49,015 bases of DNA from Tissierellia bacterium (GTDB taxonomy: Bacteria; Bacillota; Clostridia; Peptostreptococcales; Acidaminobacteraceae): contig JAAYOV010000078.1 in NCBI GenBank assembly GCA_012520095.1, forward strand, positions 1-49,015. Reading direction: 5' to 3'. The notes beneath the pieces are model-generated. The model saw only the letters and a list, made by a program, of their open reading frames with translations. It did not search any database and was not told the origin of the DNA. Position numbers and translations under genes: made by a program. Positions within the stretch are counted from its first letter, which is position 1; the number at the start of each line of letters is the position of its first letter. Shown piece after piece: positions 1-49,015 of the stretch.

Positions 1-76
<76 letters not shown>

Positions 77-101
77 TTTAATTCTTCTCATCTTACGCTA
101 C

Positions 102-120
102 TTCAGTTTTCAACGTTCAT
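102..120 (-). promoter_or_regulatory. boxA-like antitermination element in rRNA leader
   Basis: On the minus strand the leader contains TGAACGTTGAAAACTGAAG, close to the Firmicutes rRNA leader/boxA signature (TGTTCTTTGAAAACTGAA), about 25-45 nt before the 16S start. It likely loads Nus factors for rRNA antitermination. The match is partial, so this is an inference from position and resemblance. Confidence 0.5.
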
Positions 121-146
121 GCGCCGCACTTCGCGACAACTTCTAT

Positions 147-175
147 ATCTTACATCATTTGGGCTTATATGTCAA
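147..175 (-). promoter_or_regulatory. rRNA operon promoter
   Basis: Minus-strand TTGACA (170-175), a 17-bp spacer and TAAGAT (147-152). The -35 matches the sigma-A consensus exactly and the -10 in four of six positions. Predicted start is near 140, giving a leader of about 65 nt before 16S. It lies between the HAD gene's terminator-like hairpin and the rRNA, as expected for an independent rrn promoter. Confidence 0.85.
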
Positions 176-186
176 CCCACTCTCAT

Positions 187-206
187 GAAACCCCCAAAAG
201 TGGGGC
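187..206 (-). terminator. Weak terminator-like hairpin after the pyr/HAD operon
   Basis: Minus-strand stem CCCCA-CTTT-TGGGG (192-205) followed by a short GTTT run. The stem is only 5 bp and the U-tract is poor. Its place between the HAD stop and the rrn promoter suggests it ends the pyr transcript, possibly inefficiently. Confidence 0.45.
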
Positions 207-237
207 TCCTATAATATATCTCATATGATCTAAGCGG

Positions 238-990
238 TCAAGGACTTTTTTCCGTTTTTTCCGCGCTCTCAAAATTAATTTTTCGAGATTTTGGATCTAT
301 GTGATAAATCATATCCTTTCTCTCGACAACGACACGCGTCCGGTCAAGAAGATCGCCATCTTCCAGGATTGAACGAAAGAGTTTGACATTGGGATTAATG
401 GCGACGGGATTACCTACCCTTCGAAACATCGAGAGATCTCCTGACGTATCACCATAGGCATAACTGTTCTCCAGGTCGATCGAGTATTTCTCTACCAATT
501 TATCCAGCGCCACCGACTTGTGGATATGGTCCCACATAGGCTGCACTTCTCCGGTAAAGCAGTTGTTTTTGACCTCATATTTACTGGCGCAATAATCCAT
601 CGCTTCGTATTTTTGTGCCATCCTTGAGATTAGAAAATCCGGACTCCCCGATATGAAGAAAATGCCGTGCCCGAGCGCCTGATGCCACTTAAGCTGATCG
701 CGGGTAAATACATACGTCTTCTCCCAGTTCTGCGCAATGACCTGATCGGCAATAAAATCTATAACGGAGGTGTGAATGCCCTCCAGAGAGTCCCTGTATG
801 CCGCTGATACTTCCAAAAGATATTCTTCATAGTCGCCCTTGCGTATCGCCCATTCCTGAAACGTGCTTCGGCCATGGGATATCCACACGCTCACATCCAG
901 CACTTCATATTTGATCAGCTTCTTAAAATGTTCGATGAGAAGCGAGTTTCGAAACAAAGTGCCATCCACATCGAAAAAGGCTCCGATCAT
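238..990 (-). CDS. HAD-superfamily hydrolase, subfamily IB (phosphoserine-phosphatase-like)
   Basis: A 250-residue cytoplasmic phosphatase-type protein. The nucleophile motif DVDGTL is at residues 7-12 (D7/D9), motif II is FISGSP in the middle, and the acidic metal motif GDTSGD is near residue 180, matching the HAD-IB (SerB-like) subfamily. The substrate cannot be told from sequence; these enzymes act on phosphoserine, phospholipid headgroup or other small phosphoesters. The ATG overlaps the pyrD stop by 4 nt and follows a GAGGAGG site, so it is the last gene of the pyrC-F-K-D operon. A role in nucleotide or phosphate metabolism is guilt by association only. The C-terminus is Lys/Glu-rich and unremarkable. 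Confidence 0.85.
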   Translation of the reverse strand: MIGAFFDVDGTLFRNSLLIEHFKKLIKYEVLDVSVWISHGRSTFQEWAIRKGDYEEYLLEVSAAYRDSLEGIHTSVIDFIADQVIAQNWEKTYVFTRDQLKWHQALGHGIFFISGSPDFLISRMAQKYEAMDYCASKYEVKNNCFTGEVQPMWDHIHKSVALDKLVEKYSIDLENSYAYGDTSGDLSMFRRVGNPVAINPNVKLFRSILEDGDLLDRTRVVVERKDMIYHIDPKSRKINFESAEKTEKSP

Positions 991-1913
991 GAAAATCCTC
1001 CTCTATGGGCCAGCCCGGTGATATGTTCCACACCCATCTTCTTCGCTCTGGTAAATGACTTAAGATATCTCAAAATCTCCACCGGCAAAAGCGGATTGGA
1101 AAACATCGCCGTTCCGACGGCAATCGCTGAGCTTCCGGCAAGAAGAAACTCCACTGCATCATCGCCTGAAGAAATCCCTCCCATCCCCAAAATAGGAACT
1201 TCAACCGCCTGATATACATCATAAACCTTTTTTAGAGCTAGGGGTTTGATGGCGGGGCCACTCATTCCCGCGCCAACCAAATGAAAGACGGGCCTTCCGC
1301 TCTGCACATCAATTGCCATCCCCGAAAATGTATTGACCAAGCTGATGGCATCGGCCCCTTCCTCTTGGCAAATTCTTGCCATATCGGCGATACTGGTCAC
1401 ATTCGGAGAAAGCTTGACGATCAGACACTTTGTCACGACGCTGCGGACGGCACGCACGGCACGTCGCAACATCTCTTTGTCAGTCCCAAACACCATTCCG
1501 CCTTCTTTTACATTCGGGCACGATACATTGAGCTCAATTGCATCGACGTCCTCTCTATTTAATATAGAAGAAAGCTCTCTGTACTCTTCTATCGTGTTGC
1601 CGTTAATATTGGCAATGATCTTCGTATCATACCTCCTCAGAAAGGGGATCTCTTCTCGAATAAAATGCTCCACTCCCGGATTTTGAAGACCGATGCTGTT
1701 GAGAAGACCCATGGGCGTCTCATGGAGCCGGGGCGGAGGATTTCCCTTTCTGGGCTCAAGTGTGATTCCCTTTACGCTGACGGCGCCAAGTATAGATAGA
1801 TCAAAAAACTGAGCAAACTCTCTTCCGCAGCCAAATGTTCCGGAAGCGACCGTGACCGGGTTTTTCAACTCAAGAGTCCCTATGGTTGTCCTTAAAAGCG
1901 TATTTACTCCCAC
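987..1913 (-). CDS. pyrD: Dihydroorotate dehydrogenase B, catalytic subunit
   Basis: Oxidises dihydroorotate to orotate, the fourth step of de novo UMP synthesis, with FMN in a TIM barrel. The class 1 motif NVSCPN (about residues 129-134) holds the catalytic Cys132, and GMGGISSG near the C-terminus fits the FMN phosphate site. At 308 residues it is the normal length for type 1B enzymes, which pass electrons through PyrK to NAD+; pyrK is directly upstream with a 10-nt overlap. The start is GTG at 1913, 5 nt after a GAGAGGAG site. It is cytosolic and probably forms a PyrD2PyrK2 heterotetramer. Confidence 0.96.
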   Translation of the reverse strand: MGVNTLLRTTIGTLELKNPVTVASGTFGCGREFAQFFDLSILGAVSVKGITLEPRKGNPPPRLHETPMGLLNSIGLQNPGVEHFIREEIPFLRRYDTKIIANINGNTIEEYRELSSILNREDVDAIELNVSCPNVKEGGMVFGTDKEMLRRAVRAVRSVVTKCLIVKLSPNVTSIADMARICQEEGADAISLVNTFSGMAIDVQSGRPVFHLVGAGMSGPAIKPLALKKVYDVYQAVEVPILGMGGISSGDDAVEFLLAGSSAIAVGTAMFSNPLLPVEILRYLKSFTRAKKMGVEHITGLAHRGGFS

Positions 1914-2647
1914 GCCAACTCCTCTCCCCTAAAAACAGGACCGTCAGAGCAGACCTTCTTATACACTGTCCCTGAATTGTTTTTGACCGGCACCGCACAA
2001 CCTATGCACGCGCCGATGCCGCATGCCATCTTTTCCTCGAGGCTGAGCTGGGATGGAACACCCGCTTCCATACACATGCTTCGGACTGCCTTCAGCATGG
2101 GCAGAGGACCGCAAGCAAAGACCTCCACTCCCTCTTGCAAAACCTCCTTCAACAGATCTGTCACAAAGCCCGGCTCCTTCGTCTCTCGGTGTATGCGCAA
2201 ATTTGTCTTCTTAAATAATTTGGCAGGCTCACACTCATCGCGAAAGCCGAGCAGGCACAGATAATCGCGGCCTTGTGCATCCAGTTCTTGACTCAATCCA
2301 AGAAGTGGGGCAATGCCGACGCCGCCCCCGATGAGCAGCGCTTTATTCTGCCCGCTTGTATCAAACCCTTTTCCCAGAGGTCCCATGACGCTTAGGCAAT
2401 CTCCCGGAGAGCTTTTGCGAAGTCGTTTTGTCATCTTGCCTACTTCCTTGATCAAGAGCAGAATCTCCCGTTGCGTCTGCGAGGCAACACTAAAGGGCCG
2501 ACGAAGGAGGTCCGGGCTGTTTTGGTCCATGACGCTGACAAACTGTCCCGGAGAAAACACCATATTCTCAGGCCTTTCAAGGATTATTCGATAATATTCC
2601 TCCCCTAAATCACAAACCGACAAGATCTTACTTGTAACGCACTGCAT
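1904..2647 (-). CDS. pyrK: Dihydroorotate dehydrogenase B, electron-transfer subunit
   Basis: Partner of PyrD that carries electrons from FMN through a [2Fe-2S] cluster and FAD to NAD+. The ferredoxin-reductase fold is visible: RPFSVAS (about 50-56) for FAD, GGGVGIAPLLGL (about 107-118) for NAD, and a C-terminal cluster motif C209-x4-C214-x2-C217-x15-C233. Its 247 residues are close to family length. It overlaps pyrF by 20 nt and pyrD by 10 nt, so the three are translationally coupled. A GAAGGAGG site precedes the ATG. Confidence 0.95.
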   Translation of the reverse strand: MQCVTSKILSVCDLGEEYYRIILERPENMVFSPGQFVSVMDQNSPDLLRRPFSVASQTQREILLLIKEVGKMTKRLRKSSPGDCLSVMGPLGKGFDTSGQNKALLIGGGVGIAPLLGLSQELDAQGRDYLCLLGFRDECEPAKLFKKTNLRIHRETKEPGFVTDLLKEVLQEGVEVFACGPLPMLKAVRSMCMEAGVPSQLSLEEKMACGIGACIGCAVPVKNNSGTVYKKVCSDGPVFRGEELAWE

Positions 2648-3476
2648 TGATGGCCTCCTTCATCTCCAGCGCCGCTGCCCTGCTCGCTTCTTTCCAAGGA
2701 AGATGTGACTTCTTATAAGCATAGAGAATCCCCCTGGACGAATTGACGATCGCGCGACATCCGTCTTCTCCGAAGGCACCCTGCAGATCGCTCGCCATTC
2801 CTCCCTGTGCGCCATATCCCGGAATCAAAAACATTCTCTTCGGCATCCGCTTTCGGAGTTTTTTTAACTCTGCCGGGTGAGTAGCGCCCGCCACGGCGCC
2901 GAGCGTATTGAATTCATCCGGCTGCTCGACATAATCGAGAACTTCGACCATTTTTTCATACACCGGTTGGCCTTCGACCCTCAGATCCTGCAATTGAGAC
3001 GAGGAAGGATTGGACGTTTTCACGAGCACAAAGACTCCTCCTTGTGTATTTCTTGCCGCCTCATAAAATGGAAAAATTCCGTCACTTCCAAGATATCCGT
3101 TGACCGTCAGCGCATCGCTGAAGAAATCACCCTCCCGGCTAAAAAAAGCCTTTGCATACGCCTCAGCTGTCGAACCGATATCCCCTCTCTTTGCATCCAT
3201 TACAAGAAACAGCCCCGCATCACGAATAATGGAGCCGATCTCCTTCAGAGCGCGAAGCCCTCCGAGACCGTACTGCTCAAAAAAAGCGATCTGAGGTTTT
3301 ATTGCCACAGCATGCGGAGCCACACTCTCAACGATTCCCTGAGAAAAAGTCACCAGTTTTTCTTCCACACTTTGAGCGCTGCATCGGATCTCATCCGGAA
3401 ATGAATCAATCACCGGGTCGAGCCCGACACAGACACAGGTGTCTTTTTGTTTTATCAAATCAACGAGTGCTTTCAT
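2628..3476 (-). CDS. pyrF: Orotidine 5'-phosphate decarboxylase, type 2
   Basis: Decarboxylates OMP to UMP, the last step of the pathway. The catalytic charged network is MDAKRGDIGST (D94, K96, D99). The long 282-residue form and the VCVGLDP start belong to the PyrF type 2 subfamily rather than the shorter Bacillus type. I place the start at ATG 3476, because the GGGAGGTG ribosome site at about 3483-3490 would be inside the protein if the upstream in-frame GTG (3491) were used. The gene overlaps the 3' end of pyrC by 17 nt. Confidence 0.94.
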   Translation of the reverse strand: MKALVDLIKQKDTCVCVGLDPVIDSFPDEIRCSAQSVEEKLVTFSQGIVESVAPHAVAIKPQIAFFEQYGLGGLRALKEIGSIIRDAGLFLVMDAKRGDIGSTAEAYAKAFFSREGDFFSDALTVNGYLGSDGIFPFYEAARNTQGGVFVLVKTSNPSSSQLQDLRVEGQPVYEKMVEVLDYVEQPDEFNTLGAVAGATHPAELKKLRKRMPKRMFLIPGYGAQGGMASDLQGAFGEDGCRAIVNSSRGILYAYKKSHLPWKEASRAAALEMKEAINAVRYK

Positions 3477-4728
3477 ACACCCACCTCCCACTTACCATCG
3501 TGGCTATTACTTTTCCTCTCAACTTTACACCGTTTAAAGGTGTGTTCTTGCCCTTTGAAACGAGCTCTTCCCTCTGAAGAATCCACTCTTCATCCGGATC
3601 CAGAAGAACCAGGTCGGCAGGATAACCCTTTTCAATTTTTCCTTCTTTTAGACCCGCTACCTCAGCCGGTTTTTCACTCATAAGCCTCAGAAGTTTCGGG
3701 AGCTTCAATTCGCCCGTTTTAACCAAATATGTGTTCCCGAGCGCAAAGGCAAGCTCCAGCCCCGTGAAACCAAAGGAGGCCTCCCCCATAGGTAACCGCT
3801 TGCTCTCTTCATCATGCGGAGCGTGATCCGTTGCGATGATGTCAATCACTCCACTTCTCAGCCCTTCAATCAGAGCCGTGCGATCCTCTTGAGTTCGAAT
3901 GGGGGGATTGACCTTGGCAAGAGTTCCCGCTTTGACAAGAATGTCTTCCGTCAAAGAAAAATGATGTGGACATACTTCTGCAGAGACGTTGAGGCCCTTC
4001 CTCTTTGCCTCTCTGATGAGATCGACGGATTCTTTTGTGCTGAGGTGGCAAAAATGAAGCTTTGCTCCCGGATACCGCTCGAAAAGAGCGAGATCCCTTT
4101 CAATCATCTTCCACTCCGACTCGGACGGGATACCATCGACACAAAAAGCTTCCGCATATTTCCCTCGATGGACAGAGCCGGTACTAAAATAGGACTTATC
4201 TTCTTCATGAACGGCTAGAAACCCACCCAGCGCACCGATGCGCTCGAGAGCTTCGATCATCTTATCTTCTGTTGCTATCGGCGCTCCGTCATCCGAGAAA
4301 AAGCGACATCCTTCTTGCGCCATTTCTTCTATATCTGAAAAAACTTCGCCGGCAATCGAACGTGTAACACTTCCATACAGGGTGACAGGGACAACAGAAG
4401 CCTTCGACAACTCTCGAATCATGAGATAATGCTCTTTTGAATCAGGGGAAGGAGATGTGTTGGGCATAGCAAATACATGCGTAAATCCTCCTACGGCAGC
4501 CGCTCTCCCCTCCGTTCGAAAGGTTCCTTTATGCTCTGCGCCGGGCTCACGCATATGTACATGCAAATCGATGAATCCCGGAGCGAGGACAAGGCCGTTT
4601 GCGTCATAGACATCGTCACCGGAAAGTTCCCTGCCCCAGCATTCAATATGACCGTCAGAAATTTTCACATCTGCAAAAATGAGATCTTCCACTTCCGGAA
4701 GCAGTATTCTCGCATTTTTAATGAGCAT
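3460..4728 (-). CDS. pyrC: Dihydroorotase (class I)
   Basis: Closes carbamoyl-aspartate to dihydroorotate. The amidohydrolase zinc ligands are all present: HVH (H56, H58), D147 region (SDDG), H174 (VHEE), H228 (CHLS) and D301 (ATDHAPH). The 422-residue length and FIDLHVHMREPG motif identify class I, and the full set of ligands argues for an active enzyme rather than an inactive PyrX-type partner. It is the first gene of the minus-strand pyr operon, divergent from pyrBI across 192 bp. The ATG at 4728 follows AGGAGG. I could not find a convincing promoter on this strand. Confidence 0.95.
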   Translation of the reverse strand: MLIKNARILLPEVEDLIFADVKISDGHIECWGRELSGDDVYDANGLVLAPGFIDLHVHMREPGAEHKGTFRTEGRAAAVGGFTHVFAMPNTSPSPDSKEHYLMIRELSKASVVPVTLYGSVTRSIAGEVFSDIEEMAQEGCRFFSDDGAPIATEDKMIEALERIGALGGFLAVHEEDKSYFSTGSVHRGKYAEAFCVDGIPSESEWKMIERDLALFERYPGAKLHFCHLSTKESVDLIREAKRKGLNVSAEVCPHHFSLTEDILVKAGTLAKVNPPIRTQEDRTALIEGLRSGVIDIIATDHAPHDEESKRLPMGEASFGFTGLELAFALGNTYLVKTGELKLPKLLRLMSEKPAEVAGLKEGKIEKGYPADLVLLDPDEEWILQREELVSKGKNTPLNGVKLRGKVIATMVSGRWVYESTR

Positions 4729-4776
4729 GAGATCCTCCTATGTAGTATTAGTCTATCAGAGCCTCGTCGCTTCGTC

Positions 4777-4805
4777 TTGTATTTTTTTGTTTACTCTGTT
4801 ATTCT
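4777..4805 (+). promoter_or_regulatory. Candidate pyrBI promoter
   Basis: TTGTAT (4777-4782), a 17-bp spacer and TATTCT (4800-4805). The match is modest (three and four of six). The predicted start near 4812 would put the following PyrR-like hairpin (4817) almost at the 5' end of the transcript, which supports the assignment. Confidence 0.4.
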
Positions 4806-4816
4806 TTTAGCGGAAA

Positions 4817-4882
4817 CCTTTAACCTGGACCCGGAGAGTGCAGAAAGGATTCGTACATTTTCTGCGCGGCAGATTTTTTTTT
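4817..4882 (+). promoter_or_regulatory. PyrR-type transcription attenuator upstream of pyrBI
   Basis: Three mutually exclusive RNA structures are visible. (1) Binding-loop candidate: lower stem CCTTT 4817-4821 with AAAGG 4844-4848, a 5' bulge AAC, upper stem CTGGAC 4825-4830 with GTGCAG 4838-4843 (one G-G mismatch), and loop CCGGAGA containing the PyrR hexaloop pattern CNGNGA. (2) Antiterminator: GCAGAAA 4840-4846 with TTTCTGC 4859-4865. (3) Terminator: TCTGC 4861-4865, loop GCG, GCAGA 4869-4873, then nine T (4874-4882). In Bacillus, UMP-bound PyrR stabilises the first structure and so favours termination. No pyrR gene is in the window. Confidence 0.7.
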
Positions 4883-4920
4883 GCCCTTTAACCTTACTCT
4901 GTGAAGTAGAAAGGAAATTT

Positions 4921-5844
4921 ATGCGCCACCTAATCCAACCCGAAGACCTGAGTAATCAGGAGTTTATGGACTTGATTGAAACGGCATCCCATATCCTTGC
5001 TCATCCCGAGTTGTATAAAGAACGAGCAAAAGGAAAAATACTTGCAAGCCTATTCTTTGAGCCCTCCACACGAACAAAGTTTAGTTTCGACGCGGCGATG
5101 CTTCGCTTAGGCGGAGAAGTCATCGGTTTTTCAGACAGTCAGAGCACCTCTTCACAAAAAGGAGAAAGTCTGGCTGATACGATCCGCATTATGAGCGGAT
5201 TTGCCGACATCATCGCCATGCGTCATCCCTTAGAAGGGGCGAGTCTACTTGCTTCCAAGACTTCAAGAGTTCCGGTCATCAACGGCGGTGACGGCGGCCA
5301 TCAGCATCCGACTCAAGCCTTGACGGATCTCTTCACCATCTATCATTACAAAAAGAAGCTCAGCGGACACAAGATCGCCCTGATCGGCGATCTCAGGTAT
5401 GGCCGCACAGTCCACTCACTTATCAAAACGCTGGCGCGCTTTAAGGTGGATAGCTTCTATCTCGTTTCTCCCGAGGAACTCTCCATGCCCCGACACATAC
5501 TCGATTGGATGCAGGCCAATTATCCCGACATCCATATTTATGTCCTCCATGACATGGAACCCGCCCTCAGGGACTGTGATATTTTGTATATGACTCGCAT
5601 CCAAAAAGAGCGTTTCTTTAATGAGGCAGACTATCTCAAACTCAAAAACTCATATCTCCTCGACGCCGAAAAAATGCAGTTAGCAAAAAAGGACGCCATC
5701 TTGATGCACCCCCTGCCTAGGGTCAATGAGATTTCGATCGATCTCGACAATGACCCGCGATCGGTCTATTTTGAACAGGCAGCCATGGGAATGTATATTC
5801 GCATGGCACTCATACTAAAACTTTTGGAGGAGTGTGATGATTAA
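4921..5844 (+). CDS. pyrB: Aspartate carbamoyltransferase, catalytic chain
   Basis: Condenses carbamoyl phosphate with aspartate, the committed step of pyrimidine synthesis. The carbamoyl-phosphate motif FEPSTRT is at about residues 46-52, with HPTQALTD in the middle and the aspartate-site motif HPLPRVNEI near the C-terminus. The 307-residue length is typical. The reading frame stays open upstream, but ATG 4921 is the start because it aligns with family N-termini, follows the AGAAAGGAAAT site, and lies beyond the attenuator. It overlaps pyrI by 8 nt, so a PyrB6PyrI6-type holoenzyme is likely. Confidence 0.95.
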   Translation: MRHLIQPEDLSNQEFMDLIETASHILAHPELYKERAKGKILASLFFEPSTRTKFSFDAAMLRLGGEVIGFSDSQSTSSQKGESLADTIRIMSGFADIIAMRHPLEGASLLASKTSRVPVINGGDGGHQHPTQALTDLFTIYHYKKKLSGHKIALIGDLRYGRTVHSLIKTLARFKVDSFYLVSPEELSMPRHILDWMQANYPDIHIYVLHDMEPALRDCDILYMTRIQKERFFNEADYLKLKNSYLLDAEKMQLAKKDAILMHPLPRVNEISIDLDNDPRSVYFEQAAMGMYIRMALILKLLEECDD

Positions 5845-6268
5845 TGTCTCAGGAATCGAAAACGGTATCGTGATCGATCATATTCCCGCAGGAAAAGGCT
5901 GGAAGATATTCCAAAAACTCAATCTCAATACTATCGAAACACCGGTCGTCCTCTTGATGGGCGTACGTTCCACTCGCATGGGACAAAAGGACATTATTAA
6001 AATCGAGGGGCGCTGGGATGTCGATCTCAAATTGCTCGCTCTCATCGACCCGGACATCACCACCTCCCGCATCGTCGACGGAAAAGTCGTTCTTAAGAAA
6101 TCTATGGAAGTGCCGCAAAAAGTAAAAGGTCTTTTTGAGTGCGCCAACCCCCGCTGTGTGAGCCATATCGATCAGCAGGCAATACCGGAATTCACACTCG
6201 TGCGCAGCAACGGCGCTCTCCACTACCAATGCAATTACTGTGACGAGGTCACAAGATACAGTTTATAA
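5837..6268 (+). CDS. pyrI: Aspartate carbamoyltransferase, regulatory chain
   Basis: Allosteric subunit that binds nucleotide effectors and links PyrB trimers. At 143 residues it has the N-terminal nucleotide-binding domain and a C-terminal zinc domain with Cys102, 107, 132 and 135 (C-x4-C ... C-x2-C), exactly the family pattern. I choose ATG 5837 (6 nt after GGAGG 5826-5830) over GTG 5834. PyrI is absent from Bacillus but found in clostridia and proteobacteria. Its presence implies feedback control of the enzyme in addition to the leader attenuator. Confidence 0.95.
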   Translation: MINVSGIENGIVIDHIPAGKGWKIFQKLNLNTIETPVVLLMGVRSTRMGQKDIIKIEGRWDVDLKLLALIDPDITTSRIVDGKVVLKKSMEVPQKVKGLFECANPRCVSHIDQQAIPEFTLVRSNGALHYQCNYCDEVTRYSL

Positions 6269-6285
6269 ACACATACTTGTCATAC

Positions 6286-6320
6286 AGCTGCACCTTCTGA
6301 AAAGGATGTGCAGCTTTTTT
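6286..6320 (+). terminator. Terminator of pyrBI
   Basis: Perfect 8-bp stem AGCTGCAC (6286-6293) with GTGCAGCT (6308-6315), 14-nt loop, followed by six T. It begins 17 nt after the pyrI stop. The opposite strand has no U-tract, so it acts only on pyrBI. Confidence 0.88.
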
Positions 6321-6413
6321 GTCACCTCTGTTGCGACACAGTCAAGCAAAACGCTCCATAAATGAAAGAATAGCTTCATCATTTGTTTTCACGCCACTTT
6401 CCGAACACGATCA

Positions 6414-7061
6414 CTAGTACTCCGCTCCCTCCGGCGACCGAATATCTGTTTTGCAATGGATGATCGTCTCGATACAGATCTCAAGACCTCGCACGATCTT
6501 CTCCAACTCAAGCGATGGCGCGCCCGGATTTTGCTGTAATTGAGCAGGAATAAACGGCACATGAATGAATCCGCCACGAATACCTTCCTTTGTCTGAAGG
6601 TGGTGCAGCAAGCCATACATAATATAATTGCAAACATAAGTCCCCGCAGTATTTGACAGCATGGCCGGCAATCCCGCTTTTCTCATTGCTAAAACCATAG
6701 CTTTTACAGGCAGTGTCGAGAAATAGGCCGTCTCGCCGTCTTCCGCTATAGGCTCATCTATGGGCTGCTGACCTGCATTGTCGGGAATCCTTGCATCCAT
6801 TATGTTGATTGCCACTCGCTCGGGAGTCATCTCCGCCCTGCCTCCCGCCTGTCCGACACACAACACGGCATCGGGCATCAGTGAATCGATCGTTTTTTTG
6901 AGCACTTGGAGACTCTCTCCAAACACCGTGGGCAGAAGCAGTCTGTGAATTTGCACTTCTTGAATATGAGACGGCAGCATCTGCACAGCCAATTCGGACG
7001 GATTGATACGCTCCGAACCAAAAGCATCAAACGCAGTGACCAAAACAGATCGTCGATTCAT
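6414..7061 (-). CDS. pcp: Pyrrolidone-carboxylate peptidase (pyroglutamyl-peptidase I)
   Basis: Cytosolic C15 cysteine peptidase that removes N-terminal pyroglutamate from peptides. The triad is visible: Glu81 in PERVAIN, Cys144 in NTAGTYVCN and His167 in GFIHVPF. The 215-residue length is standard. The ATG at 7061 follows TAGGAGG. The gene lies just downstream of rpsI behind a strong terminator and has no obvious promoter of its own in the 52-nt gap, so it may depend on readthrough. It has no evident link to its neighbours. Confidence 0.95.
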   Translation of the reverse strand: MNRRSVLVTAFDAFGSERINPSELAVQMLPSHIQEVQIHRLLLPTVFGESLQVLKKTIDSLMPDAVLCVGQAGGRAEMTPERVAINIMDARIPDNAGQQPIDEPIAEDGETAYFSTLPVKAMVLAMRKAGLPAMLSNTAGTYVCNYIMYGLLHHLQTKEGIRGGFIHVPFIPAQLQQNPGAPSLELEKIVRGLEICIETIIHCKTDIRSPEGAEY

Positions 7062-7083
7062 TTTTCCTCCTAAAACTGTCGCA

Positions 7084-7109
7084 CAAAAAAAGCAGGCATC
7101 GGCCTGCTT
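7084..7109 (-). terminator. Terminator after rplM-rpsI
   Basis: Minus-strand stem AAGCAGGC (7109-7102), loop CGAT, GCCTGCTT (7097-7090), then a run of T. An 8-bp GC-rich stem with a good U-tract starts only a few nt after the rpsI stop at 7114. Confidence 0.9.
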
Positions 7110-7113
7110 CTTC

Positions 7114-7503
7114 TTAGCGTTTTGAGAATTGTGGGGACTTGCGTGCTTTTTTCAGTCCGTATTTCTTTCGCTCTTTCATGCGGGAATCTCTGGTGAGATA
7201 ACCCGCTTTTTTAAGTACCGGCTTTAATTCCTCATCACTTTTGACCAAAGCACGGCTGATTCCGTGGCGAATCGCTCCGGCCTGACCGGTGAAGCCGCCG
7301 CCTTTGACGTTCACAAGCACGTCATACAATCCGATTGTATTGGTCATCTCAAGGGGGCGCTTAATTTCCTGAATGAGTATTTCATATCCGAAGTACTTAT
7401 CCACCGGGCGCTTGTTGACGACGATCTTTCCCGTTCCCGGAACGAGGCGAACGCGCGCAATGGACTTTTTTCTTCTACCTGTACCTTGATACTGGCTGGG
7501 CAT
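7114..7503 (-). CDS. rpsI: 30S ribosomal protein S9
   Basis: 129 residues with the typical [14 protein letters not shown] start, [15 protein letters not shown] in the middle, and a basic C-terminal tail ending in KSPQFSKR that reaches the P-site tRNA. It follows rplM by 8 nt, the universal L13-S9 pair, and is closed by a strong terminator. Confidence 0.98.
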
Positions 7504-7511
7504 TCTTCCTC

Positions 7512-7940
7512 CTATAAATCCAAGGTCTGGGGCTGCTGAGCAGCATGCGTGTGTTCAGGGCCTGCGAAGACGCGCAGTTTTTTAAGCATTGCACGTCCTA
7601 GAGAATTCTTTGGCATCATGCCTTTAACAGCAAGATACACGATCTTCTCAGGTTGGCGCTTCATCATCTCAGAAAAGTTTCTCTCTTTGAGTCCTCCAAG
7701 ATATCCGCTATGCCATCGGTACATTTTATCTTGTTTTTTATTACCGGTGACATGAATTTTTTCGGCATTGATTACGATGACATAGTCACCCGTATCTACA
7801 TGGGGGGTGTAGATCGGTTTATGCTTTCCTCGCAAAATGGACGCAATCTGGCTGGCCAGTCTGCCGAGCGTCTTGCCTTCGGCATCTACGACATACCACT
7901 GTCGTTGCACTTCCGCAGGCTTAGCTACAAATGTCTTCAT
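7512..7940 (-). CDS. rplM: 50S ribosomal protein L13
   Basis: 142 residues beginning [11 protein letters not shown], with [14 protein letters not shown] and the conserved [13 protein letters not shown] motif. An upstream in-frame extension exists, but ATG 7940 matches family N-termini and follows GGGAGG. L13 is an early assembly protein of the large subunit. In most Firmicutes rplM follows truA directly; here a two-component locus separates them and rplM has its own promoter. Confidence 0.98.
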
Positions 7941-7995
7941 GTGTCTAATTCCTCCCTGGTTGATTGGGGGCTGGGAAAATTGATTACCATCAGCC

Positions 7996-8024
7996 ATTTT
8001 ATCGATATAACGACTGAATGTCAA
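7996..8024 (-). promoter_or_regulatory. rplM-rpsI promoter
   Basis: Minus-strand TTGACA (8019-8024), 17-bp spacer, TAAAAT (7996-8001): near-consensus sigma-A. Start predicted near 7989, giving a leader of about 50 nt before the rplM ATG. It fits the separation of rplM-rpsI from the superoperon. Confidence 0.85.
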
Positions 8025-8122
8025 GATGTTTCTCAACATCATCACCTTCTAATGATGGTGAATGATCATATGGTTTTCGGCGCTGCGCGACAAGTATCAT
8101 CAGATAATTGTGTCACGAGATA

Positions 8123-8152
8123 TTGATCATGCATCACTTCTGCGTGTATCAT
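8123..8152 (+). promoter_or_regulatory. Candidate response-regulator promoter
   Basis: TTGATC (8123-8128), 18-bp spacer, TATCAT (8147-8152). Four and five of six consensus bases. Predicted start near 8159, giving a very short leader of about 15 nt that just contains the AAGGAG site (8163-8168). It diverges from the rplM promoter about 100 bp away. Confidence 0.55.
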
Positions 8153-8173
8153 AAATATATGCAAGGAGATATC

Positions 8174-8794
8174 ATGAAAAGTATCATCATCATCGAAGAC
8201 CATAGAGTGCTCAGAGATTCCCTCAGTCAAGTTCTCGAGGGTAAAGGGGATTTTTGTGTCATTGAGCAAAGTTCGCGCGCTTCTGATGCTCTTCATCTCT
8301 GCAGGCGATATCAACCCGACATTTTACTCATGGACATCATTACTGAAGACGGTGACGGTCTCGAAGAGGCGATCCGCATCAAAGAAATCATGCCTCAACA
8401 GCGCATTTATCTGCTAAGCGGCCTAAAGGAAGCCGATCGAGTGGAGAGAGCAAAGGAAGCCGGCATAGACGGCTACCTGTTGAAAGATCTGCCCGTCGCA
8501 CAATTACTTGCCAAGCTCAGGCAACATGATACCGTTGTCTTCCCCATTCTGGAAAACACGCCTGACGAGCCCCCATTTGATCTGACACCGACAGAATTGG
8601 ATATCCTTGAACTTCTTGCCATGGGCTACAATGTGGAATCTGTCGCCGAAAAACTCAGCTATTCTCCACACACAATAAAAAAATATATCAGCCGCGCCTT
8701 GGTAAAAAGCGGCTGTTCCAATCGAGCGATGCTTCTGGCTCAACTGACAAAATCCGGTCATATCAATCCATTGAAAAATCACCTGAACGAGTAA
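8174..8794 (+). CDS. NarL/FixJ-family response regulator
   Basis: 206 residues: a receiver domain with acidic pocket E8/D9, phospho-acceptor Asp54 (LLMDII), Ser82 and Lys104 (LLKD), then a LuxR-type helix-turn-helix (about 137-195, LTPTELDILELLAMG ... SPHTIKKYISRAL). It is a DNA-binding transcription factor activated by phosphorylation. The start is ATG 8174, 5 nt after AAGGAG. It faces the histidine kinase gene and their 3' ends overlap by 32 bp (8763-8794), so the two are very likely cognate despite opposite orientation. Target genes are unknown. Confidence 0.92.
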   Translation: MKSIIIIEDHRVLRDSLSQVLEGKGDFCVIEQSSRASDALHLCRRYQPDILLMDIITEDGDGLEEAIRIKEIMPQQRIYLLSGLKEADRVERAKEAGIDGYLLKDLPVAQLLAKLRQHDTVVFPILENTPDEPPFDLTPTELDILELLAMGYNVESVAEKLSYSPHTIKKYISRALVKSGCSNRAMLLAQLTKSGHINPLKNHLNE

Positions 8795-10193
8795 ATGTGA
8801 GGCGAATGAGAAATCCCTCTTCCGGCAGGATCGCAAATGTTCCGCCGATGCGCTGGATTTTCTCCCGCATTCCCCGTATGCCCATCCCCTCTTCATAGTC
8901 AAGTTTATACGCCATTCCGTTATTGACGATCTCTATCATGATAAAATTCCCCTCTTCCTTCATCGCCATTTCCACATAATTGGCTCCTCCATGGCGCACC
9001 GCGTTAGTTGCAGCTTCCCGAAGGATGAGAAAGAGCGAATGCTTTTGAAGGAAACTGAGATCGGCTTTTCCGCTTATGACGAGTTCGACTCCGATACCGG
9101 CAAACGCGGTGATCAAATTGGAAAACGCCTCCTCTTCCTGCATCAGAGCCCGCCTTTCTAAACGGGTGAGCAGCGAATGGATCATGTTCACAAGCTCCTT
9201 CTTTCCGAGGATGCTTTCTTGTTTGGCGGCAAGTGTTTCCACCGCTATACCCACAATAGATAGCTCCTGCGCCAAGACATCGTGAATATGGCGCGCCATA
9301 TTGGCCGCTTCCTGAGCCTGCATCGACTTGTCGATAGAGGTGAGCATCTCCTCTACGATCTCGTTGACAGCGGTGAGAAGTTCCGAGTTCTTCTGCGTCT
9401 CAGAGAGAAGCCTTTGATGCTCTGTCACTTCGGAAAAACTCCAGATATTTGTCTTTTCTCCAAACATCAGTGTCTCTTGGCGTTCCATCTGATACTGCCT
9501 TGCGTGAATATCGGTAATGAGTCCCTCCGACTCCGAATCGTCTTTTTGCCAGTCTCGACCGCGCAATTTCAGTTCCGGCGTCGTAGAAAAGATTTCTTCC
9601 ATTTTTGCATTGGCAAATAATTCCGTCCCACTGTCGGAAACGACCCAAATGCCAAAAGGAGAGAGATGAAGCGCCTGAACCATGCTGTAATCCGTCTGAC
9701 GCTCTCTAAGATACAAGCTCGATAGAATCAGATAATATGAAAAACCAAACAGCCACAAAAAAGCCTGTCCCGTCATCATAGCGGCATATCCTCGAGCTGT
9801 GGCCAGTGATTGAAACGGAGGCAGCAACAACACCATCATCGCCACTCTTGCAAAGAGCATCATCGTCGTAAAATCCCATAAAACGCCTTTTTCTGCCGAT
9901 CGGGCGTAAAACATTAAAAGATGCGTAAGGATAGGAAAAACCAGCCATCCTGTCCAATAGGTTCTCCACGGGGGGACATGTCCTGCCTCAATATACAGAT
10001 AAGATAAGAGCAACTGAATGCTAAAGATAAACGCGGTTAAAGCATTTGCGACAAAATAACATTTCCATATTAAGTTGAACCGCCCTTGCCATCTGAAGCC
10101 CATGAGAAATATTGTAAAAATACTCATAGGCAGGCAGAGGAGATAAATAAATAACCAGAGAAGATAGAGGCCGCCGCCCAGTGGTTCAGCCAT
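8763..10193 (-). CDS. Membrane sensor histidine kinase (NarX/DesK-type)
   Basis: 476 residues from ATG 10193, chosen because it follows GGAGG whereas the upstream in-frame start does not. About five hydrophobic segments span residues 8-165. A PAS-like region (about 172-260) follows, then a HisKA_3 dimerisation domain with the acceptor His304 (HIHDVLAQ). The ATPase domain has an N box (EAATNAVRHG, N397), NNG (424-426) and a G box (EGMGIRGM). All catalytic elements are intact, so it should autophosphorylate and signal to the LuxR-type regulator encoded opposite. It overlaps the companion sensor gene by 8 nt. The ligand is unknown. Confidence 0.9.
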   Translation of the reverse strand: MAEPLGGGLYLLWLFIYLLCLPMSIFTIFLMGFRWQGRFNLIWKCYFVANALTAFIFSIQLLLSYLYIEAGHVPPWRTYWTGWLVFPILTHLLMFYARSAEKGVLWDFTTMMLFARVAMMVLLLPPFQSLATARGYAAMMTGQAFLWLFGFSYYLILSSLYLRERQTDYSMVQALHLSPFGIWVVSDSGTELFANAKMEEIFSTTPELKLRGRDWQKDDSESEGLITDIHARQYQMERQETLMFGEKTNIWSFSEVTEHQRLLSETQKNSELLTAVNEIVEEMLTSIDKSMQAQEAANMARHIHDVLAQELSIVGIAVETLAAKQESILGKKELVNMIHSLLTRLERRALMQEEEAFSNLITAFAGIGVELVISGKADLSFLQKHSLFLILREAATNAVRHGGANYVEMAMKEEGNFIMIEIVNNGMAYKLDYEEGMGIRGMREKIQRIGGTFAILPEEGFLIRLTFTRSGDFSMD

Positions 10194-11748
10194 GATAGCC
10201 CTCCAGTCTGACCACAAGGCTTACCTCTTCTTCATCCTCTTTAATACTCCGGTCATATGAGGTAAAACACTCAAGTCTCTCTATCAACTCAGTTGCCTGA
10301 TCACAGCTTAAAGTCAAGGAAAGCTTTCCATCTTTTTGCATCACCCCGTAAACCCAAAGATCCAGCCCGGAAGTTTCTTTGGAAAGGCGAAGGAAAAAAT
10401 GGAGAGTGGAGAGCGCCAAGGAATACTCCATCGCTCCCTCAAAGGAAAACTCAAGATGAGAGTGATGATTGGACATTTGCAGAATTTCTTCACACCATTG
10501 AGCGATGACCGAAGGATCGAGCTCCGTATTTTGAAACTCGGCGACAGCCAAGTTGCTTCGCCTCCTGATGTAAGCACACAGGAGTTTTATTTCTTCTACT
10601 TGCGACCGGGTGATGTTTTCTTCATCCAGTTCTGCTATTCTCGATTCCAACTCTCTTAGCCATTTCGAAATAGATTCTTCAATGCTCGACAAAATACGAA
10701 GTCTCGTTTGAAACTGTTCCAACTCCCGATTAAGAGACCCTCTTTGCAAAAGAAGGTTTTTTTTCATGTGTAATTCTTCCAACTGTTGATCGCGCTGTCT
10801 CAAGACATTCATCCTATCTTTGATGTCTTCAATAAAAACAAGGTAGCCTCCGTGAAGATCATAACTTCTCCATCGATACTCTTCGCCAATCAACTGCCAT
10901 CGATTCCCGGAAGCCCTTTTGATTTGCTCTTCCTGCAATTCTTCGAGAACATGCAAGTTTTTCTTGGCCCCCGAGCTCAAATAGCTCAATTTACCGGAGT
11001 CTCCGAGAATAAAAGCCACTCTATCCATGCTTTTGAATATTAAAGCGCTCAGCGTATTTGTCACCATTGGAGCCGTTCGAAAGGAAGTCTCCCAAAGAAA
11101 AAGAAACGAAAACAAAAACAACGCATCAAAGAGCTGCCGTATGTGAATGTGCTCCCATTGCATTCTCGCAATCATCAGGGCCGTCATCACAATCGGGATA
11201 AGGAAAGAGTAAATTTGCCTCGACCGTTTTCTCATACGCGTCATATTCAAAATATTGATCGAGCCGGCAAACAGCTTGCCGGTGTTTATCAGGACAATGA
11301 ATTGAATAACAACATCCGAAAACAAACGATTGTCAATAAAACTATTAAAGAATCCATAACGGGAAGAAATCGTCAAAACAACTAGAATCGCGAAATCAAA
11401 AAGAAGCAGAAATGCCACAATAGTGCGAAACCACTCAGATGTCACATTCATCTGGATACTCATTAAAAACCACGAAGAAAACAGAAGATGAAACATAGAG
11501 ATGCGTATGAGCATGAATATATTCAATGTATTAAGTTCAAAACCGATCATCGTGATCACTGACGTAAGGAGCCAGGCAATCATGGCAACGGTGCTCAAGC
11601 CCATAAAAAACCGCTCGCTGCGGCTTTGCATTCGAATCAAAAGGGAGCCCGTCCACACAGAAACCAGACATAGGGCGACGATCATGCCAAAGCCATATAT
11701 CTGCAGAGACAGTATATCCTGTTGCCAAAATGACAGGTGAGCAATCAT
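10186..11748 (-). CDS. 7TM sensor-like protein with degenerate kinase region
   Basis: 520 residues. Seven or eight hydrophobic segments (about 10-240) resemble the N-terminal 7TM region of some clostridial histidine kinases. A PAS-like stretch (about 250-320) and a long coiled coil (about 325-395) follow. The C-terminal 120 residues sit where HisKA and ATPase domains would be, but I see no H-box histidine in a HisKA context, no N box and no G box; instead there is the motif IKLLCAYIRRRSNLAV. It is probably a non-catalytic co-sensor of the kinase encoded immediately downstream. ATG 11748 follows GGGAG by 5 nt. Confidence 0.75.
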   Translation of the reverse strand: MIAHLSFWQQDILSLQIYGFGMIVALCLVSVWTGSLLIRMQSRSERFFMGLSTVAMIAWLLTSVITMIGFELNTLNIFMLIRISMFHLLFSSWFLMSIQMNVTSEWFRTIVAFLLLFDFAILVVLTISSRYGFFNSFIDNRLFSDVVIQFIVLINTGKLFAGSINILNMTRMRKRSRQIYSFLIPIVMTALMIARMQWEHIHIRQLFDALFLFSFLFLWETSFRTAPMVTNTLSALIFKSMDRVAFILGDSGKLSYLSSGAKKNLHVLEELQEEQIKRASGNRWQLIGEEYRWRSYDLHGGYLVFIEDIKDRMNVLRQRDQQLEELHMKKNLLLQRGSLNRELEQFQTRLRILSSIEESISKWLRELESRIAELDEENITRSQVEEIKLLCAYIRRRSNLAVAEFQNTELDPSVIAQWCEEILQMSNHHSHLEFSFEGAMEYSLALSTLHFFLRLSKETSGLDLWVYGVMQKDGKLSLTLSCDQATELIERLECFTSYDRSIKEDEEEVSLVVRLEGYHG

Positions 11749-11764
11749 ATCTACTCCCGGCTAC

Positions 11765-11793
11765 AGTATACTTGATTCACCGCCTGAAAACAA
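11765..11793 (-). promoter_or_regulatory. Candidate promoter of the sensor pair
   Basis: Minus-strand TTGTTT (11788-11793), 17-bp spacer, TATACT (11765-11770), in the 48-bp gap after truA. It gives a leader of about 10 nt before ATG 11748. It would let the sensors be expressed apart from the upstream superoperon, although no terminator separates them from truA. Confidence 0.5.
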
Positions 11794-11796
11794 AAT

Positions 11797-12540
11797 TCAT
11801 GCAAACGGGTCAAATCGATAATATACATCCATAAGATACAAGGCGTGGGCAGGCGCGCACAATCGAGTCTTCTCTCTGGAGCCGGAAGCGAGAATTTGAG
11901 GCGTTTCTTCCGGATCGATTTTACCCCGGCCAACATGAAGAAGATATTGGACGATCACCCTTGCCATCCGATACAAAAATCCGTCGCCATACAGATCAAA
12001 GAAGATCCTCTCCTTGCGTTGGCTCACTTCAATCGCCCACAAATCTCTTCGTGTATCTCTCTCCCCCCTTCTTCGGTTTGAAAAAGCGCGAAAATCATGA
12101 ACTCCAATGAGAAATGCGGCAGCTCTCAGGATGCGCTCCATATCCGGCATAACTTTTAGATAGTGAACGTAGGGACGCTCAAACAGATGATCTTCAAGAG
12201 AGCAGATATAGCGGTAATGCTTTCCGATTGCATCAAAGCGCGGATGAAAATCTTCTGAACATCGACAAAGCTGAACCAGCTTGATGTCTCTTGGAAGCAT
12301 CCTGCGCAGCGCTCGAGTCAAATCTTCCTCTTTGATGAATATAGCAGGGCAAAAAGTGGCCACTTGATTAAGAGCATGAACGCCTGTGTCGGTTCTCCCG
12401 CTGGCGTGTAGAGCGACCTCCTCTTGAAAAATAATGCTCAAGACTTTTTCAATCTCGCCCTGCACCGTTCTGTCGTCCGGCTGCCTTTGAAATCCCGAAA
12501 AATCTCTGCCATCGTAGGCAAATTTAATGGCGTATTTCAT
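11797..12540 (-). CDS. truA: tRNA pseudouridine(38-40) synthase
   Basis: 247 residues. It modifies U38-U40 of the tRNA anticodon stem. The catalytic Asp51 lies in SGRTDTGVHA and the start YAIKFAYDGRDFSGFQRQ is typical. Its ATG overlaps the ecfT stop by 4 nt, the usual Firmicutes arrangement at the end of the alpha operon. It normally precedes rplM-rpsI; here it is followed by two sensor genes. Confidence 0.96.
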   Translation of the reverse strand: MKYAIKFAYDGRDFSGFQRQPDDRTVQGEIEKVLSIIFQEEVALHASGRTDTGVHALNQVATFCPAIFIKEEDLTRALRRMLPRDIKLVQLCRCSEDFHPRFDAIGKHYRYICSLEDHLFERPYVHYLKVMPDMERILRAAAFLIGVHDFRAFSNRRRGERDTRRDLWAIEVSQRKERIFFDLYGDGFLYRMARVIVQYLLHVGRGKIDPEETPQILASGSREKTRLCAPAHALYLMDVYYRFDPFA

Positions 12541-13334
12541 ATGATACCCAATACATAAACGCCGGCTGTCAAGAAAGCGAGTGTTAAAAAGGCTAAGAAA
12601 TCTCTTGAAGAGTATCGAAGCTCGTGGAGCCTCGTCCTCCCCCTCCCTCCTCGATAGCAGCGGGCTTCCATGGCATTTGCCAAGTCATCGGCGCGCTTAA
12701 AAGAAGCGATAAAAAGAGGAACTAGAAGCGGCACAAGAGCTCGTGCTCGCTGAAGTAATCTTCCGGACTCAAAGTCCGCCCCCCTGGCCATCTGCGCCTT
12801 CATGATTTTATCGGTTTCTTCAAGAAGCGTGGGAATAAACCGCAGAGCGATCGACATCATCATCGCGACTTCATGTGCCGGAAAGCCGACTCTTTTTAAA
12901 GGTGAGAACAGTCTCTCAATTCCGTCAGTCAATTGTATCGGAGAAGATGTCAGCGTCATCAGACTCGTCCCCATGATGAGAAGAACCAGCCTCATCATCA
13001 TCGTAAAAGCCAGTCTCAATCCCTCATGCGTGATGCGGATGCGCCATAGCCGGAAAATCGGTGTTCCCGGTGTAAAGAATAGATTTATGGCAAAGGCAAA
13101 CATGAGGATGAACACGATGGAGCGAAGGCCTCGTATGATAAAGCGAAGAGGTACCTTGCTCAAAAAAACATTCAGCAGCACAAACAACCCCAAAAGAAGG
13201 TATTGGGGCGAGGTTTTCACCATAAATATGACGATAATAAACAAAAATGTTCCGATCAGCTTCGTCCGAGGGTCTAGGCGATGCAAAATCGAATTTCCCG
13301 GATAATATTGACCTACCGTAATATCTCTAAGCAT
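12537..13334 (-). CDS. ecfT: ECF transporter transmembrane (T) component
   Basis: 265 residues with about five or six membrane segments. The two coupling-helix motifs typical of EcfT are visible: ARG (about 183-185, QMARGADFES) and ARC (about 224-226, AMEARCYRGG). It anchors the EcfA1/A2 ATPases to interchangeable vitamin- or metal-binding S components, none of which is in this window. It overlaps ecfA2 by 8 nt and truA by 4 nt. Confidence 0.95.
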   Translation of the reverse strand: MLRDITVGQYYPGNSILHRLDPRTKLIGTFLFIIVIFMVKTSPQYLLLGLFVLLNVFLSKVPLRFIIRGLRSIVFILMFAFAINLFFTPGTPIFRLWRIRITHEGLRLAFTMMMRLVLLIMGTSLMTLTSSPIQLTDGIERLFSPLKRVGFPAHEVAMMMSIALRFIPTLLEETDKIMKAQMARGADFESGRLLQRARALVPLLVPLFIASFKRADDLANAMEARCYRGGRGRTRLHELRYSSRDFLAFLTLAFLTAGVYVLGII

Positions 13335-14181
13335 GACCTGCCGCCTTTAATATTGCCTTTGCCGCCTCCTGCACAGAAGAATAATTTCTCACAAACGGTT
13401 TGCCGGCCTGTCTCAGTTCATGCATCACACGACTGATGACCGGCACATCCATCCCATTTTCCTCCATAAAAGCGACATCTTCAAACGCTTCTTCAACACG
13501 CTTGTCCAATTGAAGCTCTCCGTCTTTTAGGAGAAGCACGCGTTCGCAAAGGAATGCAATCTCTTCCATAGAGTGAGAGATCACAATGAGTGTAATCTTT
13601 TGTTCTCGATGAAGAGAGCGAAGTGTCTCCATGAGCTGTCTCCTTCCGAGCGGATCAAGCCCTGCTGTCGGCTCATCGAGCATCAACACCTTGGGATCCA
13701 TTGCGAGAACGCCCGCGATGGCTACACGCCTCTTCTGTCCGCCGCTGATCTCAAAAGGCGATCGGTCGTGCAAAGAGGCATAGTCAAGTCCCATTCTTTC
13801 CATGGCGTTTTGAACACGCTTGTCCACTTCTTCCGGAGGAAGGCCCAGGTTTGTAGGCCCGAAGGCAATATCTTTTTCTACCGTCTCCTCAAAGAGCTGA
13901 TATTCAGGATACTGAAAGACCAGCCCTACCCTCTTTCGCAATTCAGAGAGATTTTGCTTCTCTCTACTAATGTGGATCCCCTCTACCTCAAGTTCGCCTT
14001 CTGTAGGCCTCAATAGTCCGTTGATATGCTGAAGAAGGGTGGATTTCCCACTCCCTGTGGGCCCGATAATGCCCACCGCTTCTCCGTCTTCAATATGCAG
14101 AGAGAGATTCTTTAGAGCAAACGTGGCAAAAGTCGTTCCCGGGTTGTATTCATGAGAGACTTTTTTTAGAGTAATCGACAT
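13327..14181 (-). CDS. ecfA2: ECF transporter ATPase A2
   Basis: 284-residue ABC ATPase: Walker A GPTGSGKS (40-47), Q-loop region [10 protein letters not shown], signature SGGQKRR, Walker [13 protein letters not shown] and the H-loop histidine in VISHSMEE. It pairs with EcfA1 in the energising module for micronutrient uptake. It overlaps ecfA1 by 16 nt and ecfT by 8 nt. Assignment as A2 rests on order and the [11 protein letters not shown] insertion typical of that paralogue. Confidence 0.93.
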
Positions 14182-14984
14182 AATTCAGTCACCAATTGAT
14201 CTCGTTCAAGTATATCTGTAGTGAGATTCATCCCGGCACTTCGGAGGGTGTTCGCCAGGTCAATCACTTCCGGAAATTCCATTTGATAGCTGTGCAACTC
14301 CTCCGTTCGAGAGAAAATCTCCTTCGGGGAGCCGTCCATCACAATCTTGCCATCATCCATGACGAGAACACGATCGGCAAAAACCGCTTCTTCCATGAAG
14401 TGAGTGATGAGCAAGATCGTCATGTCTTTTTTCTTGAGAGCTTTTATGGTTTCGAGCACCTCTTTTCTTCCCTGCGGATCAAGCATGGCCGTTGATTCAT
14501 CGAAGACGATCATCCGAGGCTCCATTGCAAGAACGCCTGCTATGGCAATGCGCTGCTTCTGGCCTCCCGAGAGCATATGAGGAGGATGCTTCCTGTAGGA
14601 GCTCATCCCCACCTGTTCAAGCGATTTTGTAATGCGCTCCTCGATCTGTTCCGGCTCGACGCCGAGATTCTCGGGTCCAAAGGCAACTTCTTCCTCTACA
14701 ACCGTCGAAACAAGTTGATTGTCGGGGTTTTGAAATACCATGCCTACTTTTTTGCGAATCTCCCAGATATTATCTTCTTCTTTCGTATTCATATTGTCGA
14801 CCCACACATCACCATGCGTTGGAATCAGCAAGGCATTGAGCAACCTGGCCAAGGTCGACTTTCCCGAACCGTTATGCCCAATGAGCACGACAAAACTCCC
14901 CTCCTCGATATGCAGCGTCACATCATCTACGGCGGGGAAGTCATCGTCCATGTATGTGAAGGTGACATTCTCCAAGCGGATCAT
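14166..14984 (-). CDS. ecfA1: ECF transporter ATPase A1
   Basis: 272 residues from ATG 14984, 5 nt after GGAGG; a longer in-frame start at 15011 lacks a ribosome site. Walker A GHNGSGKS (36-43), Q-loop [11 protein letters not shown], signature LSGGQKQR and the EcfA1-type Walker [11 protein letters not shown] are visible. It is the first gene of the ECF module, 35 nt after rplQ with no terminator between, so it is likely read through from the ribosomal operon. Confidence 0.94.
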
Positions 14985-15019
14985 TGTTCCTCCATGGGAA
15001 AAAAGGGACATATGCCCCT

Positions 15020-15361
15020 TTAAACCAGTTCTATCTTTACCATCATCGTAGCATCGCCGCGGCGGGGTCCCAATTTATAAATTCGGGAATATCCTCCGTT
15101 TCTTTCGGCGTATCGAGGCCCGAGCTCATCGAAGAGGCGCTGTACAACCACCTTGTCCGTAAGGTAGGCGGCTGCTTGCCGCCTGGCGTGCAGATCTCCT
15201 CGCTTAGCGAGTGTAATCATGCGATCCACTGAGCGTTTGAGCTCTTTTGCCTTTGCCTCTGTCGTGGTAATCGTCTCGTGACGCAGAAGATCCGTCGTCA
15301 TATTTCTGAGCATCATAATGCGATGAGACGTATATCTGTTTAGTTTTCTATATCTGGTCAT
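15020..15361 (-). CDS. rplQ: 50S ribosomal protein L17
   Basis: 113 residues starting MTRYRKLNR with [17 protein letters not shown] and the RRGDAT ending typical of L17. It is the last ribosomal gene of the alpha operon, 9 nt after rpoA. Confidence 0.98.
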
Positions 15362-15370
15362 GGTTCCTCA

Positions 15371-16324
15371 CTATTCTTCAGTGGATCTGAGAGAGAAATT
15401 CATTTCCGCAAGTTTCTCCTTGATCTCCGCCAGCGACTTCTTGCCGAGATTTCGCACTTTCATGAGATCATCTTCCGTCTTGCTGATCAACTCTTCAATC
15501 GTGTTGATCCCGGCGCGTTTGAGGCAGTTGCGGCTTCGCTGTGTCAATTCGAGCTCTTCCACTGTCATTTCCATCGCGCGTTCTTTTGTCTCCAGTTCGC
15601 GCTCATATAAAATCTCCATATGCTCGACACTGTCGGTGAGCTGGATGTACAGATCAAGATGATCATTGAGCACCTTCGCCGCCATGCTGATGGCTTCTTC
15701 CGGGCGGATACTTCCATCGGTCCAGACTTCGTGAATCAGGCGATCATAGTTGGAAGATTTGCCTACACGTGTCGGTTCGACGGTAAAGTTTGCGCGGATG
15801 ACAGGCGTGAAAACAGAGTCGATAGCAATGACAGAAAGCGTGTCTTCAATTTCGAGCTTGTTTTCTTCAGCCGAAACGTATCCTCTGCCTCTGGTCAAGC
15901 ACATCTCCATATAAAATGGCTTGTTCTCTGTCAGAGAGGCAATGTAAAGATCGGGATTGATAATCTCGACATCAGCATCGGCGATGATATCTCCGGCTGT
16001 GATGATTTGAGCTTTATTGACATCTATTCGCAGAATTTTTTCCACGTCCTCTGATAGGATATTGGCGACGAGACCTTTGATATTGAGAATGATTTCTACC
16101 ACATCCTCCCGAACTCCGTCGATAGTGGAAAATTCATGGAGGACATCGTCAAATTTGACCCATTTGACGGCACATCCCGGAAGAGATGACAACATGATTC
16201 GGCGCAAGCTGTTGCCAAGCGTCATTCCGTAGCCTCTTTCGAGGGGTTCTACCGTCAGTTTGAGATAGTTGTTTCTCTCGTCAAATTCGGAAAAAGTCAG
16301 ATCGGGTTTTTCGATTCCCAGCAT
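15371..16324 (-). CDS. rpoA: RNA polymerase alpha subunit
   Basis: 317 residues. The N-terminal assembly domain has GYGMTLGNSLRRIMLSSL. The C-terminal domain (about 245-305) has LTQRSRNCLKRAGINTIEEL and LGKKSLAEIKEKL, which contact UP elements and activators. It dimerises to nucleate RNA polymerase. Order rpsM-rpsK-rpsD-rpoA-rplQ is the standard Firmicutes alpha operon. Confidence 0.98.
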   Translation of the reverse strand: MLGIEKPDLTFSEFDERNNYLKLTVEPLERGYGMTLGNSLRRIMLSSLPGCAVKWVKFDDVLHEFSTIDGVREDVVEIILNIKGLVANILSEDVEKILRIDVNKAQIITAGDIIADADVEIINPDLYIASLTENKPFYMEMCLTRGRGYVSAEENKLEIEDTLSVIAIDSVFTPVIRANFTVEPTRVGKSSNYDRLIHEVWTDGSIRPEEAISMAAKVLNDHLDLYIQLTDSVEHMEILYERELETKERAMEMTVEELELTQRSRNCLKRAGINTIEELISKTEDDLMKVRNLGKKSLAEIKEKLAEMNFSLRSTEE

Positions 16325-16346
16325 GTTTGACCCTCCTTCTTCTGGC

Positions 16347-16970
16347 TTATCGCGAATAGAGCTCTGTAATCAGGTGCTCGGAAATGGGCAGATCGATATC
16401 TTCACGATTGGGTAATCTGACAACTTTGCCGCTGAAATTATCCCAATCCATCTCCAACCAAGCAGGTGTATTCTGAGATTTCTCCTGTAAAGCTTTAAAT
16501 TTCTCGCTCTTTCGGGAAGTCTCTTTAAGGGAGATGACGTCTCCTTCTTTTATCTTAATTGATGCAATGTCGGCTTTTCTCCCGTTAAGGCGGAAATGAC
16601 CATGATTGACCAGCTGTCTGGCTTCTTTTCGAGAATTGGCCATTCCCAACCGGAAAACAGTATTGTCAAGGCGCATCTCTAGTGCCTGCAGGAGGTTTTC
16701 GCCTGCGATGCCCTCTTGGCGGGCGGCACGTCGGAATGTGTCTTTAAACTGTTTTTCCTGGAGTCCGTAGAATCGCTTCACTTTTTGTTTTTCACGCAGC
16801 TGGATTCCATAGTTGGAAACCTTTCCGCGTCGCCCATCGCCATGCTGGCCTGGAACTTTGTTGCGACGGTTCATTGCACATTTATCCGAATAGCAGCGAT
16901 CCCCTTTGAGGAACAGCTTGATGCCTTCTCGTCGGCACAATCGGCAGGAAGGTCCTGTATATCTTGCCAT
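16347..16970 (-). CDS. rpsD: 30S ribosomal protein S4 (zinc form)
   Basis: 207 residues from ATG 16970 (MARYTGPSC). Four cysteines (9, 12, 26, 31) form the zinc site of the C+ S4 type. The S4 RNA-binding fold includes [27 protein letters not shown]. It is a primary 16S binder; in Bacillus it represses its own separate gene, whereas here it sits inside the alpha operon as in clostridia. Confidence 0.98.
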
Positions 16971-16978
16971 ATTATCTC

Positions 16979-17395
16979 CTATACTCTTCTTCGTTTGGGG
17001 GGGCGACATCCATTATGCGGGATGGGTGTGACATCGGTGATGCTGTAAATATCCAGCCCAGCAGCTTGCAGTGCGCGGATTGCCGCTTCTCTGCCGCTTC
17101 CGGGTCCCTTGACATAAACTTGCACAGAGCGCAGGCCATGCTCCATAGCGGCTTTGGCAGCCGCTTCAGCTGCCATCTGTGCAGCAAAGGGTGTGGACTT
17201 CTTGCTGCCCTTAAATCCCAAACTGCCGGCAGACGACCACGAGAGAGCGTTTCCTGAAAGATCCGTCAGGGTGACAATGGTGTTGTTGAATGTTGACTGG
17301 ATATGCGCTTGCCCGCGCTCGACATTTTTTCGCTCTCGGCGTTTTCTGCGGACAGGTCTTCCTTTCGCTCTTCCGGGCGATTTCCTTGTTGCCAT
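16979..17395 (-). CDS. rpsK: 30S ribosomal protein S11
   Basis: 138 residues, slightly longer than the usual 129 through a basic N-terminal extension ([20 protein letters not shown]). The core motifs [28 protein letters not shown] and the ending [12 protein letters not shown] are conserved. It is a platform protein of the small subunit. Confidence 0.98.
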
Positions 17396-17404
17396 TGTTC
17401 CCTC

Positions 17405-17773
17405 CTACTTCTTCTTCTTCGCCATGGTCTTCTTGGGACCTTTGCGTGTTCGTGCATTCGTCTTAGTTCTCTGTCCGCGAACGGGCAGTCCTCGTCGGTG
17501 ACGGATTCCTCTCTGGCAACCGATCTCCTGGAGGCGTTTGATGTTCATGGAGACTTCTCTGCGAAGATCTCCTTCTACGCTCAGTTCACTTTCGATGATC
17601 CTGCGCAGTTTGCTGATCTCGTCTTCTGTAAGGTCTTTAATTCGGGTGTCCGGTGAGACCTCTGAATCCGCGAGGATTCTTTTCGAAGTGGTCAATCCGA
17701 TCCCGTAGATATAGGTGAGAGCAATTTCCACGCGCTTATCTCGGGGCAAATCTACACCAGCAATTCTCGCCAT
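17405..17773 (-). CDS. rpsM: 30S ribosomal protein S13
   Basis: 122 residues beginning [14 protein letters not shown] with [20 protein letters not shown] near the lysine-rich C-terminus. It sits at the head of the 30S and contacts the P-site tRNA and the 50S subunit. It is 9 nt upstream of rpsK. Confidence 0.98.
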
Positions 17774-17795
17774 AAATACATTTCCTCTCTAAGGC

Positions 17796-17912
<117 letters not shown>

Positions 17913-18131
17913 CTAACCTTTCCCTCGCCATGTGATACGACCCTTTGTCAGGTCGTAGGGTGAGAGTTCAATGGTCACATTGTCTCCGGGCATGATCCGG
18001 ATATAGTTCAGGCGCAGTTTGCCGGAAAGATGAGCCATGACAGTATGTCCATTTTCCAGCTGTACTTTAAACCTGGCGTTTGGGAGCGCATCGGTGACGA
18101 CTCCCTTTACTTCTATGCTTCCTTTTGCCAA
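17913..18131 (-). CDS. infA: Translation initiation factor IF-1
   Basis: 72-residue OB-fold protein ([35 protein letters not shown]). It occupies the A site during initiation. The start codon is TTG at 18131, supported by GGAGG 7 nt upstream and by exact family alignment. Location between map/KOW and rpmJ is standard. Confidence 0.97.
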
Positions 18132-18142
18132 ACTCCATCCTC

Positions 18143-18415
18143 CTAACGGTCTCGAGCAAGAGCTTTTCGGAGCTCTTCATTCTTAGGCTGTCCTCCTTGA
18201 AGGAGGATCTTCCGGACATCTTCAAGAATTTCTCGTGTCACACAGACATGGCGAACTTTCTTCTTTTTAGGCTTCTCTACCTTCCGAAGATCGCCGTCAG
18301 CATAGAGAATGTATTGATCGTCTACAATCTGCAGCAATACAAATCTTCTGCCTTTGTCCCTTCCTGAACGGCTGATGAGCACCGTTCCAAGGAGAAGTCC
18401 CTGCGTATTATTCAT
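18143..18415 (-). CDS. KOW-domain RNA-binding protein (L14e-like)
   Basis: A 90-residue basic protein from ATG 18415 (TGAGG upstream). A KOW motif is at the N-terminus ([20 protein letters not shown]), followed by a lysine-rich stretch ([10 protein letters not shown]). Proteins of this kind, often called L14E/L6E/L27E-like, sit between map and infA in many clostridia; their role is not established, but ribosome association is a fair inference. It overlaps the map 3' end by 8 nt. Confidence 0.85.
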
Positions 18416-19172
18416 TGTCGGCCTCATCAGACATGGTCAACACGAGCGGTTCGCCAGCTGTAATCAGTACCGTGTTTTCATAGTGAGCGGCTAACTGTCC
18501 GTCTACGGTCTTGACAGTCCAGCCATCTTCTAAAATGTGGACGTCGGCACTTCCCAGTGTAATCATAGGCTCAATGGCCAATGTCATGCCTGAGCGAAGC
18601 CTCGGTCCTCTTCCGGGTTTTCCGAAATTGGGGATGGCCGGATCTTCATGAAGATCGCGTCCGACTCCGTGGCCGGTAAATGTCTCGACGACTCCGTAAC
18701 CTTCCCGGCGAACTCTCATTTCTACAGCGTGTGAGATGTCTCCGATCCGATACCCTTCTTTGCAAAAAGCAAGGGCGGCAAAAAAGCTTTCTCTTGCTGT
18801 ATCCATCAGATGCTTTGCCTGTGTAGAAAGATGAATGCCAAATGTCCTTGCGGCATCGACATGCATGCCTTCGTAATACACCCCAATATCTATGCTCACA
18901 AGATCACCATCTGAGAGGATCTCCGTTTCCGAAGGAATTCCGTGAATGAGCGTGTCATTGACGGAGATGCAGCTGGCAGCCGGAAAACCGCCATATCCCA
19001 AGAAAGAAGGGACTGCACCGTGGTTTTCAATCGTCTTGTGGATGATGTGATCCAGTTTGGCAGTTGTAACTCCGCTCTTGATAAACGGAGTGACGGCTTG
19101 AAACGCCTTGACAAGGATCGCCGACGCTTTTTGCATGATGGCGATCTCTGCAGGACTCTTAATAGTGATCAT
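18408..19172 (-). CDS. map: Methionine aminopeptidase, type I
   Basis: 254 residues. It removes the initiator methionine from nascent proteins. The five metal ligands are Asp95, Asp106, His168 (GHGVG), Glu201 (IEPM) and Glu232 (YENT). The usual GYHGD motif reads EGMHVDAARTF here, with the ligand Asp kept. ATG overlaps the adk stop by 4 nt. Confidence 0.96.
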   Translation of the reverse strand: MITIKSPAEIAIMQKASAILVKAFQAVTPFIKSGVTTAKLDHIIHKTIENHGAVPSFLGYGGFPAASCISVNDTLIHGIPSETEILSDGDLVSIDIGVYYEGMHVDAARTFGIHLSTQAKHLMDTARESFFAALAFCKEGYRIGDISHAVEMRVRREGYGVVETFTGHGVGRDLHEDPAIPNFGKPGRGPRLRSGMTLAIEPMITLGSADVHILEDGWTVKTVDGQLAAHYENTVLITAGEPLVLTMSDEADNE

Positions 19173-19816
19173 CCTTGATCCAGTTCCGAGATAACGGCAT
19201 CAAAGACATCGTCCGGAGTTCCCGAGGCGTCGATATGAAGAAGCAGCCCGGCCAGTTCATAGAACTCGACCAACGGAGCGGTCTGCTCCTCGAAGATTTC
19301 AAGTCTCCTTTTGACTGTTTCCTCCTTGTCGTCTGATCGCTGAATCAGTTGGGCTCCGTCTCGATCACAGACTCCTTCTACTTTCGGCGCAAATCCGAAA
19401 ATATTGTAGACAGTTGAGCAGATCGGGCATATTCTTCTGCCGGTCGCGCGACGGATAAGAACATCGTCGTCTGTGTGCAGATAGATGACCTTATCGAGAG
19501 TCACTCCCTTTTCAAGGAGAAAATCATCAAGCGCTTCTGCCTGGACAGGGTTTCGCGGATACCCGTCGAAAAGGAATCCTTTTTCAATATCGGTGGACTC
19601 AAGTGTGTCATTGACCAAATCGATGATCAGATCATCCGGAACTAACTCACCTCGATCCATGTATCCTTGAGCGCGCTGTCCAAGGACCGTAGCGTCGGCA
19701 ACATGCTTCCTTAAGATATCCCCCGAGGATACATGTGCAATATCGTAATGGGCTTCTATTTTTCTTGCCTGTGTCCCTTTTCCCGCATTGGGCGGGCCTA
19801 TTAACACCAATCTCAT
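19169..19816 (-). CDS. adk: Adenylate kinase (zinc-LID form)
   Basis: 215 residues. It interconverts ATP + AMP and 2 ADP. The P-loop is GPPNAGKGT (7-15), and the NMP-binding region and FDGYPRNP motif are clear. The LID domain carries Cys130, Cys133, Cys150 and Asp153, the zinc-binding set of Gram-positive enzymes. It is 3 nt downstream of secY, the standard order secY-adk-map. Confidence 0.97.
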   Translation of the reverse strand: MRLVLIGPPNAGKGTQARKIEAHYDIAHVSSGDILRKHVADATVLGQRAQGYMDRGELVPDDLIIDLVNDTLESTDIEKGFLFDGYPRNPVQAEALDDFLLEKGVTLDKVIYLHTDDDVLIRRATGRRICPICSTVYNIFGFAPKVEGVCDRDGAQLIQRSDDKEETVKRRLEIFEEQTAPLVEFYELAGLLLHIDASGTPDDVFDAVISELDQG

Positions 19817-19819
19817 ACT

Positions 19820-21085
19820 CTACCTCAGGAATCCCTTGTAATGGCGCATGACCATCTGAGCTTCAACCTGCTTCATCGTCTCAAGCGCAACGCCTACGAG
19901 AATCAGAAGGGAGGTTCCGCCAAAGCGAATGCCCAGGGATGAGAGGGCGAAGACAATATTGGGGATACTGGCAATAATCGCCAAGAAAATCGCTCCCACA
20001 ATTGTCAGTCGATTTAATGTCCTTGTGATATAGGTCTCTGTCGGTTTTCCGGGACGAATTCCCGGGATGAAACCGCCGCTCTTCTTGATGTTTTCTGCAA
20101 TCTCTTCCGGATTAAATGTCACCGAAGTATAGAAGTAGGTGAAGAAAACAATGAGCAGAATATAGAGGACATTGTAGAGGACGCTGCTGGACTTAAAATG
20201 CATATCCATCCAGTTTGCATAGCCGCTTCCGGGGAAGAATGAAGCAATCGTAATCGGAAGCATCAAGATGCTCATGGCAAAGATGACGGGAATAACGCCG
20301 GTCTGATTGACCTTGAGCGGAATGTGCGAAGAATGTCCTCCATACATTTTTCTTCCCACGACTCGCTTCGAGTATTGAACCGGTATCTTGCGGCTTCCCT
20401 CTTGAATAAGGACAACTCCCATGATAATCAGCACCGCTACCACGAGGAAGACAAGCAGGCTTAGAATATTGACCTGTCCGGCCATAATTCTCAGCACCAT
20501 TGCATACGCACTCATCGGAAGCTGTGCCACGATGCCTGCAAAAATAAACAGAGAGATGCCGTTTCCGATGCCATGCTCGTTGATTTTTTCGCCGAGATAC
20601 ATCAGGAACGCGGTTCCCGCCGTCAGCGAGAGCACGGCAATAGCGACGCTGAAAAAGTTGAATTCATAGAATGCGGATCGGAACCACGTGAGACTTAGGG
20701 CCGTTGATTGCAGAAGAGCCAGCACGACCGTCAAGTAACGCGAGTACTGAGCAATCTTTCGACGTCCGGCCTCTCCTTCACGAGACAGAGCCTCAAGACT
20801 TGGTATCGCAATCTGCAACAGCTGCATGACAATGCTGGAAGTAATGTATGGACTGATGCCCAATCCAAACATCGTAAATCGCTCAAAGGCACCGCCGCTC
20901 ATCAGGCTAAAGAAGCCCAACAAGCCTTCACGGGCTCCCCCTGCCATCATCAAAAGCTTCTCCTGCGATACGACGGGTACCGGCAAGTTGGCTCCTATCC
21001 TAAAAATGACAAGCATGAGCAGTGTAAATATGATCTTTCGTCGCAAGTCCGGAATTTTCCAGGCTTTTTTGAGAATATCTAACAT
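19820..21085 (-). CDS. secY: Protein translocase subunit SecY
   Basis: 421 residues with ten predicted membrane helices. It forms the SecYEG channel for secretion and membrane insertion. Conserved features include FFSLMSGGAFERFTMFGLGISPYI and the cytosolic loop RKIPVQYSKRVVG, and the C-terminal MRHYKGFLR. The start overlaps the rplO stop (TGATG). Confidence 0.97.
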   Translation of the reverse strand: MLDILKKAWKIPDLRRKIIFTLLMLVIFRIGANLPVPVVSQEKLLMMAGGAREGLLGFFSLMSGGAFERFTMFGLGISPYITSSIVMQLLQIAIPSLEALSREGEAGRRKIAQYSRYLTVVLALLQSTALSLTWFRSAFYEFNFFSVAIAVLSLTAGTAFLMYLGEKINEHGIGNGISLFIFAGIVAQLPMSAYAMVLRIMAGQVNILSLLVFLVVAVLIIMGVVLIQEGSRKIPVQYSKRVVGRKMYGGHSSHIPLKVNQTGVIPVIFAMSILMLPITIASFFPGSGYANWMDMHFKSSSVLYNVLYILLIVFFTYFYTSVTFNPEEIAENIKKSGGFIPGIRPGKPTETYITRTLNRLTIVGAIFLAIIASIPNIVFALSSLGIRFGGTSLLILVGVALETMKQVEAQMVMRHYKGFLR

Positions 21086-21525
21086 CAGATCACCTCAGCT
21101 TTTCCACCGGCCTTTTCTATCTTCTCCAGAGCACTTTTCGAAAACTTATGCGCTCTGATCGTCATGGGGCGTTCAAGTTCGCCATTTCCGAGGACCTTGA
21201 CGCCGTCAAAAAGTTTATTGATGACTCGTCTTTCCAAAAGGAGTTGCGGAGTAATCACGTCTTCTTCAAGGGCGTTGAGACGATCCAAATTGACGATCGC
21301 ATAAACTGTCTCAAAGCGCTTATTGCTAAAACCGCGTTTAGGAAGACGTCGATAGATTGGAAGCTGTCCGCCTTCAAATCCAATGCGAACTCCGCCGCCC
21401 GAGCGTGATTTTTGTCCACCCTCTCCGCGTCCGGCAGTTTTTCCCAGGCCGCTTGCCTGGCCGCGTCCAACGCGCTTGCCTTTCTTTTTAGCCCCTTCGC
21501 GGAGCTTCAACTCATGTAATTTCAT
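21085..21525 (-). CDS. rplO: 50S ribosomal protein L15
   Basis: 146 residues from ATG 21525 ([22 protein letters not shown]). The glycine/arginine-rich N-terminus, which threads into 23S rRNA, is typical. It sits between rpmD and secY in the spc operon. Confidence 0.97.
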
Positions 21526-21526
21526 C

Positions 21527-21709
21527 CTATTCCTCCTCAATCACTTTGACGAGGTGATCGGCGCGGCGAATCATCCCACGGATTTCCGGGATGTCATCGC
21601 GCTCGACAATCTGACCGATTTTTTTCAAGCCGAGGGACTCCACGTTCTTGCGGTGAACCGGCTTGACACCGATGAGGGAATGGACGAGCTGAATCTTAAT
21701 TTTCTTCAA
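21527..21709 (-). CDS. rpmD: 50S ribosomal protein L30
   Basis: 60 residues ([21 protein letters not shown]). The start codon is TTG at 21709, 7 nt after AAAGGAG, and overlaps the end of rpsE by 14 nt. It is a small large-subunit protein in its usual place. Confidence 0.95.
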
Positions 21710-22226
21710 CTGCGGGCTCCTTTCCCAGAATCTGCGCCGGTGTACGTCCGCGCAGACGAGAGACTTTTTTCATGGTCTGCATATTCAGCAGTCCCTGTAA
21801 AGTTGCATCTACCATATTTTTAGGATTCGTACTTCCGAGACATTTGGCTCGCACATCCTGGTATCCGGCCAGCTGTAAAATGGCTCGAATAGGACCGCCG
21901 GCAATGATTCCGGTTCCTTCCGGGGCGGGCATGATCAACACTCTTCCGGCACCACTTCGTCCCTGAACGACATGTGGAACGGTCGTGCCTCGAATGGGTA
22001 CACGTACGAGTTTTTTCTTTGCATCAGCCACAGCTTTTCGAATCGCTGCGGGTACTTCAAGAGCTTTCCCCGTACCGACGCCAACGCGTCCCTTGCCATC
22101 ACCTACGACTACCAGTGCGGAAAAGCGGAAATTTCTTCCACCCTTTACGACTTTTGTAACGCGGTTGATGTGCACGACCTGCTCTTCATATTCCTGACGG
22201 GGTGCTTCGTATCGTTTTTCTCGCAT
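21696..22226 (-). CDS. rpsE: 30S ribosomal protein S5
   Basis: 176 residues with the double-stranded RNA-binding motif near the N-terminus ([20 protein letters not shown]) and [18 protein letters not shown] in the C-terminal half. It contributes to mRNA entry and decoding accuracy. Confidence 0.97.
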
Positions 22227-22234
22227 GGATCCTC

Positions 22235-22585
22235 CTAAAACTGCAGTCCGCCGGAGCGGGCAGCTTCTGCCAATTCTTTGACTCTGCCGTGATACAGATA
22301 TCCACCACGATCAAAGACAACTTCTTTTATGCCTTTTTCCTGTGCTTTTGCGGCGATCAACTCTCCGACAACTTTGGCCGCTTCCTTATTTGCGCCTGAT
22401 TCCAACTCAAGGCTTGAAGCACTGGCAATCGTGACGCCGCTGACATCATCAATGATCTGAGCATAGATATTCTTATTGCTTCGAAATACGCAGAGTCTTG
22501 GGCGTTCGGCAGTTCCGGAGATCTTGTGGCGAACTCGCCTATGGCGGCGAAGTCTGGCTTTATTTCTATTAACTGGCTTGACCAT
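22235..22585 (-). CDS. rplR: 50S ribosomal protein L18
   Basis: 116 residues ([41 protein letters not shown]). It binds 5S rRNA in the central protuberance. It follows rplF by 8 nt. Confidence 0.97.
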
Positions 22586-22593
22586 AATTCCTC

Positions 22594-23130
22594 CTACCTA
22601 CCGGCCTTTCCTTCTTTTCGACGAACCTTTTCACCGAAGTAACGGATTCCCTTTCCTTTATAGGGTTCAGGCTCTCTCCAAGCGCGGATCTTGGCAGCAT
22701 AATTTCCGACCTGTTGTTTGTCTATGCCCTTGACGATGATCTCCGTCTGCGTGGGCACTTCGACGGTGATTCCTTCCGGGTCTTCCATCACTACCGGATG
22801 AGAAAATCCAAGCTGCAAGTTCAGTTTTTTTCCTTCTTTTGTTGCGCGATATCCGACACCGACGATCTGTAGTTTTTTCTCATAGCCTTCGGTGACACCG
22901 ACGACCATGTTTTGGATCAGCGATCGATAGAGGCCATGAAGACTTCTGTTTCGCTTAAGATCGTTCGGGCGAGATACGTGAAGCTCATTTCCTTTTACTT
23001 CGAACTTCAGAGCGCTGTCTACTTCCTGTGCCAGGGTTCCTTTAGGACCTTTGACGGTGACGATGCAATCGTTTATGTCAATTGTGACGCCATCAGGTAT
23101 CTGGACAGGCAATTTACCAATTCGTGACAT
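22594..23130 (-). CDS. rplF: 50S ribosomal protein L6
   Basis: 178 residues ([15 protein letters not shown], and the C-terminal [21 protein letters not shown]). Two similar domains near the factor-binding site are expected for the family. Confidence 0.97.
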
Positions 23131-23139
23131 ATTTCCTCC

Positions 23140-23532
23140 TTACCAGATGTAGCAGATGACTTCACCGCCCACACCCAAGGCACGGGCTTCTTTGTCAGTG
23201 ACGATTCCCTTCGACGTGGAGATCAGGGCGACACCCAGACCGCCAAGCACACTCGGAACTTCAGTATTCTTTGCATAGATGCGCAACCCCGGTTTTGAGA
23301 TGCGCTTTAATCCTTTGATCACCCTCTCGTTGTCTTTTCCGTATTTGAGAGTCACTTTGATCATGTTTTGCTTATTATCTTCTTGAACTTCAAAATTTTT
23401 GATAAAGCCCTCTTCGAGCATGATTCTTGCCATACTGATTTTCATATTGGAGGCAGGGATCATGACGCTTTCATGGCGCTCTTTGTTTGCGTTGCGAATG
23501 CGTGTGAGCATATCAGCGATAGGATCTGTCAT
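23140..23532 (-). CDS. rpsH: 30S ribosomal protein S8
   Basis: 130 residues ([17 protein letters not shown] ... GGEVICYIW). Two tandem ATGs are present; I use the second (23532), which matches family N-termini. It is a primary binder of the 16S central domain. Confidence 0.97.
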
Positions 23533-23549
23533 CATAGCATTCTCCTTTC

Positions 23550-23735
23550 CTACCAGCTTGCCTTCTTCACGCCGGGGATCTCCCCTTTATATGCCAATTC
23601 GCGAAAGCAGACGCGGCAGAGCCCGAACTTGCGAAGAACGGCTCGGGGGCGGCCACAGAGATTGCATCGTGTATAGGCTCTCGTGGTATATTTCGGTTTT
23701 CTGGCTTGTTTTACCTTTAAGGATGTCTTTGCCAC
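23550..23735 (-). CDS. rpsZ: 30S ribosomal protein S14, type Z
   Basis: 61 residues, the short zinc-binding S14: C-x2-C ([10 protein letters not shown]) and C-x2-C ([11 protein letters not shown]). It begins with GTG at 23735 (MAKTSLKVK), after AGGAGG. It is in the usual spc operon slot between rplE and rpsH. Confidence 0.96.
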
Positions 23736-23744
23736 TCATTCCTC

Positions 23745-24284
23745 CTATTTTCTGTAGGGCATTCCCATGAGCATCAGGAGCTCGCGGGCTTCTTCGTCTG
23801 TCTTGGCAGTGGTGACAATAGTGATGTCCATTCCGCGGATCGCTTCGACATCGTCATAGCGAATCTCGGGAAAGACCAGCTGCTCACGAATACCCATGGA
23901 GTAATTTCCGCGCCCGTCAAAGGAATTGGGGTTGAGCCCTCGGAAGTCACGCACGCGCGGAAGCGCTACACTGACGAGACGATCGAGGAATTCATACATA
24001 CGCTTACCTCGGAGAGTGACCATCAGTCCAACATTCATTCCCTGTCGAACCTTAAAGTTAGCTACGCTCTTCCTGGCGCGAATGACGATGGGCTGCTGAC
24101 CGGTAATGGCGCGAATCTCGTTAATGGCATTTTCCAAAAATTTCGGATTGTCCTTTGCTTCGCCGATTCCCATATTGATGACAATCTTGTCTAACTTGGG
24201 AACTTCCATCACACTTTTATACTCAAAGCGTTCAGCCAGTGCCGACTTTACATTGCTATCGTAATAATCTTTCAGTCTAGCCAT
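23745..24284 (-). CDS. rplE: 50S ribosomal protein L5
   Basis: 179 residues ([20 protein letters not shown], and [16 protein letters not shown]). It binds 5S rRNA and contacts P-site tRNA. It is 8 nt after rplX. Confidence 0.97.
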
Positions 24285-24292
24285 GGATCCTC

Positions 24293-24604
24293 CTAATCGA
24301 TGGTCTCGCCGCTTGCCTTGGCAACGCGGACCTTTCTTCCATCTTCAAGGACCTTATAGCGGAGTCGGGTTCCCTTTTGCTGTCCCTTCTCCAGGTACAT
24401 GATGTTGGATATGTGAAGCGGTGCTTCGAGACGGACGATTCCGCCCGTTTGATTTTTCATGCTCGGTTTCTGATGCTTTGTGATCATATTGACGCCGGAG
24501 ACGATGACTCGGTTCTCTTTTGGAAAGACGGCAAGAACTTCGCCTTTTTTACCCTTGTCCTTCCCGGCGATGACGATCACCTGATCACCTTTTCGAATTT
24601 TCAC
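24293..24604 (-). CDS. rplX: 50S ribosomal protein L24
   Basis: 103 residues with an N-terminal KOW motif ([22 protein letters not shown]). The start codon is GTG at 24604, 6 nt after GGAGG. L24 is an assembly initiator of the 50S subunit. Confidence 0.96.
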
Positions 24605-24614
24605 GCATTTCCTC

Positions 24615-24983
24615 CTAAAGTACTTCCGGAGCCAGAGAAAGAATTCTCGTAAACTTCTTCGCTCTCAGCTCTCGAGCTACGGGCCCGAAAATACGCGTTC
24701 CTACGGGGTTAAGATCTTCTTTGATGATGACGCCCGCATTGTCATCAAAACGCACATAGACACCGTCTTTTCTGTGAATGCCCTGTTTCGTGCGTACGAC
24801 GACCGCTTTGACAACATCGCCTTTTTTTACGACGCCACCGGGCATCGCCTGCTTCACAGCGCATACGCAGATGTCGCCGATTGTCGCATAGCGTTTCCCG
24901 CTGCCACCGAGAACCCGAATGACCAGTAGTTCTCTGGCTCCGGAGTTATCAGCGACGAGCATTCTCGATTCCTGTTGTAACAC
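24615..24983 (-). CDS. rplN: 50S ribosomal protein L14
   Basis: 122 residues ([19 protein letters not shown] ... [10 protein letters not shown]). The start is GTG at 24983, 5 nt after GGGGAGG. It forms bridges between subunits. Confidence 0.97.
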
Positions 24984-24994
24984 TGAAACCTCCC

Positions 24995-25249
24995 CTACTT
25001 GGCCTTTTCAAGGATCTCAACGACCCGCCAGTTTTTTCTTCTTGATAGTGGTCTTGTCTCCATGATGCGAACTCGATCGCCTACGCCGCACGCATTCTCC
25101 TCATCATGAGCTAGATATTTTCGTGTCACTTTTACTTTTTTGTTGTAGAAGGGGTGAGAGTGATACTTCTCAAACTTAACGAGCACTGTCTTGTCCATCT
25201 TGTCGGAGACAACCGTTCCAACGCGGACTTTTCTATGATTTCGTTCCAT
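24995..25249 (-). CDS. rpsQ: 30S ribosomal protein S17
   Basis: 84 residues with the family signature [19 protein letters not shown] and the ending [14 protein letters not shown]. An OB-fold protein binding the 16S 5' domain. It abuts rpmC directly. Confidence 0.97.
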
Positions 25250-25453
25250 TTACTCCCCCTGTGCTTTCATGTTCTTTTCGTGCATTACAGTCTTGACACG
25301 CGCAATATTGCGTTTGACAACTCTGATTCTCGAGACGTTCTCCAGCTGGCCCGTCGCCTGCTGGAATCGAAGATTGAATAATTCTCCCTTGAGGGTTTCC
25401 AGTTGTCCATTGAGTTCCATCGAACTCATACTTCGGATCTCTTTAGCCTTCAT
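25250..25453 (-). CDS. rpmC: 50S ribosomal protein L29
   Basis: 67 residues from ATG 25453 ([38 protein letters not shown]). A helical hairpin at the peptide exit tunnel. It overlaps rplP by 11 nt. A longer in-frame reading upstream lies inside rplP and is not used. Confidence 0.96.
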
Positions 25454-25868
25454 CAGATCCTCCTTCTTCACCCTTCTTGACAAACTTGCATTTGATCGGG
25501 AGTTTATTTGCCGCCAGACGCATTGCCTCGCGTGCCAGATCTTCTCCGACGGCTGATAGTTCAAACATCACGCGGCCCGGGCGAACGACAGCTGCATGGT
25601 ACTCGGGTGAACCTTTTCCGGCTCCCATGCGAGTTTCTGCAGGTTTTTGTGTAATGGGCTTGTGGGGGAAAATCTTGATCCAAACCTTCCCGCCCCTTCT
25701 TATTTTGCGATTGATGGCAATACGGGCCGCCTCAATCTGATTGGCTGTAATCCAGGCAGGTTCCAATGCCACCAAGCCATATTGGCCGTATGTCACCGTA
25801 TTGCCTCGGTTACTCATTCCCTTCATGCGACCGCGCTGTACTTTGCGGCGCCTTTCTCTTTTAGGCAT
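25443..25868 (-). CDS. rplP: 50S ribosomal protein L16
   Basis: 141 residues ([37 protein letters not shown]). It lies near the peptidyl-transferase centre and A-site tRNA. Start ATG 25868 matches the family. Confidence 0.97.
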
Positions 25869-25885
25869 TAACATGGCGAACCTCC

Positions 25886-26635
25886 TTATCTATTGCCATC
25901 ACGTCCGCGTCGGCGACTCGAAGGAGCGCGCCCTCTAGAGCGCTGGCCTCTGGGAACTCTCTTCTTCGCTTCCTGTCGGACAAGTGTCTTCCCTTCATTT
26001 AACTTGGCGATGATTTCACCTTTATATAACCAGACTTTTACACCCAGTTTTCCATACGTAGTGTCTGCTTCGGCCAGGCCGTAATCAATATTTGCACGCA
26101 GAGTCGACAGCGGGACATTACCTTCACTGTAGCCTTCTGTACGGGCAATATCAGCACCGCCCAAGCGGCCGGAGACCTGAATTTTCACACCTTCCACTCC
26201 GTTTTTAAGGGCACGGCCGATGGCCTGTTTGAGAGCTCTTCGGAATGAAACTCGGCGCTCCAAACTCTCTGCAACACTTTGTGCCAGTAGGAGAGCATCG
26301 GCATCCGGGCTTTGAACTTCAGAGACGTCTATATGAACATTCTTTGCGGTCAGTTTCTGAAGATCTGAGCGGATCATTTTGATGGTCTCTCCGCCCTTAC
26401 CGACGATCATGCCCGGCTTGGAGGTGAAGATGTTGACGGCCACATTCTTATCGCCGGTTCGGTCGATATACACACGGCTGATTCCGGCATTATAGTAGTT
26501 TTTAGTGACATAGTTGCGAATTTTATTGTCTTCTACGATCAAAGCGGGAATATCTTTGCTCTCGGCATACCACTTAGAATCCCAATCTTTGATGATTCCG
26601 ACACGAAGCCCATGCGGGCTGACTTTCTGACCCAT
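25886..26635 (-). CDS. rpsC: 30S ribosomal protein S3
   Basis: 249 residues, slightly long owing to a basic C-terminal tail ([17 protein letters not shown]). The KH domain motif [12 protein letters not shown] is present. It lines the mRNA entry tunnel and contributes helicase activity. Confidence 0.97.
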
Positions 26636-26643
26636 AGTTCCTC

Positions 26644-26979
26644 CTACTCCCTTTCACTCAGCACAACGCCCAGATGCGATGTTCTGCGGAGACGGGGACT
26701 GGCCCCGCCGCGCGCGCCCGCCTTATATCGCTTCATCATGGGGCCCTGATGACCGTAGATCTCCTTGACATAGAGATTCTCACTTAAAAGGTCGTGATTG
26801 TTTTGGGCATTGGCGACGGCGGAATTCAGCACTTTGAGTAAATGGGCGGCAGCTCTTCTCGGTGTAAAGCGCAAAATGGCTTGCGCCTCCGCCACACTCT
26901 TACCACGAACTAAGTCTGCAACAGGTTTGACCTTTCTCGGGGAGATTCTGACGTATTTTGCAATCGCTCTTACTTCCAC
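26644..26979 (-). CDS. rplV: 50S ribosomal protein L22
   Basis: 111 residues with [17 protein letters not shown] and the exit-tunnel loop near [13 protein letters not shown]. The start codon is GTG at 26979 ([11 protein letters not shown]), 6 nt after GGAGG; the longer open frame upstream runs through rpsS and is not coding. Confidence 0.95.
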
Positions 26980-26989
26980 TTTTCCCCTC

Positions 26990-27268
26990 CTACTTCCTTC
27001 GTGTCTTTCTGTCACCGGCATGTCCTCTAAAAGTGCGTGTCGGTGCAAATTCTCCCAGTTTATGGCCGATCATGTCTTCAACTATATAAACCGGGATGTG
27101 TTTTCTTCCATCGTGGACAGCAATCGTGTGTCCAACCATCTGGGGAAAGATTGTCGAGGCTCTCGACCAAGTCTTAATGACTTTCTTTTCGTTTTTCTTG
27201 TTCAGTTCGTTGATTTTTTTCATCAACCCCTGATGAACAAAGGGGCCTTTTTTTAAAGATCTGCTCAA
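26990..27268 (-). CDS. rpsS: 30S ribosomal protein S19
   Basis: 92 residues ([11 protein letters not shown] ... [16 protein letters not shown]). The start codon is TTG at 27268, 6 nt after GGGAG, in agreement with family N-termini. It is in the 30S head beside S13. Confidence 0.97.
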
Positions 27269-27279
27269 TTTTCTCTCCC

Positions 27280-28113
27280 TTACTTCTTGTTGCGGCGTTT
27301 GACGATATATTTGTCAGAAGGCTTATTCTTCTTTCTCGTCTTATAGCCGAGAGTGGGTTTGCCCCAAGGGGTAACCGGCGAGGGCATGCCGACAGGCGCT
27401 TTGCCTTCTCCACCTCCGTGGGGGTGATCCGCCGGGTTCATGGCCGCACCGCGAACCGCCGGGCGGAAACCCATATGGCGTCTCATACCTGCCTTGCCAT
27501 GGTTCGTGATTTCATGTTCGAGATGACCGACCTGGCCGATGGTGGCGCGGCACTCCAGATGAACCATTCGCACTTCCCCGGAAGGAAGACGGATCTGAGC
27601 ATAATTGCCTTCCTTGGCCATTAACTGAGCATATGTGCCGGCTGAGCGGACAAGCTGTCCACCCTTTCCTCGTTTAAGCTCGATGTTGTGAATATGCGTT
27701 CCCAGAGGAATGCTCTTGAGCGGAAGGGCGTTTCCGATTTGGATATCTACGTTTTCGCCCGATACTACTGTATCGCCGACCTTTAGTTTATTCGGTGCGA
27801 GGATGTAGGACTTGGCTCCGTCCGCATAATGTAGAAGCGCAATGTAGCTGGTGCGATTCGGATCGTATTCAATGCTGAAAACTTTTGCGGGGATATTATC
27901 CTTGTTTCGCTTAAAGTCGATCAGACGGTACTTTCTCTTATTGCCGCCACCTCTGTGACGTACTGTCATTCGTCCGCTGGCATTGCGACCCGCTGTCTTT
28001 TTGAGCGGTCTGAGGAGGCTCTTTTCAGGTTCAGTTCGCGTAATCTCCTCAAAGCTCGGGACGACGCGCGAGCGCAGCCCGGGAGATGTCGGTCGGAATT
28101 TTTTAACTGCCAT
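27280..28113 (-). CDS. rplB: 50S ribosomal protein L2
   Basis: 277 residues, with [13 protein letters not shown] at the start and the conserved [14 protein letters not shown] stretch near the peptidyl-transferase centre, where a histidine is essential. It is one of the primary 23S binders. Confidence 0.98.
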
Positions 28114-28125
28114 AGATGACCTCCC

Positions 28126-28413
28126 CTATATTCCTTCAAAGAAATCGATGGTTTTGCTCTCAGGCTTCAGGGTGATGACGGCCTTTTTCCATTTTGACGT
28201 ATAACCGACATTTCTTCCTTGGCGTTTGAGCTTGCCTCGAACGTGCATCGTGTTGACTTTTTCGACCTGGACTCCGAAGATGCTCTCTACAGCGTCCTTG
28301 ATCTGGTATTTATTGGCCCGAAAGTCCACTCGAAATGTATACTTCCTCTCTTCAGCGAGCATGGCCGTATTCTCGGTGATAACCGGAGCCAGTATGATAT
28401 CGTAGGCTGACAT
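28126..28413 (-). CDS. rplW: 50S ribosomal protein L23
   Basis: 95 residues ([34 protein letters not shown]). It is at the tunnel exit and docks trigger factor and SRP. Its ATG overlaps the final base of rplD. Confidence 0.97.
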
Positions 28414-29036
28414 TATTTGTAGACCTCCTCGATCTTATCCATAGCATCGACCGTGAAGAGGATGCGATCATGGTTGAGAATTTCGTAGGTGTTGATTGTG
28501 TGAGGATAGAGCACCTTGACCTTTGGAAGGTTTCGAGCGCTGAGGAAGACATTGTCGTCTTTCTCTCCCAGAACGATGAGAGTCTTTCCTTCCAGATCCA
28601 GTGCGCGCAGCACTCCGATCATATCCTTTGTGCGGGGAGCTTCGAACGAGAACTTGTCAATCATCTTGATGCTGTCACTCTGAGCTTTTGCGCTGAATGC
28701 ACTCTTGAGGGCAAGTCTCCTCACCTTTTTAGGAAGCAGATAACTGAAGTCTCTCGGCGTTTTTGCAAATACGACACCGCCACCCCTCCACTGCGGAGAG
28801 CGAATGCTACCCTGACGAGCGCGCCCGGTTCCCTTCTGACGCCAGGGTTTTCTCCCCCCGCCGCGGACCTGTGAGCGCGTCTTTGCCGCGAAAGTTCCCT
28901 GACGCTGATTGGCCAGATAGTTGACGACAGCATCATGCATCACGGACTCATTCGGCTCAATGCCGAAAATTTCTTCTGCTAATTCATGTGTTCCGACATC
29001 TGCGCCGGTCTGATCATAAATTTTTACAATAGCCAT
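28413..29036 (-). CDS. rplD: 50S ribosomal protein L4
   Basis: 207 residues. The tunnel loop contains [22 protein letters not shown], with [11 protein letters not shown] after it. In E. coli L4 represses its own operon through the S10 leader; the structured leader upstream of rpsJ in this window makes that idea worth testing here. Confidence 0.97.
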
Positions 29037-29051
29037 TTATGACTCCTTTCC

Positions 29052-29684
29052 CTACTTTGAAGCCTTTACAGTAGGCTTCATGCGCAGATAGCCTTTTTTA
29101 GGGCCGGGGACCGCGCCTTTGACAAGAAGCAGATTTCTCTCCGCATCCACTCGAACGACAGTGAGGTTCTGCACAGTGACTCGCTCGTATCCCATACGGC
29201 CCGGGCCGGGATAGCCTTTTGCCACGCGCCCCGGCGTTGCGGAAGCACCTAAGGAACCGGGACGTCTATGGAACTTCGATCCGTGCGCCATGGGGCCGGT
29301 GAGATGGTTCCATCTGCGCACATGGCCCTGCGTGCCTTTTCCCTTGCTTGTGCCGGTGATGTCAATGCGCTGTCCGTCTTTGAAGAGATCAGCTGTAATG
29401 ACTTGACCGGGGGTATAGTCCCGGGGATTATCTACGCGGAACTCTGCCAGGCGTCGCGCCAGAGGTGCGCCGCTTTTGGCAAAGTGACCTTTCAGTGGTT
29501 TATTGACATTTTTTTCTTTGATTTTTCCAAAGGCGACCTGAACAGCGTCATATCCATCGGTCTCTTTGGTCTTTACTTGTGTGACCGTGACCGGTCCCGC
29601 TTCGATGACAGTGATGGGAATCTGCTTGCCGCTTTCATCGAAGATCTGCGTCATACCGATCTTGCGTCCTAGTAGTCCTAACAT
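29052..29684 (-). CDS. rplC: 50S ribosomal protein L3
   Basis: 210 residues ([14 protein letters not shown], and the central loop [20 protein letters not shown] that reaches the A-site region). An early assembly protein. It is separated from rpsJ by 48 nt that contain a small hairpin (29707-29722). Confidence 0.97.
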
Positions 29685-29732
29685 GTTTCCTCCTCATTTT
29701 ACAGCGGATCACCTTAGTGATCATTCTAAAAT

Positions 29733-30044
29733 TTACAGCTTGATTTCAATATCCACACCAGCGGGAAGATCAAGTCTCATCAGCGCATCAACAGTCTTTT
29801 TGTTGCTTCCGTGAATGTCGATCAAGCGTTTATGTGTGTTGATTTCGAACTGTTCACGAGAGTCCTTGTATTTGTGCGTTGCACGCAGAACTGTGATGAT
29901 CTCTTTTCTCGTTGGCAGCGGAATAGGTCCGGATACACGTGCTCCGGTATTCTTTGCCGTCGCGACGATCTTCTGCGCCGAAGCGTCAAGAATCTGATGA
30001 TCAAATGATTTTAGTCTGATGCGGATTTTCTGTCCTTCGTTCAT
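29733..30044 (-). CDS. rpsJ: 30S ribosomal protein S10
   Basis: 103 residues ([31 protein letters not shown]). It is also NusE, which pairs with NusB on boxA RNA in antitermination. First gene of the S10-spc-alpha superoperon, after a promoter and structured leader of about 140 nt. AGGAGG precedes the ATG. Confidence 0.98.
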
Positions 30045-30067
30045 GGTTCCTCCTATTGATTATTCGG

Positions 30068-30183
30068 CACACCCTTTCGTGTGTTCCTTTTCTTGATGTC
30101 CAATCGTTCTCTTTCAAAGAGAACTGCTCTGCCGGAATTGTCCCGGAAGCGGGGTAACCTCCGGCTTCATCGCTGGCTGGACA
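30068..30183 (-). promoter_or_regulatory. Structured 5' leader of the S10 operon
   Basis: Reading the minus strand from the predicted start near 30186: a closing stem TGTCCA (30183-30178) with TGGACA (30102-30097); inside it GCCGGA (30165-30160) with TCCGGC (30136-30131), enclosing CCCG/CGGG; an 8-bp hairpin around 30106-30124 (GTTCTCTT/AAGAGAAC); and after it CACAC/GTGTG (30083-30068). CCGGA can alternatively pair with a nearer TCCGG. This is a three-way junction candidate. By analogy with other S10 leaders it may bind L4, but nothing in the sequence names the ligand. Confidence 0.55.
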
Positions 30184-30192
30184 CGCTTATTT

Positions 30193-30221
30193 ATAATATC
30201 TAAAAAGCCGAGAAAGGTCAA
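30193..30221 (-). promoter_or_regulatory. S10 operon promoter
   Basis: Minus-strand TTGACC (30216-30221), 17-bp spacer, TATTAT (30193-30198). Five of six matches in each box. It drives the long run from rpsJ onward. About 160 bp separate it from the tuf terminator. The 30222-30378 stretch between them is AT-rich and I see no gene in it. Confidence 0.85.
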
Positions 30222-30378
30222 GGTTTTCCCCGGCTTCGCACATAATTTAATAATATATTTTTGTAACAATTGCGGTTTTATATCTCTCAACGGTGAAAAT
30301 AATACTTTTCTCCATCTATACGATTCGAAGATATTCAATTCCTTTTCCACGAAAAAAGAAGCGGATTTGGATAATGTT

Positions 30379-30405
30379 AAAAAGAAAAGCCCCATTTCGG
30401 GGCTT
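30379..30405 (-). terminator. Terminator of the str operon (after tuf)
   Basis: Minus-strand stem AAGCCCC (30405-30399), loop GAAAT, GGGGCTT (30393-30387) and TTCTTTTT. It starts 9 nt after the tuf stop and separates the str and S10 transcripts. Confidence 0.92.
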
Positions 30406-30413
30406 GTCTCTCA

Positions 30414-31607
30414 TCAGTCGAGAATCTCGGTTACACTTCCGGCACCAACTGTGTGGCCGCCTTCGCGGATGGAGAACTTCTGTCCAACTTCCATGGCGAT
30501 CGGATAGAGCATTTCAATTTCCATGATGATGTTGTCGCCGGGCATGCACATTTCCTGTCCCTCGGGGAACTGGATGGTTCCGGTCACATCAGTCGTTCTG
30601 AAGAAGAACTGAGGACGATACCCGGGGAAGAAAGGCGTATGGCGTCCACCTTCATCTTTTTTGAGAACATAAACTTGAGCTTTGAAGTGCTTGTAGGGCT
30701 GGATGGAACCGGGTTTGGCAAGAACTTGACCGCGCTCGATTTCCGATCTCTGAATGCCGCGCAGAAGGATTCCGACATTATCGCCCGCCACGCCTTCATT
30801 GAGAGTCTTCTGGAACATCTCAACGCCGGTAACGACGAGTTTGCGTTTTTCTTCTTTGAGTCCTACGAGTTCGACTTCATCGCCGATTTTGACTTTTCCA
30901 CGCTCAATGCGGCCGGTCGCAACCGTTCCGCGTCCTGTGATGGTGAAGACGTCTTCGACAGGCATCAGGAAAGGCTTGTCGACATCGCGCTCGGGCTCGG
31001 GAATGTACTCATCGACTGTCTGCATCAGTTCGACGATCTTGTCTCCCCATTCGCTGGAGGTGTCTTCAAGAGCTTTCAGGGCTGAACCACGGATAATCGG
31101 AGTGTCATCGCCGGGGAAATCATACTCGTCAAGGAGTTCTCTGATTTCCATTTCAACCAACTCAAGGAGCTCTTCATCATCAACTGTATCACATTTGTTG
31201 AGGAAGACGACGATATAGGGAACACCGACTTGACGTGCAAGCAGGATGTGCTCACGCGTCTGCGGCATCGCACCGTCAGCGGCACTTACGACGAGAATCG
31301 AGCCGTCCATCTGGGCTGCGCCCGTGATCATGTTCTTTACATAGTCGGCATGGCCGGGGCAGTCAACGTGCGCATAGTGGCGATCGGGGGTCTCATATTC
31401 AACGTGCGAAGAGGTGATGGTGATTCCACGCTCTTTTTCTTCGGGTGCTTTGTCGATCTTGTCAAAGTCGACGATATTTCCCAATCCATGACGATCATGC
31501 AGCGTCTTTGTAATAGCGGCTGTCAAGGTCGTCTTGCCATGGTCTACGTGACCGATGGTGCCGATATTGACATGAGGTTTCGTTCTTTCAAATACAGCTT
31601 TTGCCAT
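30414..31607 (-). CDS. tuf: Elongation factor Tu
   Basis: 397 residues. GTPase that delivers aminoacyl-tRNA. G1 [10 protein letters not shown]3 [13 protein letters not shown]4 NKCD and the domain III ending [15 protein letters not shown] are present. Only one copy is visible here. It follows fusA by 15 nt with GGAGGAAAAA before the ATG. Confidence 0.99.
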
Positions 31608-31622
31608 TTTTTCCTCCTGGAA

Positions 31623-33686
31623 TTATTTTAATACTTTCAGTGCAATAGACTCTGGTACTTGTTCATAGTGATCAAACTGCATTGTATAGGTAGCTCTTCC
31701 CTGAGAACGACTTCTCAAGTCCGTAGCGTAACCGAACATCTCCGATAATGGTACCTGTGCGCGAATAACCTGGACTCCTCCTTCCGCTTCCATGCCTTGC
31801 AGCCTGCCGCGTCGGGAATTTATGTCGCCCATGACATCGCCGAGATATTCCTCCGGCACCGTGACTTCCACCTTCATATAAGGCTCCAGGAGGAAACAGC
31901 CTGCTTCCTGTAGCGCCTTTTTAATAGCCATGCTTCCTGCTATCTTAAAAGCCATTTCCGAGGAGTCTACTTCGTGATAGCTTCCGTCATATAACTCAAC
32001 TTCTAAATCGACGACTTCATAGCCGCCGAGGACGCCGCTATGCAGCGCTTCACGGATACCTGTGTCAACCGCGGGAACGTACTCCTTAGGAACAACTCCG
32101 CCTACAATACTGTTGACAAACTTGTATCCACTGCCCGGCTCGCCCTTTCTGACACGAATCTTAACATGACCGTACTGGCCGTGTCCACCGCTTTGCCTGG
32201 CGTACTTTTCTTCCACTTCCACATCACTTTTAATCGTCTCGCGATAAGCGACCTGTGGAGCTCCGACATTGGCTTCCACCTTAAACTCTCTGAGGAGTCG
32301 ATCGACGATGATCTCCAGGTGAAGCTCGCCCATTCCTGCAATAATGACTTGGCCTGTGTCCGTATTCGTATAGGTATTAAAGGTGGGGTCTTCTTCGGAG
32401 AGCTTTGCCAAAGCAATGCCCATCCTCTCCTGGCCCGCACGCGTCTTGGGCTCGATCGCGACGCTGATGACAGGATCTGGGAAGTCCATTGACTCAAGAA
32501 TGACCGGATGATCCGGATCACACAATGTATCACCGGTCGTCGTGTTCTTCAGTCCAATGGCGCCGGCAATATCGCCTGCATAGAGTTTCTTTATCTCCAT
32601 GCGGTCATTGGCGTGCATTCTAAGAATCCTTCCGATTCTCTCGCGATTTTCCTTCGTGGAGTTGTAGATGTAACTTCCGCTTTCCAAGACGCCCGAGTAG
32701 ACGCGCAGGAAAGTCAGCTTCCCCACAAACGGGTCGGTAGTTATCTTAAACGCCAAGGCGCTGAAAGGCTCCGTATCCGATGCAACTCTTGTCTCTTCTT
32801 CCTGAGTGGCGGGATTTATCCCTTCAATGGCGGGAATATCAAGAGGCGAGGGCATGTAATCCACGACGGCATCCAACAGCATTTGAACGCCTTTGTTCTT
32901 ATAAGAAGAGCCACATACGACAGGTACGATCTGATTGGAGATGGTGGCATTGCGAATGGCGCCTCGGATCATATCTTCCGTAATCTCTTCACCATTGAAA
33001 TACAAGTCCATCAGCTCCAAATCTGTCTCTACAACACTTTCGATGAGAGCTTCGCGCTGTTCATTTGCCTGTGCTTGATACTCTTCGGGAATGTCGATGA
33101 CTTCAATCTCTCTTCCCAGCTCATCTTTATAAATCTCGGCTCTCATCTTCAGAAGATCGATAATTCCGGTAAATGTGTCCTCCGCTCCGATCGGTATCTG
33201 CAAAGGGACGGGATTCGCCCCCAATCGATTTTTGATCTGTCGGACAACCCGTAAAAAATCGGCTCCGGTAATATCCATCTTATTGACGTAGGCGATGCGC
33301 GGCACCTTGTATCGATCAGCCTGTCTCCAAACTGTCTCAGACTGTGGCTCCACCCCGCCTTTTGCACAAAAGACCGCAACAGCTCCATCGAGCACACGCA
33401 GAGAGCGCTCTACTTCAGCCGTAAAGTCCACATGACCGGGTGTGTCGATGATATTGATGGCAATATCTCTCCAAATGGTCGTGGTGGCTGCAGAAGTAAT
33501 CGTGATGCCTCGCTCCTGCTCAGGTTGCATCCAGTCCATGGTTGCCGTGCCATCGTGCGTCTCGCCGATTTTGTGGCTTTTGCCTGTGTAAAACAAGATT
33601 CGTTCAGTCGTTGTCGTCTTGCCGGCATCGATATGAGCCATGATGCCGATATTCCTTGTTCGTTCAATTGGAAAGGATCTTGGCAT
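31623..33686 (-). CDS. fusA: Elongation factor G
   Basis: 687 residues. GTPase for translocation and, with RRF, recycling. G1 [20 protein letters not shown]2 region with [12 protein letters not shown]3 DTPGHVDF and G4 NKMD are clear, with the domain IV tip near [12 protein letters not shown]. It is a canonical bacterial EF-G in the standard rpsG-fusA-tuf order. Confidence 0.99.
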
Positions 33687-33713
33687 GATTACCTCCTTTC
33701 TGCAGTAATACGA

Positions 33714-34184
33714 CTAATAGCGGAAGTGCGCAAAAGCTTTGTTTGCCTCCGCTGTGCGGTGCATCTCTTCACGGCGCTTGGCCGCTCCGCCCGTGTTGTT
33801 CAGAGCGTCGAGAATTTCAGCCGCCAGTCGTTCAGTCATCGTGCGTTCTTTCCTTTTCCTGGCAAAGTTGACCAGCCATCTCAGGGCCAGTGTCTGGCGT
33901 CTTTCCGGACGAACCTCGATCGGCACCTGGTAGTTGGCTCCGCCCACCCGACGAGCTTTAACCTCGACAGTGGGAGAAACGTTTGCAAGAGCCTGATTGA
34001 AGGCTTCAAGAGCATGGCGCCCTGTCACTTCCTCTACTCTCTTTAAAGCATTGTAGACGATATCTTGAGCAACGCCTTTCTTTCCATCGAGCATGACATT
34101 GTTCGTCAACTTTGTAATCACAGTGGATCCGTATACGGGATCCGGTAATACTTCCCTCTTGGGGATTCTGCCCTTTCTTGGCAC
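33714..34184 (-). CDS. rpsG: 30S ribosomal protein S7
   Basis: 156 residues ([40 protein letters not shown] end). The start is GTG at 34184, downstream of an AGGAGGGAAGG site. It nucleates assembly of the 30S head; in E. coli it represses the str operon. Confidence 0.98.
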
Positions 34185-34237
34185 TTTCCTTCCCTCCTAA
34201 AAATTCATTCATTCATCGGTACTGAACCAAAAGGACC

Positions 34238-34651
34238 CTATTTTTTCGGTCGTTTCGCTCCGTACTTGCTTCTCGCCTGACGACGATTGGCTACTCCTGC
34301 GGTGTCGAGAACGCCGCGAATAACATGATAACGCACACCGGGAATATCGCGAACGCGGCCCCCGCGGATCAGCACAACACTGTGCTCCTGCAGATTATGG
34401 CCTTCTCCGGGGATATAAGCAGTGACTTCCATTCCATTGGTCAATCGAACCCTGGCTACTTTGCGCAGAGCTGAATTCGGCTTCTTCGGGGTCACCGTCT
34501 TAACAGAGGTGCAGACGCCTCTTTTTTGCGGCGCATTCTGTGTTGTCGCCTTATTTCTAAGGGTGTTCAGATTTCTCTGCAGTGCCGGTGCATCACTCTT
34601 GGCCTTTTTACTGTCACGGCTTTTTCTGACGAGTTGATTAATGGTTGGCAT
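34238..34651 (-). CDS. rpsL: 30S ribosomal protein S12
   Basis: 137 residues ([53 protein letters not shown]). The streptomycin-site lysines in PKKPNS are the sensitive type (Lys). The insert [24 protein letters not shown] is the longer form seen in some clostridia. First gene of the str operon, preceded by a long structured leader. Confidence 0.98.
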
Positions 34652-34678
34652 AGATTTTCCTCCTTTCCTCAGTGATGA

Positions 34679-34698
34679 GAAAGCATCCTCATGCTTTC
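34679..34698 (-). promoter_or_regulatory. Hairpin next to the rpsL ribosome binding site
   Basis: Perfect 8-bp stem GAAAGCAT / ATGCTTTC with a GAGG loop on the minus strand, ending about 20 nt before the AAAGGAGG site of rpsL. It lacks a U-tract in this direction, so it is not a terminator. Its loop GAGG and its position could influence rpsL initiation. Confidence 0.4.
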
Positions 34699-34772
34699 TT
34701 TTCTATTCTCCCAAGCCCTGTCAACTTCTATGAACGCTTCAATGGCTCGGGGCATTTTGTCTTATTTCAAGC

Positions 34773-34879
34773 GTCGACTGAGGCGATCTTCATGAGCATC
34801 TGCTCAACGTGTAAAGGATTGTGTTTTCACATGATGATACAGATATTTTCCAAAAAAAGGACACAATCCCTCAGTCTAC
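34773..34879 (-). promoter_or_regulatory. Three-way-junction leader RNA of the str operon
   Basis: The first ~115 nt of the predicted transcript fold as P1, 34870-34879 with 34773-34782 (GACTGAG/CTCAGTC core, with one mismatch further out); P2, ACACAATCC 34861-34869 with GGATTGTGT 34816-34824 (9 bp, 36-nt loop with U7); and P3, TGAGC/GCTCA at 34793-34806 with a tetraloop. P1 and P2 are directly stacked with no unpaired base on one side. A further ACGCTT/AAGCGT pairing (34734-34739 with 34769-34774) competes with the P1 end. No known family is recognised. Confidence 0.6.
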
Positions 34880-34894
34880 TCAAATACCTTATAA

Positions 34895-34923
34895 ATTCTA
34901 TCACTATCATTACGGTGCGTCAA
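34895..34923 (-). promoter_or_regulatory. str operon promoter
   Basis: Minus-strand TTGACG (34918-34923), 17-bp spacer ending TGA, then TAGAAT (34895-34900). Start predicted near 34888, giving a leader of about 237 nt before rpsL. The rest of the rpsL to ATP-grasp gap holds no gene. Confidence 0.85.
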
Positions 34924-34958
34924 ACACTTTCTTTCATGATCACTCGTCTCCCTATGTG

Positions 34959-35978
34959 TTAGCGAAGCTTGATGCCGAGCGTTTCCTCCATCATCCGGAC
35001 TTTTCCCTTGCCGTCAGGCATCTGTGTATACACTTGATAGAGCTCAACCGACGGAATCGAATTGCCCTCTATGATCACAGGTCCATTTTCCGTAATGGCC
35101 ACGTCCCAGCCTACACAGCCGCAGTCGGATATCTTCAAGGCTGCCTTTGTAACCATTTCTTTGAGTTCAGGAATGAACGGGACTTGAAAGCCGACGAAAG
35201 GAAATCCGGTGACAGGATGTTTCTCATACGTTTTCATCGTCGGTAAATTGGCAAACATCGGATTGACGATGAGCCCGTCTTCATTCAAGATAGTCCAAAT
35301 CCCCCCGAGACTCGTGTTATCCATATAGTTGTCCGACACAGAGCAACGAAGAACCATATAGACGACATGCACATTGCCATCACGGTCTACATTTGTCCCG
35401 GTGCGAATCGTGTTGATGGATTTCGGAGCTAATTTATACATTTCAGGGTGCTGCTTGACCCCTTCTTCGATCGTATAGCCACCGCTCTTCATCAACCGAT
35501 CGTACAGCGCCTTGACATCTTTGATGTCTTTTGTCGCCACTCGCTCCATATTATGGCCACCGTGATCAAAAGGAGTTTTCAGGAACAGCACTTCCCGGTT
35601 CTGCACCATGTTCTCAAAGTCTTCAAAGGAATCCCAGCGCAAGTCGATGGCTTCTCTGCCGATAAACTCGGAAAAGAACTTATTGAATATTCCCTTGTCT
35701 TCGAGAAGATCCTCAGCCGCCGGGTTGACGCACTGATCTCTGATGATCTCGTTATCTATATATTCAGATAGAAAACTCCTTCGATATTCTCTGTCTTTAT
35801 TGAGGTGAAAACCGAACGTAGGATAATTCAACCACGTATACCCTTCTTCTTTGTAGAGGGTGTACATGTCGAAAAAGAGATCGAGATATCCTCTGCCGGA
35901 TTCCTTGTGCATCTGGTGCAGAAGCGGCAGCATCTCTTTCCAATTGACTTTTAGCGCTCTTTTAATTAATTTGATCAT
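34959..35978 (-). CDS. ATP-grasp family protein (ATPgrasp_ST-like)
   Basis: 339 residues, no signal peptide or membrane segment. The C-terminal half resembles the 'sugar-transfer associated' ATP-grasp family: LFLKTPFDHGGHNMERV for the first ATP loop, APKSINTIRTGT, and the metal-binding segment GWDVAITENGPVIIEGNSIPSVELYQ with the typical E-x-N. Such folds join a carboxylate to an amine through an acyl phosphate. It is the third gene of the MurT-GatD-like cassette, 9 nt after the GatD-like gene and behind AAGGAG, so its substrate is probably related to the same cell-wall or peptide product. The exact reaction is unknown. Confidence 0.82.
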   Translation of the reverse strand: MIKLIKRALKVNWKEMLPLLHQMHKESGRGYLDLFFDMYTLYKEEGYTWLNYPTFGFHLNKDREYRRSFLSEYIDNEIIRDQCVNPAAEDLLEDKGIFNKFFSEFIGREAIDLRWDSFEDFENMVQNREVLFLKTPFDHGGHNMERVATKDIKDVKALYDRLMKSGGYTIEEGVKQHPEMYKLAPKSINTIRTGTNVDRDGNVHVVYMVLRCSVSDNYMDNTSLGGIWTILNEDGLIVNPMFANLPTMKTYEKHPVTGFPFVGFQVPFIPELKEMVTKAALKISDCGCVGWDVAITENGPVIIEGNSIPSVELYQVYTQMPDGKGKVRMMEETLGIKLR

Positions 35979-35987
35979 CTCTACTCC

Positions 35988-36698
35988 TTACGTGTAGCTG
36001 TGCGGGTCTTCATACTCAACTACTCGAATCTCATATGCCTCAAGAAGGGCTTCTCTGTGAGGGATCTCCACCGGTATATTCCACTGCTGAAACAGGCGTT
36101 CGGTAAATAGCGGATTCATAATGAGAAGAGGACCGGTGACATAAGTGGCGACAAAATTCTTATAGTGAATGCCCTCTCCCTCGAGCTCCTTATTCATCCC
36201 GAAGCCGCGAGTCGTCTGAAAGAGGTAGGGAAAGTTTCGGGGTTCTTTCGGGAAGTTCTGCGTAAACTGCGTCTTGACCCCCGTCACCTTGATATCTTCA
36301 TACAAACCGACATACAGCTCTGTGAGTCTGTTCATCATCTGCCTTCTCGCCTGCATAGAAAACAGGTCGAGTCCTGCAATCGCCGTCCCGTCTTCATTGA
36401 GAATGGAAGTGCCAAATATCTCCATGGCGTTTCCAGTCAAAAGAAAACGGTCTCCCTTCTCTATCCGATCTCTTACAGCCTCTCTATGCGGAAGGATATT
36501 GTCGATGATCTTTTCCTGCGCGCGTTCAGAGGAAGGCCCCATAAAAACAAGATCCACGCTTCCGTCAAGAAAAGTCGGCTTTTGTAAAAGCTGAGTCATG
36601 ACAAATTCAGCCTTCGGGAACATTTTTTGAAGAAAACGCTGGTGACCGATCTCACCAAACTGATTCGAAAGTTCAGGATAAAGAAATTCTATTTTCAT
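35988..36698 (-). CDS. GatD-like glutamine amidotransferase homologue lacking catalytic residues
   Basis: 236 residues. The start IEFLYPELSNQFGEIGH and the C-terminal block GFGMNKELEGEG..HYKNFVATYVTGPLLIMNP align well with GatD of lipid II isoglutaminyl synthase. In characterised GatD the nucleophile cysteine is in a C-G-G-Y/F-Q motif and the histidine in TYLHGPLL. Here these places read T88-G89-N90-A91-M92-E93 and TYV-T188-GPLL, so both Cys and His appear to be lost, and no other Cys is present. It overlaps the MurT-like gene by 4 nt. It is likely a structural or regulatory partner rather than a glutaminase. Confidence 0.8.
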   Translation of the reverse strand: MKIEFLYPELSNQFGEIGHQRFLQKMFPKAEFVMTQLLQKPTFLDGSVDLVFMGPSSERAQEKIIDNILPHREAVRDRIEKGDRFLLTGNAMEIFGTSILNEDGTAIAGLDLFSMQARRQMMNRLTELYVGLYEDIKVTGVKTQFTQNFPKEPRNFPYLFQTTRGFGMNKELEGEGIHYKNFVATYVTGPLLIMNPLFTERLFQQWNIPVEIPHREALLEAYEIRVVEYEDPHSYT

Positions 36699-38074
36699 CT
36701 GTCAGCCTCCCCGGCCAATCTTGCAACTTCATTTCGAATGGCCATCATCTCTTCGACATTGTCATTGTCATTGAGAATAAAGACAGAGTCCACGTTCTCA
36801 TAGTCAACGGCATGGGCAATGCTCGGCGAAAACCCTTCAAAAGCGAATATTTTTTCCGGATCAATTCCTTCCAATAAAAGCCTTACCTTGATATCTTTAT
36901 AGCGAGGGCCCAATGTAATAAACTGACAAATATTGTCTTGTTTTAGAAAGTGAAAGTCTATGTCATAGAGCCAGGCCATATTTTCCTGATTTTTTCCTCT
37001 GTCACGAAAATCGGTATTGCCGAAAATCAGCGCGATCCGTCCTTTTTGCTTTCGGATATAATCGAAGCTCCTAGAGGAAGCGATAGGATTGATCGCCTTG
37101 GCCATCAACATGATGACATCTATTTCTCCACACCGCTCTTCATAATATCTGCTTTCGACGACCTTGATCTTGCCATACGCCTCGCGAATGTCTTCCATAT
37201 CAAAGCCTCCGTCATGCAGCAGAGCAACGGTAGAGACGAGATTGTACAAGTCGACAATGTTCTTGCTTATGATCGGAAATGTCCAATCCTTTTCTTCATG
37301 ACGCAGCGTACACTCTCCTTTTTCTCTGTCCACCTCAGTTATCGTATAATCGCGCAATGGATTCGTATAACCGCAATTTTCACAGGTAAAGCGGCCCAGA
37401 TGGTTGTAACGCACAAAATCCTTTCGAAGAGGATGATCGCATTTCGGACAGTTTTCGATGTCGACGACATTGCTGTCGAGTACTTGCTCTTCCCATTCGA
37501 GCGGTTCGATTCCATACGTGATATGGCGATTTCCGGGTTTTAATCGGCATGAAATCATGTCGTCGGCATTGGATACCATCACCGTTTCATCGGGAATCGA
37601 TGAGTTCATGATATCGAATATATAATCGACATGCGCATTTCTCTTATAAGAATCCCGGAAGAGATTGGTGACGAGAAGATATTTCGGAGTCATCTGTTCA
37701 TAGACGCGGATGGAGCTCCTCTCATCAACTTCGATGACGCCATATTCAAACGGCATCTTTCCTAAAATATTGGAAAATTGAATAAATGTACTGATGATCC
37801 CTTCGACAGTATTCGAGCCGTAGCTGTTATGGACATATTTAATTCGACGATCTTGTAAAAAATCGCCCAGGAAGTTTGCAGATGTAGTCTTTCCGTTCGT
37901 GCCTGTAACCGCATAAAGATTGTGCGGTTTTTCAATCCCTTTTAAAATCTTCGGATATAGAGTATAGGCAATGTCTCCCGGGAAGAACGTCGCATTGCGT
38001 CCGATCAATGTCATGGCGCGACGTATAAGTTTTGCCAGCCACAATACAGCATAGAATCGCATAGGTCTGGTCAT
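36695..38074 (-). CDS. MurT-like Mur ligase (DUF1727 family)
   Basis: 459 residues. The Mur ligase P-loop TGTNGKTT is at 57-64, EVDERS at 115-120, and a four-cysteine zinc ribbon (C209, C212, C231, C234) is inserted in the central domain as in MurT. The C-terminal DUF1727-like domain has AKAINPIASSRSFDYI and GKNQENMAWLYDIDF. In MurT the matching segment DGRDVSW carries the Asp that completes the GatD triad; my alignment puts Asn365 there. ATP activation of a glutamate carboxylate, as in MurT, is plausible, but the nitrogen donor must differ. ATG 38074 follows AAAGGA. Confidence 0.85.
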   Translation of the reverse strand: MTRPMRFYAVLWLAKLIRRAMTLIGRNATFFPGDIAYTLYPKILKGIEKPHNLYAVTGTNGKTTSANFLGDFLQDRRIKYVHNSYGSNTVEGIISTFIQFSNILGKMPFEYGVIEVDERSSIRVYEQMTPKYLLVTNLFRDSYKRNAHVDYIFDIMNSSIPDETVMVSNADDMISCRLKPGNRHITYGIEPLEWEEQVLDSNVVDIENCPKCDHPLRKDFVRYNHLGRFTCENCGYTNPLRDYTITEVDREKGECTLRHEEKDWTFPIISKNIVDLYNLVSTVALLHDGGFDMEDIREAYGKIKVVESRYYEERCGEIDVIMLMAKAINPIASSRSFDYIRKQKGRIALIFGNTDFRDRGKNQENMAWLYDIDFHFLKQDNICQFITLGPRYKDIKVRLLLEGIDPEKIFAFEGFSPSIAHAVDYENVDSVFILNDNDNVEEMMAIRNEVARLAGEADR

Positions 38075-38095
38075 GAGCCATCCTTTCTTACATAT

Positions 38096-38113
38096 ATATG
38101 ATGTGCATCATAT
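38096..38113. promoter_or_regulatory. 18-bp palindromic operator at the murT-like promoter
   Basis: Perfect inverted repeat ATATGATG-TG-CATCATAT. It overlaps the last bases of the -10 box (38112-38117) and covers the predicted start near 38105. This is the classic position for a dimeric repressor. The regulator is not identified. Confidence 0.6.
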
Positions 38114-38139
38114 TATAACGAATAGTGAACGTTTGAAAA
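38112..38139 (-). promoter_or_regulatory. Promoter of the MurT/GatD/ATP-grasp cassette
   Basis: Minus-strand TTTTCA (38134-38139), 16-bp spacer, perfect TATAAT (38112-38117). It gives the cassette its own start about 30 nt before the ATG, after the rpoC terminator-like hairpin. Confidence 0.7.
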
Positions 38140-38186
38140 GTGAACCGTCGAATCCGGAAAATATATATATCCGCACTTATTCATAC

Positions 38187-38224
38187 AGAGAAACCTTCTG
38201 TCTTTATGTAGGCAGAAGGTCTCT
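38187..38224 (-). terminator. Probable terminator after rpoC
   Basis: Minus-strand stem AGAGA-CCTTCTG (38224-38213) pairing with CAGAAGG-TTTCTCT (38200-38187), a two-base bulge and a 12-nt loop. The U-tract is poor because it forms part of the stem, so termination may be partial. Confidence 0.6.
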
Positions 38225-38290
38225 CGAAGCATTTGCTTGAGTCAACTGGCAAGTCGGTTTTGCTTCTTCCTGCACTCAGCTGATCTCGTC

Positions 38291-41200
38291 TTATTCGTTG
38301 AGGGAGATATCCATGTAGCGATTGATCCCCGTCCCGGCGGGAATGAGTTTTCCGATGATCACGTTCTCCTTCAGACCGAGCAGATTGTCGACTTTGCCTC
38401 GAATGGCTGCATCTGTCAATACGCGAGTCGTCTCTTGGAAGGAGGCCGCTGAAAGGAAAGAATCCGTGGAGAGCGAGGCTTTGGTAATCCCGAGGACAAT
38501 GCGATCTCCTTTTGCCGGTTCTTTGCCTTGTTCTTCGAGCTTTCGATTGACTTTAACAAAGTGCATATAGTTCTCATTGTTGCCCGGAATAAAGTCTGAA
38601 TCTCCGCTGTCAAGTATGCGCACTTTTGAAAGCATCTGCTTGGCGATAATTTCAATGTGCTTGTCATTGATGGCAACACCCTGATCACGGTAGACTTTCT
38701 GCACCTCTTTGACAATGTACGCCTCAACGCCTTGGACACCGGTAATGCTAAGGATCTCAGCAGGATAAAGTGACCCGTCCGTCAACTGGTCTCCTTTTTC
38801 AACTCGATCTCCTGAAGCAAATCGCAGACGACTTCCAAACGGAACCTGTAGGGTTTCGCTCTCTCCGTCAGCGGACTCAATGGTAATTTCCTTTTTTCGC
38901 CCGTCATCTTTGACCGTCACAATTCCGCTCAGGCGCGTGATAAGAGCCAACCCCTTCGGTTTTCTCGCCTCGAAAACTTCCTCAACACGAGGCAGACCTT
39001 GCGTAATATCGCTGACGGCGACACCGCCGGAGTGGAACGTTCTCATTGTCAGCTGCGTGCCGGGTTCACCGATAGACTGAGCGGCGATAATTCCAACCGC
39101 TTCGCCGACATTGACATCGCGATTATCAGCAAGATTGATCCCGTAACATTTGGCACACACACCTCGCTCCGTCTCACATGTCAGCACGCTTCGTACCGAT
39201 ACCTTTTCAATTCCCGCTGCGACAATGGCGCGGGCAATATCTCCTGTGATGCACTGGTCCTTGCGGCAGAGAATCTTCCCGGTCTTCGTCTTGATGACTT
39301 GTGTGGGAAAGCGGCCGACAATGCGCTCTTCAAGCTCTTCGACTATTTCTTTGCCTTCCGTGATGCGTCCGAGCACAATCCCCTCTGTCGTTCCACAGTC
39401 TTCTTCCCGCACGATCACATCTTGCGCCACATCGACCAGTCTTCTGGTCAGATAACCTGAGTCGGCTGTTCGAAGCGCTGTATCGGCGCTTCCTTTTCGG
39501 GCGCCTGTCGTGGAGATAAAGTAATCTAAAATTGTCAGACCTTCACGGAACCCAACCGTGATAGGCACTTCAACCGTCTTTCCTGTAGCCGACGCCATGT
39601 TTCCGCGCATTCCGCAGATCTGTGAAATTTGGTTTGCATTTCCGCGAGCGCCTGACTGGCTCATAATGTGGAGATTGTTCATGTCGTCAAGGGCTTCCAT
39701 AACGGCGTCTTGTACCTTGTCACGCGTATCTTTCCATATACCGATGACCGACTCGTGACGCTCTTCATCACTGAGGTATCCCTTTCGATACATATCAACA
39801 TATTCAAGCTCTTTGGCTTTTGCTTCTCGAATGAGATCCCATTTCACTTCAGGGATAACCATATCCGCCATGCTGATCGTCACGCCTGCCTGTGTAGAGA
39901 AGCGGAACCCCATGTCTTTAATGTGGTCCAGCATATGAGCGGTCACGGTGTTTCCTTTCTGCTCATACACTCTTGCAATGATCTCTTCCAAGACTTTGCG
40001 ACCGCAGACTTTGTCTACTTCCAGCGAGTAGGGATCTTCTTTCCGATCGACAAATCCGATATCTTGGGGAATCTCGGCATTGAAAATAAAGCGGCCTACC
40101 GTACTTTCAACGACTTTTCCGGTATCGTTTTTCACTTTATCGTTAAAGACTCGCACTTTGACACGAGCATGCAAATCTATCTGCTTGTTTTCAAATGCCA
40201 TGATCATCTCATTGTAATCTTTGAAGATCTTGCCCTCCCCTTTTGCTCCCGCACGCTCTGTCGTCAGATAGTAGCAACCGAGAACCATATCCTGGGTCGG
40301 TGTTGTGATGGGCTTTCCGTCTTTGGGCGCCAAAATATTATTGACCGACAGCATGAGATAGCGAGCTTCCGCCTGCGCTTCAATGCTCAAGGGAACATGT
40401 ACCGCCATCTGGTCTCCGTCAAAGTCGGCATTGTAGGCAGTACACACCAGTGGGTGCAGCATAATCGCCTTGCCTTCAACGAGGACCGGCTCAAACGCCT
40501 GGATGCCAAGTCGGTGAAGCGTCGGAGCGCGGTTTAACAAAACAGGATGCTCTTTGATCACTTCTTCGACGATGTCCCATACTTCCGGACGCTCTTTTTC
40601 CACCATCCGCTTGGCCGTTTTAATATTATGCGCCAGCTCTTTGCTCACGAGTTTTCTCATGACAAAGGGTTTAAAGAGTTCCAATGCCATTTTCTTGGGA
40701 ATGCCGCACTGATGAAAGCGCAGTTCAGGTCCGACCACGATAACGGAACGGCCTGAATAGTCCACGCGCTTGCCCAACAAGTTTTGTCGAAAACGGCCCT
40801 GTTTGCCCTTTAACATGTCTGAAAGAGATTTCAAAGGACGCTTGCCGGGCCCTGTGACAGGGCGGCCTCTTCTTCCATTGTCAATCAGCGCATCGACGGA
40901 TTCCTGAAGCATGCGCTTTTCATTCTTAATAATAATCTCGGGCGCCTTTAGATCAAGGAGGCGTTTGAGTCGATTGTTTCGGTTGATAACGCGGCGATAG
41001 AGGTCATTGAGGTCACTTGCCGCAAAACGGCCTCCGTCGAGCTGCACCATAGGGCGAAGATCCGGAGGAATGACGGGAATCGCATCCAAAATCATCCATT
41101 CCGGACGATTCCCACTCTGGCGGAAGCTCTCTACGACATCAAGGCGTCGAATCGCTTTTGAACGTCTTTGACCGGTGCTGGTCTCAATGGTCTCCCTAAG

Positions 41201-41770
41201 CTCTTCTGCGAGCTCATCGAGATCCATCTCCATAAGAAGCTCTTTGATCGCTTCTGCACCCATTTCGGCACGGAAACGCTGACCATACAGCTCTCGGTTT
41301 TCCGTATATTCCGCTTCATTGAGAATCTCAAATTTTGTAAGGGTCGTATCTCCTTCTTCCAACACAATATAGCTGGCAAAGTAGAGAACCTTTTCAAGAT
41401 TTCTGGGAGAGAGATTCAGTAAAATACCCATCTTTGAAGGGATGCCCCTGAAAAACCATATGTGCGAGACAGGCGCTGACAACTCAATATGGCCCATTCG
41501 CTCACGGCGCACACTTGCGCGCGTCACTTCAACGCCACATTTGTCGCAGATGACCCCTTTAAATCGGATGCGTTTATATTTGCCACAATGGCATTCCCAA
41601 TCTTTTGTCGGTCCGAAGATCTTTTCACAGAAAAGCCCGTCCCGTTCAGGTTTGAGTGTTCGATAGTTGATGGTCTCGGGTTTTTTTACTTCTCCATAAG
41701 ACCATTCCCGAATCTGCTCAGCAGAAGCAAGACCGATGCGAATAGAATCAAAACTGTTAAATTCTAACAA
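38291..41770 (-). CDS. rpoC: RNA polymerase beta' subunit
   Basis: 1159 residues. The catalytic [12 protein letters not shown] metal motif, the N-terminal zinc finger (CHCGKYK ... CDKCGVEV) and the second zinc site ([13 protein letters not shown]) are present. It starts with TTG at 41770, 6 nt after GGGAGGG, in exact agreement with family N-termini ([16 protein letters not shown]). It follows rpoB by 12 nt. No large insertions are seen. Confidence 0.98.
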
Positions 41771-41782
41771 AGTTCACCCTCC

Positions 41783-44700
41783 CTACTCTTCAACTTCGGG
41801 CTGTTCGTTTTCAGCGGTGTTATCTCCGTCTTCTTGTTGGAATCCACTTTCGAGATCTCCCTCGCCGACAAGAAACTCTTGAGAATCATAGCCGGTGTCC
41901 ATGTCATCTTCCGTCTCGAGATTGATCTCATTTCCGTCTTCGTCGAGCACTTTTACGTCCAGACACAGGGATTGGAATTCTTTTATCAAGACTTTAAAGG
42001 ACTCGGGAACGCCCGGATTGGGAATGTCCTTGCCCTTGACGATGGCTTCATAGGCTTTGACACGGCCGATGACATCGTCGCTTTTTACGGTGAGCACTTC
42101 CTGGAGTGTATGCGCTGCGCCATAGGCTTCAAGAGCCCATACTTCCATCTCTCCAAATCTCTGTCCGCCGAATTGCGCTTTTCCTCCAAGAGGCTGCTGC
42201 GTTACCAGCGAATACGGGCCGGTGCTGCGGGCGTGGATTTTATCATCTACCAAGTGGTGAAGCTTAAGCATGTACATATAACCGACCGTGATTTCCTGGT
42301 CAAAGTATTCACCGGTGCGGCCGTCGCGAACGGGCAGTTTTCCATCTTTCGGGTATCCCGCTCGTACAAGCATGTCTTCGATTTGACTCTCAACCGCTCC
42401 GTCAAAGACCGGGGTGGCGATGTAGAGTCCTAGTTTTTCCGCGGCCAGTCCCAGGTGAACTTCCAGGACCTGTCCGACGTTCATCCTCGAGGGGACACCC
42501 ATCGGGCTCAGAAGAATCTGAAGCGGGCGCCCGTCATCGAGAAACGGCATATCTTCTTTTGGTAAAATGCGGGAAATGACGCCTTTGTTTCCATGACGGC
42601 CCGCCATTTTATCTCCCACATTGATTTTCCTTTTCTTAGCAATATAGACGCGCACAAGCTCATTGACTCCAGGCGTCATTTCATCGCTGTTTTCACGAGT
42701 GAAGAATTTCACATCGACGACGATCCCGCTCGTGCCATGAGGCACTTTTAGGGATGTATCACGCACTTCTCTCGCTTTCTTGCCGAAAATGGCTCGGAGT
42801 AGGCGCTCTTCCGGTGTCAATTCCGTTTCACCCTTAGGTGTCACTTTCCCGACAAGAATATCTCCGGAATCCACCTCCGCTCCGATTCGAACAATTCCGC
42901 GCGAGTCGAGGTTTTTGAGTGCATCTTCGCCGACATTGGGGACGTCTCGAGTAATCTCCTCCGGGCCCAGCTTCGTGTCCCTTGCCTCGGACTCGTATTC
43001 ATCGATGTGGATCGACGTAAGGATGTCTTTTTCCACAAGTTCATCGCTGATAAGAATGGCATCTTCAAAGTTGTAGCCATCCCATGTCATAAAGCCGACC
43101 AGAAGATTTGCGCCCAATGCCATATCGCCTCTGTCCGTAGAGGGACCGTCACATAGGACGTCGCCTTTACTGATCAACTGACCTTTTTCGACGATCGGTT
43201 TGTGATGGATGCAGGTTCCTTGGTTGCTTCGCTTGAATTTCAGAAGCGGATATTTATCAAGTCCTCCGTCTTTTCTGCGCACAATAACTTCATCGCTTGT
43301 GTTTCGGATGACTTCACCGTCGTTTTCAGCAATGACCAGCGCACCGGAATCATAAGCCGCTCTGTACTCCATGCCGGTTCCCACGATCGGACTCTGTGTT
43401 CTCACGAGCGGAACAGCCTGCTTCTGCATGTTTGATCCCATGAGAGCGCGCACCGAGTCATCATTTTCCAGAAAGGGAATCAATGCCGTTGCCACAGACA
43501 CCATCTGCTGAGGCGAGACTTCCATATAGGTGACTTCTGAAGAAGGCACTTCACGAATGTCTGCATCATGACGGACGATGACGTTTTCCTTTATGATTCT
43601 TCCTTCGGCATCGAGTTCTTCCACAGACGGGACAATGAACTGATGCGTCTCGTCATCGGCACTCAAATAAATCACTTCATCGGTGACGATGCCCGTATCG
43701 GTGTCTACCACTCGATAAGGCGATTCGATAAAACCATATTTGTTAATTCTTCCATAGGTGCTCAGATAGCTGATCAAGCCGATATTCGGACCTTCCGGCG
43801 TTTCAATCGGACACATGCGGCCATAATGAGAGTAGTGAACGTCTCGCACTTCAAAGCCGGCTCGATCTCTTGAAAGGCCTCCCGGACCCAATGCCGACAA
43901 ACGACGCTTGTGCGTCAACTCGGCCAGAGGATTGTTCTGGTCCATGAATTGAGATAGCTGAGATGATCCGAAGAACTCTTTAATAGCAGCCGTCACGGGC
44001 TTGATGTTGATGAGCGACTGCGGGGTAATACTGTCGCGATCCTGTGTCGTCATGCGCTCTCGAACGACTCTCTCCATTCGGGAAAGTCCCACGCGAAATT
44101 GATTTTGCAGGAGCTCCCCGACACTTCGGATGCGTCTGTTTGAAAGGTGATCTATATCATCTGTCTCCCCGACTCCCTGATGGAGGTTGAGGAAATAACT
44201 GATGGCGGCCAGCATATCATCTTCTGTAATCTGCTCAGGCGAAAGCGAAGATGCATTCTCATATATTTTTTCTAAGAGTTCATCTCCCTCGTATTCTTCC
44301 ATCAGTTCCATGAGTTTCGGATAATGGACGCGCTCTGAAATAATATCCGTGTCGGCTTCGGGAACAAATACCTCGATATCGACCATGTGATTACTCAAAA
44401 CGATGACTTCTCTACCATCTTTCATCTCCAGGACAATGCGCTTAATACCGGCGTTTTCAATTGCCCTGAGGTTTTTTCGGTTTAGTTTTGTGCCCGCGTC
44501 AAAGAGAATTTCTCCTGTGAGGGGGTTGACGGCGGGTTCCTTAAGGATATGACCGTAGCCTCGCTCGCTGAGACCGAGGTTTTGGTTAAATTTATAGCGG
44601 CCTACTGCTGCCAGATTATAGCGGCGCTCCTCAAAAAACAGCGAGTGGAAACTGGCTGTAGCGCTTTCAATCGTCGGTGGTTCGCCGGGGCGAAGCTTTC

Positions 44701-45409
44701 TGTAAATTTCTAACAGACCTTCCTCCCGATTCGTTGAAACATCTTTTTCAAGGGTCAGCAACAGACGATCGCTTTCTCCAAAGAGATCGATGATCTGCTG
44801 ATTGCTCTCATAACCAAGCGCTCTGGCAAGCGCCGTCACCGGCAACTTTCTCGTGCGATCAATGCGCACAGAGAGACTTCCGTTAGAGTCCGTCTCAAAC
44901 TCCAGCCAGGCACCCCTATTTGGGATCACCTGACCGCTGACGACATCATTTCCGGATTTGTCGAGTTTCTTGCTAAAATAAGTAGATGGGCTACGAACCA
45001 GTTGAGAGACGATGACTCTTTCGGCTCCATTGATGATAAAGGTGCCTTTCGGCGTCATGATAGGGAAATCCCCCATGAAGACATCCTGCTCCTTAATTTC
45101 TCCGGTCAACCTGTTGACAAGTCTTGCTCGCACACGTAGGCTCTTGGAGTATGTGACATCTCTGTCCTTACATTCCTGCTCAGAGTATTTCAGGTCATCA
45201 TCGAACCAGTAATCGCCAAAATAAAGAGAAATATTCTCACCATGATCCTTGATGGGAGAAATGTCCTGCAACGCCTCCTTCAGTCCTTTCTTTCTGAACC
45301 ATTCAAATGACTTGGTTTGAATCTCCACAAGATTAGGGAGTTCCACCAGCGGTTGAATACGTGAAAAAGATTGTCTTGTAATATTTCCGATTTTAACGGT
45401 TTGTGGCAT
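41783..45409 (-). CDS. rpoB: RNA polymerase beta subunit
   Basis: 1208 residues. The rifampicin cluster reads [17 protein letters not shown] then [13 protein letters not shown], the sensitive sequence. Conserved [13 protein letters not shown] and the acidic C-terminal tail ([11 protein letters not shown] then a Glu-rich end) are present. It is preceded by its own promoter and a hairpin with a U-tract in a 271-bp gap after rplL. Confidence 0.98.
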
Positions 45410-45463
45410 TCAGTGTTCACCCCTCATTCAAAAATTCCAATTGCAGTGATGCCGACTCATCTC

Positions 45464-45499
45464 AAAAAAACGCATACTATCCCATATTGATAAGTATAC
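45464..45499 (-). terminator. Attenuator-like hairpin in the rpoBC leader
   Basis: Minus-strand GTATAC-T-TATC (45499-45489) pairs with GATAGTATGC (45481-45472), ten pairs with one bulged T and a 7-nt loop, followed by G and seven T (45470-45464). It begins at the predicted transcription start of the rpoB promoter. It may attenuate rpoBC or stop readthrough from rplL. Confidence 0.6.
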
Positions 45500-45505
45500 C
45501 TTTTT

Positions 45506-45534
45506 ATGCTATCACCATTTTTTTGAGTCGTCAA
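45506..45534 (-). promoter_or_regulatory. rpoBC promoter
   Basis: Minus-strand TTGACG (45529-45534), 17-bp spacer ending TGA, TAGCAT (45506-45511). The same box pattern as the str promoter. The rest of 45410-45680 holds an A/T-rich stretch and the rplL terminator, but no gene. Confidence 0.75.
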
Positions 45535-45632
45535 CAACAAAACAGATAAATAAACAAAGAAACAACAAAAACATAAACAACAGATAGGTCTATATCAGTG
45601 GCGCGCGTCCCGAATGAATCGTTGAAACAAGC

Positions 45633-45665
45633 AGAAAACAGCGCACCTTATTCAGATGCGCTGTT
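45633..45665 (-). terminator. Terminator/attenuator after rplL
   Basis: Minus-strand perfect 9-bp stem AACAGCGCA (45665-45657) with TGCGCTGTT (45645-45637), 11-nt loop, then TTTTC. It is 16 nt after the rplL stop. The short U-tract suggests partial termination, as in the rplL-rpoB gap of other bacteria, where it sets the ratio of ribosomal protein to polymerase. Confidence 0.75.
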
Positions 45666-45680
45666 GTTTCATGGATGAGA

Positions 45681-46052
45681 TTATTTGAGTTCGACTTCCG
45701 CACCGGCTTCTTCAAGCTGTTTCTTGACTGCTTCAGCTTCTTCTTTGTCGACACCCTGCTTGACAGCGTTGGGCGCATTGTCAACAAGCTCTTTTGCTTC
45801 CTTGAGGCCGAGACCTGTAAGGGAACGAACCACTTTAATGACAGCCACTTTGCTGGCTCCGGGCGCTTTAAGAATGACATCGAATTCACTCTGCTCTTCA
45901 ACTTCGGCGACGTCTTCAGCACCTGCGCCGGGGCCTGCGGCAACGGCAGCCACTGCGCTTACACCAAATTCTTCTTCAACAGCCTTGACGAGTTCATTGA
46001 GCTCGAGAACTGTCATTTCCTTGATAGCGTCGATAATTTCCTGATGAGTCAT
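45681..46052 (-). CDS. rplL: 50S ribosomal protein L7/L12
   Basis: 123 residues: N-terminal dimer domain ([27 protein letters not shown]), Ala/Gly-rich hinge, and C-terminal factor-binding domain ([27 protein letters not shown]). It forms the stalk that recruits EF-Tu and EF-G. Confidence 0.98.
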
Positions 46053-46073
46053 GATATCCTCCTTGATATTCCT

Positions 46074-46565
46074 TTATGCTTCTTTTTCTTCCGCCAGAAC
46101 GCCCAGTACATATGCCAATTTGGATATCGGCGACTGAATACTGCCCAGGAATTTGGCGATGAGTGTTTCACGATTTGGAATGTCGGCAATAGCCTTGATG
46201 CCTGTAGCATCATAAAAGACATTTTCAACGATTCCTGCTTTTATTTCGAGTTTAGTGTTTTTTCTCGAAAAATCTCTGGCTACTTTTGCGGGTGTAATAG
46301 CATCTTCATAGCCGAATGCGATCGCATTGGGGCCGGTCAGTTCGCTCTGCAAAGCTTCAAAATCGGTACCTTCAATCGCTCTCTTTACGAGGCGGTTTTT
46401 GAAAACTCTGTATTCAACATTATTTTCGCGAAATCGATTTCTCAGCTCTGTCACTTCTGCTACATTCAGCCCTCGGTAATCGACGACCACAGCACTCCTT
46501 GCGCGAGTGAAGCGCTCCTGGATTTCACCGACGAGCTGTTCTTTTAGCTCACGATTTTTAGACAT
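46074..46565 (-). CDS. rplJ: 50S ribosomal protein L10
   Basis: 163 residues from ATG 46565 (MSKNRELKEQLVGEIQERF); a longer frame upstream lies in the leader RNA and is not coding. YRVFKNRLVKRAIEG and GPNAIAFGYED are typical. It anchors L7/L12 and represses its own operon by binding the leader. Confidence 0.97.
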   Translation of the reverse strand: MSKNRELKEQLVGEIQERFTRARSAVVVDYRGLNVAEVTELRNRFRENNVEYRVFKNRLVKRAIEGTDFEALQSELTGPNAIAFGYEDAITPAKVARDFSRKNTKLEIKAGIVENVFYDATGIKAIADIPNRETLIAKFLGSIQSPISKLAYVLGVLAEEKEA

Positions 46566-46583
46566 GTTTCCTCCTCTGCATAT

Positions 46584-46675
46584 AAAACGCTCCCCGAAGA
46601 CAGGGAGCATTCCTATTAAATGAGGTATGTCCTATCCTCGGCAGGATATTAAGCTTTCGCCCCTGCTGTCTTTGG
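46584..46675 (-). promoter_or_regulatory. L10 leader (ribosomal protein autoregulatory RNA)
   Basis: The region between rplA and rplJ shows the known L10 leader layout: AAAGACAGCAGG ... ATATCCTGCCGAGGATAGG, then an attenuator hairpin GCTCCC (46608-46603) with GGGAGC (46594-46589) and a short TTTT. AAGACAG (46672-46666) can pair with CTGTCTT (46603-46597) in the hairpin, giving antitermination. L10(L12)4 binding would favour the terminator. The match is to the Firmicutes form of the Rfam L10 leader as I recall it. Confidence 0.85.
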
Positions 46676-46685
46676 AAGGTGTTAA

Positions 46686-47372
46686 CTATATGCTTCTTTG
46701 AATTTTAATCCCGGGTCCCATCGTGCTGGAGAGGGATATATTCCGAAAGTACGTTCCTTTTGCTGCGGCGGGTTTCACTCTTTGGATTTCATCGAGAAAC
46801 GAGTGAATGTTCTGTTCGAGTTTTTCATTTTCAAAACTCAGCTTCCCGACAGATACATGGATCATATTGGATTTGTCGAGTCGATATTCGACCTTTCCGG
46901 CTTTGATCTCCGCGACCGCCTTTTCTAAGTCCATGGTCACTGTCCCGCTCTTGGGGTTGGGCATCAATCCTTTGGGGCCCAGCAGTCTTCCGAGACGCCC
47001 GAGCATTCCCATCATATCAGGGGTGGCCACGATGACGTCATAATCAAACCACTGTTCCTTCTGGATTTTTTCAATCATGTCCTCTGCCCCGACAAAGTCG
47101 GCGCCTGCATTTTCAGCTTCTGTCGCTTTTTCTCCCTTGGCAATGACAAGGACTTTTCTATCCTTCCCGGTGCCGTTAGGAAGAACCATCGCTCCGCGGA
47201 TCTGCTGATCAGCGTGGCGTCCATCGACGCCCAAGCGAAGGTGAAGTTCAACCGTCTCGTCGAAGTTAGCCGATTTCATCTCTTTGAGCAGAGCCACCGC
47301 TTCGGGAATTTCATAGCTCTTTGTCGGATCTACCAACTTGCGATTTTCAATTACTCTTTTTCCTAGTTTCAT
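46686..47372 (-). CDS. rplA: 50S ribosomal protein L1
   Basis: 228 residues ([42 protein letters not shown]). It forms the mobile L1 stalk at the E site and lies 44 nt downstream of rplK. Confidence 0.98.
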
Positions 47373-47416
47373 TTTTTCCTCCGTGGTCCAAACGGGTCAT
47401 CCTCCCACAGGCAAGT

Positions 47417-47842
47417 CTATTTTTCGACGGTGACGCCCATGCTTCTGGCAGTACCGGCGACGAGTCGCATGGCTGCTTCCACACTGGCGGCATTCAGATC
47501 GGGCATCTTCAGTTCTGCGATTTCTCGCAGCTGCGCCTGAGTCAACTGTCCCACCTTTGTCCTGTTGGGCACCCCGCTGCCCAGATCAAGGCCAAGCGCC
47601 TTTTTGATCAGAACTGATGCGGGGGGCGTCTTCGTAATAAAGGTGAACGATCTGTCTGCATAGACGGTGATGACGACAGGAATCAAAAGTCCTCCCTGGT
47701 CTTGCGTCTTTGCATTGAACTCCTTTGTGAACTGCATGATGTTCACACCGTGCTGACCCAGAGCGGGTCCAACGGGGGGAGCCGGTGTCGCCTTACCTGC
47801 TGGGATTTGCAATTTGATCAGACCTATTACTTTCTTAGCCAT
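47417..47842 (-). CDS. rplK: 50S ribosomal protein L11
   Basis: 141 residues ([33 protein letters not shown]). It binds the GTPase-associated centre and is needed for stringent RelA activation and thiopeptide action. Linked to nusG upstream by 33 nt. Confidence 0.98.
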
Positions 47843-47875
47843 CTATTGCTCCTCCTTTAATATCTATAGGAAAGC

Positions 47876-48403
47876 TTACAGCTTTTCTATCTGTCCATAC
47901 TCCAGTTCAACCGGTGTCTCTCGGCCGAACATGGAGATGAGGATTGTCAGTGTGTGCTTCTCCGTATTAATCGCCCTGACAATTCCCACATAGTCAGTGA
48001 AGGGACCCGAGATGATACTCACTGTATCCCCCACTTCCACCGTCAATTCCGGCAAACTCTGTACCAGACCCATATTGCGAAGTTCTTCCGCACTCAGCGG
48101 AACGGGTTTGCTGCCGGGACCGACAAAACCTGTCACACCCTTAGTGTTTCTTACCACATACCAGGATTCATCGTTCATATTCATGCGAACAATAACGTAT
48201 CCCGGGAATACTTTGCGGAGCTTCTTCTTTTTGAGTCCGTCCTTGACTTCGATCACTTCTTCCATCGGAACTTCAATGTCCGTAATGACATCTTCCATCC
48301 CGCGGCTTTCTACAATACGCTCCAAGCTGGCTTTTACTTTATTCTCATGCCCCGAATATGTATGCACGACATACCAATGGAGCGGACCTGTTTTCTTGCT
48401 CAT
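47876..48403 (-). CDS. nusG: Transcription termination/antitermination factor NusG
   Basis: 175 residues from ATG 48403 (GGGAGAGGGAA upstream). The NGN domain has WYVVHTYSGHENKV and FPGYVIVRMNMNDESWYVVRNTKGVTGFVG; the C-terminal KOW domain has VGDTVSIISGPFTDYVGIV. It binds the polymerase clamp and couples to S10. Confidence 0.98.
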   Translation of the reverse strand: MSKKTGPLHWYVVHTYSGHENKVKASLERIVESRGMEDVITDIEVPMEEVIEVKDGLKKKKLRKVFPGYVIVRMNMNDESWYVVRNTKGVTGFVGPGSKPVPLSAEELRNMGLVQSLPELTVEVGDTVSIISGPFTDYVGIVRAINTEKHTLTILISMFGRETPVELEYGQIEKL

Positions 48404-48413
48404 TTCCCTCTCC

Positions 48414-48620
48414 CTATAATAATCGGAAGAAGATGTAGTTGAACAGAATGTCGGCCAGCCCAATAAATGTGGCGACAATGAAAGTCATCGCAAGCACAAG
48501 CAGCGTGTAGTTAATAACTTCCTTCTTTGTAGGCCATGTCACTTTCTTGAGTTCTCTCCAGACGCTCAGAATGTATTCCTTGACTCTCGAAAAGAAGGAG
48601 CCTTTTTTTGCTCTTGACAT
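48414..48620 (-). CDS. secE: Protein translocase subunit SecE
   Basis: 68 residues. Amphipathic helix with SVWRELKKVTWPTKKEV, then one membrane helix (VINYTLLVLAMTFIVATFIG). The short single-helix form is standard in Firmicutes. It is 6 nt after rpmG. Confidence 0.96.
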   Translation of the reverse strand: MSRAKKGSFFSRVKEYILSVWRELKKVTWPTKKEVINYTLLVLAMTFIVATFIGLADILFNYIFFRLL

Positions 48621-48626
48621 GACGAC

Positions 48627-48776
48627 CTACTTTGTCTCTCTATGGACAGTAGCCGTTCGGCAAGTTTTGCAGAACTTCTTCAGTTCCAAGCGATCAGGCG
48701 TATTCTTCTTATTTTTTGTCGTATTATAATTACGGTTTTTGCATTCCGTACATGCGAGGGTTATCTTTACTCTCAT
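48627..48776 (-). CDS. rpmG: 50S ribosomal protein L33 (zinc form)
   Basis: 49 residues starting [17 protein letters not shown] and ending VHRETK. C-x2-C (CTEC) and C-x2-C (CKTC) form the zinc site of C+ L33. First gene of the secE-nusG-rplKAJL run; ATG 48776 follows GGAGG. Confidence 0.96.
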
Positions 48777-48810
48777 GAGGACCTCCATCAGACAACACAG
48801 TTACCAAATT

Positions 48811-48840
48811 ACTTTAGCATAGTTTAACTATCGGTGTCAA
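48811..48840 (-). promoter_or_regulatory. rpmG-secE-nusG promoter with palindromic spacer
   Basis: Minus-strand TTGACA (48835-48840), 18-bp spacer, TAAAGT (48811-48816). The spacer contains a 13-bp palindrome ATAGTTTAACTAT (48819-48831), a possible operator. Start predicted near 48804. Confidence 0.75.
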
Positions 48841-48846
48841 CACAAA

Positions 48847-48887
48847 CTTGCAGGTGTCATATGCCAAAAATTGACCTGCAAGGATAA
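48847..48887. repeat. 9-bp inverted repeat upstream of rpmG promoter
   Basis: Perfect CTTGCAGGT ... ACCTGCAAG separated by about 18 nt, in the roughly 175-bp stretch between the rpmG promoter and the right edge. It may be a terminator for a gene beyond the window or a protein site; there is no strong U-tract on either strand. A TATAAT-like box near 48908-48913 can be read on both strands. No gene can be supported in 48841-49015. Confidence 0.5.
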
Positions 48888-49015
48888 AGTAATTGATGCT
48901 TTTCTATTATAATGGAAGAGATAGACAGATGCAACGGTGGATTCTCAATTTTATTCACATGCATGGGATTCACTCTGGCTCGTGCGGGAAAATATTCCAC
49001 TAGACGATCCGGGGG

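Follow-up and report, generated by a model that had tools for sequence, protein, structure and literature searches.

What does a MurT/GatD pair, which normally amidates a cell-wall precursor using ammonia drawn from glutamine, do once the residues that serve glutamine use have been replaced? This question is raised by three genes on the minus strand of a 49,015-nucleotide stretch of DNA from a Tissierellia bacterium (contig JAAYOV010000078.1; here called the window). The first, murT* (36695..38074), encodes a Mur-ligase-type subunit of 459 amino acids; the second, gatD* (35988..36698), encodes a subunit of 236 amino acids with the class I glutamine amidotransferase fold that lacks the catalytic Cys and His; the third (34959..35978) encodes an ATP-grasp ligase of 339 amino acids. 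They follow one another in this order with a 4-nt overlap and then a 9-nt gap, so that the open reading frame coordinates agree with the gene coupling of the original prediction. MurT* scores 66.4 bits for Pfam MurT_C (cut-off 25) and 32.3 for Mur_ligase_M, and remains under the two NCBIfam MurT equivalog cut-offs (188.7/800 and 149.3/800). GatD* is under every curated cut-off (GATase_3, 21.7/27; GatD equivalogs, 56.6/450 and 49.4/400), while the third protein belongs to the ATPgrasp_ST family (PF14397), at 139.4 bits against a gathering cut-off of 31.4. In phmmer searches of the PDB, MurT* matches MurT (7q8e, E=2.4e-44) and GatD* matches GatD (5n9m, E=1.8e-13). The AF2 model of GatD* (pLDDT 90.7) has Staphylococcus aureus GatD (6h5e, Z 24.6) as its top PDB match, and the predicted fold of MurT* has MurT (9sqj, Z 33.2). 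By fold and by adjacency of the two genes, the pair belongs to the MurT/GatD superfamily.

The ligase side is well preserved. The Mur P-loop GTNGKTT (residues 58-64; 37883..37903, minus strand) and the Cys4 zinc ribbon (residues 209-234, with C209, C212, C231 and C234; 37373..37450, minus strand) are both intact, as had been claimed, and across the family the P-loop, the Mg-binding Glu, a Gly-x-Asn and the zinc ribbon are conserved.

On the glutaminase side, alignment to the PDB MurT/GatD proteins bears out the proposed replacement of the whole triad. Cys94 is replaced by Gly89 within TGNAMEIFG (GatD* residues 88-96; 36411..36437, minus strand) at the nucleophile elbow, catalytic His189 by Thr188 (36135..36137, minus strand), and Asp349 of MurT by Asn365 of MurT* (36980..36982, minus strand). 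In S. aureus, activity is abolished by GatD C94G/S and by MurT D349N (PMC6113224), and Gly89 and Asn365 of the window are the very substitutions, C94G and D349N, with which glutamine-dependent amidation was lost in laboratory tests. In the Streptococcus pneumoniae structure, the third triad residue is assigned to GatD itself (Asp32), and MurT D355A lowers the activity there without abolishing it (PMC6085368). An intact Cys-His-Asp elsewhere in the protein would have spoken for retained glutaminase activity, but GatD* of the window contains no Cys at all, and hence a relocated Cys triad is ruled out. Of the oxyanion-hole glycines (GGG), the first is retained and the second and third are replaced (MGPSSE). 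The pair therefore departs from glutamine-dependent MurT/GatD at Cys94, His189, MurT Asp349, the GGG and the NCBIfam cut-offs, and GatD* is, judged from its residues, a subunit that no longer hydrolyses glutamine.

These changes are common to a family, for which 42 GatD* and 37 MurT* homologues were collected, together with a comparison set of 49 MurT. The position of Cys94 is Gly in 39 of the 42 GatD*, Ser in two and Asn in one, and that of His189 is Leu, Ile, Val or Thr in every one; this absence of both residues from 42/42 homologues puts the loss beyond chance. New residues are conserved in their place: Gly95 is replaced by Asn and Gln98 by Glu or Asp, each in 42/42, and the 42 related GatD* carry a T-G-N-A-x-E motif at the former nucleophile elbow. 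At the Asp349 position, the 37 MurT* have Asn, Ile, Thr or Gln, whereas Asp is found in 48/49 of the comparison set. The conserved MurT loop FRDQLDRYGE has been proposed as an ammonia gate (PMC6085368); in its place MurT* of the window has FRDSYKRNAH (residues 139-148; 37631..37660, minus strand, by alignment). Throughout the family this loop is rewritten from RDQLDRYGE to RDSxxRNAH, with Gln135 changed to Ser in 37/37, Tyr/Phe139 to Asn in 36/37 and Glu141 to His in 36/37. The MurT* partners of GatD* form one clade split from canonical MurT (SH-aLRT 100), and the family is found in gut Clostridia of several orders. Conservation and tree rule out random decay; since the changes are shared by one coherent and widespread clade, which has acquired new conserved residues along with the coupled rewriting of the MurT channel loop, the suggestion of a shift in function rather than decay is well founded. 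The literature searched, which comprised open-licence papers, contained no account of a GatD family that lacks Cys.

The neighbouring genes point to the handling of amines and to the cell wall. The ATP-grasp link is real: an ATP-grasp_ST gene adjoins murT*-gatD* in two gene orders, and the order of the window recurs in four genomes (G010, G005, G006 and G007) and in second copies of Lachnospiraceae. A single origin of the linked ATP-grasp genes is not supported, as the linked copies are spread over several ATP-grasp clades. In seven Lachnospiraceae loci, gatD* is directly followed by a gene for EctB (2,4-diaminobutyrate transaminase), which scores above its equivalog cut-off; in the genome G594, MurT* and GatD* are fused into one gene that is followed by EctB, and two gene fusions are found within the family. 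EctB is confined to a Lachnospiraceae subset and is ruled out as a universal partner: it was not found at E 1e-60 in the genome of the window, in whose own clade the cassette has no linked gene for amine synthesis, and it also occurs in 2/145 Lachnospiraceae genomes without GatD*. At many GatD* loci, the adjacent genes include no ATP-grasp gene and no EctB. The next gene is murC in two unrelated genomes, and other copies have ftsEX-pcsB-ctpA or ftsW upstream. MurE and DAP epimerase gave mixed results as markers of the wall type. The MurE motif is GHNR in the genus of the window; in G594, no match to DAP epimerase was obtained and MurE has EDPG instead of DNPR; the Lachnospiraceae with EctB-linked copies mostly retain a DNPR MurE and DAP epimerase.

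Taken together, MurT*/GatD* probably attaches a different amine to the wall, because every residue for glutamine use is lost, yet the pair is intact and stands beside amine-handling genes. To this extent the different amine of the original prediction is a sound inference, which the adjacent EctB of Lachnospiraceae sharpens. In its specific form, for which we see about an even chance, the pair would be an ATP-dependent ligase that puts a non-glutamine amine on the D-Glu alpha-carboxyl of a peptidoglycan precursor. As a heterodimer of the MurT type, it would activate this carboxyl, most likely on lipid I/II, as an acyl phosphate, which would then be joined to a diamino acid, an amino acid or another amine that does not come from glutamine; in the Lachnospiraceae relatives, 2,4-diaminobutyrate would be the most likely. 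GatD* would be kept as an obligate structural partner, perhaps also offering the pocket through which the amine enters or in which it is held in position, and the ATP-grasp ligase of the window probably works on this branch as well, where it would supply the amine or lengthen it. That the pair loads a diamine or diamino acid, with GatD* as the amine-binding subunit and a branched or cationic wall as the product, is a narrower reading that we hold more tentatively. In vitro, MurT is able to take over the addition of Lys from MurE, although the data are not shown in the paper (PMC3266927).

The main rival donor is free ammonia. S. aureus GatD C94G loses glutamine-dependent amidation and keeps NH3-dependent amidation at pH 8.5, with GatD always required (PMC3266927), so that loss of the Cys alone does not call for another amine. 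MurT*/GatD* might likewise make D-isoglutamine from free ammonia, of which the gut has plenty, with GatD* left as a structural relic for folding; the retained GatD fold (Z 24.6), the presence of human CPS1 among its weaker structural matches (Z about 11) and the mostly gut-derived origin of the named host MAGs are consistent with this. However, at pH 7.5 ammonia was not a substrate for the canonical MurT/GatD (PMC3266927), and free ammonia leaves the TGNAxE motif, the rewritten gate loop and the linkages to EctB and ATP-grasp unexplained, and we regard this explanation as rather unlikely. A smaller likelihood still attaches to the addition by MurT* of a single amino acid, e.g., Gly or Dab, which would either start or itself form an interpeptide bridge on D-Glu and so give a group-B-like cross-link, the ATP-grasp enzyme adding the next residue. 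ATP-grasp ligases such as D-Asp ligase do add bridge residues, and both the EctB linkage and the unusual MurE motifs that several of these genomes have (GHNR and EDPG among them) fit such a bridge; the EctB-linked Lachnospiraceae, however, mostly retain DNPR MurE and DAP epimerase and hence have the ordinary DAP cross-link available.

A role outside peptidoglycan, in which the ligase and the ATP-grasp enzyme build a capsule or a peptide polymer, is suggested by the ATPgrasp_ST family, which is named for sugar-transfer neighbourhoods and whose unlinked members in these genomes can adjoin polysaccharide and capsule genes (L110). It appears improbable, as several MurT*/GatD* copies have genes of peptidoglycan and cell division as neighbours and MurT* retains its acceptor-carboxylate and ATP-binding residues. 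The proposed resemblance to cyanophycin synthesis finds no support: the synthetase model TIGR02068 gives 12.1 bits against a cut-off of 850, on which a cyanophycin-like polymer was rejected, the two enzymes are encoded by separate, unfused genes, and the short MurT N-terminus, the zinc ribbon and the cell-wall genes near the relatives also oppose it. An idle regulatory or decaying pair would account for the loss of three catalytic residues, but it can hardly be entertained, given that the reading frames and the ATP site are intact, that the pair is strongly conserved from one order to another and that two gene fusions occur.

Amidation of the D-Glu alpha-carboxyl affects cross-linking, sensitivity to lysozyme and beta-lactams, and the reading of peptidoglycan by NOD receptors. 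A widespread clade of gut Clostridia that has given up glutamine while keeping the ligase predicts a wall chemistry so far undescribed, in bacteria that their hosts meet daily; if a diamine or diamino acid is indeed loaded, many uncultured gut Clostridia would have an undescribed branched or cationic peptidoglycan. We know of no assigned gene for enzymes that put amines or diamino acids on D-Glu, and MurT*/GatD* is a defined and testable candidate for this class. Naming these genes MurT/GatD and then inferring isoglutamine can mislead in these lineages.

MurT*/GatD* shares with MurT/GatD, the lipid II isoglutaminyl synthase of S. aureus, S. pneumoniae and S. pyogenes, the two-subunit operon in the order murT-gatD, the folds, the ATP site and the zinc ribbon, but differs in the absence of the Cys, the His and the MurT Asp, in the rewritten oxyanion glycines and proposed gate loop, and in its linkage to ATP-grasp or EctB. 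Human CPS1, the ammonia-dependent carbamoyl phosphate synthetase, has likewise kept a dead glutaminase domain as structure after loss of the Cys, although it is a different synthetase whose donor is still ammonia. In archaea, MurT-like proteins occur without GatD, and the pseudomurein clusters there also contain an ATP-grasp gene (PMC11915815); MurT* is similarly a MurT relative without a working GatD glutaminase and with an ATP-grasp gene nearby, whereas the archaeal proteins have no GatD at all. In Negativicutes, cadaverine or putrescine is found on the D-Glu alpha-carboxyl of peptidoglycan (PMC10628300). The chemistry predicted for MurT*/GatD*, a non-NH3 amine on the same carboxyl, is alike. 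The class of the window includes Oscillospirales genomes. To our knowledge, no enzyme that attaches the polyamine to D-Glu in Negativicutes has been named; a reading of the window as a Negativicutes genome with that transferase was set aside, since the homologues come from Lachnospiraceae and Oscillospiraceae MAGs, and the polyamine wall is kept as a chemical precedent only. In group B peptidoglycan, a diamino acid bridge, e.g., diaminobutyrate in Clavibacter, is placed on the D-Glu alpha-carboxyl, and we know of no enzyme identified in the literature consulted that loads this bridge residue. The bacteria known to have group B walls are Actinomycetota and a few Bacillota, but the proposed reaction is of the same kind, in that a diamino acid would be joined to the D-Glu alpha-carboxyl.

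The cassette is encoded on the minus strand, flanked upstream by rpoC (38291-41770) and, past the ATP-grasp gene, by ribosomal and elongation genes, named from sequence: a 137-aa ORF read as rpsL (34238-34651), then rpsG and fusA. It consists of murT (36695-38074), gatD (35988-36698) and an ATP-grasp gene (34959-35978), the first two belonging to the variant form, without the catalytic Cys, His and Asp, that the window shares with its relatives. The original observation that the pair is coupled to the ATP-grasp gene was borne out, with a measured 4-nt overlap between murT and gatD and a 9-nt gap after gatD. In Pfam, the variant MurT matches MurT_C (66.4 bits) and Mur_ligase_M (32.3), the ATP-grasp protein ATPgrasp_ST (139.4 bits), and the variant GatD GATase_3 (21.7, under the cut-off of 27); the nearest NCBIfam models for the pair are MurT and GatD, at scores far under the equivalog cut-offs. 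The MurT_C search gave a single match in the window's genome (assembly about 97% complete), so that no second, canonical murT-gatD pair was found to do the usual job. Elsewhere in the window, two adjacent overlapping minus-strand ORFs (8763-10217 and 10186-11748; 484 and 520 aa) have no Pfam match, and an aspartate carbamoyltransferase catalytic gene (4477-5844, plus strand) overlaps the PyrI regulatory chain (5834-6268, plus strand). This 455-aa ORF has a longer N-terminus than usual and overlaps at its start an amidohydrolase ORF on the opposite strand; the true start is perhaps later.

In phmmer alignments with the S. aureus and S. pneumoniae structures, Gly89 and Thr188 of the window's GatD fall at Cys94 and His189, and Asn365 of its MurT at Asp349 (S. 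aureus numbering), in agreement with the claim that the whole triad is replaced. An intact Cys-based triad elsewhere is excluded, since the whole GatD protein has no Cys residue. The predicted GatD model (pLDDT 90.7) matches SaGatD with Z 24.6 (next family, 15); for the MurT model (pLDDT 88.8), Z is 28.7-33.2 against solved MurT and 26 against MurC. Glutamine-dependent activity is lost with GatD C94G or C94S, or MurT D349N (PMC3266927, PMC6113224), and the same Cys-to-Gly and Asp-to-Asn changes occur naturally in the window's pair. This argument is weakest at the Asp, because in S. pneumoniae the acid of the triad is assigned to GatD Asp32 and the MurT D355A mutant keeps part of its activity (PMC6085368).

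In a scan of named genomes, the variant GatD matched 21 loci (36-46% identity) in Lachnospiraceae, Oscillospiraceae and other Clostridia MAGs. TGNAMEIF replaces the Cys elbow in each, and a hydrophobic residue or Thr replaces His, a uniformity that is partly selected because the seeding short peptides included TGNAMEIF. Profile searches free of this bias recovered the same form, with a clean score gap between 42 variant GatD proteins (263-345 bits) and 56 others (81-122). The Cys94 position holds Gly in 39 of the 42, Ser in 2 and Asn in 1; in all 42, the His189 position is Leu, Ile, Val or Thr, Gly95 is Asn, and Gln98 is Glu or Asp. None of 37 variant MurT proteins has Asp at the Asp349 position. 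Their counterpart of the R-D-Q-L-D-R-Y-G-E loop, the proposed ammonia channel and gate (PMC6085368), reads R-D-S-x-x-R-N-A-H. The KNP loop is longer by two residues, and in a tree made by a quick method a branch with SH-aLRT 100 sets these proteins apart from the other MurT proteins. Decay of the pair is disfavoured by the conserved new residues and the coupled changes in both subunits, which point to selection for a new function and support the proposed functional shift.

In the window's family the variant GatD was found in 6 of 41 genomes and the canonical form in 2; in the sample of the order it is common in a second family. Among 150 Lachnospiraceae genomes, 5 have the variant, 27 other weaker-scoring GatD and none both. 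The order of an Oscillospiraceae MAG (197 genomes) holds six main-type copies and also a second, more divergent GatD type lacking Cys and His (TGN[AS]xE ... GTHxxGP). This divergent type is common in Oscillospirales (loci L162-L178 and L182-L185; TGN[AS]xE and GTH[LI][IT]GP, about 92-142 bits) with its own MurT, and occurs in a genome of the window's class, G107, with an intermediate gate loop, RDQLTRNGH. At least one genome (G454) combines a canonical-looking pair with a variant MurT. G010, of the window's genus, has two variant copies (C81 and C86; loci L024 and L031), an ATP-grasp gene adjoining only one. The 'Bacteroides' label of locus L004 is probably wrong for its contig.

The order murT-gatD-ATP-grasp recurs in five genomes, including the window's, and in second copies in six Lachnospiraceae genomes (five read, one by position), while the ATP-grasp gene precedes murT-gatD in two cases and murT in one (G439). 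Co-occurrence of the three genes extends to several genomes, and its appearance in two arrangements favours a working link. The ATP-grasp proteins from these loci do not form one clade, and the partner may therefore have been adopted more than once. Three genomes from the window's family have a second or third ATPgrasp_ST gene within the cluster (L096-L098). EctB, a 2,4-diaminobutyrate transaminase, directly follows gatD at seven loci (569.9 against a cut-off of 552.2 at L005), and no ectA or ectC was seen among the neighbours examined. Of the Lachnospiraceae genomes, 2 of the 5 with the variant GatD and 2 of the 145 lacking it have EctB (Fisher p 0.005, with no correction for ancestry); no EctB was found in the window's genome. 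Two Lachnospiraceae genomes, G459 and G594, carry MurT-GatD fusions (717 or 745 aa; L142:7716-9869, minus strand, and L145:6582-8819, plus strand), the latter, in G594, followed by EctB. Wall genes also adjoin the pair: murC directly downstream at two loci, ftsEX-pcsB-ctpA upstream at another, and ftsW near a fourth.

The ATP site and the Asn holding the acceptor carboxylate are kept in the variant MurT, from which we infer that the pair would form an acyl phosphate on a D-Glu carboxylate. Judged from sequence, glutamine is very unlikely as donor, because the nucleophile, the His and the oxyanion glycines are gone and the gate is changed; the donor would be free ammonia or another amine. Free ammonia, with which the C94G mutant works at pH 8.5 (PMC3266927), is the less likely of the two, and another amine is favoured, with about an even chance, because of the EctB linkage, the ATP-grasp link and the rewritten gate. 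By itself, MurT reportedly attaches Lys in vitro as MurE does, a result given as data not shown (PMC3266927). MurE from the window's organism carries GHNR at the site of the DNPR motif of DAP-type enzymes; the genome also has a match to DAP epimerase. Across the window's genus (L230-L232, L231 being the window's genome) MurE reads GHNR or GHTR, not the DNPR of meso-DAP-adding MurE, hinting at an unusual third residue. G594, with EctB beside its fusion, has a non-DNPR MurE (L233) and no DAP-epimerase match, and its wall is possibly diaminobutyrate-based.

None of five defining features of the glutamine-dependent enzyme family was found in the variant pair, which is not a member of it; its ligase side would work as in canonical MurT/GatD. 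Group B walls resemble the predicted chemistry, a likeness at the level of chemistry. At that same level, so does the polyamine-modified peptidoglycan of Negativicutes (PMC10628300).
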